Shown here: in pieces, positions 1 through 45,122 of the stretch
Layout of the letters: each line of letters begins with the position of its first letter
How positions within the stretch are numbered: position 1 is the stretch's first letter
Source: Desulfatitalea alkaliphila
Lineage (GTDB): Bacteria > Desulfobacterota > Desulfobacteria > Desulfobacterales > Desulfosarcinaceae
Reading direction: 5' to 3'
DNA length: 45,122 bases
Assembly: GCF_022968795.1 (NCBI RefSeq)
Contig: NZ_JALJRB010000036.1
Coordinates: 1 to 45,122 of the forward strand
Notes under the pieces: model-generated
Databases searched by the model: none
The model's input: the letters and a program-made list of their open reading frames with translations, nothing else
Told to the model about the DNA's origin: nothing
Translations under genes and position numbers: made by a program

Positions 1-576
1 TATTATTATGACGAAGCGGTAATTTCCTGTCTTGTATTCGTAGAAAAATTGCTGTGCCAGTGGCTATGAACTTCTAAGCATCAGGAATAAATATGGTTTT
101 ATTCTATTTTTCGTTGGCATGTGACTTTATTTCCGGATCAATCGCAAAGGGTTCAAAAATGGATCTTTGAATCGGGAAGTTTAATATTTCTACAGCATAT
201 TTTCTCTAATTTATCAACCCTTTTCATGAATTCCGTTTTGTTTTGACTCATAATGGGTGATTTGCGACGCTTGGATTATGAGCGATAATTTGCCGTAATT
301 ATCAATATTATACCGCAGCGGCATAATGCGGGATTCCATTATTCAGTGCGATTCGAATCGCTTTATAACCGACGGAAAAGATATAAGAAAAGTATTTTCA
401 GGAAAACCGCTCATATTGTTTGTCGGCCCAGGTATTAGTTCAGGTTTCATTCAGTATCAACACGTGAACCCGATGGGACATGAACTGAAGGCGGTCCCTT
501 TTTGTGCGAATCTGGTTAACGACTTGCACAATGGTCGGTAATACTAATCGGAACATGGTTTGGACCTTCGGTGTTG
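1..576. other. AT-rich region without a convincing gene
   Basis: This stretch is clearly more AT-rich than the rest of the window. It has one small open frame at 326-541 (71 codons) with no ribosome binding site and no recognisable domain. I see no tRNA, repeat array or transposase. It lies downstream of the stop codon of the large helicase gene and may contain the end of a transcription unit whose body is outside the window. Confidence 0.5.
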
Positions 577-3500
577 TTACGGCCATGGGGGTGATGATTT
601 TAAATCCGGGGTCGTGGTGACCAGCTCTACCAGTGGCACTTCCCATGCCGAAGTTTTGCAGTTGTGCCGGTACTCCGGATGGCTGTCGTCGGCGCACCAG
701 CGGACCATGCCGATGATGCGGGCTTCTTGGATTGCCGCTATGCGGTCGGCCCATATGGAATTGGCCTCTTTGGACAGGCGTGCCACGCATTGGGCGTCTG
801 TTGTTTGCAATGCGATGCCGCCGGCGGAGACGGTCGGGCGCAGGGTGTCGCCGGCATTCAGTTGGGCGAGGTGGTGGTGCATTGGGTGATTCGCCGGGAA
901 GCGGCCGGCGTGGCCCAGGTAGAGGTCGGCCAGGGTCAGCAGGGTGTATTGGTTGTGGAGGGGTGCGGGGAGACTATTCGGGTCCCGGGGCGCTTCGCGC
1001 TGCAGCATCCATTCGCCTTGCAGGTTGGTGATGAAGGGGTTGGGGTGCTCGTCGGTCTCCATGAGGCAGAGGGTTTCGCGGGCGCGGGTCATGCCGACGT
1101 AGAGCAGGCGGCGTTCTTCTTCTTGTTGGGGGCGGGTCGGGGGGTGGTGCCAGTCGCCGTCGAGGATGAAGACGTGGTTGAACTCCAGGCCTTTGGCGCC
1201 GTGGACGGTGCCGAGGAAGAGGCCGCGGCCGAGGGCTTTTTCGCGGCGCTGTTCGGCCAGGGCGTCGTAGAGCCAGTCGATGTAGTGGGTGACGGACAGT
1301 TCGCTGTCGGCGGTTTCTTCCTGATAGAGGGCGTGCAGGTCTTGCAGCAGGTCGATCCAGGGAGAGGACGGGGCGCCGGGGGGTGGTGACGGCAGGTGGG
1401 CGGCCAGGGCCGAGGCGCGGTGGAATTGGGCTTCGATGTGTTTCAAGGCGGTCAGGAAGGTGTGCACTTCGCGGATGCGGTGCAGGGGCAGACCGGTTGT
1501 CAGGGTGCGGCGCAGGGGGACCTGGTGTTGTTCAAGGTGGGCGCGCAGGGTGTCGAGGGTGGTTTTGGTGCGCGCCAGGACGGCGAAGTTCTGCCAGCGG
1601 GCGTCGGGGTCGATGGTGCGCAGGCGTTGGATCTCCTGCAGCACGGCGGCGGGTTGGTGCGTGGCGGTGGGCACGCGCAGGCGCTGGACGTGGCCTTGGG
1701 CGACGGGGTCGCGGGTGGTCCAGGGGCCGCCGGGGGGGTGGTTGCGGCGGCGGCGGTCGATGCGGATGGGGTGGTCGGCTTTCATGCGGTCGCGGTTGCG
1801 GGCGATGAGCTGGTTGGCGGCCTGGATGATGTGGGCGCTGGAGCGGTAGTTTTCCACCAGGTGAACCGTCTTGCAGTTGTACTCTTGCTGGAAGCGTTGG
1901 ATGAAGGCCACGTTGGCGCCGCGGAAGGCGTAGATGTTCTGGTCGTCATCGCCCACGGCGAGGATGGCCAGGCGGCCGTTGCCTTCTTCCAGGGTGCGGC
2001 CGGCGATGGCGGAGACCAGTTCGTACTGGTCCTGGTCGATGTCCTGGTATTCGTCCACCAGGATGTGGCTGAAGCCTTGCAGCAGGTGGTCGCGCAGTTC
2101 GTCGGGGTCCAGGCCGGGGATTTCCTTGTCGCCTTTGAGAAGGGCCACGGCGTCGCGGATCGGGCGGTCGAAGTCGATTGGGGCCGCCGGGCGGCCTTCC
2201 ATCAGTTCACGGGGGGAGATGCCGGCCAGGCGCATGGCGGCGCCGTGGTAGGTGGCCACCATGACGCCCCGGGCGTCGTTGCCCACCAGGGCGCCGAGCC
2301 GCTTGCGCAGGGTGGTGGCGGCGCTGTGGTTGAAGCACATGACCAGAATGCGGTTGGCCGGGATGCGTTCGACGCGCAGCAGGTAGGCGCAGCGATGGAC
2401 CACGACGCGAGTTTTGCCGGCGCCGGGGCCGGCCAGGATCAGGCGGCTGGCCCCGGTGGGGGCGCCCACCACGGCGATCTGGTGGGGGTTGTCCAGTTGA
2501 TCGACGATTTGGCGGTAGGCCTCGGCGCTGGTGGCCCGCTCGAGCAGTTTTTCGCGGTCGGAGAAGTACTTTTTGACGAAGTCGGAGCGGGGCAGGGCGA
2601 AGTAGTCCAGCACCAGGTTCAGGGCGCGGGCCACTTTGTCCATGGCCAGGGTGGCGTACTCCAGGATGACGTGCACCTGGAAGCGCCGTTCGCGGTAGTG
2701 CATGTCCAGGGGTTTGAAGTCGCCGGCGGTGTAGCCGCCCCGCTTGTCGGCGGGGTTGAGCCGGATGGTCATGGCTTGGCGGAAGACGCTGAGGCCCTGC
2801 TGCAGGGCGATGATTTTGTGTTCATGGAGGAACATCAGGGCGCGGTCGATGGCGGCCAGGGGTTTGTGGATCCTGGCATGCAGCAGCAGGTCGTGGCGGA
2901 TGGCCTGCTCCAGCTCGTCGGCAGTGAAGTCGATCAGTACTTCGGCGGTGGTGGCCTGGCCCGTCTCGACGAGGGCCTTGCGGGCTTTTTCGGTGAGCAC
3001 TTTGACGATCAGGGCGGCCACGTCCCGGCGCAGGGCGGCGGTTTCGCTCAGGGCGGACCAGCCGCGGCGCAGGGCCACGCGGTAGCGGCTGCGGCCGGTG
3101 TGCTGCAGGTCGAGGCTGCCGTGGGCGCCGGCCAGGCCTTGGCCGTCGCGGGCCAGTCCTTTGATCAGCAGGCGCAGCGTGATGAGGTCGCTCTGGTGGC
3201 CGTCGCCGTTGAGGCGCTGGTTGAGCCGGCTGATGTCCAGCTCCTGCCAGGCGCCGGGTTCGGCTTCGGGCGCCGCTTCCTGCATCACCTGGATCATGCG
3301 CCTTTCCAGGTCGGCTTTGGATGCCAGTAAGCGTGGCGCGCTTTTGCGGCCGGCGCAGTGCACAAAGGCGCTCAAGCGCAGGCCCTTGTCCAGCAGGCCG
3401 ACGGCAGCCATCTGGTGCATGGCGTGGATCACCAGTTGGGCGGGGGTCAGGCCGGTGCTTTGTTCCAGGGCGTGCAGGCGCGCGGCGTCGTGGAAGAGCT

Positions 3501-5901
3501 GCTCGGCGATGTCGTCGGCGCTGAAGCCGTGGTCTGCGGGGGCGTTGAACAGTGCGGCCAGGATGCCGCGCCACAGGACCTGCATGTCCGGTGAGAGCTT
3601 GGCACGCGCGATGAGGGGGTCGGCATCGGCCAGGCGTTTGACCAGGGGCTTGCCCTGGAACACCTGGGTCAGGTTCTGGTTGCGCTCCAGGAAATCGGCC
3701 CGCTCCAGCCAGGAGACGGCGGTGCGCACCTTGGTGTCGGCGCCCCGGTCCTCCTTGTCGAACACTTGGGCCAGCTCTTCTTCGCGCAGCAGTTCGCCGG
3801 TGGTGATGACGATTTCGTTGTGGCGGCTGCGTTTGCCGCGCTTGAGGCAACGCAGGATGCGCTGGATCTCGTCGCGCTTGATTTCGGAGTAGGCCCCCAG
3901 GCGGAACTGGGTTTCGGCGTCGGCCGGGTCGTAGAGCAGGACGCAGTGGGCCGGCTGCCGATCCCGCCCGGCGCGGCCGGCTTCTTGCAGGTAGTTCTCC
4001 AGGGAGCCGGGGATTTCGTAGTGCAGCACCAGGCGGATGTCGCTTTTGTCGATGCCCATGCCGAAGGCGTTGGTGGCGCAGATCACGGCGCTTTCGCCGG
4101 CGCTGAAGGCATCGATGATGCGTCGCTTTTCGTGGGTGTCCAGGCCGCCGTGGAAAGCTTCGGCCGACATGCCTTTGTGCAGCAGGTAGTCGCGCACCTC
4201 TTCCGAGCATTTCTTCGTGGCGGTGTAGACGACGGCGCTGCCCGGCCCGTCGTCGCCCAGGTGCCTTTTGATCAGCGCAAAGGTTTGTTCGGGCTTTTCC
4301 GCGGCCGACACCGGCAGGACGTCGAAGGACAGGTTGTCGCGCTCCACGCCCCCTTCGAACAGGCGCAGTTCCTGGTGCAGTTCGGTGCGGAAGTAGGCGA
4401 TGATTTCTTCGATCACGTCCGGCTTGGCCGTGGCGGTGAAGCAGGCGATGGGCGGCGTGGGCAGGTGCTGTGCTTCGCTCAGTTCGCGGATGAAGCGCCC
4501 GGCGTAGAGGTAGTCCGGCCGGAAGTCATGGCCCCATTTTGATAGGCAGTGGGCTTCGTCGAAGACCCAGCAGCCGATTTCGCGCTGGCTGAGCATTTGG
4601 CGCACCGACCGGCTGCGCAACTGCTCGGGGGAGATGTAGAGCAGGGCGATGTCGCCCAGGCGCACCCGCTCCATGGCTTCGCCGCGCTCGGGCGGGGTCA
4701 GCAGGCCGTAGATGGCCGCCGCGAAGGGGGTGCCGGTGGCGGCCGCCAGGTTGTCCACCTGGTCTTTCATCAGGGCCTGCAGGGGCGAGAAGACCACCGT
4801 GAGCAGACCCCGGCGCATGTGGCGCGCCAGGGCCGGCAATTGGTAGCACAACGACTTGCCGCCGCCGGTGGGCAGGATGGCCAGCAGGGGGCGGCCCTGC
4901 ATGCCGGCGAGCACCACCTGGCGTTGCAGGCTCTGTCCGTCGGCGGCGGCGGGGGTGGGGCGAAAGCCTTCGAAGCCGAAGAAGCATTGCAGTTGGGTGT
5001 CGGGGTCGTGGGTGGCGCGGCACCAGGCGCAAGTCGGGTCGCCGCAGGGGGTGTCGCGCAGGGCCTGCAGCAAGGGGGCCACCGCCGGGAATTGGCGCCG
5101 CACCCAGGGGGGCAGCACGGAGTTGGTACCCGCCACCCGCAGCCAGGCCAGGGCGTAGGCGGCCGCCGGGTGCCACGGTTGCGGGCCGAGGGCGGCCAAG
5201 GCGTTGTCCAGGCCGTTGCGGCAGATGGCTTCGCCGCTTAGTTGTACGAACAGGTCCCGCACCGTGGCTGTCGCCGGCAGGGGGCGGGCGCCCAGGCGTT
5301 CCAACACCATGGCCAGGCCACGGCCGCTGAAACCGTTGAACCGGCTGTTGCGGAAGCAGTGGGCGCAAAAGGCGAGCAGCTCGGGCCAGGCGTCGCCCTG
5401 GCGGGCCAGGCTTTCCCATTGGTCGGCGAACACCGACAAGGCCAGGCGCACGTCTTCCAGCGGATCGCTGAGAGAGGCGCGCACCAGCTTGTAGTCTTTG
5501 ACCAGGCGGTGGTAAGGGTTGCGCGGGAAGGCCAGCGGCGAGAGGAACAGGGTGTCGATCACCGGCCGGTCCAGCAGTGCCAGGTCGGGGGTTGCGGCGC
5601 GCAAAAAGGGCAGGTCGTGGTTGAACAGGTTGTGGCCCAGCACGAATCGCGCCCGGCGGCCGAAAGCGTCCAGGCGGGCCAGGGCCCGGTCGATTTCCTT
5701 GCGGCGGCCCGTCCACTGGAAGGTTTCAGGGCCGCAAACGGCGCCGATGTGCCGCAGGATGCCGCTGTGAGTGATCTCCAGGTCCAGGGCCACGGTTTCG
5801 GCCAGGAGGTCGGTCATGGCCGCCGGCGGTGGCGCCGCCGGCGGATCGGCCGGCACTGTCGTCTTCACCGGGGGGGCATCGGACGGGTGTTCAACCGGCA
5901 C
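577..5901 (-). CDS. Exonuclease-RecQ-UvrD fusion helicase
   Basis: This 1774-residue protein joins three DNA-processing modules. Residues about 30-200 look like a DnaQ/DEDD 3'-5' exonuclease (LDLEITH, then GHNLFNHD, then KDYKL). Cys 286, 291, 294 and 306 form a possible zinc site. A RecQ-type superfamily 2 helicase follows, with Walker A TGGGKS near 345-350 and the box FDEAHCLSKWGHDF near 447-460. From about residue 1150 there is a UvrD/Rep superfamily 1 helicase, with AGPGAGKT near 1162, VDEYQDID, GDDDQNIYAFRGAN and the C-terminal VGMTRARE. All motor motifs look intact. The start is GTG at 5901, preceded by AAAGGAG five bases upstream. It overlaps the end of the upstream HD gene by 37 bases, so the two are probably cotranscribed. 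The family is annotated as RecQ family helicase; a role in DNA repair or recombination is inferred, and a defence role is possible but unsupported by neighbours. Confidence 0.9.
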   Translation of the reverse strand: MPVEHPSDAPPVKTTVPADPPAAPPPAAMTDLLAETVALDLEITHSGILRHIGAVCGPETFQWTGRRKEIDRALARLDAFGRRARFVLGHNLFNHDLPFLRAATPDLALLDRPVIDTLFLSPLAFPRNPYHRLVKDYKLVRASLSDPLEDVRLALSVFADQWESLARQGDAWPELLAFCAHCFRNSRFNGFSGRGLAMVLERLGARPLPATATVRDLFVQLSGEAICRNGLDNALAALGPQPWHPAAAYALAWLRVAGTNSVLPPWVRRQFPAVAPLLQALRDTPCGDPTCAWCRATHDPDTQLQCFFGFEGFRPTPAAADGQSLQRQVVLAGMQGRPLLAILPTGGGKSLCYQLPALARHMRRGLLTVVFSPLQALMKDQVDNLAAATGTPFAAAIYGLLTPPERGEAMERVRLGDIALLYISPEQLRSRSVRQMLSQREIGCWVFDEAHCLSKWGHDFRPDYLYAGRFIRELSEAQHLPTPPIACFTATAKPDVIEEIIAYFRTELHQELRLFEGGVERDNLSFDVLPVSAAEKPEQTFALIKRHLGDDGPGSAVVYTATKKCSEEVRDYLLHKGMSAEAFHGGLDTHEKRRIIDAFSAGESAVICATNAFGMGIDKSDIRLVLHYEIPGSLENYLQEAGRAGRDRQPAHCVLLYDPADAETQFRLGAYSEIKRDEIQRILRCLKRGKRSRHNEIVITTGELLREEELAQVFDKEDRGADTKVRTAVSWLERADFLERNQNLTQVFQGKPLVKRLADADPLIARAKLSPDMQVLWRGILAALFNAPADHGFSADDIAEQLFHDAARLHALEQSTGLTPAQLVIHAMHQMAAVGLLDKGLRLSAFVHCAGRKSAPRLLASKADLERRMIQVMQEAAPEAEPGAWQELDISRLNQRLNGDGHQSDLITLRLLIKGLARDGQGLAGAHGSLDLQHTGRSRYRVALRRGWSALSETAALRRDVAALIVKVLTEKARKALVETGQATTAEVLIDFTADELEQAIRHDLLLHARIHKPLAAIDRALMFLHEHKIIALQQGLSVFRQAMTIRLNPADKRGGYTAGDFKPLDMHYRERRFQVHVILEYATLAMDKVARALNLVLDYFALPRSDFVKKYFSDREKLLERATSAEAYRQIVDQLDNPHQIAVVGAPTGASRLILAGPGAGKTRVVVHRCAYLLRVERIPANRILVMCFNHSAATTLRKRLGALVGNDARGVMVATYHGAAMRLAGISPRELMEGRPAAPIDFDRPIRDAVALLKGDKEIPGLDPDELRDHLLQGFSHILVDEYQDIDQDQYELVSAIAGRTLEEGNGRLAILAVGDDDQNIYAFRGANVAFIQRFQQEYNCKTVHLVENYRSSAHIIQAANQLIARNRDRMKADHPIRIDRRRRNHPPGGPWTTRDPVAQGHVQRLRVPTATHQPAAVLQEIQRLRTIDPDARWQNFAVLARTKTTLDTLRAHLEQHQVPLRRTLTTGLPLHRIREVHTFLTALKHIEAQFHRASALAAHLPSPPPGAPSSPWIDLLQDLHALYQEETADSELSVTHYIDWLYDALAEQRREKALGRGLFLGTVHGAKGLEFNHVFILDGDWHHPPTRPQQEEERRLLYVGMTRARETLCLMETDEHPNPFITNLQGEWMLQREAPRDPNSLPAPLHNQYTLLTLADLYLGHAGRFPANHPMHHHLAQLNAGDTLRPTVSAGGIALQTTDAQCVARLSKEANSIWADRIAAIQEARIIGMVRWCADDSHPEYRHNCKTSAWEVPLVELVTTTPDLKSSPPWP

Positions 5902-6791
5902 GCAGTCTCCTTTGGGGTGCAGGGATGTGGTGCGTTGTCATCGTCCTGTTCGCATTCGGCTGCGCCCTGCATTCCGTCAGGGGGATCAGCGCTGGTTGTG
6001 ATCGCTTGGAACAGGCGACCAAGAGCCGGACTGTCCGGCAGCACTTGACGGAGTCGCTGCACGATGCCCCTCTCGACGGCCATCTGCCGCGCGGCACGGT
6101 TGTTGAAATCGTGGAACCAGGTGGCGATCATCACCAGAAAATCGGACAGGGTGTGCAAGGTGCCGATGGCCACGCTGCGGGTGCTCAAGGCTTGGGTCAA
6201 CACATCGGGGGTCACCGCGCGGTCCAGCCGGATGTGCGGCAGCATGTCGGGCAGGTCGCTGAAGCCGTCGCGGGCGACCGAGCGGAGGACCAGATCCATG
6301 ATGTCCAGTTTGTCGGCATCCCGGATGAGGCCGAGCAGATCGGCGGTGGGCCCATCGATTCCCGGCGGGATATCGGCCGTGCCACGATTGTGGTAGGCCA
6401 CGGCGCAGGCGACCTGCGGCCAGAGTGCGGGGCCGAAGTGCTCCGGCAGCCCTTCGTTTTCCAGCAGCTTGCGGCCGGCGGCGCCGTGATCCAGGGTGTC
6501 GGCGTCGTTGAAGGAGCCGTGGTCGGCATACTGCGCGAACCGCCCCACGTCGTGCACCAGGCCGCACGCTTCGGCCAGCCGGATGCGCGGCGACGGCCAC
6601 CCGGCGGCCTTGGCGACGGCCCGGGCGTCGGCGGCGACGCGCAGGCTGTGGCGGTATTTGAGTTCCAGGGCGGGCGGCAGGCTGCCGTCCGGGGCGCGGA
6701 AGCGGTCCACGTAGTGGTCGAACCATTCCCGCAGCAAGTGGGGCGCTTGTTCGACCGTTGGTTTCAGAGTGCGCGCTGGATCGTTGCTCAT
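5865..6791 (-). CDS. HD domain-containing phosphohydrolase
   Basis: This 308-residue protein has the HD-superfamily metal-binding pattern: a His in KYRHSLRVAAD near residue 49, the HD doublet in GLVHDVGRF near residue 80, a further His in AYHNRG, and an Asp in IRDADKLD. HD proteins hydrolyse phosphomonoesters or nucleotides at a two-metal centre; the substrate cannot be read from the sequence. The tail after about residue 260 is low-complexity and runs into the start of the helicase gene, overlapping it by 37 bases. The region before the ATG at 6791 has only a weak ribosome binding site, so the exact start is less certain. It is soluble with no signal peptide. Confidence 0.8.
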   Translation of the reverse strand: MSNDPARTLKPTVEQAPHLLREWFDHYVDRFRAPDGSLPPALELKYRHSLRVAADARAVAKAAGWPSPRIRLAEACGLVHDVGRFAQYADHGSFNDADTLDHGAAGRKLLENEGLPEHFGPALWPQVACAVAYHNRGTADIPPGIDGPTADLLGLIRDADKLDIMDLVLRSVARDGFSDLPDMLPHIRLDRAVTPDVLTQALSTRSVAIGTLHTLSDFLVMIATWFHDFNNRAARQMAVERGIVQRLRQVLPDSPALGRLFQAITTSADPPDGMQGAAECEQDDDNAPHPCTPKETACRLNTRPMPPR

Positions 6792-6868
6792 CGGCTTTAT
6801 CGTCGTCGCGGCTCATTTGGGCTCGCGCGTACCTTTGCGCCATCGCGTTCCAGCAAAAGGCCGAGCTC

Positions 6869-7078
6869 TTATTCGAGGATTTCCCGCACCCGGCCCACCT
6901 GTCCGTCCTGCAGGCGCACCTTGATACCGCGGGTGTGGCGCGCCGCGCGGGTCAGGACATCCTTGACAATGCCCCGCGTCAGCCGGCCGGTGCGCTGGTC
7001 CGATTTCAGAACCACGGCGACGGTCGATCCGGTTCGGACATGGACGCGGTACTGTCCGTTCTTTGGTTGTTCGGTCAT
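6869..7078 (-). CDS. YwbE family protein (DUF2196)
   Basis: This 69-residue basic protein contains the compact beta-rich pattern of the YwbE/DUF2196 family, with the central stretch LKSDQRTGRLTRGIVKDVLT and a final GQVGRVREIL. The family is widespread and short; its function is unknown, and a nucleic-acid-binding or translation-related fold has been suggested only by its shape. The length matches the family, so the gene is complete. It lies 77 bases upstream of the HD gene on the same strand and could share a transcript with it. Confidence 0.85.
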   Translation of the reverse strand: MTEQPKNGQYRVHVRTGSTVAVVLKSDQRTGRLTRGIVKDVLTRAARHTRGIKVRLQDGQVGRVREILE

Positions 7079-7364
7079 GGCGTGCGCTTTCGTTTCGCTA
7101 CGATGGCCGGCAACCCTAATGGTCGCCTTGCCCTTCCATAGCCTGAAGGCGCCTGTTTTTCAAGAAAAGGGCCGAATGTAAATGACCCCGACACCCCCGA
7201 AACACCAACTATCCCCAATCTTTTCTCAGGCGGCGTGGGATAATGGCTGACTGATCAAAATCCGGTTCACTTGATTCCTGAACGCACTGGTCGGCAGCGG
7301 GGCCGGCGCAATGGATGCGGGGCTTGGGGCTTGCGACCACCGTGCGTAAACCCCAGGCGTCCGA
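7079..7364. other. Intergenic region between msrA and ywbE
   Basis: This 286-base gap lies between the stop codon of msrA and the start of the YwbE gene. I find no open frame with a ribosome binding site. The promoter for the YwbE-HD-helicase series is probably here, but no box can be assigned with confidence. The sequence CCCCGACACCCCCGA near 7187-7201 resembles the short GC-rich tags seen beside the palindrome at 19559-19646, which is a weak hint of a repeat remnant. Confidence 0.3.
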
Positions 7365-8192
7365 TCACTCGCCGCGATCCCCCACCCGCTTTTCCAGGAT
7401 GGCGCGGCCTTTGGGGCTCAGGCCCAATTGATCGATTTCCTTGCGCAACTGGTCGCGCGTGCCATAGCCACCCAGATAGCCGTTGATCCGGCTCACGGCG
7501 GTGGAGGCGACGAAATCCGCGGCCTGCGGGTAGATGCGGGTCAGTTCCGCGGTCAGCACCTGGTTGCGCTTGAGCAGGTACTTCTGGTGATAATCCTCGG
7601 CCATGGTGAAACTGCGCAAGGGCAGGACTTCGGTGCGGATGTTGCGGCCGCCGCGCTTTTCCAGCGCTTCCTTGGAGGCCAGGGCCGCATCGCGCTGGGT
7701 CTCGTCATGGTAGAAGATCGCATTCAGGTACTGCCGCGAGATGGTATGGGCCGACGGTGCGTGGCTGCGCCAAAACACGGCCAGCAGGTCGTCGTAGCTG
7801 ATGCGGGTGGGATCGTAGTCGATCTGAACAGTCTCCGTGTGATCGCCGATGTGGTGATAGGTCGGGTCGGCCTTTTGGCCGCCGGCATACCCCACCCGTG
7901 TGCGAATCACGCCTTCGATGGCCCCGAACCGGGACTCGATGCCCCAGAATCACCCCAGGCCGAAGGATGCGGTGGCCACCGCAACCGGCTGCAGGGTGTC
8001 GATGGGCGGTATGGGGGCGGGTGTGCTGTGATGGTCGGATGCCAATAAGGTGGACGCCTTCATGGGTCTCTCCATTTCCGTTTGCCTAACCTCGGACGCG
8101 GTGGTGCGTGCAAGCGTGATGGCCGCCAATGCGGCCAACGCCAACACAATGACCAGCACACCGCGCACGGGTATTTTCGTTAAGGGGTTCAT
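7365..8192 (-). CDS. msrA: Selenocysteine-containing MsrA (UGA at the catalytic Cys)
   Basis: Peptide-methionine (S)-S-oxide reductase repairs oxidised methionine. Reading through one in-frame TGA at 7950-7952 gives a 275-residue protein in which the normal catalytic motif GCFWG is written G-UGA-FWG (residue 81). The flanking residues ATASFGLG before and GIESRFGAIEGV, RTRVGYAGG after match MsrA without any shift, so UGA sits exactly at the nucleophile. A hairpin begins 14 bases after it. No other Cys follows, so there is no resolving Cys. Residues about 9-29 form a hydrophobic segment, so the long form is exported or membrane-anchored. The start at 8192 has AGGAG six bases upstream. A second ATG at 8063 also has GGAGA and would give a form without the hydrophobic segment. 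Automated calls would truncate this to 7365-7910 or call it a pseudogene. SelA, SelB and SelC are not in the window. Confidence 0.85.
7921..7952 (-). promoter_or_regulatory. Sec UGA codon and candidate bacterial SECIS hairpin
   Basis: The UGA is at 7950-7952. After a 14-base spacer the RNA forms GUCCCG-GUU-CGGGGC (7921-7935), six pairs with one G.U and a small apical loop starting with G 21 bases after the UGA. Bacterial SECIS elements lie inside the coding region directly 3' of the UGA, with a GU-containing apical loop at about this distance, where SelB binds. The hairpin is seen in the sequence; the SECIS role is inferred. Confidence 0.65.
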
Positions 8193-8284
8193 GGGTCGCT
8201 CCTAATACTGCTTTCGCCCGCTTTTGATCTTATTCGGGTTTTGTGCCCAACCGCATTCTATAATCCCGTTCGATGCATCAACAG

Positions 8285-8899
8285 CTATCGGGGATCGCCG
8301 GCGGACGCCGCAAAGCCGTATTCGCGGGCATTGACATTGTGGCGCTTCTCCCAGCCGATGGTCGAGGATGGGGTGGGGCCGTAGTTGTGGCCGGGCCACA
8401 CCACCGTCTCGTCGGGCAGCTGCATCAGGCGCCGGATGGAAGCGCCCAGGGTGGGGCGGTGGCCGCCGGTCAGGTCGGTGCGCCCGCTGTCGCCCACGAA
8501 CAGCGTGTCGCCGGTGAAAAGATTGCCCCGGGCATACAGGCACATGCCGCCGGGTGTGTGTCCCGGGGTGTGGATGATATCCAAAACGATCTCGCCCACC
8601 CGCAGCGGGCTTTCATCCGCCAGAAAGCGGTCCGCCGCGGGGTAGCGGTCGGCATCGCCCTGGTGGATGATTACCGGCGCTCCGGTCAAGGCCTTTAAGG
8701 CTGCGTTGCCGGCGGTGTGATCTCCATGCCCGTGGGTGTTGACGATCAGTTCGATGCGCAACCCCGCCGCTTCGGCCGCCGCGGCGATCATCTCCGCTTC
8801 CGGGCCGGGATCGATCACCACCGCCTTGCCGGTCTGTTCGCAGCCCACAATATAGCTGAAGTTGTCCAGGTATCCCGTATCCAACTGCTTGATGATCAT
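8285..8899 (-). CDS. MBL-fold metallo-hydrolase (glyoxalase II-like)
   Basis: This protein carries the metallo-beta-lactamase metal motif THGHGDH, followed by TPGHTPGG, the bridging Asp in FTGDTLF and the late His in WPGHNYG. This is the pattern of glyoxalase II-like or persulfide-dioxygenase-like hydrolases acting on thioesters or related substrates; which one cannot be settled here. I chose the ATG at 8899, giving 204 residues and the usual family beginning MIIKQLDTGYLDN. In-frame starts at 8908 and 8938 would add 3 or 13 residues that look non-conserved. It is a cytoplasmic single-domain protein, 92 bases upstream of msrA on the same strand. Confidence 0.85.
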   Translation of the reverse strand: MIIKQLDTGYLDNFSYIVGCEQTGKAVVIDPGPEAEMIAAAAEAAGLRIELIVNTHGHGDHTAGNAALKALTGAPVIIHQGDADRYPAADRFLADESPLRVGEIVLDIIHTPGHTPGGMCLYARGNLFTGDTLFVGDSGRTDLTGGHRPTLGASIRRLMQLPDETVVWPGHNYGPTPSSTIGWEKRHNVNAREYGFAASAGDPR

Positions 8900-9114
8900 C
8901 GGCACCATCCCAATCGTTTCGGTCGTTATGCAAAACAATGCGTACGCCCTCCCGCCTTGTCAAAACCGAATGCGGGCGTCCCCCCGAAAACTCAAGTTTG
9001 CGATGGACCCTGGCGATAATTTCTTTGGCGGTGGTCTCTGCGAAACCCCGAACCGTTGTCGTGCCCAAGGCACGGCCGCCACTTAACGCCACAACCAAAG
9101 GAAAGGCTCGAACC

Positions 9115-9855
9115 ATGCGCATTGCCGCCTTCGGCGATCTCCATCTGACCCATCGACCGGCATTGGACAAACACGGGGCCGATGAAGTGGCCCTGCTGCG
9201 CTTTGATGATCACCTCACGCGCAGCCATGATCGGATTTTGTTGCTGGGGGATATTTTCCAGACCGATTACGGGCCTTATCCAGGATCGCGTGCCGAGGTG
9301 TTCGGCGCCATCACAGAGCGCTATCCGCGGATTTTCCGGCGTTGGCGCGCCGCACCGTGCACCATGCTTTACGGCAACCACGACCGCATCACCCAGGGGC
9401 TGATGGGCGCGGTGCAGCAGGTGCGGATGGTGGTGGACGGCCTGCGGATGTGGTTCATTCACGGCCACCAGTTCGACCCTTTCATCGAAAGGCGCGGGCA
9501 GGTGCCCTACGTGGTCACCTGGATGATCGGCGGTTTGCGGCGCATGGGTTGGCATCGACTGGCCGACTATCTGGAAGGGCCGTTGTATCAGGCCGGACAG
9601 CGGCGCTTTCCCATACTGCACGGGGAGGCGCGGCAGGAGATGATCGATGGCGCGGTCGATCTGGTCGCCATGGGCCACTCCCACACCATCGCATGGCGTG
9701 CCCTGGGAAAGGGGCTCTATCTCAATGCCGGGGATTGCACTACCCAACGCATGCAGTATTTGTCCCTCGACACACAGACCCTTACGGCGCAGGTGCGCGT
9801 TTTCACCCCGCCCAACCGCCACGCGGTGCTGTTGCAGGGAATCCTGGCCGCTTGA
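9115..9855 (+). CDS. Calcineurin-like metallophosphoesterase
   Basis: The 246-residue protein has the metallophosphoesterase metal-ligand series in order: GDLHLTH near the N-terminus, LLGDIFQ, GNHDR, HGHQFD and GHSHT. These bind two metals and hydrolyse phosphoesters; the substrate is unknown, with nucleotide, lipid A precursor or protein phosphate all possible for the superfamily. The frame is open upstream to 8938, but the ATG at 9115 is preceded by AAAGGAAAGG and begins the conserved MRIAAFGD strand, so the upstream 59 codons are most likely not translated. No signal peptide. The gene is divergent from the MBL hydrolase and convergent with the START-like gene. Confidence 0.88.
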   Translation: MRIAAFGDLHLTHRPALDKHGADEVALLRFDDHLTRSHDRILLLGDIFQTDYGPYPGSRAEVFGAITERYPRIFRRWRAAPCTMLYGNHDRITQGLMGAVQQVRMVVDGLRMWFIHGHQFDPFIERRGQVPYVVTWMIGGLRRMGWHRLADYLEGPLYQAGQRRFPILHGEARQEMIDGAVDLVAMGHSHTIAWRALGKGLYLNAGDCTTQRMQYLSLDTQTLTAQVRVFTPPNRHAVLLQGILAA

Positions 9856-9888
9856 CGCGTCCTGCCGATTACCTTGCCGGAGGCGCAT

Positions 9889-10650
9889 TCATTCGGTGCA
9901 GTGCAACGCTTCGCGAATACGGCCCACCACATCGGCCATGGAGTGCCCGGCACCGAGGCGCAAGCCTGCGCGCTGGTACCAGCGGGTGCCTTTGAGGGTC
10001 AGGGTGTAGGTGTGCAGGGTGGCGTCGGGATCGCCGGGGAAGGGTTCGAAACGGTGGGCGCCCAGGTTGAGGGCCAGATCGTTGGCGCAGGGTTGGCCGT
10101 CGGCGTCCAGACAGCCGGTGGTTTGCGACGGATCATCCACCAGGGTCCAGTAGATGTCCAGGCGTTCGCCGCACGGTTGCGGCAGATGTGCAATACGCAA
10201 CAGATAGCCGGTGCTGAAGCCGAAGACCCGGATGCGGGTCCAGAAATCCACCGCCTCGGCGCCTGGATGGGGGGCGTCCAAGGCAAACGCCCGCAGCACC
10301 TTGCTTTCAACGGTGTGCGGCATCAGCGTCGTGTATTGGTCATAGCGCCGCACCACTTCGAAACAGGCTCGCGGGGGCGCCTGGATGCGCCCCATGCTCT
10401 GGGCGACTACCGTATCGGCATCTTGCCGGGTGATCCGGGTGATAATTTCGCCGGTGGCGAGCCGCTCCCAATCCGGCGCATCGATGACCTGCAAGAAGGC
10501 CTCCTCCAGCGCAATGGGCATCCGGTTGGAACGGCCGTCCGCATTGCGCGGGTCGGCTCCGTCCGCCGCTGCACCGTTGCCGGCCGGACCGACGATCGCA
10601 CCGAACAAGATCGCCCAAAAGAGAGTCCTTCGGAACAGGGGGGACAACAA
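9889..10650 (-). CDS. Exported START/SRPBCC-like lipid-binding protein
   Basis: This 253-residue protein starts with a signal peptide (basic RRTL then a hydrophobic run to about residue 28). The body resembles the SRPBCC/START helix-grip fold: ARP-like strand QSMGRIQAPPRACFEVV, then YDQYTTLMPHTVESKVL, a mid-domain FWTRIRVFGF, and a C-terminal helix after GAGHSMADVVGRIREAL. Such proteins bind hydrophobic ligands such as lipids. The start codon is TTG at 10650, with AGGAG six bases upstream. It sits at the edge of the fatty-acid modification island, so a role in handling lipid in the periplasm is plausible but only inferred. Confidence 0.7.
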   Translation of the reverse strand: MLSPLFRRTLFWAILFGAIVGPAGNGAAADGADPRNADGRSNRMPIALEEAFLQVIDAPDWERLATGEIITRITRQDADTVVAQSMGRIQAPPRACFEVVRRYDQYTTLMPHTVESKVLRAFALDAPHPGAEAVDFWTRIRVFGFSTGYLLRIAHLPQPCGERLDIYWTLVDDPSQTTGCLDADGQPCANDLALNLGAHRFEPFPGDPDATLHTYTLTLKGTRWYQRAGLRLGAGHSMADVVGRIREALHCTE

Positions 10651-10904
10651 GGGGTTCTCCTTTTCTCTTTTTTTGCCTACAGTGCGATACCACCTGATGG
10701 TCGCCGGTGGCTTCGCTCCAAAGATGTATCGGCCGTCCGGCCGGCAACATGAGCGGGGTTTGCACGGCGGCCCACCGTTGACATGATCCCATGCGGGCCT
10801 TGTCCTACCATGACCCTACCAACCATCCCTCCCTTGCCATGGCCCATCGCCGATCTATTCTATACCTTGGTTTAAAGCGCGGCAACAACCAGGGAGGTGG
10901 TGGA
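10651..10904. other. Divergent intergenic region
   Basis: This 254-base region separates the exported START-like gene from the GPH transporter gene. Promoters for both should lie here. I could not find a convincing -35/-10 or -24/-12 pair. An open frame begins at 10791 in the transporter frame, but the transporter's ribosome binding site (AGGGAGGTGG at 10891-10900) shows that translation starts at 10905. Confidence 0.4.
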
Positions 10905-12275
10905 ATGGCGGGCACCGGATTGTCGACAAATATCAAGCTGGCCTATGCCTCGCCCGCATTTGCCCTGGCGGTGGTGGGCATTCCGGTCTATGTCTATATG
11001 CCCAAGCTGTACACCGATGTGGTGGGCGTGGACATCGCCGTGTTGGGCGCCCTGCTGTTCGGGGTGCGTCTTTTCGATGCCGTGACCGACCCCTTGATCG
11101 GGCTTTGGTCCGACGCCACCCGCAGCCGGTGGGGCCGGCGACGTCCCTTCATCGCCGCCGGCATGGCCTTGGTGGCCCTGTCCCTCTTCTTTCTCTTCAC
11201 GCCGCCGGACACCAGGCCGACGGCGGCGGCGGTGTGGTTCGGCGTCTGGATCTATGTGCTCTTTTTCTTCTGGACCATGGCGACGGTGCCCTTCGAGGCC
11301 TTGGGCCCGGAGATCACCTTCGACTACCACGCCCGCACGACCCTTTTCGGCTGGCGGGACGGCGCCCTGATCGCGGGCACCCTGGTGGCGGCTGCCTCGC
11401 CCGCCCTGATCCAGGCGCTGTTCGGACTGGGTGCCGATGCCCGGGGCGAGCGGGAGAAGTTTTACTGGATGGCGATCTTGTACGCGCCGTTGTTGCTGGC
11501 CAGCGGCGCTTGGTGCGTCGCCAGTGTGAGCGAGCGGTCGGGGGTCTCGGTTGCAGCGTGTACGGGGTTGTTGCGCGGTATCCGCGCCCTGGGGCGCAAT
11601 CGCCCCTTTTGGGTGCTGCTGGCCTCCTATACCATCAGCGCCGTGGGCAACAACTTGCCGGCCACTTTGATTCTGTTCTATGTGCAATATGTGCTTGAAT
11701 CGGTCCGGGCCGATCTGTTTTTGATGCTCTATTTTGTTACCGGAATCCTGTTGTTGCCGGCCTGGATCGCTCTGGCGCGCCGGGTGGGCAAAAAATGGGC
11801 CTGGCTGGGCGCCATGGGGGTGAACAGCGGTGCCTTTACCGGTGTCTATTTTTTGGGGCCGGGCGACACTCTGCTCTACGGTCTGCTGGTGGTTGCGTCG
11901 GGCATCGGGTTCGGGGCCACCCTGGCCTTGCCGTCCGCTATACAGGCCGATGTGATCGATTATGACGAGTTGCAGACCGGTCGGCGGCGTGAGGGGTTGT
12001 ACATCGGGCTGTGGTCCATCTCCCGAAAACTGGCCGCCGCCGTGGGGGTGGGGGCCGGTTTGGCCCTTCTGGGGGCGTCGGGGTACACGCCCAATAGGGC
12101 CCAGAGTCCCGAGGTGGTCCACATGCTGCGCGTTTTGTATGCCCTGGTGCCGGCGATCTGCAACTTGCTCGGCCTGGTCATCGCCATGACCTATCCCATT
12201 GACGAGACCCTGCACCGCAAGATCCGCGCCCAAATCGATGCCCGCCACGCCGTTCCCTCGTCGCGTCGGGCCTGA
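10905..12275 (+). CDS. GPH-family (MFS) sodium/cation symporter
   Basis: This 456-residue polytopic protein has about 12 membrane helices and the glycoside-pentoside-hexuronide:cation symporter signature: the early [25 protein letters not shown] loop (near residues 53-80) and, in the second half, [20 protein letters not shown]. The family classically moves sugars with Na+ or H+. Here the next gene begins 19 bases later and encodes a lipid-modifying fusion, so this member may transport a lipid or lipid precursor instead. GPH-annotated transporters are also found next to the FAD-oxidoreductase/DUF1365 genes of alphaproteobacterial fatty-acid modification operons, as far as I recall. The start at 10905 is set by AGGGAGGTGG; the upstream in-frame ATG at 10791 is not supported. 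Confidence 0.87.
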
Positions 12276-12294
12276 AACGGAAAGGAGGACTGCC

Positions 12295-14121
12295 ATGGCG
12301 TCTTATGCAATGGTTCTGCTGACCAACCTGGCGGCCGTCGCCGCCCTGATGACGGTGGGGTGGGGCATCAGCACGGCCCGCCGCAACGTGACCGTGGTGG
12401 ACACCCTCTGGGGGCTGGGGTTCGTCATGCTGGCCTGGCTTAGCTTGATGGGGGCCGAAGGTTATGCCGGCCGCGCCTGGCCCATGGTCTTGATGACCAC
12501 GGTCTGGGGTTTGCGCTTGAGCCATTACCTGCACCAGCGCAACCGGGGCAAGGGCGAAGATCCCCGCTACGCCGCCTGGCGGACCGCGACCGGCCCCGGT
12601 TTCTGGTGGATCAGCCTGTTCAAGGTGTTTCTGCTGCAGGCGGCCGTGCTGTGGGTCATCGCCCTGCCGCTGCAGGTGGCCGTCATGGCCCCGGAACCGG
12701 CGCGATGGACCGCGTGGGATGTGCTGGGGTTGGTGGTGTGGCTGGTCGGGATGACCTTCGAGGCCGTTGCGGATCGGCAGTTGGCGCGCTTCAAGGCCGA
12801 TCCGGCCAACCGCGGACGGATCATGGATCGCGGCCTGTGGGCCTACAGCCGACACCCCAACTACTTCGGCGAAATATTGATCTGGTGGGGTCTCTTTTTC
12901 ATGGCCGTTTCGGTACCCGGCGGCTGGCTCACCGTAATCGGGCCCCTGCTGATCACCTATGTGCTGGTGCGCCTGACAGGCGTGGCCCTCACCGAGAAAA
13001 CCATGCTGGCCACCCGGCCCGCATATGCCGATTACCAGCGGCGCACCAGCGCCCTGGTGCCGTGGTTTTCCACTTCGCCCCTGCAGTTGCTGTTGGGCCG
13101 TCTGGCCGCCATGGCCGACCGGGGGGTGCTGCCCGACCGGGTCATCCGATGGGGCATCCGATTGCTGGATGCCGTGCGTCTATTCCAGGAGGGGCGTGGC
13201 GGCGCAGCGGCGCGCATGGCTCGCAAACAGGCTTTCATCCGCCACATGCACGCGGCGCCCATCGCCATCGTGCCGGAGCGGGCCAACGATCAGCACTACG
13301 CGCTGCCGCCGGCTTTCTTCGAGCAGGTGCTGGGCCGCCATCGCAAATACAGCGGCTGTTGGTGGCCGTCCGGGGTCGACACCCTGGACTCCGCCGAGGC
13401 GGCCATGCTGCAGCTGACCTGTGAGCGGGCCGAACTGGCCGACGGTATGAAGGTGCTGGAGCTGGGCTGCGGCTGGGGTGCCCTCTCCCTCTGGATGGCC
13501 CGCCACTACCCGCGGACGGCCATCACGGCGGTTTCCAATTCCAGTGCACAGGCGGAATTCATAAAGGCGGCATGCCGGCGGGAAGGGCTCGACAACCTGA
13601 CGGTGCTCACCGCCGACATGAACGATTTCGACACCGATCAACTTTTCGACCGGGTGGTCTCGGTGGAGATGTTCGAGCACATGCGCAACTGGCAGCGATT
13701 GTTGTCGCGCATCGCCGGCTGGCTGACCCCGGGGGGCAAGCTGTTCATTCACATCTTCACGCACCGGGAATTGGTTTACCCCTTCGAAACCGGCGGGGAA
13801 GACAACTGGATGGGGCGCTACTTCTTCTCCGGAGGCATGATGCCCTCCGACGATTTGCTGCTCTACTTCCAGGACCATTTCCGGGTGCAAACCCACCACG
13901 TGGTCAACGGCCGCCACTACCGCGACACAGCCAACGCCTGGCTGACCAACCTGGACCGCCATCGTGCGGTGGTGCGCCGGATTATTGAACCGGTCTATGG
14001 AACCGACACCGAACTGTGGCTGCAACGTTGGCGCATCTTCTTCATGGCTTGTGCCGAATTGTGGGGCTACCGGCGGGGCAATGAGTGGTTGGTTTCCCAT
14101 TACCTGTTGCAGAAACGTTGA
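12295..14121 (+). CDS. DUF1295 (5-alpha-reductase-like)-CFA methyltransferase fusion
   Basis: This 608-residue protein has two halves. Residues 1 to about 255 are a polytopic DUF1295/steroid 5-alpha-reductase-like domain, with the family motif [20 protein letters not shown] near 180-200. Members are NAD(P)H-dependent reductases or related methyltransferases. Residues about 300-608 are a SAM-dependent methyltransferase of the cyclopropane-fatty-acyl-phospholipid synthase family, with motif [17 protein letters not shown] near 387, SVEMFEHM, and the late [10 protein letters not shown]. The start at 12295 is set by AAAGGAGGAC. A CFA-type enzyme methylates the double bond of a phospholipid acyl chain; an attached reductase could reduce a methylene intermediate to a methyl branch. 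That coupling is inference. The gene follows the GPH transporter by 19 bases and converges on the minus-strand lipid operon. Confidence 0.85.
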
Positions 14122-14178
14122 TACAACGACCGAAACAAATAGAAGATCTAATAGGCTGCTTGCTTCCGGTAGTGCAAA

Positions 14179-14210
14179 GACGAACAGAGGGGCCTCCCCC
14201 TCTGTTCGTC
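14179..14210. terminator. Perfect 14-bp hairpin between convergent genes
   Basis: The arms GACGAACAGAGGGG (14179-14192) and CCCCTCTGTTCGTC (14197-14210) pair perfectly around a four-base loop. It lies between two convergent gene ends, which is where a bidirectional terminator is expected. No long T-run follows on either side, so it could also stop transcription only weakly or protect mRNA ends. Confidence 0.6.
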
Positions 14211-14305
14211 ATCAAGGTGTTCATCAGCCAGGACTGCTTCTTACCGCCTACGATCCACAATCGAATGCCATTTTGCCCACGGTAGGGAGTTATTGACAGG
14301 CGGGT

Positions 14306-15604
14306 TTATTGCTGCACGGCGTCGATCTCAATCGCCGGTAAAATCGGCGCCTCTCGAGCCAAGGGTTTCGCGAGTACCATCTGGACATTGCCCAGGTAGC
14401 GTTCGGCGAATCCCGCTTCGCAGTAGGCGAGGTAGAATTCCCACATGCGGATGAAGCTTTCGGGGTAGCCGAGGCGGCGCACGTCCTCCAGACGGTCCAT
14501 GAAGTTGCGGCGCCAGGCGGCCAGGGTGCGGGCATAGTGGGGGCCGATCTCTTCCAGGTGGAAGAGACGCATGTCGCTGCGCCGGGTCACCGCCTGGAGC
14601 ATGGCGGTAGTGGAGGGGATGGTAGAGCCGGGGAAGATGTAGCGCTTGATGAAGTCCACGGAGTGCACATGCTGGTCGTAGACCTGATCGGTGATGGTGA
14701 TGGCCTGCAGGGCCATCGTACCTGCAGGCTTGAGCAGCCCACTGCAGGCGGCGAAGAAATCGCCGAGGTACTGGTGGCCCACCGCTTCGATCATTTCGAT
14801 GGAGACCAGTTTGTCGTAGCGGCCATTGAGATCGCGGTAGTCCTTTTGCAGCACTTGCACCCGGTCCGACAATCCGGCGGCGGCGATCCGCTGCTTGGCA
14901 TAACGGTACTGCGCATCGGAGATGGTGGTGGTGGTCACCCGGCAGCCGAAGTGGGTGGCGGCGTATTCGGCAAAGCCGCCCCAGCCGCCGCCGATTTCGA
15001 TCACGTGATCTTTGTCCGTGAGACCCAGTTTGCGGGCGATGCGATCGTACTTGTTCAAGGAGGCGGCTTGCAAGGTGCTTTGCGCGTCGGGGAAGATGCC
15101 GGCGGAGTAGGTCATGGTCTCGTCCAGAAACAACCGGTAAAAGTCGTTGCCCAGGTCGTAGTGCGCGGCGATGTTACGGCGGCTGCCCCGTCGGGTGTTG
15201 CGCCGCAGCAGGTGGAACAGGCGGTGCAGGGGCGCGGTCAGTCTGCCTGTTCCCCGGTCCAGTCCCTGGAAGGCGTCGGGATTGCGCAGGATGATCCTGA
15301 AAAGCGCGGTGAGGTCGTTGCTGGTCCAATGCCCGTCCATGTAACTTTCGGCGGCGCCGATGCTGCCGCCGAAGGCGGTGGCGGTCCAGAAACGGGGGTC
15401 GTGAACCTCCAGGATGGCGGTTAAGGGCAGCGGCCCCTCGCTGCTGCCGAAATCAAGCGTTTCACCATTTGCAATGACCGCCAAGCGTCCATTACGGATG
15501 CCGGCCATCCGGCCCATCACCAGGTTGCGGGCCAAGGGCGCCAGGTGTCCTGAAGAGAAACGGGCTGCGGCCGTCGTGCGGTCGGGCATGATCGATGTGG
15601 TCAT
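14306..15604 (-). CDS. Cyclopropane-fatty-acyl-phospholipid synthase family methyltransferase
   Basis: This 432-residue protein matches the full-length CFA synthase pattern: an N-terminal domain, then NIAAHYDLGNDFYRLFLD near 144-161, SAM motif VIEIGGGWGG at 201-210, SIEMIEAVGHQY (the Glu that contacts bicarbonate in the family), HVHSVDFIKRYIFPGS and HYARTL. It should transfer a methyl or methylene group from SAM to cis double bonds of phospholipid acyl chains at the membrane surface. At the family position usually written YSCG it reads YSAG; that residue contributes mainly by its backbone, so activity is still likely. The frame is open to 15940, but AGGAGG before 15604 fixes the start. It is the last gene of the minus-strand lipid operon and the second CFA-type enzyme in the island. 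Confidence 0.9.
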   Translation of the reverse strand: MTTSIMPDRTTAAARFSSGHLAPLARNLVMGRMAGIRNGRLAVIANGETLDFGSSEGPLPLTAILEVHDPRFWTATAFGGSIGAAESYMDGHWTSNDLTALFRIILRNPDAFQGLDRGTGRLTAPLHRLFHLLRRNTRRGSRRNIAAHYDLGNDFYRLFLDETMTYSAGIFPDAQSTLQAASLNKYDRIARKLGLTDKDHVIEIGGGWGGFAEYAATHFGCRVTTTTISDAQYRYAKQRIAAAGLSDRVQVLQKDYRDLNGRYDKLVSIEMIEAVGHQYLGDFFAACSGLLKPAGTMALQAITITDQVYDQHVHSVDFIKRYIFPGSTIPSTTAMLQAVTRRSDMRLFHLEEIGPHYARTLAAWRRNFMDRLEDVRRLGYPESFIRMWEFYLAYCEAGFAERYLGNVQMVLAKPLAREAPILPAIEIDAVQQ

Positions 15605-15669
15605 GTTGGTTTTCCTCCTATATTCCCTGCTTTCAAGGGCGTTTGCAGGCCATTGCGGCGCCACTTTTA

Positions 15670-16077
15670 CTACCCGTTCGTCGGCCATTGTCGGGCAACG
15701 TAATAGCCGATGGCTGCGGTCAAGCCGGTCAACACCGTGCCCCAGACCAGATCCACTGCGACCATGGCCGGCGGCCAATCCTTGAGCACGGCCCAGTTGG
15801 TCAAATCGTAGGTGGCGTATGCCAGGAATCCCAGGGCCGCTCCCAAAAGCAGCGCCTGCCCGATCGAATTCGCCGGCAGAACGGCAAAGAAGAGAATGCC
15901 GACCATGTAAACGGCATAGAACAGAAGCGCCGCCGGCCAATTGACCTGATCCGCCATGAGATGCCCGATCTGCCGCTGGTAAAAACCCTTGGCGAAAATG
16001 CCCAACCAGAGTAGATCCACGATCAGGAATCCCGCCGCCATGCTGCCGGTTACGGCAGCCAGTTTCACGATGCTCAT
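15670..16077 (-). CDS. DUF2177 family membrane protein
   Basis: This 135-residue protein has four predicted membrane helices and the DUF2177 pattern, with an early DLLWLGIFAKGFYQRQIGH and a middle GFLAYATYDLTNWAVLKDWP. The function is unknown. DUF2177 genes often sit beside CFA synthase, DUF1365 and FAD-oxidoreductase genes, so a structural or electron-transfer role in acyl-chain modification is plausible. AGGAGGG precedes the ATG. It is 65 bases upstream of the CFA-type gene and should be cotranscribed with it. Confidence 0.88.
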   Translation of the reverse strand: MSIVKLAAVTGSMAAGFLIVDLLWLGIFAKGFYQRQIGHLMADQVNWPAALLFYAVYMVGILFFAVLPANSIGQALLLGAALGFLAYATYDLTNWAVLKDWPPAMVAVDLVWGTVLTGLTAAIGYYVARQWPTNG

Positions 16078-16306
16078 AACATGCCCTCCTGGATGTGATG
16101 AGGTTTGCCGTTGGACCTTTGAACTACCCTTTTTCTTTACGCTTGATCCGAATGTGTTGCGTAAAAGATGCTGCGTGAGGTCAACCTGTCAATCCAAGCC
16201 CATCGGGGGCTTAATGGGGGGGAAGTGGTAGTCCTGCGCCAAGGCCGCCAAGCGCACCAGGATAACAGGTGGCCGGCCGGTGACCGGGCGGATGCGATCG
16301 ATCGGC

Positions 16307-17092
16307 TCAGCAAGCGCTTTCCGGTGCCGCCGCCAATTTCTTGGGATGGGTGTGGACCGGTGTGCCCTTGAGAAAGAGGCGCAGGGCTTGCCAGTGAATC
16401 AGGGTCCAAACCTTGGTGGTCATCAAGGGATAATGGAGCAGAACGCCGGTCAACCGGCGATGGGTGATTTCCCGTCGGTGCAGGGCCAGGGTAGCGTCCA
16501 ACAGCCGCCGGCCGCCCGTCTCGCCGACGATCATGTGCACGTTGAGCCGGTCGCCGGGCACGCGGAAGCGCCAATCGTAGGCCAGATCCATGGCCATGAA
16601 AGGCGACACGTGCATTTGCTTGGCGAAACGGTATTGGCGCCAATGGGCAGCGGGGTGCTGGTTGTCGTCCCGGCGCAATACATAGAGCTGTTCCTCCTTC
16701 CAGGGGGTGTTGTGCACTTCGGCCACGATGGTTTCCAGGCACTGATCCCGGCGGTCGAAGCAGTAGTAAAAGCTGACCGGGTTGAAGCAGTAGCCGAAGT
16801 AGCGCAGGTGGGTCAGCAGCCGGATGGGACCTTCGGGGCGGATGCCGGTGTGTCGCGCCACCAGTTCCCGAACGGCGGTGTCCAGGGGGGTGCGCGGATC
16901 GCCCAGGTGGTCCTGGCGTTTGAACCAGGCGATATTGGGACGGGTGTGGGACCAGAGGGGATGCACTGCAAACAGGGGGTCCAGTTCCGCCAAGTCCAGG
17001 TACATCAGGAACAAGCGGTAGCGGAAACGGTTGCTGGTGGGTTGAAAGCGCCGGTGGCGCACCCACCCTTCGTAAATGGCGCTGTGCATCAT
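16307..17092 (-). CDS. DUF1365 family protein
   Basis: The 261-residue protein opens with the DUF1365 beginning SAIYEGWVRHRRFQP, followed by FRYRLFLMYLDLAEL, and has the central LRYFGYCFNPVSFYYCFD and EVHNTPWKE motifs of the family. DUF1365 proteins are consistently encoded next to FAD-dependent oxidoreductases and CFA-type enzymes; in Rhodobacter, genes of this type belong to the singlet-oxygen-responsive fatty acid modification set. The biochemical role is not established. The start ATGATG at 17092 overlaps the TGA of the upstream oxidoreductase gene, so the two are translationally coupled. The last residues are basic and poor in family similarity. A 229-base gap separates it from DUF2177. 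Confidence 0.88.
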   Translation of the reverse strand: MMHSAIYEGWVRHRRFQPTSNRFRYRLFLMYLDLAELDPLFAVHPLWSHTRPNIAWFKRQDHLGDPRTPLDTAVRELVARHTGIRPEGPIRLLTHLRYFGYCFNPVSFYYCFDRRDQCLETIVAEVHNTPWKEEQLYVLRRDDNQHPAAHWRQYRFAKQMHVSPFMAMDLAYDWRFRVPGDRLNVHMIVGETGGRRLLDATLALHRREITHRRLTGVLLHYPLMTTKVWTLIHWQALRLFLKGTPVHTHPKKLAAAPESAC

Positions 17093-18339
17093 GGCAGGGC
17101 CTTTCCGAAATGGTTGGCGACGGCCAGGGCGCTGTTGACGCCGTCTTCGTGGAAGCCGTAGCCCCAATAAGCGCCGCAGTAGTGGGTGCGGTTGCGGCCG
17201 CTGATGCTTTCCCATTGCCGGCGGGCCTGCAGACCGGGTGGATCGTAGATCGGGTGGTGGTAGAGCATGCTCGCGATGCGTCGTTCGGGAGCCACGGCCT
17301 CCGGGCGGTTGAGGGTGACGCAGTAGTGCTCAGAGGCATCCAGTTGCTGCAGGCGGTTCATGTAGTAGGTCAGGGCCACGCGGCCCATGGGCGCTACCGG
17401 AATATGGTAGTTCCAACTGGCCCGCGCGATGGGCGCCGGCGGCAGCAGACGGGCGTCGGTGTGCAGGACCGTCAAATTCTCCTGGTAGGGAATGGCGCCC
17501 AGCACGGCCCGTTCGGCGTCGCTGGGGTCGGCCAGCATGCGCAGGGCCTGATCGCTGTGGGCGGCGATCACCACTTGGTCGAACCTTTCGGGGGGGTGAT
17601 CGGAAACGGTGATGTCCACGCCGTCGGAGGCCCGGCGCACGGCAGTGACCGGGCTGTCGAGCCGGATGCGCTCCCGGTAAGGGCCTGTCAGCGGCGGGAT
17701 GTAGCGGTGGGAGCCGCCCTGGATGGCGAGCCAACGGGGTTGGTGCAGGGCGTTGAGAAATCCGTGGTTGTGGAAGAAGCGGGCCAGGTAGCTGACCGGG
17801 AAATCCAGGAACCGCCTGGGATCGGAGGACCAGATGGCACTGCCCATGGGCACCAGGAATTTTTCGATGAACAGGGGGCCGTAACGATTGCTGCGCAGAT
17901 AATGGCCCAGGGTGGTCCTGTCGTCGCCGGACGCCATCAGCCGCCGGGCCGCTTGCCGGAAGCGCAGGGCGTCGAAAAGCATGCGCTGGAAAGCCGGGCG
18001 CAACAAGTTTTTCCGCTGCACGAAAAGGGCTTTCAGGGATTTGGGCGAGTAGAGCAGCCCGCTGCGTTCGCACTGCACGCTGAAACTCATGTCCGACGGT
18101 TGCCAGGCCACCCCGAGGTGCCGCATTAACCGGATGAAGTTGGGATAGGTGGCCTCATTGAAAACGATGAAGCCGGTGTCCACCGCATGGCGGCGTCCGT
18201 CTTCGGCGGTCACGGAAACGGTGTGGGTGTGACCGCCGATGCGGCGGTCGGCTTCGAAAAGGGTCACCCTGTGGTCTTTGCAAAGCAGGTGGGCCACTGT
18301 CATCCCGCTGATGCCGCCACCGATGATTGCGATACGCAT
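17089..18339 (-). CDS. FAD-dependent oxidoreductase of the lipid-modification operon
   Basis: This 416-residue protein begins with a Rossmann dinucleotide-binding site, IAIIGGGISGMTVAHLL, with Glu 31 region LFEADRRIGGHTHT typical of amine-oxidase/phytoene-desaturase-like flavoproteins. Later motifs include DTGFIVFNEATYPN and the C-terminal GAYWGYGFHEDGVNSA, which places FAD. Close relatives are annotated as NAD/FAD-binding protein and occur beside DUF1365 and CFA synthase; in Rhodobacter one such flavoprotein family has been linked to converting methylated fatty acids toward furan fatty acids. The likely substrate here is a modified acyl chain, but this is inferred from neighbours. The frame is open to 18462, but AAAGGAAAA before 18339 and the conserved N-terminus fix the start. 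Confidence 0.88.
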   Translation of the reverse strand: MRIAIIGGGISGMTVAHLLCKDHRVTLFEADRRIGGHTHTVSVTAEDGRRHAVDTGFIVFNEATYPNFIRLMRHLGVAWQPSDMSFSVQCERSGLLYSPKSLKALFVQRKNLLRPAFQRMLFDALRFRQAARRLMASGDDRTTLGHYLRSNRYGPLFIEKFLVPMGSAIWSSDPRRFLDFPVSYLARFFHNHGFLNALHQPRWLAIQGGSHRYIPPLTGPYRERIRLDSPVTAVRRASDGVDITVSDHPPERFDQVVIAAHSDQALRMLADPSDAERAVLGAIPYQENLTVLHTDARLLPPAPIARASWNYHIPVAPMGRVALTYYMNRLQQLDASEHYCVTLNRPEAVAPERRIASMLYHHPIYDPPGLQARRQWESISGRNRTHYCGAYWGYGFHEDGVNSALAVANHFGKALP

Positions 18340-18397
18340 ACCATTTTTCCTTTTATGATCGCTGCCGGGCAGCGGTCCATTGCAGCGACGTGGGGCT

Positions 18398-19393
18398 TCA
18401 ACGCCCTTGTTCTTCGGCGCCCATGGCCGATGGCCGGCCCGATTTGCGGCCGTTGCGAACATTGGCAGGCAAAGGCCGCAAATCGGACACGATGCCCAGC
18501 AACACCATCAGGCGCAGAATGTAATAGGTGATGTCGACCTCCCACCAGAAAAAGCCCTGGCGCGCCGAGATGGGATAGTGATGATGGTTGTTGTGCCACC
18601 CCTCCCCCAGAGTGATCAGGGCCAGCAGGGCGTTGTTGCGGCTGTGGTCCGGCGTGTCGTAGCGTCGGGTGCCGATGAGGTGGTCGATGGAGTTGATGGT
18701 CATGGTGGCGTGCAGCAGCACGATGGTGGAGACGGCAAAGCCCCAAATCAACAGTTGCGGGCCGTTGGTTCGCAGCCCGGGTGCGACGGCGGCCAGCAGT
18801 TCGCCCAATCCGTAGAGAAAGGCGGCCAGAACAAGCGGCATCAAGATGTCCCAGCGGTTGAGCCAGCGCAGCTCCGGAAACCGGGCCCAGTCCTTCACAT
18901 AGGGCCAGCGGGTGGGAAAATTGGCCGGCGACAGGATCCAGCCCACATGGCTCCACCAGAAGCCGTGCTGGACCGGTGAATGGGGATCATCCGGCTGATC
19001 GGCACAGCGGTGGTGATGGCGGTGGTGGGCGGCCCACCACAAGGGACCGCGCTGCATGGCGCTGCTGCCCGCCAGCGCGAACACAAACTGCCATACCCGA
19101 TTGACCTTGTAAGTTCTATGGGAGAAGTATCGGTGATAGATGCCGGTGATGGCAAACATCCTTACCAGGTAGAGCACCGCGGCCACCACCAGTGCCGTTG
19201 GGCTGACCCCGACCCAGAACACCAGCAGGCACATGAGGTGGACCAGAATGAGGGGTACGGCGCGCAGCCAATCCACGGTATAAGGAGAAGCCGGTGGGCC
19301 TGAAGCAGTTGTTTGCGCTTCGGAATCGAACCACTGTCGCAAAGTGGTCCACACGCTGTTTTGCTCGATACGGTTCCGCGGATTGTCCGTCAT
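18398..19393 (-). CDS. Acyl-CoA/acyl-lipid delta-9-type fatty acid desaturase
   Basis: The 331-residue membrane protein has the three histidine boxes of the di-iron desaturases: HRYFSH at 87-92, HHRHHH at 123-128 and HNNHHH in the C-terminal third, between pairs of membrane helices. These enzymes use O2 and electrons from a redox carrier to insert a cis double bond, usually at delta-9, into a saturated acyl chain. That product is the substrate needed by the CFA-type enzymes encoded downstream, so it fits as the first step of the island. AAGGA lies about 12 bases before the ATG. An O2-dependent desaturase is unexpected if the host is a strict anaerobe, which suggests it works under micro-oxic exposure. 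Confidence 0.92.
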   Translation of the reverse strand: MTDNPRNRIEQNSVWTTLRQWFDSEAQTTASGPPASPYTVDWLRAVPLILVHLMCLLVFWVGVSPTALVVAAVLYLVRMFAITGIYHRYFSHRTYKVNRVWQFVFALAGSSAMQRGPLWWAAHHRHHHRCADQPDDPHSPVQHGFWWSHVGWILSPANFPTRWPYVKDWARFPELRWLNRWDILMPLVLAAFLYGLGELLAAVAPGLRTNGPQLLIWGFAVSTIVLLHATMTINSIDHLIGTRRYDTPDHSRNNALLALITLGEGWHNNHHHYPISARQGFFWWEVDITYYILRLMVLLGIVSDLRPLPANVRNGRKSGRPSAMGAEEQGR

Positions 19394-19558
19394 GGGTCGG
19401 AAGTTCCTTCGCTGAGAGGACTGTTTGGCTCAAACAGCCATCCCTGTAAGCACGTATGCTTCGATGGCCATAGAAAGCAACAAAAAACTGCGGCCTTTCA
19501 AAGATATGTCAATTCCAATCCATGGGCAGTAAAATGAGGGGCTGTTGATAGCAGAGCA

Positions 19559-19633
19559 GGGGGGGACGCCCTTAACTTTTTAACTTACTGCCTTTTTTTG
19601 GGCGGTAAGTTAAAAAGTTAAGGGCGTCCCCCC
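19559..19633. repeat. 33-bp-stem palindrome (REP/MITE-like element)
   Basis: The arm 19559-19592 pairs with 19601-19633 over 33 base pairs with one G.T pair, around an eight-base T-rich loop. The outer part is G/C-rich (GGGGGGACGCC) and the inner part AT-rich (TTAACTTTTTAACTTA). It is far longer than an ordinary terminator and has the look of a dispersed palindromic unit of the REP or MITE type mobilised by Y1-type transposases. No transposase is present nearby. Confidence 0.75.
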
Positions 19634-19651
19634 GAACGTCCCCGAATATAT

Positions 19652-20275
19652 TTACTCACCTCTCGATCGTTGGACAAATGTTACAATCTCTTGCAGTATT
19701 TCATCGAGCGTCATTAGGCTTGCATTGAAGACCATATGGTAATGCAAGGGATCTTTATAGTTGTAGTTCTTGAACAAAGAATATAAGTTTCGCCGCTTTT
19801 TGTCCCCAATTTCAACGTCCTTTTCTGCTTCCGCAGCGGTGAGATTGTAATGCTCTCGTATAAATGCCACGCGATCCTTCTTTTCTGCAACAAGCAAAAA
19901 ATGGAGCGTTTTGGGGTGGCCTTCCAGAAAAAGTGGCGAACCTCTACCCAGCAAAATGATATTGTCATTTTTTGCCAGGTCCAAGATGACTTCTTTCAGT
20001 GTCTTAGCATAAATGGTTTCGTCAATATAGCCAAACTCTTCCCCAGTCATTCGGTCCATGTAGCTTTTGCTCAACATGGCGGTAACGGCTTTGGAAAAGA
20101 AGCCGCCGGCTATATTTTCAATGTCTTGAACCGCTTCGTGGGTAACATTGACCCGTCGCGCCAGCTCGTGAATCACCACATCGTCAAGAAACCGGTAACC
20201 CAGCGCGTTGGCCAATCGCAATCCAAGTGTTCGACCACCTGCCCCGAATTGGCGAGCTATTGTGATGACGGCCAT
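19652..20275 (-). CDS. Cytidylate kinase-like family protein
   Basis: This 207-residue protein matches the cytidylate-kinase-like (Cytidylate_kin2) family: N-terminal ITIARQFGAGGRTLGLRLA, a degenerate P-loop with GAGGRTLG, then LLGRGSPLFLEGHP and a LID-like region rich in Lys and Arg near residue 160. Members resemble P-loop nucleoside monophosphate kinases; true CMP kinase activity is not established for this group. AAGGAGG precedes the ATG. Its base composition is visibly more AT-rich than the flanking genes, it lies directly next to the 33-bp palindrome, and the 10-mer CGTCCCCGAA occurs on both sides of it (19637-19646, 20463-20472), so recent acquisition is possible. Confidence 0.85.
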   Translation of the reverse strand: MAVITIARQFGAGGRTLGLRLANALGYRFLDDVVIHELARRVNVTHEAVQDIENIAGGFFSKAVTAMLSKSYMDRMTGEEFGYIDETIYAKTLKEVILDLAKNDNIILLGRGSPLFLEGHPKTLHFLLVAEKKDRVAFIREHYNLTAAEAEKDVEIGDKKRRNLYSLFKNYNYKDPLHYHMVFNASLMTLDEILQEIVTFVQRSRGE

Positions 20276-20472
20276 GGATCCTCCTTGTAGAAATCAAAAA
20301 TTGCGTGCTTGTGCGGCTCGAGAAAGCCTCCGCGATTGCCAAGTGGGTCAAGCCGATCGGGAATATGCACATTTTCCATCCAATACTCTATTATAATCGA
20401 TTGCCCCTAACATGGGAATAAGCCTTTTTACGGTGAGAAAGGGATATGAGAAGGCGAATACGCGTCCCCGAA

Positions 20473-21252
20473 CTATGCGATGATGTCATTTTCGAGGAGT
20501 TGGGTGCAGGTGCGGGCGGTTAGGACGGTGTCCGGGTGATCGATGTCCAGCAGGCCGATGTTCAGGCCGGCGGCGGCCAGCATGGGGAGGAAGGTGCGCT
20601 GCATGGCCTGTTTGATTTTGCCGGGCATGCGGCCGGCGGTCAGGTTGGAGAGTCCGGCGATGGTGCGCACTGGAAAACCGAGCAGGTCCGGAAGGGTGCG
20701 CAGCAGGGTGAGCAGGTGCCGGTTGTGCCGGGGGCCATCGGCCCAGATCAGCGGAGCGACCACCGGATCGATGATCAGTTGCGCGTCGGACAGGCCGGTT
20801 GCTTGAAAGGCGCTGTACAGGTCCAAGGCGACGGCGATGCACTCCTCTTCGCTGACGGGCACCTGGCTGTCGGGGGTCAGCAGGTAGCCGACGATATCAC
20901 AGCCGTATTGGCCCGCCAGGGGCAGAATTTGCGCCAGTTTGGCCGGCTCCAGGGAGAAGCCGTTGAGAATGACGCGGTTGCTGCGACCTGCGGCCAGGCC
21001 GGCGGCCATGGCGGCGGGATTGACCGTGTCCAGCATCAGCGGCAGGGTGGTGACGGCGCAGACGGTCTCCACCAGGAAGGTCATGCGGCCTACCGGATCG
21101 CGGTTCAAGGGGCCGGGGTTGATGTCGATCCAATCCGCGCCGGCTTCCGCGCAACGGCGCGCCATGGCGGCAATGGGGGCCGGATCCAGCTGTTCGATGG
21201 CCTTGGCGATGGTCGGCTGGGTGACGCGCAGGTTGTCGGCGGCGATGATCAT
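20473..21252 (-). CDS. Pterin-binding (DHPS/MeTr-like) protein
   Basis: The 259-residue TIM-barrel protein has pterin-binding domain motifs: IIAADNLRVTQP at the start, GADWIDINPGPLNRDP near residue 45, PLMLDTVNPAAM, and RVILNGFSLEP. These resemble both dihydropteroate synthase and the methyltetrahydrofolate:corrinoid methyltransferases (AcsE/MtrH type). The absence of the usual long DHPS loops and the reading DINPGP favour the methyltransferase-like group, which moves methyl groups between folate and a corrinoid protein in anaerobic one-carbon metabolism. No corrinoid protein is encoded nearby. The frame is open to 21468, but the family start MIIAADN is at 21252. The ribosome binding site is weak. 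Confidence 0.78.
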   Translation of the reverse strand: MIIAADNLRVTQPTIAKAIEQLDPAPIAAMARRCAEAGADWIDINPGPLNRDPVGRMTFLVETVCAVTTLPLMLDTVNPAAMAAGLAAGRSNRVILNGFSLEPAKLAQILPLAGQYGCDIVGYLLTPDSQVPVSEEECIAVALDLYSAFQATGLSDAQLIIDPVVAPLIWADGPRHNRHLLTLLRTLPDLLGFPVRTIAGLSNLTAGRMPGKIKQAMQRTFLPMLAAAGLNIGLLDIDHPDTVLTARTCTQLLENDIIA

Positions 21253-21358
21253 CTCTATAATGCTCTTGTGGGTTCTTGCTTGTGAATCTTTGTGGCGTGG
21301 TCGGTGCATGGCGGTTTTTTGTTGTGTGCCCGCGACCACTGCGCAGGCATACCATTTC

Positions 21359-21411
21359 CCCGACAATGGTGGAAGACCGAAAGATGCGATGGTGGCAGGT
21401 TCATTGTCGGG
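21359..21411. promoter_or_regulatory. 10-bp inverted repeat in a divergent promoter region
   Basis: CCCGACAATG at 21359-21368 is perfectly inverted as CATTGTCGGG at 21402-21411, with 33 bases between. It lies between the divergent pterin-binding and sugar dehydrogenase genes, so it may be an operator pair or a long-loop RNA hairpin. No matching regulator gene is adjacent. Confidence 0.35.
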
Positions 21412-21501
21412 TGTGGCTGAGGTGGCGTTTCGGCGCATCGTAGAGAGTGGATGCGATGCGTATTTCATACATTTTGCGCATCAATCCAAGGAGGTGGGCG
21501 A

Positions 21502-22665
21502 ATGCAACTTAAGGATTATTGCCGGCGCGTTGTCGTGGCCTGGCTGGTCGTGCTGTCGTTGTCGGCCGGTGCCGTTCATGCGGATCCGGTGGTCGGCGGG
21601 ACGCCCCAGACGGTGCCGGATACCCAGCGATCCGAACTGAACGACTATGTCGTGGAGACCTGGATCGAAGGATTGGAGATTCCCTGGTCCCTGGTTTTTC
21701 TCTCGCCAACCGAGGCCCTGGTAAGTGAGCGGCCGGGGCGGATTCGGCGGATTGTTGAGGGACGACTCCTGCCGGATGCTTATGCGGCGCCTGAGGTGCT
21801 GCACACCGGGGAGGGCGGTCTGATGGGCCTGGCCGTTCATCCCCGATTTCCCGATGTGCCCTACATCTATGCCATGCACACCTATCGGGAGGGGGGGCGG
21901 CCCGCCAACCGGGTGGTGCGGTTGCGTCACGAAGGCGAGCGGGCCACCCTGGACCGGGTGATCATCGACGATATTCCGGGCCACCGTGTGCACAACGGCG
22001 GGCGGATCGGATTCGGCCCCGACGGCATGCTTTACGTCACCACCGGCGACATTTGGCAAGCCGAGCTGGCCCAGGATGCCGACTCCCTGGCCGGCAAGAT
22101 ATTGCGTTTGACCCCCGACGGCGCCATTCCGGCGGACAATCCCACGGAGGGATCGCCGGTCTACTCCCTGGGCCACCGCAACCCCCAGGGCCTGGCCTGG
22201 CATCCGGGCACCGGCGCGCTTTTCTCATCGGAGCACGGCCCGTCGGGCGAGTATGGTCTGCGCGGCCGGGATATCATCAATCTGATAGAGAAGGGGGGCA
22301 ACTACGGCTGGCCACGGACCGTGGGCAAGGCCGACCGGCCGCCCTATATCGATCCCCTGATCATGTGGGAACAGGCCACTCCGCCAGGGGGCATGGCCTT
22401 CTGGGGCGGCGACCTTTTCGTGGCCACCCTGCGCAGCCGTGCGCTGATCCGTATTCAACTGGCGCAACAGGAGGGCAGCTTTCAAGTGACGGCCATCGAG
22501 CGCTGGTTCGACCCGGACCACGGCGACACCACCTTCGGTCGTTTGCGGGATACGGTGGTGGGCCCCGACGACCGCCTTTATTTGCTGACTTCCAACCGCG
22601 ACGGCCGCGGCCGTACCCGTGCGGGCGATGACCGCATCGTGCGCATCACAGGACGCGGGCGATAG
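21502..22665 (+). CDS. PQQ-dependent sugar dehydrogenase (Gdh/sorbosone type)
   Basis: This 387-residue secreted beta-propeller protein has a signal peptide (RRVVVAWLVVLSLSAGAVHA). It matches the soluble glucose/sorbosone dehydrogenase family: IPWSLVFLSPTEALVSERPGRI, the GGLMGLAVHPRFP motif near residue 95, HNGGRIGFGPDGMLYVTTGD near 155-175, SLGHRNPQGLAWHPGTG and SEHGPSGEYG. Family members oxidise aldose sugars with PQQ in the periplasm, while several homologues, such as YliI/Asd-type, are only assumed to. The start at 21502 is set by AAGGAGGTGG; the in-frame ATG at 21451 is not supported. It stands alone between convergent and divergent neighbours. Confidence 0.88.
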   Translation: MQLKDYCRRVVVAWLVVLSLSAGAVHADPVVGGTPQTVPDTQRSELNDYVVETWIEGLEIPWSLVFLSPTEALVSERPGRIRRIVEGRLLPDAYAAPEVLHTGEGGLMGLAVHPRFPDVPYIYAMHTYREGGRPANRVVRLRHEGERATLDRVIIDDIPGHRVHNGGRIGFGPDGMLYVTTGDIWQAELAQDADSLAGKILRLTPDGAIPADNPTEGSPVYSLGHRNPQGLAWHPGTGALFSSEHGPSGEYGLRGRDIINLIEKGGNYGWPRTVGKADRPPYIDPLIMWEQATPPGGMAFWGGDLFVATLRSRALIRIQLAQQEGSFQVTAIERWFDPDHGDTTFGRLRDTVVGPDDRLYLLTSNRDGRGRTRAGDDRIVRITGRGR

Positions 22666-22724
22666 GCCGGTGGTTTATGGACAGAGAATAGGGCGTGGCG
22701 ACATGGTGGGCGGCCTGTGATGTT

Positions 22725-24125
22725 CTATTTCTTGAGCTGTTCCGACTTGCCGGCCGGCAGGTTGAAGCGTTGGATCTTGGTGTAGAGGGAGCGACGGGAG
22801 ATGCCCAGGATTTCACTGGCGCGGGTGCGGTTGTAATTGGTGTATTGCAGGGTGCGGGCGATCAACTCCTTTTGCACCTCCTCCATGGACATGCCGATGC
22901 GGATGGTCATGGTCATGTCCTCGTTCTGCAGCCGGCTGATGCGGGCGGGCAGTTGCGCGGGCTCCAGGATATCGCCCGGGCAGGAGATCACCGCCCGCTG
23001 AATCACATTTTTCAGCTCCCGGACGTTGCCGGGCCAGGCGTAGGCCTCCAGGCAACTGATGAAATCGCTGGAGATGCCGCGAATGGTCTTCTGAAAATCG
23101 TCGCAAGCTTCCTTGATCAAATGGTCCACCAGCAAGTTGATATCGCCGTGCCGCTCGCGCAGCGGCGGCATGGTCAGATGCAGCACATCGAGCCGGTAGT
23201 ATAAATCTTCCCTGAATCGGCCGCGGCGGATCTCCTCGGCCAGGTCGGCGTTGGTGGCCGCGATCACGCGCACATCCACCGACTGCACCTCCTGGCTGCC
23301 GATACGGCAAAACTCCTGGGTTTCCAGCAGGCGCAACAAACTGATCTGCATTTTGCTGTCGATGGTGGCGATCTCATCCAGAAAGACCGTGCCGCCGTCG
23401 GCCACTTCGAAGGAGCCCTTGCGCTGCCTGGTGGCGCCGGTGAAGGCGCCGCTTTCATGACCGAACAGCTCGCTGGCCACCAGGTCACCGGGCAGGGAAC
23501 CGATATGGACCGGCACGCACGGTCGCATTGCGCGGGCGCTCAATTCATGGATGGCGCGGGCGGCCAGCTCCTTGCCCGTGCCGGTTTCGCCGGAGAGCAG
23601 TACCGGGATGTCGGTGGCCGCGGCCTGGCGGATCTGGCGGTAAACATGCTGCATGGCGGCGGAACGGCCCACCATGCTTTCGAAGGTGGTTCTTTCGCCC
23701 TCGGATTTCAGCAGCCTGTTGGGTCCCATTTGGGGCGCTTTTTCCAATGCGGTTTCGATGAGCAGTTTCAGTTCTTCGTCGCTGACCGGCAGCACCGCAT
23801 AGTGGAAAACGCCGGCACGCAGCGCCTGGTGCGCGATCTTGAGTCGGCCGGGATCGGCCAGGAAAAGGATCTGGGTGGCGGGGCACTTGGCCGAAACCAA
23901 CTCCAGGATGTCCATGGCATTGTTGATGTGGTCATGGGCCACACTGCTGGAAAAGAGCATCAGGTCGAAAACCGCCCGCTCGAAGCGGTCGAGCACTTCG
24001 TCCAGGCTGCGTTCATAGGCCAGGGTGACATTCTCCTCGCCGAAAATAGTCAGGACTTGGCGGGCCAGTTGGCGGCCTTTGTCAACGCAGATGATGCGGG
24101 GTTTTGCCGATGGTCGTGGTTCCAA
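22725..24125 (-). CDS. Sigma-54-dependent activator with degenerate receiver
   Basis: The 466-residue protein has an N-terminal receiver-like domain (about 8-125), an AAA+ sigma-54 activation domain (about 150-385) and a Fis-type HTH (about 425-455, RTRASEILGISRRSLYTKIQ). Walker A is GETGTGKE at 179-186, GAFTGA for sigma-54 contact is at 226-231, and GGTVFLDEI is Walker B, so the motor looks active. The receiver is not: the phospho-acceptor Asp is replaced in FDLMLFSSS (Ser 59), and the acidic pair reads VDKG. Control is therefore probably by a ligand or partner rather than by phosphorylation. The start codon is TTG with AAGGA seven bases upstream. It is divergent from two methyltransferase genes that have a -24/-12 promoter, its likely target. 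Confidence 0.9.
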   Translation of the reverse strand: MEPRPSAKPRIICVDKGRQLARQVLTIFGEENVTLAYERSLDEVLDRFERAVFDLMLFSSSVAHDHINNAMDILELVSAKCPATQILFLADPGRLKIAHQALRAGVFHYAVLPVSDEELKLLIETALEKAPQMGPNRLLKSEGERTTFESMVGRSAAMQHVYRQIRQAAATDIPVLLSGETGTGKELAARAIHELSARAMRPCVPVHIGSLPGDLVASELFGHESGAFTGATRQRKGSFEVADGGTVFLDEIATIDSKMQISLLRLLETQEFCRIGSQEVQSVDVRVIAATNADLAEEIRRGRFREDLYYRLDVLHLTMPPLRERHGDINLLVDHLIKEACDDFQKTIRGISSDFISCLEAYAWPGNVRELKNVIQRAVISCPGDILEPAQLPARISRLQNEDMTMTIRIGMSMEEVQKELIARTLQYTNYNRTRASEILGISRRSLYTKIQRFNLPAGKSEQLKK

Positions 24126-24438
24126 TTGGGATATCCTTAATGGGTTCGGGAAAAATATGCACAGGATGGTAGAGGCAACAATAGTGGATCAGCGGGAATT
24201 CATGGTTCCGACCCATATCAGAAGGTTGCACGGAAAGCAAGCTTGTGATCGGGACCGGTGCGCTCGTTCGGCCATGGTGTTCAATGCAAAAACTGCAATG
24301 AGAAAAAGTTACCCGATAATAGGGTGCGTCCTGCCGCGACCGGCCGATTTTGCTCGTGTTTGCGCCATCGCCTCGAATTTTCAATCCGAGTGAACCGAGG
24401 GCGAAGGCACAATCAATAATATAAAAGTAAATGATTAC

Positions 24439-24454
24439 GATGTGTTGACACATC
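24439..24454 (+). promoter_or_regulatory. Candidate activator-binding palindrome (UAS)
   Basis: GATGTGT-TG-ACACATC is a perfect 7-bp inverted repeat centred about 34 bases upstream of the -24 element. Its TGTGTTGACACA core is of the kind bound by Fis-type HTH dimers of sigma-54 activators. It is closer than the usual 80-150 base distance, so binding here might be direct or might serve autoregulation. Confidence 0.45.
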
Positions 24455-24478
24455 CTCGGGTGTTCATGCCTTGCCGCG

Positions 24479-24495
24479 TTGGCATTTTAATTGCT
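24479..24495 (+). promoter_or_regulatory. Sigma-54 promoter (-24/-12)
   Basis: TTGGCAT-TTTAA-TTGCT fits the sigma-54 consensus TTGGCAC-N5-TTGCW with one mismatch and exact spacing. It lies about 165 bases before the first methyltransferase ATG on the same strand, with transcription expected near 24507. The sigma-54 activator gene next door runs in the opposite direction. Confidence 0.7.
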
Positions 24496-24661
24496 TCGTG
24501 TTGTGCCCTTCGGCGCTTGCGGTGCTCACCACCATGGGGATGTATCCGACGCGCGCCACTTTTCGTGACAAACCAATCCAATACACATGCAACCGGAACG
24601 CATGGACAAGGCGCGGCGCCTGGCGGTCATCGCGGCGGCGCGCCGCAAACAAGGAGGTTCA

Positions 24662-25300
24662 ATGGAAGCGAAACAAGAGACACCGAAACTGTGGGAAGCC
24701 ACCTATGAAGCCAAAACGGCGCAAGAACTGGCCGATGCCTATGGCGAGTGGGCCGAACTGTATGACCGGGACACGATCAAGGTGATGGGCTATGTGGGGC
24801 CCCAGACGGCTGTCTCCATGCTCGACGGTTATCTCAATTCCAAAGGGTGCAGGGTGCTCGATGCCGGTTGCGGTACCGGCCTGGTGGGCGAGTTTCTCAA
24901 GCACAAAGGCTACAAGAACATCGATGCCATGGACTACTCCGAGGATATGCTGGTGGAGGCCGAGAAAAAGTCGGTATACAAAAAGCTGTTCCAGGAGGAT
25001 CTCAACGAGGGACTGGAAATTCCGGACAACAGTTACGATGCCACCATCTGCGTGGGCACTTTCACCTATGCCCATGTCGGGCCGGAAGCCTTCGAGGAGT
25101 TGCTGCGGGTGACCAAACCCGGCGGTTACATCTGTTTCACCATTCGCGACGGTGCCTACGAGGAGTACAATTACCGCGAAAAGATGCTGGAATTGGAAGC
25201 TTCGTCCCAATGGGAGCTACAGGAGCTGCGGGAGGCGGATTACTTGGTCAATGAAAAGGTGACCGCCAAATTCTGCACCTACAAAGTCCTCGCCAACTGA
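24662..25300 (+). CDS. Class I SAM-dependent methyltransferase (paralogue 1)
   Basis: The 212-residue protein has the class I methyltransferase core: motif I CRVLDAGCGTGLVGEFL near residue 62, DAMDYSEDML, the acidic IPDNSYDATICVGTFTY, and TKPGGYICFTIRDGAYEEY. It resembles the WBSCR27-like group, whose substrates are unknown small molecules. AAGGAGG at 24651 sets the start. It is clearly paralogous to the next gene, which shares the order and wording of all motifs, so the pair arose by tandem duplication. It should be expressed from the sigma-54 promoter upstream. The substrate cannot be inferred. Confidence 0.88.
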   Translation: MEAKQETPKLWEATYEAKTAQELADAYGEWAELYDRDTIKVMGYVGPQTAVSMLDGYLNSKGCRVLDAGCGTGLVGEFLKHKGYKNIDAMDYSEDMLVEAEKKSVYKKLFQEDLNEGLEIPDNSYDATICVGTFTYAHVGPEAFEELLRVTKPGGYICFTIRDGAYEEYNYREKMLELEASSQWELQELREADYLVNEKVTAKFCTYKVLAN

Positions 25301-25365
25301 TTGCGGACAGCTACCCGCGGCGCAATGCCAAGTAACCAGCACCAAGCACCAAGAAGGAGTGTACA

Positions 25366-25992
25366 ATGGTTAGCAACAACCAAACACTGGACAAAGTATA
25401 TACGGCCCAGAATCACACAGAGCTGATGGATGCCTACAAGGATTGGGCCGGCGATTACGACAACGATACGGTGGGCCGTTTCGGTTACGTGGCGCACATT
25501 GCCTCCGCCGAGGCTCTGGACAAGGCGCTCGACCGCAAAGACGCCTGCATCCTGGATGCGGGCTGCGGCACCGGTTTGGTGGGTGAAGAGCTTGTCAAGA
25601 TGGGCTATTCGACCATGGACGCCCTGGACTATTCCAAGGAGATGCTTGACGAGGCGGAGCGCAAGCAGATCTACCGCAATCACATCCAGGCCGATTTGAG
25701 CCATCCGTTGGAGATGCAGGACAACAGCTACGATGCCGTCGTTTGCACCGGCACCTTCACCTACGGCCACGTCAAGGCCAACGCCTTCGACGAATTGATC
25801 CGCATCACCAAGCCCGGCGGCTTCATCTGCTTCACCATTCGCGAGGGGGCCTACGAAGATTACGGCTACCGCCAGCACATGATCGAACTCGAGCAGCAAA
25901 ACGCCTGGGAATTGACCGGTATGTACGAGACGGACTACCTGAAGAACGAAGGGGTCACCTGCAAGATGTGCACCTATAAGGTGTTGGTGTAG
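25366..25992 (+). CDS. Class I SAM-dependent methyltransferase (paralogue 2)
   Basis: The 208-residue protein is the tandem paralogue of the preceding gene: motif I ILDAGCGTGLVGEELVKMGY, then DALDYSKEML, MQDNSYDAVVCTGTFTYGHV and ITKPGGFICFTIREGAYEDYGYR. The C-terminal CTYKVL is shared by both. The two diverge most in their N-terminal 40 residues, where a substrate cap would sit, so they may act on different substrates or as a heterodimer. A strong ribosome binding site (AAGGAGTG) lies before the ATG. The 65-base gap holds no terminator, so it is likely cotranscribed with the first gene. Confidence 0.88.
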   Translation: MVSNNQTLDKVYTAQNHTELMDAYKDWAGDYDNDTVGRFGYVAHIASAEALDKALDRKDACILDAGCGTGLVGEELVKMGYSTMDALDYSKEMLDEAERKQIYRNHIQADLSHPLEMQDNSYDAVVCTGTFTYGHVKANAFDELIRITKPGGFICFTIREGAYEDYGYRQHMIELEQQNAWELTGMYETDYLKNEGVTCKMCTYKVLV

Positions 25993-26007
25993 GGTGCTCC
26001 GGCTGTT

Positions 26008-26448
26008 TTACTTCTGCAGAATCATGTAGGTCGCCGAACCCTTGGCGATCAAGTCGCCCACTTCGGTGGTTGCCGTGACCTCACCCAGTGCGGTACGGGC
26101 GCCTTTCTGGACGATCTGCGCTTCGGCCAGAAGGGCGCCTCGGACAAACGGCTTGAGATAGTTGATCTTCATCTCCAGGGTGACGATGGTTTCACTGCGG
26201 TCGATCATCCCCAGCAGGGCCACCCCGACGGCCGCATCGGCGGCCGCGAAGATCGAACCTCCGTGGGCGATGCCGTCGGCCTGGGTCAATTTCTCTCCAA
26301 AAGGCAACCGCACCAATGCCCAACCCTTCTTGACATCCACCAGGGTCATGCCCAAAAGGGCCCAGAAGGGGTGCACGCTGGGGGATTTCGCGATCAACGC
26401 GGCCCTGAAGTTGGCTGACAGGGGCGTAAATTGCTCTCGCTCGTTCAT
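26008..26448 (-). CDS. PaaI-family (hotdog) thioesterase
   Basis: The 146-residue protein has the PaaI hotdog signature: HPFWALLGMTLVDVKKGWALVRLPF, then the catalytic-loop HGGSIFAAADAAVGVALL, and a later TLEMKINYLKPFVRG strand. These enzymes hydrolyse acyl-CoA or aryl-CoA thioesters as homotetramers. The acyl specificity is unknown. GGAGG precedes the ATG. It converges with the methyltransferase pair, 15 bases away, and is divergent from the TRAP transporter genes 241 bases away. Confidence 0.85.
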   Translation of the reverse strand: MNEREQFTPLSANFRAALIAKSPSVHPFWALLGMTLVDVKKGWALVRLPFGEKLTQADGIAHGGSIFAAADAAVGVALLGMIDRSETIVTLEMKINYLKPFVRGALLAEAQIVQKGARTALGEVTATTEVGDLIAKGSATYMILQK

Positions 26449-26689
26449 GGGCGGTCCTCCACTTTAAGATGTGATTCGGACCTACCACCAAACGCTCCAA
26501 TCAGCAACATCCCTTGCCATCGTATTTTTATCTTGACGCGCATCCTCCGGTTTATCACTATAGCCCTGAATTCATAATGATCCGGCGTGCGCCCCACGGA
26601 TACAGCCGCACCTGTGGGGAACAGCCGCCCAATCGGCGTCGGCCCGGAGCACGGGTTGCCCGGCGGGACGCCGCAAGAGGAGGGAACCT

Positions 26690-27778
26690 ATGATGCGGAA
26701 TTGGAACAGGTGTTTGCGCTGTGGAATCGTTTGGGTGACCGCCGTCATGGCCGCTGCGGTGGTGATGCTGCCTGCCGCCGGACTGACCGCCGATTTTAAA
26801 AAGGAGTATCGGCTGCAGGTCAATGTGGGGCCTTCTTTCTACTGGGGCATGGGGGCCACCAAGTTCGCCGAGCTGGTGGCCGAGAAGACGGACGGACGCA
26901 TCAATGTCAAACCCTACTTCGGCAGCGCCTTGCTGCAAGGGGCCCAGCTCAATGCCGCCCAGATGGTGGCCCGCGGCGTGATCGACTGCGCCTTCGAGTC
27001 CACCATCAACATTTCCCCGGTGGTGGGGGAAGCCAACATTTTTCACCTTCCTTTTTTCGTCAACACCTTCGAGAATCTGGACAAGATGAAGGCCGGCGAG
27101 ACCGGCGCGGCGGTGTTCGCCGCCCTGGAGCGGGTGGGGTTGCAGCCCTTGGCCTGGGGGGAAAACGGTTTCCGCCAGTTGACCAACAGCAAGCGCCCCA
27201 TCACGGCGCCCGCCGATCTGAAGGGGTTGCGCATACGGGTGGTGGGTAATCCACTGTTCATGGAGACCTTTCGTCAGTTGGGCGCCGACCCGGTCAACAT
27301 GAATTGGGGTGATGCCCAGACCGCATTCCAGCAAGGGGTGGTGGAGGGCCAGGAAAACCCCGTGGGGGTGTTGGTGCCGGTGCAGATCTGGCAGTATCAC
27401 CAGCACGTCACCATGTGGAACTACCTGGTGGACCCCCTGATCATCTACTGGAACAAGCGGCAGTGGGAGGCCTTTCCCGCCGACATCCAGCAAGCCATTC
27501 AGGCGGCGGCCGAAGAGGCGGGCCGCTTCGAGATCGCCCTGTCCCGCTCCGGCCTGGATGACGGGGTTTCGCAGAAGGTACTCAAGGATCTCTTCGATTT
27601 TACCATGGAGGTGCCCGATCCGGTACGGTTCATGGAATCCAAGGGGATGACGGTGAGCTTCCTGACCGATGCGCAGGTGGCCGCCTTCGCCGAGGCCACG
27701 GCGCCGGTGTTGGACAAATGGGCCAAAACCCTGGGCGAGGACCTGGTGAACAAGGCCAAGGCGGACATGGCGCGGTGA
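26690..27778 (+). CDS. dctP: TRAP transporter substrate-binding protein (DctP)
   Basis: This 362-residue protein is the periplasmic solute receptor of a TRAP transporter. It has a signal peptide (hydrophobic WVTAVMAAAVVMLPAAGLTA) and the DctP features ATKFAELVAEKTDGRINVKPYFGSALL, ANIFHLPFFV, LKGLRIRVVGNPLFMETFRQLGADP (with the Arg that usually holds a carboxylate), and NWGDAQTAFQQGVVEGQENP. It should bind an organic acid and deliver it to DctQM using a Na+ gradient; the exact ligand cannot be read. GAGGAGGG precedes the ATGATG start. First gene of a three-gene operon. Confidence 0.93.
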   Translation: MMRNWNRCLRCGIVWVTAVMAAAVVMLPAAGLTADFKKEYRLQVNVGPSFYWGMGATKFAELVAEKTDGRINVKPYFGSALLQGAQLNAAQMVARGVIDCAFESTINISPVVGEANIFHLPFFVNTFENLDKMKAGETGAAVFAALERVGLQPLAWGENGFRQLTNSKRPITAPADLKGLRIRVVGNPLFMETFRQLGADPVNMNWGDAQTAFQQGVVEGQENPVGVLVPVQIWQYHQHVTMWNYLVDPLIIYWNKRQWEAFPADIQQAIQAAAEEAGRFEIALSRSGLDDGVSQKVLKDLFDFTMEVPDPVRFMESKGMTVSFLTDAQVAAFAEATAPVLDKWAKTLGEDLVNKAKADMAR

Positions 27779-28275
27779 ACGACCAGCCGGAACATACGGG
27801 GAAGCGGCCCATCCGCGTGGATCACTGGATCGCGGCCCTTCTGCTCATGGCCATGGCGACCATCGCCTTTGTCAATGTGTTGAGCCGCTACTTTATCCAC
27901 TTTTCCATCGGCGCCACCGAGGAGATCACCATCAACCTGTTCGTCTGGATGACGGTGGTGGGCACGGGCATTGCCTTCGAGCGCGGCGCCCAGCTGGGCA
28001 TGGTGACCTTCTACAACCTGTTTCCGCCGCGCATGCGCAAGGGGTTGGTGGTGTTCAGCGCCCTGTTGGGGGCCGCGCTCTTCGTGCTGGTGTGCATCTA
28101 CATGATCCAGGCCATCTATGACGAGATGACCCTGTTCCGGGCCACCAGCCCCTCTTTGGGCATTCCGGTCTGGATTTACTATGCCGGGGTGCCGCTGCTG
28201 TCGGTTTTCGTCTTCCGGGGCATCTACCGCGGCGCCCGCACGCGCCTGGCGCAGCTCGAGAGGATGGAACGCTGA
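27775..28275 (+). CDS. dctQ: TRAP transporter small permease (DctQ)
   Basis: The 166-residue protein has four membrane helices and the DctQ pattern: HWIAALLLMAMATIAFVNVLSRYFIHFSIGATEEITINLFVWMTVVGT near the N-terminus. It forms the small subunit that couples to DctM. I chose the GTG at 27775, whose sequence overlaps the dctP stop (GTGA), giving translational coupling; the open frame extends upstream to 27718 but that part reads as dctP in another frame. It ends at the TGATG overlap with dctM. Confidence 0.9.
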   Translation: MNDQPEHTGKRPIRVDHWIAALLLMAMATIAFVNVLSRYFIHFSIGATEEITINLFVWMTVVGTGIAFERGAQLGMVTFYNLFPPRMRKGLVVFSALLGAALFVLVCIYMIQAIYDEMTLFRATSPSLGIPVWIYYAGVPLLSVFVFRGIYRGARTRLAQLERMER

Positions 28276-29564
28276 TGGAGATGGTGGTCATCAGCACGGT
28301 GTTTCTGCTCCTGATGGCACTGGGGGTGCCCATTGCCGTTTCCCTGGGGGTTGCGGCGGTGGTCACCATTTACCAGTTCAACCTGGGCATCGAGATGCTG
28401 GGGGTCAACTTCAGCGCCGGCATCGCCTCTTTTCCCCTGCTGGCCATTCCCTTCTTCGTACTGGCGGGGGTGATTCTGCAGCGGGCCGGCCTGGCGGCCA
28501 CCATCGCCCGCTTCTTCGAACTGCTGGTGGGCAAGAGCACCGGCGGCCTGGCCATGGTGGCCGTGCTGACCTGCATCTTCTGGGGATCGCTGTCCGGCTC
28601 GGGTCCGGCCACCACCGCGGCGGTGGGTCTGATCCTGCTGGCGCCCATGGTGCGCCACGGCTACAGCAAAAGTTTCGCCGGCGCCACCATCGCCAATGCG
28701 GCCGATCTGTCCATCATCATCCCGCCCAGCATCGCTTTCATCATCTACGGCAACATCACCAGCGTGTCGGTCAGCGCGCTGTTCGTCGCCGGCATCGTGC
28801 CCGGGCTGATCACCGGCGCCGGCACCGTACTGGTGGCCTACTGGATCTCCCGGCGGCGGGGCTATCGCGGCATCGCCGACCGGGGCAGTGCCGCCGAGGT
28901 GGGGCGCGCCTTCCTGCGCTCCATCTGGGCCCTGCTGGCGCCGGTGGTGATTCTCGGCGGCATCTACTCGGGCATCTTCACGCCCACCGAGGCGGCGGTG
29001 GTGGCGGTCTTCTACAGTCTCTTCGTGGCGGTATTCATCTACCGCTCCATTCGTTGGCGCGACATGGTGGAGATGCTGGTGGACGCGGCCGTCACCAGTT
29101 CGGTAATTATGTTCATCGTAGTGTTCGCCGGGTTGTTCACCTGGACCGCTTCGGTCATCGGGGTGATCGATACGGTGGCCGGGTGGATCGTTTCCATCTC
29201 GCCCAACGCCATGGTGATGATTCTGCTGGTCAATGTGCTCCTCCTGGCCCTGGGCATGGTGCTGGACGCCATCAGTATCTGCTATCTGCTCATGCCGATC
29301 CTGATCCCGGTGCTCAAGGCCTTCGGCATCGATCCGGTCTGGTACGGCGTCATTTTCATCACCGCACTGGCCGTGGGCCAGGCCACGCCGCCGGTGGGGG
29401 TCAACCTCTTTACGGCAGCCAACCTGATCAAAGGCGACGTGGACAGCGTGGCCAAGGAGGCCATCCCCTACGTGGTGATGGATGTGGTGGTGCTGGCCCT
29501 GCTGACCCTGCTGCCCGCCCTTTCCCTCTATCTGCCGATAAAGGCCGGCCTCTACGTGCCCTGA
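28275..29564 (+). CDS. dctM: TRAP transporter large permease (DctM)
   Basis: This 429-residue inner-membrane protein with about 12 helices is the TRAP transport channel. It shows the DctM features GVPIAVSLGVAAVV, ASFPLLAIPFFVLAGVI, the FWGSLSGSGPATTAAVG loop (near residue 95) and ITALAVGQATPPVGVNLF near the end. It moves the DctP-delivered solute with Na+. The ATG overlaps the dctQ stop by one base. The next gene starts 14 bases after its stop. Confidence 0.94.
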   Translation: MEMVVISTVFLLLMALGVPIAVSLGVAAVVTIYQFNLGIEMLGVNFSAGIASFPLLAIPFFVLAGVILQRAGLAATIARFFELLVGKSTGGLAMVAVLTCIFWGSLSGSGPATTAAVGLILLAPMVRHGYSKSFAGATIANAADLSIIIPPSIAFIIYGNITSVSVSALFVAGIVPGLITGAGTVLVAYWISRRRGYRGIADRGSAAEVGRAFLRSIWALLAPVVILGGIYSGIFTPTEAAVVAVFYSLFVAVFIYRSIRWRDMVEMLVDAAVTSSVIMFIVVFAGLFTWTASVIGVIDTVAGWIVSISPNAMVMILLVNVLLLALGMVLDAISICYLLMPILIPVLKAFGIDPVWYGVIFITALAVGQATPPVGVNLFTAANLIKGDVDSVAKEAIPYVVMDVVVLALLTLLPALSLYLPIKAGLYVP

Positions 29565-29578
29565 GAACGCGCACCGTG

Positions 29579-30391
29579 ATGACATTGGGCTTCTATATGG
29601 TGATCAAGGTCGCCGTCTCCATCCTGATGGTGGTGGTGCTGAGCTGGGTCGCCGAACGAGCGGGGCCGCGGATTGCCGGCGTGATTTCCGGCTATCCCCT
29701 GGGTGCGGCCATCAGTCTCTTTTTCATCGGCCTGGAGCAGGGGGCCGATTTCGCCGCCCGCAGCGCCATTTTCACCGCCGGCGGTCTTGCGGCCACCTTG
29801 GCCTTCGTCGCCGGTTACCTGCTTGGCTTGCACCGTGCCGAAGAACGGGGTCGGGCGGCGGCCCTGGCGCTGGCAGTGCTCAGCGCCATGGCCACCTACG
29901 GGCTGACGGCCTGGGTGCTCGCCAACATCGCCTTGGGCTGGCTCAGCGCGCCTGCCGTCGCCCTGTCGGCCATCGTGCTGGCCGATAGGGCCTTTCGATG
30001 GGTGCCGGAAGCCACCATCCAGCAGGTGGCGGCGCGGCGGTGGGTGGTCACCCTTTGCCGTGCCGTTTTTGCGGCGGCGGTCATATTGGTGATCACCGCC
30101 GCCGCCGGGATTGTGGGGCCCCGCTGGGCGGGCCTCTTTGCCGCCTTTCCCATCACCATGCTGCCCCTGCTGGTCATATTGCAAGCCGCCCATCAGCCGT
30201 CCCACGTGCGCACCCTGATCCGCAACGTGCCGCGGGGCATGGTGTCCCTGCTGGTTTACACCCTGACGGTGGCCGCCACCTACGGTCGGCTGGGCATTGT
30301 CGCGGGCACGCTGATGGGCTATCTGGCCGCCACGGTCTACCTGGTGGGCCTGGAAACGTTGCGCAAGCGGCATCTTCGACGCCAACTTTAG
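29579..30391 (+). CDS. Internally repeated membrane protein of unknown function
   Basis: The 270-residue protein is almost all membrane helices (about eight). It has two related halves: AERAGPRIAGVISGYPLG near residues 26-42 and AGIVGPRWAGLFAAFPIT near 178-195, each followed by a long hydrophobic helix. The GPR-x-AG-x4-P motif suggests an ancient duplication, as in small GlpM-like or transporter families; I do not recognise the family with confidence. The start is ATG at 29579, or GTG one codon earlier, with only a weak ribosome binding site. It follows dctM by 14 bases and probably belongs to the same transcript. Its stop overlaps the end of the DUF362 gene. Confidence 0.75.
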   Translation: MTLGFYMVIKVAVSILMVVVLSWVAERAGPRIAGVISGYPLGAAISLFFIGLEQGADFAARSAIFTAGGLAATLAFVAGYLLGLHRAEERGRAAALALAVLSAMATYGLTAWVLANIALGWLSAPAVALSAIVLADRAFRWVPEATIQQVAARRWVVTLCRAVFAAAVILVITAAAGIVGPRWAGLFAAFPITMLPLLVILQAAHQPSHVRTLIRNVPRGMVSLLVYTLTVAATYGRLGIVAGTLMGYLAATVYLVGLETLRKRHLRRQL

Positions 30392-31221
30392 CGAAAACGT
30401 CGGCAGCGACGCTCCCCTTCAGTGCCATCCGGTTTCGGGCACAGATGACCGATGGTGTGCCATTCCAATCCCAGCAGGCGGGCCGCTTCGCGGTCCACGG
30501 CCAAGGGGTCGAAACCGGCCACGATTCGGTTGACCGGCGGGTCGCACCGGGCGCCGCCCAGGTGCTGCTCGGCCAGGCCGATGGCGGCGTCCAGCACCGT
30601 GAGATCCGGCGTGCGATGGCGGTTGAGGTCGATGATGGACTGTTGCAGGCGGAGGTGAAAAACCGCCTTCTTCCAGAATCCCCCGCGTCCCGAATAGTGG
30701 GCCGGCGGCACAAAGCCCATCATGTTTTTCAACGAGCCGGTCATGGCAGCCAAAGAGTGGGCCTTGAGCACCGGCACCGAAACGATGAAGTGGGAAAAGG
30801 CGATCTCCGGCAGCAGCATTTCGGGGAACACCGGGCAACTCTCGTCGACGCACCGGACCAGCGGGGCGTGGTTCAGATCGATCAGGGGCACCCCGTAGCG
30901 GGCCGCGAGCCGTTCATAGCCCAGCGCGGCGAAGATCTCCGCTGTTTCCCGCCGGGCGTCGCCGCACCCTTCGGCGATCACGATGGCGGCATCCGAGCAG
31001 GTGCGGATGTAGTCGATGATGGCCGCGCAACAGGCGGCGGGGGTGGTCACCGGGTGGGGATCGATGGTGACCAGGTTGGGCTTGATTAAAATGGCGTTCT
31101 GCCGCCGCAACACCGCCGGCGCACCGATGGCGTCCAGGGCGCGGCCGACGGCTTCAGCGTAGGTGGTGAAGGGGATCGTAACGGGATTGCCGGCGGTTGT
31201 GGGGCTGCTTGCGGCACACAT
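30388..31221 (-). CDS. DUF362 domain-containing protein
   Basis: The 277-residue protein matches DUF362: AILIKPNLVT near residue 44, VIAEGCGD, PVLKAHSLAAMTGSLKNMMGFVPP near 148-172, and DLTVLDAAIG. Family members are often fused to or encoded beside ferredoxin domains and are thought to act with Fe-S or redox partners, but their function is unknown. This copy has no CxxCxxC cluster, so it is the DUF362 domain alone. It begins 7 bases after the stop of the HD gene and is likely cotranscribed with it. Its 3' end overlaps the convergent membrane protein by 4 bases. Confidence 0.85.
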   Translation of the reverse strand: MCAASSPTTAGNPVTIPFTTYAEAVGRALDAIGAPAVLRRQNAILIKPNLVTIDPHPVTTPAACCAAIIDYIRTCSDAAIVIAEGCGDARRETAEIFAALGYERLAARYGVPLIDLNHAPLVRCVDESCPVFPEMLLPEIAFSHFIVSVPVLKAHSLAAMTGSLKNMMGFVPPAHYSGRGGFWKKAVFHLRLQQSIIDLNRHRTPDLTVLDAAIGLAEQHLGGARCDPPVNRIVAGFDPLAVDREAARLLGLEWHTIGHLCPKPDGTEGERRCRRFR

Positions 31222-31227
31222 GCTTGG

Positions 31228-31800
31228 CTACTTCAAGCCGATCCGATCCGCCACGGTGCGCATGCCGGCGATGGTTTCGGTGATCAGGTCGGTCAGTTCC
31301 ATGTCCAACCGTTGCGCGCCGTTTTCGATCACCGAACGGTTCACCCCGGCGGCGAACCGTTTGTCCTTCCACTTTTTCTTGACCGATTTGGTCGTCAGAT
31401 CCATCACGCTGCGCGAGGGGCGTACCAGGGCCGCGGCCGCGATCAGGCCGGTCAATTCGTCCACGGCGTAGAGCACTTTTTCAAGATCCGACACCGGTTC
31501 CACATCGGTGCAGATGCCCCAGCCGTGGCTCATGACGGCCCGGATATGGTCCGGGGGCCAGTGGTGTTCCTCGAGGATGCGGCGTGTCTCATGGCAGTGG
31601 CGCTCGGGAAACTGTTCGTAATCAAGGTCGTGAATCAACCCGATGATGCCCCAGTGATCGGGATCGCCGCCGTACTTGGCGGCAAAATGGCGCATCACCC
31701 CCTCTACGGTCAGCGCGTGGGTGATGAGGCTATCGCTCTGGTTGTAGTGTTGCAGCAACTGGAAGGCATCTTCGCGGGTGGGGAATTTCTCTTGGACCAT
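31228..31800 (-). CDS. HD domain-containing protein (hydrolase)
   Basis: The 190-residue protein carries an HD-type metal site: His in ITHALTVEGVMRHFA, the doublet in GLIHDLDYEQFPE near residue 57, the His pair in CHETRRILEEHHWP and an Asp in YAVDELTGL. It belongs to the small HDIG-type hydrolases annotated as putative hydrolases acting on phosphomonoesters. AGGAGG precedes the ATG. It is the first gene of a two-gene unit with DUF362. Confidence 0.85.
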   Translation of the reverse strand: MVQEKFPTREDAFQLLQHYNQSDSLITHALTVEGVMRHFAAKYGGDPDHWGIIGLIHDLDYEQFPERHCHETRRILEEHHWPPDHIRAVMSHGWGICTDVEPVSDLEKVLYAVDELTGLIAAAALVRPSRSVMDLTTKSVKKKWKDKRFAAGVNRSVIENGAQRLDMELTDLITETIAGMRTVADRIGLK

Positions 31801-32392
31801 GGCCCCTCCTGTGGTTGATCCCGATCAGGTGGCGGTGATTGGATGATCGCACGGGGGTCGAAAGCGCGGCCGTGCTGCGGCCGATGCCGGCGCAGGCAAG
31901 GGTCGCAATATTTTGCAGTAACTGTACAAGAAAATGGTGCTGGTGCATAGAGGGGGAGGCTGGCTTGAGGCCCTGGCGGGCCAGTTTAAAGTTTTAAGTT
32001 TTAAGTTTTAAAGTGAAGGAATTCTATCGATTAGAGATGGTTGGGGTTGGTGGATAACAGTGTAAGGGCCAGACTGTGTGTTGGCCCGGTGAGCAAATCG
32101 GGTTGGGTTTGTTGAACAGGGCAAGCGGTCACGATCGGGCGTCAACTTTTTGCCTGTGCCACGGCAGATTTGACCGGTTTGGTGAACTCCGCCATCAGCG
32201 GTTGCATTGTATCTTTCTGAAAATGCGGTATTTTCTATTGGTTGCTGGGAACGGAACGGAATTTGCTAAGTTTGTTTGCGGATAACCCATGGCATATCCG
32301 TGGCGCACGACTGCGTACCGCAGTGTCATACTCGCATAATGGGTTGCATGATGGTCACGGATGCTGAAAGATGGCCGTAGCAGGGGGAACCC
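31801..32392. other. Intergenic region with a short tandem repeat
   Basis: This 592-base region separates the HD gene from the lytic transglycosylase gene. It holds three copies of the 7-mer AGTTTTA at 31990-32010 inside a T/A-rich block. The rest has no open frame with a ribosome binding site and no RNA gene that I recognise. A small frame at 32076-32285 has no supporting signal. Confidence 0.45.
31990..32010. repeat. 7-bp tandem repeat (three AGTTTTA units)
   Basis: The unit AGTTTTA is repeated three times without interruption, flanked by TTTAA and AAGTG. It is short and AT-rich, and may be an AT tract near a promoter or a remnant of a dispersed repeat. Confidence 0.6.
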
Positions 32393-33220
32393 GTGGTACC
32401 GAAGAACGGTTTGAACATACAGGACTATTTCCAGCGTGCCGGTTTCGGTCATGATGCGGTGGGTGGATCCAATCGGGCGTCACGGACGGCACCGGCCGTC
32501 GAGGAGGGTTTCACCGCTGCCTTGGCGCGCGCGCGAGGTTTGTCATCGGCGGAAGGATCGAGCGGCCAGCGGTTTGCCGATTATTTGCGCTCCCCGGTGA
32601 AGGCGCACCTGCCACGCCTGGAACCCCCGTCGTCGGAAGAGCGGACGGCGCGGCAACAGGCGGAGCGGCCGGTGGGCCGCGGGCGCTTCGAAACGGGGCC
32701 GGCAGCCGGCCAGGACACGCTGTTGGCGGCGCAGGAGAGGTCGGCGGCGACTGTTCAGACGCCTCCGGTTGCCGCCGCCGCATCCATTGCGGGCAACGCC
32801 GATGAACAGGTCACTGCCGGTATGTCCGTTGCGGATCGCATCGAACGCGGCATCGCTCGCGCCGCCGCCCAGTACCGTTTGCCGGCCGAATTGATTCGCA
32901 GCGTGATTCGGGCGGAGTCCAATTTCGACGTGCGGGCCGTATCCACGGCCGGGGCCCGGGGGCTCATGCAACTGATGCCGGCCACGGCGCGTGAATTGGG
33001 TGTGAAGGATGCCTTCGACATCGATCAGAACATCGATGGCGGGTCGCGCTACCTGCGGCAAATGCTGGACCGTTTCGACGGCAACCTGCGCCTGGCCCTG
33101 TCGGCCTACAATGCCGGACCGGGAACGGTCGCCCGCTTCAACGGCAATGTGCCCTATCGCGAAACACGGGAATATGTGCAGCGGGTGTTGAGGTTTCAAC
33201 AACAGTACAAGAGCGCTTAA
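32393..33220 (+). CDS. Lytic transglycosylase domain protein
   Basis: The 275-residue protein has a C-terminal SLT domain (about 155-270): the catalytic Glu in IRAESNFDVRAVS, then GARGLMQLMPATARELG, DGGSRYLRQMLDRF and LALSAYNAGPGTVARF. It cleaves the glycan backbone of peptidoglycan with formation of anhydro-muramic acid. The N-terminal 140 residues are Ala/Arg-rich and probably disordered, and no signal peptide is visible, so it may be delivered by another route such as a flagellar or structural complex, or the true start lies elsewhere. The start codon is GTG at 32393 with a GGGGG-type site. It converges with the receiver-kinase gene, overlapping by 4 bases. Confidence 0.82.
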   Translation: MVPKNGLNIQDYFQRAGFGHDAVGGSNRASRTAPAVEEGFTAALARARGLSSAEGSSGQRFADYLRSPVKAHLPRLEPPSSEERTARQQAERPVGRGRFETGPAAGQDTLLAAQERSAATVQTPPVAAAASIAGNADEQVTAGMSVADRIERGIARAAAQYRLPAELIRSVIRAESNFDVRAVSTAGARGLMQLMPATARELGVKDAFDIDQNIDGGSRYLRQMLDRFDGNLRLALSAYNAGPGTVARFNGNVPYRETREYVQRVLRFQQQYKSA

Positions 33221-34377
33221 TCCTCCACGGCGTCCTTGCACAGCCCGACCCGTTTCGGCAGATTGAAGGTGAATCGACTGCCTTTGCCGGGTTTGGAATG
33301 GACTTCGATGTGGCCGCCGTGCTGTTCGATGATCTTCTTGGTGATGTAGAGCCCCAGACCGGTGCCCTTGACGCCCTTGGAGGAGAAGAAGAGGGTGAAG
33401 AGTTTGCCTTGGGTTTCGTCATCCATGCCGATGCCGGTGTCCGCCACGGCAAAGGTGATGTGGTCGCCTTCCGAGGCGACGGTGAAGGTGATGCGGCAAG
33501 GGGCTTCGCCGTCCTTGCGCTGGCAGGCGTCGATGGCATTTTCGAAAAGGTTCATGATGGCGGTGTGCACCAGGCCGGGATCGATTTCACAATCCGACAA
33601 GGGGCCGCTGAAACGGCGTTCGAAGACAATACCCGTTTCCTTGAGACGGCTTTCCATGGTTTGGGCCGACTCTTCGGCGAACCGGCCCAGATCCACCCTT
33701 TCCCACTGGATATCCCGCTTCTTGGCGTAGAAAAGGATGTCCATCACCAGTTTGCGAATGCGTTCGGCCGTGCGCTGAACCGTTTGCCATCCCTCTTCGA
33801 TCAGCTTTTCGTCTTCTTTCTTCAAGCCACTGCCGAGCAGGTAGATGCCGCCGTCCAGGCCGGTGAGCAGACCCTTGATGCTGTGGGAGATGGAACCGAT
33901 CATCAGGCCCAGGGAGGCGAGATGGTCCTGCAGCTCGGTCTTCTCCCGCAGCAGCGCTTCCAGGTTGCGGGTGTACGCCTGCAACGTACGCCGCATCATG
34001 ATCCGTTCGCGGGCCCGCTGCAGCGAGGCGTCCAGTGCCGTCACGTCGATGGGCTTGGTGATGAAGTCGCAGGCTTGGTGCTTGAGGCTGCTGATGGCCA
34101 ACTCCATGTCCCCGTGGCCGGTGATCATGATCACTTCGGTCTCGGGGTTTTCGTGCTTGATGCGCCGCAGCAGCTCGATGCCGTCCATACGCGGCATCTT
34201 GATATCGGTGAGCACGATGGGCGGTTGGCGGTCCTGAAAAAGTTCCAGCGCGGCGCGGCCGTCTTCGGCCATCAACACTTGGTAACCGGCGTCCTGCAAC
34301 GCCAGGTCCAATATCTCGCGTACATCTTGTTCGTCGTCCACCAGCAGTACGGTCAGGGGCGCTTCCATTGTCGGCAT
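33217..34377 (-). CDS. Receiver-histidine kinase hybrid
   Basis: The 386-residue cytoplasmic protein has an N-terminal receiver (about 8-125) with the acidic pair VDDEQD, the phospho-acceptor in VLTDIKMPRMDG and the Lys in FITKPID. A helical region carries the His box in GSISHSIKGLL near residue 168. An HATPase domain follows, with NLFENAIDA (N box), DTGIGM (G1) and GTGLGL (G2). The catalytic set looks intact, so it may both receive and send phosphate. The start is at 34377, where GGAG lies six bases upstream; an ATG at 34389 would add four residues. It follows the PAS kinase gene by 17 bases, so phosphate transfer between them is plausible. Confidence 0.88.
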   Translation of the reverse strand: MPTMEAPLTVLLVDDEQDVREILDLALQDAGYQVLMAEDGRAALELFQDRQPPIVLTDIKMPRMDGIELLRRIKHENPETEVIMITGHGDMELAISSLKHQACDFITKPIDVTALDASLQRARERIMMRRTLQAYTRNLEALLREKTELQDHLASLGLMIGSISHSIKGLLTGLDGGIYLLGSGLKKEDEKLIEEGWQTVQRTAERIRKLVMDILFYAKKRDIQWERVDLGRFAEESAQTMESRLKETGIVFERRFSGPLSDCEIDPGLVHTAIMNLFENAIDACQRKDGEAPCRITFTVASEGDHITFAVADTGIGMDDETQGKLFTLFFSSKGVKGTGLGLYITKKIIEQHGGHIEVHSKPGKGSRFTFNLPKRVGLCKDAVED

Positions 34378-34394
34378 GGGGTTCTCCATCGGAT

Positions 34395-36236
34395 TTATGC
34401 GGGGGTCGCGTTGCCGTCGGGCGACGTGGGAATTTTGATGGTCAGACAGGCACCACCGCCCTCCGGCCGGTTTTCAGCCTGGATGGTGCCGCCATGCTGC
34501 TTGACGATACCGTAGCTGATGGACAGCCCCAGACCGGTGCCTTTGCCGACGGTTTTGGTGGTGAAAAAGGGTTCGAAGATCTTCTCTTTCACTGTCGCGG
34601 GAATACCGGTGCCGGTATCACAGACGCGTGCCAGGACGTATCCCGGATGGCTGCGGGTGGTCAGGGTGATCACCTTGTCGCCGACCGGGTCCGGCTGGTC
34701 GCCCCAGCGCTCCTCGATGGCGTCACGGGCGTTGAGCAGCAAGTTGATGAACACCTGTTCCAGGCGGCCGGCGTTGCCGTGGATGGCGGGTAGATTCCTC
34801 TCCAAGTCTTTGACCACCTGGATGCCGCGCAGCTTCAACTGTTCCGAGAAGATCTCCAAGGCCATGCGCGCCGTATGGTTCAAATCGGTGGGTTCCAGCT
34901 CCACTTCCGCCTTGCGGGCGAATTGGCGCATGTGCTGGATGATTTTGGTGGCCCGGTCCACGTTGGCGTCGATCTTGTACATCATGTTTTCGAAGAGGTC
35001 GGGTCCCACTTCCTGGTCGGCCTCGATCTTCTTGAGCATGAAGCTGCTGGCGGTCTTGATCACCGACAGGGGCTGGTTCAGTTCGTGGGCCACACCGGTG
35101 GCCATTTCTCCCAGGGTGGTCATTTTGCTGGCCTGGATCAATTGCTGCTCGGTTTCGATCTGCTGGGTGATGTCGCTGGTGGTGACCAGCAGCACTTCCC
35201 ATTCGGGGTAGGGGGTCAGGGAGGCGCGGATATCGACGAAGAGGGGTTGGCCCTGTTGGTTGATCTGGCGCGCCTGGTGGATGAAGCTCTCCTGCTTGAT
35301 TTTGGCGGCATAGTGATCTCGCTCGCGGGGGTCGAACAGCTCGAGAAACGAGGCGCCTTTGAGATCTTCGCGGCAGTGGCCGTAAACGGGCCGTACACTG
35401 CGGTTGCAGTCCAGGATGCGCAAGGTGTCGGGCTCCAGCACGAAGACCGGGTTGGGAATGTTGCTGAAAATGGCTTGGTAACGCTGTTCCGATGCCCTGA
35501 GCTGTTCTTCCAGTTGGCGGCTCAGGGTGACGTCCAGGCTCATCTCCATGGCGGCCACCACATTGCCCGCCGCATCCCGTATGGGGGCGGTGCGCGCCAG
35601 CCAGTGGATGGGGCGCCCCTCGCGGTTGCACCCTTTTTCTTCGAAGGCGTGGGACTGACCGTCCTGAAAAGTTTTTTCCACCGGGCAGTGGTCGCACTTT
35701 TCCGTTCGCCCCTTGTAGGCCGAAAAGCAGAAGTCGCCTTCGCGGGGCGCGAACCGTTCGGCAAAGGCGCGGTTGTAGCGGATCAGGCGCAGGCTGCGGT
35801 CCTGCACCGTGATCAGGCAGGGCACGCTGTCAAAAAGGTTCAGGTATTCGGAGTGCTCCTGACGCAGCGCGCTTTTCTTGCGGTCCAGTACCCGGCCGAT
35901 CTCCGCCAAGGCATCCTGCAGGCCTCCGATTTCATCGGGGCGGGTCTCTTTCCAGGTCGGCGGCGGCGCCCCCTTGGCCACCTGATCGGTGACGGCGTGC
36001 AAGGCGCGCAGCGGCGCGGTGACCCGGTGGTGGATCAACAAAGCGGCGGCGGCGAGGACCGCGATGCTTACCAGGGCCAAGCCACCCAGTAAGGTGGTCC
36101 ATGGTAGGCGGATGTTTCCCCAGTGGAACAGCAGGAGGGTCCAGAACAACAATCCCGCGACGAACAGGACGGACAGCGCGCCCCCCACGCGGATGGTGAG
36201 GCTGTTGTGGCGGAGGGCCTTGGGCAGCGGCGGCAT
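34395..36236 (-). CDS. PAS-domain membrane sensor histidine kinase
   Basis: The 613-residue protein has two N-terminal membrane helices (about 20-70), a HAMP-like linker (RVTAPLRALHAVTDQVAKG), and two PAS domains (about 130-245 and 250-355). The first PAS contains CDHCPVEKTF, a CxxC motif found in redox- or metal-linked PAS domains of Desulfobacterota. The His box is GEMATGVAHELNQPLSVI near residue 385, and the HATPase has NLLLNARDA, DTGTGI, FFTTK and GTGLGL. It is an integral-membrane kinase with no receiver, and the next gene encodes a receiver-kinase, forming a two-gene signalling unit. Confidence 0.92.
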   Translation of the reverse strand: MPPLPKALRHNSLTIRVGGALSVLFVAGLLFWTLLLFHWGNIRLPWTTLLGGLALVSIAVLAAAALLIHHRVTAPLRALHAVTDQVAKGAPPPTWKETRPDEIGGLQDALAEIGRVLDRKKSALRQEHSEYLNLFDSVPCLITVQDRSLRLIRYNRAFAERFAPREGDFCFSAYKGRTEKCDHCPVEKTFQDGQSHAFEEKGCNREGRPIHWLARTAPIRDAAGNVVAAMEMSLDVTLSRQLEEQLRASEQRYQAIFSNIPNPVFVLEPDTLRILDCNRSVRPVYGHCREDLKGASFLELFDPRERDHYAAKIKQESFIHQARQINQQGQPLFVDIRASLTPYPEWEVLLVTTSDITQQIETEQQLIQASKMTTLGEMATGVAHELNQPLSVIKTASSFMLKKIEADQEVGPDLFENMMYKIDANVDRATKIIQHMRQFARKAEVELEPTDLNHTARMALEIFSEQLKLRGIQVVKDLERNLPAIHGNAGRLEQVFINLLLNARDAIEERWGDQPDPVGDKVITLTTRSHPGYVLARVCDTGTGIPATVKEKIFEPFFTTKTVGKGTGLGLSISYGIVKQHGGTIQAENRPEGGGACLTIKIPTSPDGNATPA

Positions 36237-36487
36237 ACCGGGGTACTCCTTTGATGATGTGTCGCCCGGAGGAGCGGACCGTCAACCGATGCCGGCGGTC
36301 CTCGAGGGCGCGGGATTATTGGATCCGGTAACATCTTAGGCTGCAACGGCCGGATTGTCAAAGTGGCGCCGCACTCGATTGAGCGCCACCGGACAGGGTC
36401 TGGACCGCTTCGATGACAGGTGTGTATTCCGGCTCCCGACCGACCTCCTTGATCAAAGGTAAATGAACGCATGTGCAAAAACATGGA

Positions 36488-36516
36488 TTGACAACAACGA
36501 CGCACCTACTTATTAT
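36488..36516 (+). promoter_or_regulatory. Sigma-70 promoter of the NifX/MinD cluster
   Basis: TTGACA (36488-36493), a 17-base spacer and TATTAT (36511-36516) give a near-perfect sigma-70 promoter. The ATG of the DUF134 gene follows 33 bases later. It differs from the sigma-54 control known for the orange-protein operons of Desulfovibrio vulgaris. Confidence 0.7.
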
Positions 36517-36536
36517 GAGCCAGCGTTCATAATAAG
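36509..36536 (+). promoter_or_regulatory. 10-bp inverted-repeat operator over the -10 box
   Basis: CTTATTATGA and TCATAATAAG are perfect inverted arms around an eight-base centre. The left arm contains the -10 box TATTAT, so a dimeric protein bound here would block RNA polymerase. The gene it precedes encodes a DUF134 HTH protein, so autorepression is the simplest reading. The repressor itself is inferred. Confidence 0.6.
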
Positions 36537-36549
36537 CATGGAGGATGCA

Positions 36550-36984
36550 ATGCCGCGACCCAAAATTCGCCGCTGTGTACAGCAAGGCCCGGTGCACACC
36601 TTTTACAAGCCGCAAGGCGTTCCCCTGGAGGGATTGACCGGTGTGAACCTGACCGTTGAGGGGCTGGAGATCCTGCGCCTGGTGGATGCCGAGGGGCTGG
36701 ACCATGAGGCGGCGGCCGAGCGCATGGGTGTTTCGCGGCCCACCGTTTCCCGCATGTTGGCCGAGGCGCGCCGCACGGTGGCACGCGCCTTGAGCAACGG
36801 CTGGGCGATACACATCGATGGCGGCCATTACCGCATGGTGGGGGCGGTCGGAGGACCTCATGGGGCTGGGCGGCGGCAGGGCCGCGGCAGGGGCCGGCGC
36901 TTTGACGGGCGTTGCGGCCCATCGGCTTCCGGGGCCGTCCGCGATTCGCGGGCGCCATCCGGCAATGGTGAAGATTCACGATAA
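36550..36984 (+). CDS. DUF134 domain HTH protein
   Basis: The 144-residue protein begins with the DUF134 pattern: MPRPKIRRCVQQGPV, then FYKPQGVPLEGL, and a HTH-like stretch LEILRLVDAEGLDHEAAAERMGVSRPTVSRMLAEARR (about 36-72). DUF134 proteins are sigma-70-region-4-like DNA-binding proteins found beside NifX/MinD genes. The C-terminal 35 residues are Gly/Arg/Ser-rich and likely disordered. The start at 36550 is set by GGAGG; the frame upstream to 36463 is not needed. It is preceded by the operator-promoter pair above, so it may repress its own operon. Confidence 0.88.
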   Translation: MPRPKIRRCVQQGPVHTFYKPQGVPLEGLTGVNLTVEGLEILRLVDAEGLDHEAAAERMGVSRPTVSRMLAEARRTVARALSNGWAIHIDGGHYRMVGAVGGPHGAGRRQGRGRGRRFDGRCGPSASGAVRDSRAPSGNGEDSR

Positions 36985-37055
36985 CAACGATACCGTCGGC
37001 TTGTTGCCATGCAGGTGACGGCCACGGGATCGAAAACACGATACAGGAGGTTATT

Positions 37056-37340
37056 ATGCCAGGTTATGACCAGACAGGACCAATGGGCCAAGGTGCCCGT
37101 AGTGGCAGAGGGCTGGGCCGATGCAACGGCAATCGTCTCGGTAATGGTCGAGATGAACGGACAACCCGCGTGATGCAGCGTCTGCGCCGGCGGCGGTGCC
37201 GCCGCGATGCGTTTGCCCCAATGGATGCCGGCGCAGGATACGGCGGCCGCAGGCAGGATGTTGAGGGGGCCGGTCGGCCGTTTGGCCTGCGCGGCCAGGG
37301 CACCGGGGGTGGTTTCGGCGGCGGCGGTCGGCAGCGCTGA
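37056..37340 (+). CDS. DUF5320 family protein
   Basis: The 94-residue protein opens with the DUF5320 sequence MPGYDQTGPMGQGARSGRGL, is rich in Gly and Arg, and contains a Cys at residue 23. These short proteins are regularly encoded beside DUF134 and NifX/MinD genes in sulfate reducers and archaea; the function is unknown. AGGAGG lies six bases before the ATG. It sits between the two DUF134-containing genes and is probably in the same operon, although a second promoter-like region follows it. Confidence 0.82.
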   Translation: MPGYDQTGPMGQGARSGRGLGRCNGNRLGNGRDERTTRVMQRLRRRRCRRDAFAPMDAGAGYGGRRQDVEGAGRPFGLRGQGTGGGFGGGGRQR

Positions 37341-37371
37341 TCCCTGACGGCGCCGACCACATTTTAATTGG

Positions 37372-37433
37372 GCATATGCTCTTTATGTTGACAGGGCCCA
37401 TTATTGGGTGTAGGGCAAAAAGCGCATATGCTC
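37372..37433 (+). promoter_or_regulatory. Paired GCATATGCTC motifs flanking a -35-like box
   Basis: GCATATGCTC occurs at 37372-37381 and again at 37424-37433, exactly 52 bases apart (about five helical turns). TTGACA lies between them at 37388-37393; no clear -10 follows at 17 bases (TAGGGC). The core GCATATGC is itself palindromic. The arrangement suggests two sites for one regulator, on the same face of the helix, before the DUF134-NifX gene. Confidence 0.4.
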
Positions 37434-37454
37434 AAAACAGAAGGATGACACCGT

Positions 37455-38234
37455 ATGCCGCGACCGCGGAAATGCCGTAAAATCAACAACGCACCCGACA
37501 TCAACTATTTCAAACCCCGGGGCGTTCCCATGCGTGAATTGGCCGAGGTGTATCTGCCTCTGGAGGGATTCGAAGCCATCCGTCTGGCCGACTACGAGGG
37601 GTTGAACCATGAAGCGGCAGCCCTGCAGATGCACGTCTCGCGTCAGACCTTCGGCCGTATTTTGGCCTCGGCGCGCAATACGGTCGGCCGGGCACTGGTG
37701 GAGGGGATGGCGCTGCGCATTCATGGCGGGCACTACCAAATGGGCGACGCCGCCGATGAAAGCACAGCGACGGCGGCTGCTTGTACCACCGGTGCCGTTC
37801 GGTCGTCGGTGGTAGCGCAAATCCAACCAACAACAGACACGACCCAACCCAAGGAGGGTGTGAACATGACCAAAATCGCCATTACCAGTGAAGGGCCGAC
37901 CCTGGACGATGCCGTCGACCCCCGTTTCGGGCGCGCCGCCGGTTTTGTGGTGGTTGATCCGGAAACCATGTCGTTCAGCTACGTGGAAAACGGTGCCGCC
38001 CAGGCGCGTGCCCAAGGCGCCGGTATTCAGGCCGCCGAGACGATTTCGCGGACCGGCGCCGAGGCGGTATTGACCGGCTTCGTGGGCCCCAAGGCGTTTC
38101 AGGCGCTGTCCGCCGCCGGCATCCGCATTGCGCAGAATTTGGATAACCTCACGGTGCGTGAAGCGGTCGAGCGGTTCAAACAAGGCGACGTGCAATGGTC
38201 GGCATTGGACGACGCGAAAGGACAAGGCGCATGA
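37455..38234 (+). CDS. DUF134-NifX fusion (orp-like regulator/carrier)
   Basis: The 259-residue protein joins a DUF134 HTH domain (MPRPRKCRKINNAPDI, then FKPRGVPM and LADYEGLNHEAAALQMHVSRQTFGRIL) to a NifB/NifX-type dinitrogenase iron-molybdenum cofactor domain (residues about 138-255, MTKIAITSEGPTLDDAVDPRFGRAAGF and GIQAAETISRTGAEAVLTGFVGPKAFQALSAAGI). NifX-type domains carry Mo- or Fe-S-containing cofactors. The join is unusual: AAGGAGGG at 37851 precedes an in-frame ATG at 37866 exactly where the NifX domain begins, so a 122-residue NifX-only product may also be made. The linker (about 100-137) is Thr/Gln-rich. The next gene starts in the overlapping ATGA. Confidence 0.85.
   Translation: MPRPRKCRKINNAPDINYFKPRGVPMRELAEVYLPLEGFEAIRLADYEGLNHEAAALQMHVSRQTFGRILASARNTVGRALVEGMALRIHGGHYQMGDAADESTATAAACTTGAVRSSVVAQIQPTTDTTQPKEGVNMTKIAITSEGPTLDDAVDPRFGRAAGFVVVDPETMSFSYVENGAAQARAQGAGIQAAETISRTGAEAVLTGFVGPKAFQALSAAGIRIAQNLDNLTVREAVERFKQGDVQWSALDDAKGQGA
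37866..38234 (+). other. Probable internal translation start (NifX-only form)
   Basis: An ATG at 37866, in frame with the DUF134-NifX gene, is preceded by AAGGAGGG with a seven-base spacer, as strong as any ribosome site in this operon. It begins the NifX domain precisely, which would give a free 122-residue NifX protein besides the full-length fusion. Confidence 0.5.
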
Positions 38235-39109
38235 AGATCGCCATCGCCAGTGGCAAGGGAGGAACGGGTAAAACCATGGTCACCGCTTCACTCACGGTGA
38301 GCTGGGGCGCGCCGGTGGTGGCGGTGGACCTGGATGTGGAAGAGCCCAATCTGCATCTCTTTTTAAAACCCGAGCTGTCCGGACGGCAGGAGGCATTCAT
38401 GGAGGTGCCTCTGGTCGATGAACAAAAATGCGACTATTGCCGCCAGTGCGCCGAGTTCTGCCAGTTCAAGGCCATATCGGTGTTGCCCAATGTGGTCATG
38501 GTGTTTCCCGAAATGTGCCATGGCTGCGGCGGCTGCATGGCACTGTGCCCACGGGAGGCCATCGCCACCACCACGCGCACCCTGGGGGAGATCGCCTGGG
38601 GCCGTTCGGCGGACAATGCCTTCATCATGGGGCGCCTGCGGGTGGGGGAGGCCATGAGCCCTCCATTGATCCGAAAGGTGCAAGCCTGCTTGTCCAGGAC
38701 CGATCTGTTCGATCCGGCCGCCGATGTGTTGATGGATGCACCGCCGGGGGTCAGCTGCCCGGCCGTCAATGCGGTGATCGACAGCGATTTCATTCTGCTG
38801 GTGACCGAGCCCACCCCCTTCGGCGTGTTCGATCTACGTTTGGCCCAAGAGGCCTTTCGGCCGTTGCACAAACCCATGGGGGTGGTGATCAATCGTGCCG
38901 GGCTGGGCAATGGCGCGGTCTACGACCTATGCCGCGAGGTCGATCTGCCCATCTTGGCGGAAATTCCCTATGATCGGGACATCGCCGCCGTCTACGCCGA
39001 CGGCCGGGTGGTGGCCCTCAGCGACCCACGGTGGCAAGATTTGTTCCGAACCCTGGCACGATCCATTCAAGCGGCGGTGATGAACTCACGGGAGGCCCGG
39101 CATGCATGA
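38231..39109 (+). CDS. MinD-type ATPase with two [4Fe-4S] ferredoxin motifs (1)
   Basis: The 292-residue protein is a ParA/MinD-like P-loop ATPase (SGKGGTGKT at 7-15, DLDVEEPNLH) with a ferredoxin insert: CDYCRQCAEFCQ and CHGCGGCMALCP, eight Cys for two [4Fe-4S] clusters. DAPPGVSCPAVNAV and VINRAGLGNG complete the ATPase core. Such proteins load or transfer Fe-S or Mo-containing clusters and are encoded in pairs in the orange-protein locus of Desulfovibrio. The ATG overlaps the stop of the DUF134-NifX gene (ATGA). The second ATPase starts within its last 8 bases. Confidence 0.92.
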   Translation: MKIAIASGKGGTGKTMVTASLTVSWGAPVVAVDLDVEEPNLHLFLKPELSGRQEAFMEVPLVDEQKCDYCRQCAEFCQFKAISVLPNVVMVFPEMCHGCGGCMALCPREAIATTTRTLGEIAWGRSADNAFIMGRLRVGEAMSPPLIRKVQACLSRTDLFDPAADVLMDAPPGVSCPAVNAVIDSDFILLVTEPTPFGVFDLRLAQEAFRPLHKPMGVVINRAGLGNGAVYDLCREVDLPILAEIPYDRDIAAVYADGRVVALSDPRWQDLFRTLARSIQAAVMNSREARHA

Positions 39110-39986
39110 AATATTGATTATCAGCGGCAAGGGGGGAACCGGAAAAACATCGCTGACCGCCGCCTTCGCCCATTTGAGTCATGATGCGGTGCTGTGCGAC
39201 CTGGATGTGGATGCGCCCGATTTGCACTTGATTTTACAACCGTCCGACACTGAGAAGATCCCTTTCGTGTCGGGCTTTGAGGCGCGGATTCGTAGCGCTG
39301 ATTGCACCCAGTGTGGTCTGTGTCATGAGATGTGCCGCTTCGAAGCGATCCGTGACACGGATGACGGATTCAGCGTGGACCCGGTTCGTTGCGAGGGATG
39401 TGGGGTTTGTGTCCATTTTTGCCCGGAAAAGGCCATCGATTTCACGCCCCGGGAATGCGGCTGGTGGCGGATCGCCCGAACCCGGTTCGGCACCATGGTG
39501 CATGCCCAGTTGCATCCGGGCGAGGAGAATTCGGGCAAGCTGGTGGCCCTGCTGCGCACGCAGGCCAAGGCCCTGGCCAAGGAAAACGGCGCCAAGCTGA
39601 TTCTCTCCGACGGCCCGCCGGGGATCGGCTGCCCGGTGATCAGCGCCGTTTCAGGCGCCGATTTGGCCGTGATGATCACCGAACCGACGCCCTCCGGGTT
39701 CCACGATTTGGAACGGGTGGTGGAACTGGCCGATCACTTTCGGGTGCCCACTGCCGTCATCATTAATAAAACGGACTTGAATAAATCGGTGAGCGGGTCT
39801 ATTCAGGCCTATTGCGCGGACAAAGGATTGCCGGTTTTGGCGGAGATTCCCTTCGATACCGATTTTGTCCACGCCATGGTGCAAGGCCAGGCGATCACCG
39901 AATTTACCGACAGTGCCGCGTCCCGCGCCGTACGCGAAGTATGGGAGCGGGTGCTGCAACAGGCGGCCGCATTCGATGCGGCTTAA
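39102..39986 (+). CDS. MinD-type ATPase with two [4Fe-4S] ferredoxin motifs (2)
   Basis: The 294-residue protein is the second member of the pair. It has SGKGGTGKT near residues 8-16, DLDVDAPDLH, a ferredoxin insert with CTQCGLCHEMCR and CEGCGVCVHFCP, and the core SDGPPGIGCPVISAV, VIINKTDLNKS. It is paralogous to the first. In related clusters the two ATPases act together, presumably as a hetero-dimer at the metal-cluster carrier. The start overlaps the previous gene by 8 bases, so expression is coupled. The gap to the NifX gene is 48 bases. Confidence 0.92.
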   Translation: MHEILIISGKGGTGKTSLTAAFAHLSHDAVLCDLDVDAPDLHLILQPSDTEKIPFVSGFEARIRSADCTQCGLCHEMCRFEAIRDTDDGFSVDPVRCEGCGVCVHFCPEKAIDFTPRECGWWRIARTRFGTMVHAQLHPGEENSGKLVALLRTQAKALAKENGAKLILSDGPPGIGCPVISAVSGADLAVMITEPTPSGFHDLERVVELADHFRVPTAVIINKTDLNKSVSGSIQAYCADKGLPVLAEIPFDTDFVHAMVQGQAITEFTDSAASRAVREVWERVLQQAAAFDAA

Positions 39987-40034
39987 CAGAATGAGGAGAA
40001 AGTTCAATTGAGTCAGATACCTTCAGGAGGAACC

Positions 40035-40418
40035 ATGGATTCAGTGTTGATTGCGATACCGTCTCAGAACCCCGGAGGATTGGACGCCGGTTTGGGTGCC
40101 CACTTCGGCCATTGTGACCTTTATACCCTTGTTGCCGTGCAAGGCGGCAGCGTCCGGGACGTGCAGGTGGTGCCCAACGTGCCCCATCAGCAGGGCGGTT
40201 GCATGGCGCCGGTGCAGTACCTGGCCGGCAAGGGTGTGCAACAGTTGATCGCCGGCGGCATGGGGTTGCGGCCCTTGATGGGATTCAAACAGGTGGGGAT
40301 CCAGGTGCTCCACGGCGGCGAGGCACGCACGGTCGGCGAGGCGGTGCAGGCCGCCATCGACGGTAAGTTGATGCAGTTCCAGCAGATGCACACCTGTGGT
40401 GGTGGTGGAGGTCTTTAA
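40035..40418 (+). CDS. NifB/NifX family metal-cofactor carrier protein
   Basis: The 127-residue protein has the NifX/NafY-type fold: SVLIAIPSQNPGGLDAGLGAHFGHCDLYTLV, then PHQQGGCMAPVQYLAGKGVQQLIAGGMGLRPLMGF, and a C-terminal HTCGGGGG. It fits the carrier of the orange-protein type (heterometallic Mo-Cu or Fe-S cofactor); the metal cannot be told. AGGAGG precedes the ATG at 40035; a TTG at 40008 in the same frame is less likely. The next gene starts a few bases after its stop, or overlaps it if the GTG at 40396 is used. Confidence 0.87.
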   Translation: MDSVLIAIPSQNPGGLDAGLGAHFGHCDLYTLVAVQGGSVRDVQVVPNVPHQQGGCMAPVQYLAGKGVQQLIAGGMGLRPLMGFKQVGIQVLHGGEARTVGEAVQAAIDGKLMQFQQMHTCGGGGGL

Positions 40419-40425
40419 AAAAACC

Positions 40426-40872
40426 ATGGGATCCATTGTGGAAGACAGTGGCGGGGAACATCACTTGCCCCCTGAGATCGTTGGGGGGCCGTTTTTCGAC
40501 CATGTGCGGCACCCGCGCAACCAGGGGGCGGTGGCCGGAGCCGACGGGTGTGCCGTCGGTGTCGGCAGTTGCGGCGATTCCGTTGAAATCAGCCTGCGCC
40601 TGCAAGGCGACACCATCAGCGCCATCGGCCATCGGCCCCGGGGCTGCGATTACACCGTTGCCTGTGCCAGTGCCGTGACACAACTGGCCTACGGCAAAAC
40701 GGTGGAAGAGGCCTTGCTGCTGCAACCCGAGGATGTGGATTGTTTGCTGGGCGGCCTTCCCGAAGACCACCTGCATTGTGCCCGACTGGCCGTCAACACC
40801 CTCGGCGAGGCCATCGCCGATGCCTATCGTACCGTGGCCCTGCCCGCAAAGGACAAGGGGGACGGTCACTGA
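40426..40872 (+). CDS. IscU/NifU-like Fe-S scaffold protein
   Basis: The 148-residue protein has the three scaffold cysteines of IscU/NifU: GSCGDSVEISLRLQG, then HRPRGCDYTVACASAVTQLAYGKTVEEAL and LHCARLAVNTL, which bind the nascent [2Fe-2S]/[4Fe-4S] cluster. The Asp after the first Cys is present. The start at 40426 gives a typical length; the frame is open to a GTG at 40396 inside the NifX gene. Its position after the MinD pair and NifX suggests that it supplies Fe-S clusters to them. No IscS is encoded nearby. Confidence 0.83.
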   Translation: MGSIVEDSGGEHHLPPEIVGGPFFDHVRHPRNQGAVAGADGCAVGVGSCGDSVEISLRLQGDTISAIGHRPRGCDYTVACASAVTQLAYGKTVEEALLLQPEDVDCLLGGLPEDHLHCARLAVNTLGEAIADAYRTVALPAKDKGDGH

Positions 40873-40934
40873 AAGTCGCCCTTTGATGGGGCTCCGGTCC
40901 CGCTGCAAGGCGTGCCGGGAAAAGGAGTGAGGCC

Positions 40935-41192
40935 ATGCCCATCTTTGAAATCGCTTGCGATGAATGCCACTACACTGGCGAAACGATTGTGCTCAGCGCC
41001 GGTGATGCCCTGCGCTGCCCGTCCTGCGGCAGTGAGCGGACCCGAAAGCTCATGTCGGCGCCGTCCAGCCTGACCGGCAAGACGCCGCAACGGTTGCCCG
41101 GTGCGGGGGACACGGCCTGTTGCGGCCAGAGCCCGGACCAGGCCTCTTGTAGCGGGCCGGGTTCCTGTTGCGGTCGGGCGGGGCAGTTCTAA
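40935..41192 (+). CDS. FmdB-family zinc ribbon protein
   Basis: The 85-residue protein begins with the FmdB pattern MPIFEIACDECHYTGETIVL, has the second Cys pair CPSCGSERTRKLMSAPS, and ends in a Cys-rich tail (DTACCGQS, GSCCGRAG). FmdB-type zinc ribbons are found with transcription or metal-cofactor genes; the precise role is unknown. AAAAGGAG precedes the ATG by nine bases. It follows the NifU-like gene by 62 bases, in the operon. Confidence 0.85.
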   Translation: MPIFEIACDECHYTGETIVLSAGDALRCPSCGSERTRKLMSAPSSLTGKTPQRLPGAGDTACCGQSPDQASCSGPGSCCGRAGQF

Positions 41193-41208
41193 CAAAGGGG
41201 AGAGGACG

Positions 41209-41580
41209 ATGCGAATCGTATTGGTCACCAGCCGGCAGGCGGATCTATTCCGCCCCTTCCGCGAAGCGCTGGCAGAGACCCCCGAGGATCGGGTGGAGGT
41301 GTTGCACTCCGCGATAGATGCCTTGGATGCCGTTCGGCACGATCTGCCCCACCTGGTGATCGTGGATGACCCGGTGGGGGAGATGTCCGCGCTGTCCGTC
41401 GTACGGCAGCTGCTCGAATTCAATGCCTTCGTCAATACGGCGGTACTCAGCAATATGGATGAGGAGGCCTTTCATGAGCAGTCCGAAGGCTTGGGAGTGC
41501 TCTGTCGTTTGCCGTCCGTGCCCGGACTCGAGGATGCCAAGACCGTTCGGCGCTTGCTGGGCGGAGTGGTCGCCGATTGA
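41209..41580 (+). CDS. CheY-like receiver-type protein, degenerate
   Basis: The 123-residue protein has the receiver fold pattern: MRIVLVTSRQADLFRPFREAL, then PHLVIVDDPVGEMSALSVVRQL and a late VLCRLPSVPGLEDAKTVRRLL. The Asp in VIVDDP may be the phospho-acceptor, but the N-terminal acidic pair is missing (VTSRQ) and the usual Lys is Arg. It may therefore act without phosphorylation. GGGGAGAGG precedes the ATG at 41209; the frame upstream to 41101 overlaps FmdB and is not used. It is the last gene of the NifX/MinD cluster and converges directly on the PilZ gene. Confidence 0.72.
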   Translation: MRIVLVTSRQADLFRPFREALAETPEDRVEVLHSAIDALDAVRHDLPHLVIVDDPVGEMSALSVVRQLLEFNAFVNTAVLSNMDEEAFHEQSEGLGVLCRLPSVPGLEDAKTVRRLLGGVVAD

Positions 41581-41961
41581 TCAATCATATTGGCCGCGGG
41601 TCATCCGTTCGGAGTGGACGAATTGGCTGAGTTGCTGGCGCACCGGTTCGGCCAGGTCTCGGAATTTGCACCCCGCCGAAAGCTGATGGTCCGTTGCCGC
41701 CGGACGAATCCAGCGCACTTCCGCTTTGACGTCCGCCAGGAAGTTCAGGGTGCGGCCGCCGAGGATGTTTTGAAGCAGCAGTTCGTCCCCCTCTTGCATG
41801 CGTTCTTTGGCGCCGTTCGGCAGGATCAGATGGATTCCTCCGGCACTCAGATTGATAATGGCGGCAGAGAGCGTTTCCTGGTCCGGCAAAAGCAATTGGG
41901 CGAAATAGCCGTCGTCCATCTCTAGTTTCAGCCTGGGATACAATCTTCTCTCTTCAACCAT
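41581..41961 (-). CDS. PilZ domain protein
   Basis: The 126-residue protein has a PilZ fold with the c-di-GMP motifs RRLYPRL (RxxxR) and INLSAGGIHL (the [DN]xSxxG motif), then VKAEVRWIRP. It should bind c-di-GMP and pass the signal to a partner. The start at 41961 is set by GAGAGGTG; the frame is open to 42000. It abuts the receiver-like gene tail to tail. It may link c-di-GMP to a behaviour such as motility, but no partner is seen nearby. Confidence 0.83.
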   Translation of the reverse strand: MVEERRLYPRLKLEMDDGYFAQLLLPDQETLSAAIINLSAGGIHLILPNGAKERMQEGDELLLQNILGGRTLNFLADVKAEVRWIRPAATDHQLSAGCKFRDLAEPVRQQLSQFVHSERMTRGQYD

Positions 41962-42074
41962 CTTACACCTCTCTGTTTGTCGGATGACGTCAACGATCAC
42001 CGCGCTTGGGGTCGGCCGTCAAGGCTGAACAGACGCCATTGCCGCTGACGGCCGGTCCTTTTTGCAGTGTTCTC

Positions 42075-43946
42075 TCAGTAACTTCCCAATATCCTGAAAA
42101 AGTCGGTTTCCGCGCGAAGCCTTTGCAGCGGTGCCGCCATTTCCGGAGCCGACAGGTCGGCTTCGATATCGGCATAAAACATGTATTGCCACGGTTTCCC
42201 GTGAATCGGCCGCGATTCGAGTTTGACCAGATTGATGCGATTGGCCGCAAACACCTTCATCACCTCGAACAAGGCGCCGGGATGATTGAGCGTGGAGAAG
42301 ACAATGGCTGTTTTGGATTTGTTGAGCCCGGTTGAAGGTTGTTTACCCACTATCACAAAGCGCGAAAAATTGCGAGGGTTGGTTTCGATGCTTTCGGCCA
42401 GCAGGGCCATGCCGTGGTGCCGGGCGGCCTCCCGGCTGCCGATGGCGGCATCCCCCGGTAGCCCATGCTCTTTGAGCAGGCGCGCGGCACCTGTATTGCC
42501 GTGTACCGGGATGATTTCCCATTCCGCATGCCGTTCCAGGAAGGTGCGGCATTGCGCCAGGCCTGCTTCGGAGCACCAGACGCGGCGCACGTCGGACAAT
42601 CGGGTTTCCGGCGGCGCGATCAGATGGTGAATGATGCGCAGGTAAAGTTCGCCCACCAAATGCAGATCGTACTCCAGCAGCAGATCGTAATTGTCGTGGA
42701 TGCTGCCGGTGAGCGAGTTCTCCAAGGGCAATACGCCGTATCGGGCTTCGCCGGCGGCGACGGCGTCGAAGATGGTGCGGAAGGAGGGCCGGGTCGTCAA
42801 TTGCGCTGCTTCGCCGAAGTACCGGCAGCAGGCCATGTGACTGAAACTGCCCGGTTCGCCCACATAGGCCGCCATGCAGGCGTCTCCCTGGGTGGGGCGG
42901 GGTGGGGGACGACGGGCTTTTTCCAGGTAGTCGAAATCGAGTTGTTTGCCGACGACCGGGGCGATGACATAGATGTCCCGCGCAAGTTGCCCGAACTGTT
43001 GCGGATAGAGACTTTGGGGACCGTCGGACAGCGCATTGTCCGGATCGTGGTGCACCTCGACCATCAATCCGTCGGCACCGGCGGCCACGGCGGCGCGGGC
43101 CATGGGGGGTACCTTTGCGCGGATACCGGTGGCATGGCTGGGATCCACCACCACCGGCAGGTGAGTCAGGTTTTTGAGCACGGGAATGGCCGAAAGGTCC
43201 AGGGTGTTGCGGGTCAAGGGCTCGAAGGTGCGAATGCCCCGCTCGCACAGCACCACATTGTCGTTGCCTTCGGCCATGATGTATTCCGCCGACATCAGCC
43301 ACTCTTCGATGGTGGCGGCCAGGCCACGTTTGAGCAGCACCGGTTTGCCCGAACGCCCCACGGCCTTGAGCAATTCGAAGTTTTGCATGTTGCGGGCGCC
43401 GACCTGCACCATGTCGACATAGGTTTCCATCAACGACGCCTGATCGGGCGAGGTGATTTCGGTCACCACCGGCATGCCGGTCGCCGCCCTGACCTCTGCC
43501 AGGATTTTCAAGCCCTCTTCTTCCATGCCTTGAAAGGAGTATGGCGAAGTGCGCGGTTTGAAGGCCCCGGCCCGGAACAGCACGGCGCCGTAGCGGCGCA
43601 CTTCATGGGCGATGGTCAGGGCTTGCTCGCGGCTCTCCACGGCGCAGGGGCCGGCCACCAGCACGATCCGTTCGCCGCCGATGGTAATGGGTCCCACCTG
43701 CACACGCGAGTCGTGGGGGTGCCACTGCCGACTGACCAGCTTGAACTTGCTGTCCATGGGCAGCACTTCGGCGACACCTTCCATGGCGGCCAGGACATCG
43801 GCGGAAAGATCGCCGCGGCCGATGGCGACAATGACGTTTTGCGCACCGCCGTTGACCTCGCGCAGCACGCAGCCTTGCTGGAACAGATCGGCCCGGATCT
43901 GCTTTTTGGTTTCATCACTCGCATCTTCCCGCAATACAATAATCAT
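42075..43946 (-). CDS. DAHP synthase-prephenate dehydratase fusion
   Basis: This 623-residue protein joins the first step of the shikimate pathway to the Phe branch. Residues 1-75 are the ferredoxin-like regulatory domain and 75-335 the type I DAHP synthase barrel ([40 protein letters not shown]). Residues about 345-530 are prephenate dehydratase ([30 protein letters not shown]), and the rest is the ACT domain with [13 protein letters not shown] and LESRP, the Phe-binding motifs. The conserved dehydratase motif TRF is written SRF (NFSRFVIV); Ser keeps the hydroxyl. There is no chorismate mutase domain. GGGAGG precedes the ATG at 43946. Expression is probably controlled by the Phe attenuator in its 5' leader. 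Confidence 0.92.
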
Positions 43947-43985
43947 GGTGTATTCCTCCCTGGTTGCCCTTGCCGCGAAAAGGAA

Positions 43986-44018
43986 AACCCCGTCGAGGGG
44001 TGCCTTCCTCGCGGGGTT
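43986..44018 (-). terminator. Second terminator-like hairpin before the AroF-PheA gene
   Basis: On the minus strand AACCCCG-CGAGG pairs with CCTCG-A-CGGGGTT around an eight-base loop, with one bulged base, followed by TTTTCCTTTT. It lies between the main attenuator terminator and the ribosome binding site of the fusion gene. It could reinforce termination or stabilise the mRNA 5' end after read-through. Confidence 0.55.
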
Positions 44019-44031
44019 CGAAAAATAAAAA

Positions 44032-44063
44032 ACCCCGGGTGGCATTGCATATCCACCCGGGGT
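44032..44063 (-). terminator. Attenuator terminator (3:4 hairpin)
   Basis: The minus-strand RNA forms CCCCGGGTGG paired with CCACCCGGGG (10 pairs, plus an A-U) around a 10-base loop, followed by TTTTTTATTTTT: a strong intrinsic terminator located before, not after, the coding region. The 5' arm GGTGGAT (44051-44057) can instead pair with ATCCACC at 44094-44100. Confidence 0.85.
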
Positions 44064-44082
44064 CGTCGATTACATTGAAATG

Positions 44083-44169
44083 TTACGCCTCCAGGTGGAT
44101 GCTCCTAAAACCAAAAAAGAAGCATCCGCTGAAAAAGTCATTCCGGAAGACGTTGGTGCCGTTGCTCAT
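44083..44169 (-). CDS. Phe-rich leader peptide (PheL-like)
   Basis: A 28-codon frame (ATG at 44169, TAA at 44083) has Phe at positions 8, 12, 13, 17, 18, 19 and 21: seven of 28 residues, with the core GCFFFGFRS. The start has AAGGA about 12 bases upstream. Phe codons 17-21 lie between two RNA arms, GGATGCT (44121-44127) and AGCATCC (44097-44103), that pair as hairpin 1:2. This is the arrangement of PheL-type leaders: stalling at Phe codons masks arm 1 and frees arm 2 to pair with arm 3 (GGTGGAT), preventing the terminator. It is too short for standard gene finders. Confidence 0.85.
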   Translation of the reverse strand: MSNGTNVFRNDFFSGCFFFGFRSIHLEA

Positions 44170-44232
44170 GATTGGGCCGTTTCCTTGCCGGCATTCATGT
44201 GTGACATCCATCAACTGCGCTTGATGTCATAT

Positions 44233-44262
44233 TTAATACATCAGCCGGAGCCGTTTTGTCAA
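44233..44262 (-). promoter_or_regulatory. Promoter of the phe leader
   Basis: On the minus strand TTGACA (44257-44262) is followed after 18 bases by TATTAA (44233-44238). Transcription would start near 44226, about 57 bases before the leader peptide ATG, and read through the attenuator into the fusion gene. Confidence 0.6.
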
Positions 44263-44284
44263 AACCATTCTTCGACAGCCGCAT

Positions 44285-44896
44285 TCATCGTGCCACGGCC
44301 ATCAATCGATAGACGGTCAAGCTGGCCAGCCAGGCGGCATCTTCCGGGGAGAGGTAATCGCCCACCGATGCATCGAAAAGGATGTTGGCTTCGGTGGGGA
44401 ACTCCTCGTCACCTTCCCAGACGATGATCTGGATGGGGGCGTAGGGCAGGGGTGCGAAATGGAATCCGGCATCGCCGGTATCGATGGGCGTGCCGTTGAG
44501 GCGCTCTGCGGCAGTGCGCAGGCCGGCGCTGTTTTGGCCGAACACCTTCTTCAAGGGCTCGATGGCCCGCTTGACAAAGGGACCGAAGTAGAAGCTCGCC
44601 CCGGGAATTTCGCGATAGGCCACCCACTGCCCCTTTAGCTGCTGACGGCAACCGAGCAGGTAGTGAAGGATGAGAACCTGTTCCTGAAGAGGGATCTGCG
44701 CTTCCGGATTGGCCTCGTCGCTGAATGTGAAGGCGGGGGCGCTGACGCGGTAGTCGCGGTCCAGGAAGGGGATGCGCAAGGTGGCGTCGTCCACGGTTTC
44801 GTAGCCGGCGCGGCGTGCGATCCGGGTCAAATCCTGTTGCGCCAGCTGTTCCGCAGCCAAGTCCCGCGCCTGTTGAAAATCGTCCACACGTGCCAT
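44285..44896 (-). CDS. DUF3786 family protein
   Basis: The 203-residue protein matches DUF3786: ARDLAAEQLAQQDL near the start, DYRVSAPAF, LQEQVLILHYLLGC near residue 75, EIPGASFYFGPFVKRAIEPL and the late PYAPIQIIVWEGDEEFPTEANILFD. The family is typical of Desulfobacterota, Clostridia and methanogens, often near corrinoid or one-carbon genes; its function is unknown. GGAGG precedes the ATG. Its stop lies 22 bases before the -35 box of the phe leader promoter, so it is the upstream neighbour but a separate transcription unit. Confidence 0.87.
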   Translation of the reverse strand: MARVDDFQQARDLAAEQLAQQDLTRIARRAGYETVDDATLRIPFLDRDYRVSAPAFTFSDEANPEAQIPLQEQVLILHYLLGCRQQLKGQWVAYREIPGASFYFGPFVKRAIEPLKKVFGQNSAGLRTAAERLNGTPIDTGDAGFHFAPLPYAPIQIIVWEGDEEFPTEANILFDASVGDYLSPEDAAWLASLTVYRLMAVAR

Positions 44897-45122
44897 TTAA
44901 TCCCTCCCTGTTCTGGGTGCCGCTGAATTTGCGTTTTTTGTTCGTCCTTAACCCGATTCCATTGAAAAATCAAATTGGACGGCCCTTCTCAGCAATGCTG
45001 ACCAACCACCGCTGTATGGTGTGCGGTGGAATCCGCCTAATAAAAAATTGGAAGCCCGATGTATGGTGCGTTGAGGTATGGTGCGTTGAACAACCGCCGG
45101 CGGGTGGGCCGGGGGGCCGGGC
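44897..45122. other. Right-end intergenic sequence
   Basis: No gene is seen before the window ends. The repeated phrase TATGGTGCG occurs three times (in variant form TATGGTGTGCG once) near 45015, 45061 and 45076, a short imperfect direct repeat of unknown meaning. Confidence 0.3.

Follow-up and report, generated by a model that had tools for sequence, protein, structure and literature searches.

A conserved, putative Phe-responsive transcription attenuator, probably of six-segment type, ahead of a DAHP synthase-prephenate dehydratase gene in Desulfatitalea alkaliphila

The element lies on the minus strand of the 45,122-nucleotide stretch of Desulfatitalea alkaliphila DNA that was analyzed (the window), flanked by a DUF3786 gene (44896-44285) and by the structural gene for a 623-amino acid protein (43946-42075), which is preceded by a ribosome-binding site, GGGAGG, assigned by eye (43960-43955). 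In a single frame, this protein contains the Pfam domains DAHP_snth_FXD, DAHP_synth_1 (271 bits), PDT (182.7 bits), and ACT (32.7 bits), in that order and all above the Pfam cut-offs, corresponding to a DAHP synthase with a ferredoxin-like domain, a prephenate dehydratase, and an ACT domain. By its domain content, the product is a predicted bifunctional DAHP synthase-prephenate dehydratase, as the earlier note on this DNA had read it; a chorismate mutase domain was not found in the fusion protein by the domain search. The genome of the window contains one full-length fusion gene and one strong match to the leader described below (86.2 bits), with other matches at E 0.045 or worse. A separate chorismate mutase-prephenate dehydratase-ACT protein is encoded elsewhere in the same genome (G000:C16), and thus the fusion is not the sole prephenate dehydratase there.

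A promoter-like pair precedes the leader on the same strand, with a -35 hexamer TTGACA (44262-44257) and a -10-like hexamer TATTAA (44238-44233) separated by 18 nucleotides. As a raw count, 116 of 127 relatives have TTGAC no more than 130 nucleotides ahead of the leader segment, and a promoter-like pair with at least 10 of 12 matches occurs upstream in 47 of 124 regions of relatives, compared to 5% of shuffles. A simple promoter and terminator scan of the window, which applies fixed rules, called neither this promoter nor the first terminator hairpin (T1, below); the promoter escaped because the last base of TATTAA is not T. Downstream of the promoter is a 28-codon leader peptide reading frame (MSNGTNVFRNDFFSGCFFFGFRSIHLEA; stop codon TAA; 44169-44083, minus strand), and homologous peptides are encoded ahead of the fusion genes of relatives. 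Seven of the 28 codons specify Phe (positions 8, 12, 13, 17, 18, 19, and 21). The putative control codons are Phe17, 18, 19, and 21 (44121-44107, minus strand), and in relatives Phe is dominant in the stretch of codons that begins at the end of arm 1 and continues through the loop.

The leader RNA contains six segments on the minus strand, numbered strands 1 to 6 from the 5' end. Strand 1 (GGATGCTTC; 44127-44119) can form 9 base pairs with positions 44105-44097 of strand 2 (44105-44091), and positions 44100-44091 of strand 2 can instead form 10 base pairs with 44060-44051 of strand 3 (CCCCGGGTGGAT; 44062-44051), which takes part in the conserved pairings 2:3 and 3:4. Strand 4 (TGCCACCCGGGG; 44044-44033) is the 3' arm of hairpin 3:4, the T1 terminator (stem 44064-44031; -24.4 kcal/mol), which is followed by TTTTTTATTTTT, with the U-run at 44032-44021. 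The promoter, the seven-Phe leader with three consecutive Phe codons at positions 17-19, arms 1 to 4, and the strong terminator with its U-run, all of which the earlier note had described, are present at these positions. A second terminator-like hairpin, 5:6 (T2), lies between T1 and the gene (stem 44019-43985; about -22 kcal/mol, ranging from -22.0 to -22.3). Strand 5 (44019-44001) comprises its 5' arm and loop, and strand 6 with the U-rich tail spans 43998-43977; the T2 U-run in the window is modest (TTTTCCTTTTC). Both 3:4 and 5:6 in the window are thus backed by U-runs. Strand 4 can alternatively pair with strand 5, through AACCCCG (44018-44012) with CGGGGTT (44037-44031) and through a second contact between GGCA in the T2 loop (44004-44001) and TGCC (44044-44041). 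The fold of the leader RNA has a z score of -3.7, and none of 200 shuffled sequences was equally stable.

Matches to the fusion protein were found in 11 of 30 genomes of the family (E 1e-120) and in 143 of 389 genomes of the order (E 1e-150). Upstream regions were covered for 137 of these 143, with the six left out including matches at a contig edge or partial matches; in three of the 137 (L138-L140), the fusion match spans residues 1-341 only and the open frames are 656-673 amino acids long. A leader profile built from 58 upstream regions matched 127 of the 137 at E 1e-5 or better. Of the ten remaining regions, two were cut by a contig end (L017, L106), one was masked (L058), one retained a remnant (L128), and six had no leader (L075, L079, L080, L084, L133, and L135). 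The six leaderless genes and the remnant imply that the fusion gene can do without the leader. In three of the six, members of family f64 (L075, L079, and L084), the fusion gene seems by eye to lie close behind an unrelated upstream reading frame, which perhaps reflects a switch to another promoter.

The earlier note had proposed a search for a Phe-rich frame in the leaders of homologues, and such a frame is found. Among the 119 sequences that could be placed (8 of the 127 could not), the frame set by arm 1 is open through both arms in 115, and 114 of these 115 complete leaders contain at least four Phe codons. By comparison, the other two frames are open in 77 and 3 of the 119, with at least four Phe codons in 15 and 1, respectively. 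At least one Trp codon occurs in 19 of the 115 frames spanning both arms. The leader stop codon lies a median of 5 nucleotides past arm 2 in the placed relatives, and the peptides have a common core, such as FGRFFFSFRSVHPV. The closest fusion protein among 80 named loci, from Desulfatitalea sp. UBA4791 (71% identity), is preceded by the leader MSTSNTGHIFRFFSGCFFFSFRSIHPAD, and a leader is visible in at least 17 of 21 loci (L175-L194 and L214) assigned to Desulfobacteraceae, Desulfobacterales, Deltaproteobacteria, Syntrophobacteraceae, and the like. We conclude that the element is deeply conserved and does not reflect chance. Short Phe-rich frames and GC-rich terminators are common in general. 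Coincidence without an attenuator is nevertheless extremely improbable, and this explanation is refuted at the level of conservation by the conservation and covariation seen across the order and beyond.

Covariation was examined in an alignment of 73 sequences, thinned to at most 82% identity with any row already retained. Five rows were omitted where an arm could not be placed (L008, L083, L087, L090, and L111); four of these belong to family f30, which is therefore represented by L115 alone. Pairing 1:2 was preserved in 96.8% of cells, with changes on both sides at 4 of 9 pairs; the corresponding values were 98.1% and 3 of 10 for 2:3, 93.0% and 6 of 12 for 3:4, and 95.1-96.5% and 10 of 11 for 5:6. 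For 4:5, 681 of 723 cells were paired (94%). The compensatory changes that the earlier note had expected in its three pairings (1:2, 2:3, and 3:4) are therefore found, at 93-98% of cells paired. Taken together, the three off-state helices (1:2, 3:4, and 5:6) had 95.0% of cells paired and 20 of 32 pairs changed on both sides, and the two on-state helices (2:3 and 4:5) had 96.1% of cells paired and 8 of 20 pairs changed on both sides. For off-state and on-state helices alike, none of 500 shuffles reached the observed percentage paired, the number of double-change cells, or the covariation score; for the on-state helices, the number of double-change pairs was reached by 1 of 500 shuffles and that of further pair types by 3 of 500. 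Related sequences can beat shuffles without any structure, and column slides and the position of the changes provide the better control. When the partner strand was shifted by one column, pairing fell to 56-63%, and shifts of one to three columns gave 24-63%. At column pair 120/173 of the 4:5 helix, C-G occurs in 50 sequences, U-A in 12, U-G in 1, and no pair in 10. In sequences that retain G at column 95, hairpin 3:4 is weakened by a U at column 120 (G-U in 10 sequences), yet the pairing with strand 5 is kept. Thus, mutually exclusive antiterminator and terminator pairings are conserved by covariation.

Energies and U-runs were tabulated for 116 relatives, since nine of the 127 could not be parsed into two hairpins and two (L126 and L043) were misparsed. 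Native strand 4/strand 5 binding averaged -19.5 kcal/mol compared to -17.7 kcal/mol for swaps between families, and 81 of the 116 beat their own swapped mean. A permutation across 14 families with the T2 loop included gave a median p of 0.005 for duplex energy (0.001-0.116 over 60 random picks) and 0.012 for fold energy; when the loop was left out, the medians were 0.034 and 0.062, respectively. Permutation of strands within single families gave no significant coupling (p 0.14-0.57 for duplex energy and 0.05-0.87 for fold energy). Coupling of strands 4 and 5 therefore exists between families and is not seen at short range. A reading of the first permutation test as strong proof of 4:5 was dropped in view of the p of 0.03-0.06 without the loop and the lack of significance within families, and we regard the pairing as likely. 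Part of it is automatic, because a C4/G4 core is common to both hairpins. In L146, L147, and L184, the pairing of strand 4 extends past this core into the T2 arm or loop, and strand 5 including the T2 loop pairs with strand 4 in families f1 and f5. In isolation, 4:5 (-13.5 kcal/mol in the window; mean -17.5 kcal/mol) falls short of the stability of T2 (-22.3 kcal/mol in the window; mean -20.5 kcal/mol), and it follows that timing would have to decide in favor of 4:5.

The window had no Rfam match at the gathering score, and no leader was matched in 20 related or side loci. The sole Rfam match in these 20 loci was a HEARO RNA (RF02033; 96.5 bits; L012:811-1199, minus strand) downstream of the fusion gene of one relative. 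Against RF00514 (His_leader), the window scored 25.0 bits compared to a gathering score of 49, which does not place it in that family, and no Phe leader was among the sub-threshold matches for the window. The trpB motif and His_leader were matched below threshold, and these matches were rejected as homology; they reflect a common hairpin plan.

Attenuators of the PheL/PheM type, known from pheA and pheST of enterobacteria, have four segments and a single terminator; a short leader carries the Phe codons, prephenate dehydratase is under their control, and the enterobacterial pheA product is a chorismate mutase-prephenate dehydratase. The element in the window shares with them the Phe codons in a short leader and the link to prephenate dehydratase; it differs in its gene, which encodes a DAHP synthase-prephenate dehydratase, and in having six segments. 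The assignment of the element to PheL-type attenuation in the earlier note therefore stands for the ribosome-mediated, Phe-codon mechanism, at the strength given below, and is not supported for the four-segment plan. The geometry is not exactly that of PheL, in which a single terminator 3:4 is followed by the gene with no more alternative pairing; here strand 4 alternatively pairs with strand 5, and 5:6, with its conserved U-run, is a second terminator-like hairpin.

The his leader of E. coli and Salmonella, with segments A to F, is the scheme by which the class of six-segment attenuators is defined. The element in the window has the same arrangement of six segments, three off-state hairpins, and two shifted on-state pairings. 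It differs from the his leader in its Phe codons, its sequence, its DAHP synthase gene, and the U-runs behind both the middle and the last hairpin. We conclude that the architecture of the element is the his leader plan rather than that of PheL. On comparative evidence, it would belong to the his-type six-segment class, with 1:2, 3:4, and 5:6 formed in the off state, 2:3 and 4:5 formed in the on state, and 5:6 as the terminator. In the available text of PMC1183508, pheA is listed among attenuated operons, and the extra hairpin between the pause hairpin and the terminator of the his leader is modelled as lowering basal read-through.

Our literature search, whose coverage excluded most subscription journals, returned no description of the Phe element of the window or of a Phe attenuator in Desulfobacterota, and the available main text of PMC2965389 makes no mention of Desulf, pheA, or phenylalan. 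The nearest system found is the uORFC-13-1 motif upstream of aroF, described from Acholeplasma and unidentified environmental sequences only (24 representatives with at least one Phe). According to the available text of PMC8632094, it shares with the window a putative Phe-sensing upstream reading frame and a terminator ahead of a DAHP synthase gene, and it differs in that a six-segment scheme is not part of the text description of the motif there. The ilvBNC attenuator of Corynebacterium glutamicum likewise has terminator, antiterminator, and antiantiterminator hairpins; it differs in responding to branched-chain amino acids, in its occurrence in Actinobacteria, and in the overlap of its terminator and antiterminator (PMC11857589, in the text available).

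Together, these properties suggest that the element is probably a Phe-responsive, ribosome-mediated transcription attenuator of the six-segment type. Phe-responsive attenuation at the fusion gene is very likely, and a relay through 4:5 is likely, judged from comparative evidence. From the parts described above, the following course is predicted for the ribosome, the timing of the pairings, termination at the two sites, and the response to Phe. When Phe is plentiful, the leader ribosome would reach the stop codon and cover strand 2, so that 3:4 forms; in the window, 3:4 with its U-run would then terminate transcription. If polymerase passed 3:4, strand 4 would be engaged, leaving strand 5 free to form 5:6, the second terminator. 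The U-runs behind both hairpins in the window imply an off state with two terminators in series. When Phe is scarce, the ribosome would stall at Phe17-21 on strand 1, and strand 2 would capture strand 3. The freed strand 4 could then capture the emerging strand 5 before strand 6 is made (median lag 18 nucleotides), and with 5:6 unable to form in time, polymerase would read into the DAHP synthase-prephenate dehydratase gene. Dependence of the on state on the order of synthesis is usual in attenuators. A reasonable guess at the benefit of the extra hairpin is that it may lower basal read-through after ribosome release, as modelled for his in the available text of PMC1183508.

The main alternative is a plain four-segment Phe attenuator, working through 1:2, 2:3, and 3:4, with 5:6 serving for back-up termination or as a hairpin that stabilizes the 5' end, without a regulated partner. 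We consider this unlikely. It would be consistent with the strong 3:4 hairpin with a U-run in the window and in most Desulfobacterales-type relatives (98 of 116 have T1 followed by at least 5 U in 8), with the lower stability of 4:5 than of 5:6 and the moderate coupling of strands 4 and 5, and with the poor 5:6 U-run of three members of the window's family (L007, L008, and L009), which are among the 6 of 116 relatives where T2, by script, is followed by fewer than 5 U in 8. However, at least 5 U in 8 follow T2 in 110 of the 116, and a strong downstream terminator that formed constitutively would keep the gene always off. Furthermore, strand 5 pairs with strand 4, including the T2 loop in f1, f5, L146, L147, and L184. 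Relatives in which 3:4 lacks a U-run also mostly keep the U-run of 5:6, which a four-segment switch could not use. Within the order, fewer than 5 U in 8 follow 3:4 in 18 of 116 members, including four of the five counted members of f30; three of these four keep at least 5 U in 8 after 5:6, and L083 has no U-run at either hairpin.

Outside the order, a scan of the phylum with the RNA model gave matches in 40 of 395 genomes, and 27 loci (L144-L170) were inspected. Ten were accepted by eye as DAHP synthase leaders (L144, L146-L149, L151, L152, L155, L159, and L163). L145, from the same genus as L144 and L146, was left out at 66 bits with an arm not found by the pattern, and the rest, apart from the transporter leaders described below, look like chance terminators. 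With five named loci (L184, L185, L187 from Desulforhabdus sp. TSK, L188 from a Syntrophobacteraceae MAG, and L189 from a Desulfomonile tiedjei MAG), these ten make up 15 loci, chosen because a leader was visible rather than at random; L185, L159, L144, and the T2 tail of L152 were read by eye. Hairpin 3:4 lacks a U-run in 11 of the 15 (nine by script and two by eye), or in 10 of 14 distinct sequences, since L151 and L187, taken from two collections, are identical in sequence; a U-run is present after 3:4 in L144. The U-run after 5:6 is kept in all 15 (three by eye). The absence of a 3:4 U-run from 11 of these 15 loci and from four of five f30 members leaves 5:6 as the sole candidate terminator there. 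Where only 5:6 could terminate, the leader ribosome would reach it only through 2:3, 3:4, and 4:5, consistent with the six-segment reading. An extension of that reading, to which we give even odds, is that one translating ribosome controls two serial intrinsic terminators through five exchanges, and that the middle hairpin has gained or lost its U-run by clade.

A second alternative is additional, or even predominant, action in trans by the leader peptide or by the short RNA left after termination in the leader, as is stated for the Sinorhizobium trp leader peptide in the available text of PMC7298713. In its favor, conservation of the core GRFFFSFRSVHP extends to many families. However, the conserved residues of the core are encoded by strands 1 and 2, so that RNA pairing suffices as an explanation, and Arg to Cys changes are accompanied by compensation on the partner strand. 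Action in trans is therefore improbable, well below the four-segment switch.

Several leaders in the collection combine Phe with other aromatic codons. The members of family f30 (L083, L087, L090, L111, and L115) have both Phe and Trp codons (MGRFFCWWWFRSVHPGR, MRGRFFFWWFRSVHPGG), which suggests a joint Phe/Trp signal. Outside the order, Phe codons occur together with Trp and Tyr codons in the leaders of L144 and L146 (MYLNARSTYTDFWRFYFRSVYPVG and MQTDRRPTNYYFWRFYFRSVYPVA), both from genus g151. In six other loci of the phylum (L150, L160, L162, L164, L166, and L170), Phe-rich leaders (for example, ending in SSFFFFFG) have matching arms and a terminator by eye, and the gene behind them looks like that of a periplasmic binding protein (Peripla_BP_6, tested for L162 only). 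As read from these sequences, an amino-acid transporter may be subject to Phe attenuation in other parts of the phylum.

The fusion and the leader do not travel together everywhere, and this idea was rejected. DAHP synthase-prephenate dehydratase fusions are common in Spirochaetota (L195-L246; 44-52% identity). A run of at least three aromatic codons with a terminator was found upstream in none of 44 of these loci (two others, L233 and L239, were left out), some of which had less than 330 nucleotides of upstream sequence. In the 22 of the 44 that were searched with the RNA model, it found nothing upstream; L215 gave a weak match (E 0.66) at the far end of the gene.

The stand-alone DAHP synthase gene of the window's genome (G000:C1) is preceded by a Trp-rich leader (MGFQKVAARCFSNWWWCACQRPWMPAG) and a terminator. 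At the stand-alone DAHP synthase loci of relatives (L255-L275), a short upstream reading frame with at least two Trp codons occurs in 19 of 21, as a raw count, and several of these frames have a common core, such as WWRFALWRRLPTG. A Trp-rich leader at the second DAHP synthase gene suggests that RNA tunes every isozyme of the entry step to its particular end product, and each DAHP synthase isozyme may respond to an amino acid of its own.

These results place a well-conserved and checkable candidate Phe attenuator in Desulfobacterota, joined to an enzyme that combines the first step of the aromatic pathway with a late step of the Phe branch. The six-segment plan, familiar from his, would here serve another amino acid. 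Because the U-run of the middle hairpin varies naturally, the role of the extra exchange can be tested. If one ribosome does control both terminators in series, then this lineage would display the intermediate stages that connect a relay with a single terminator to a switch with tandem terminators.
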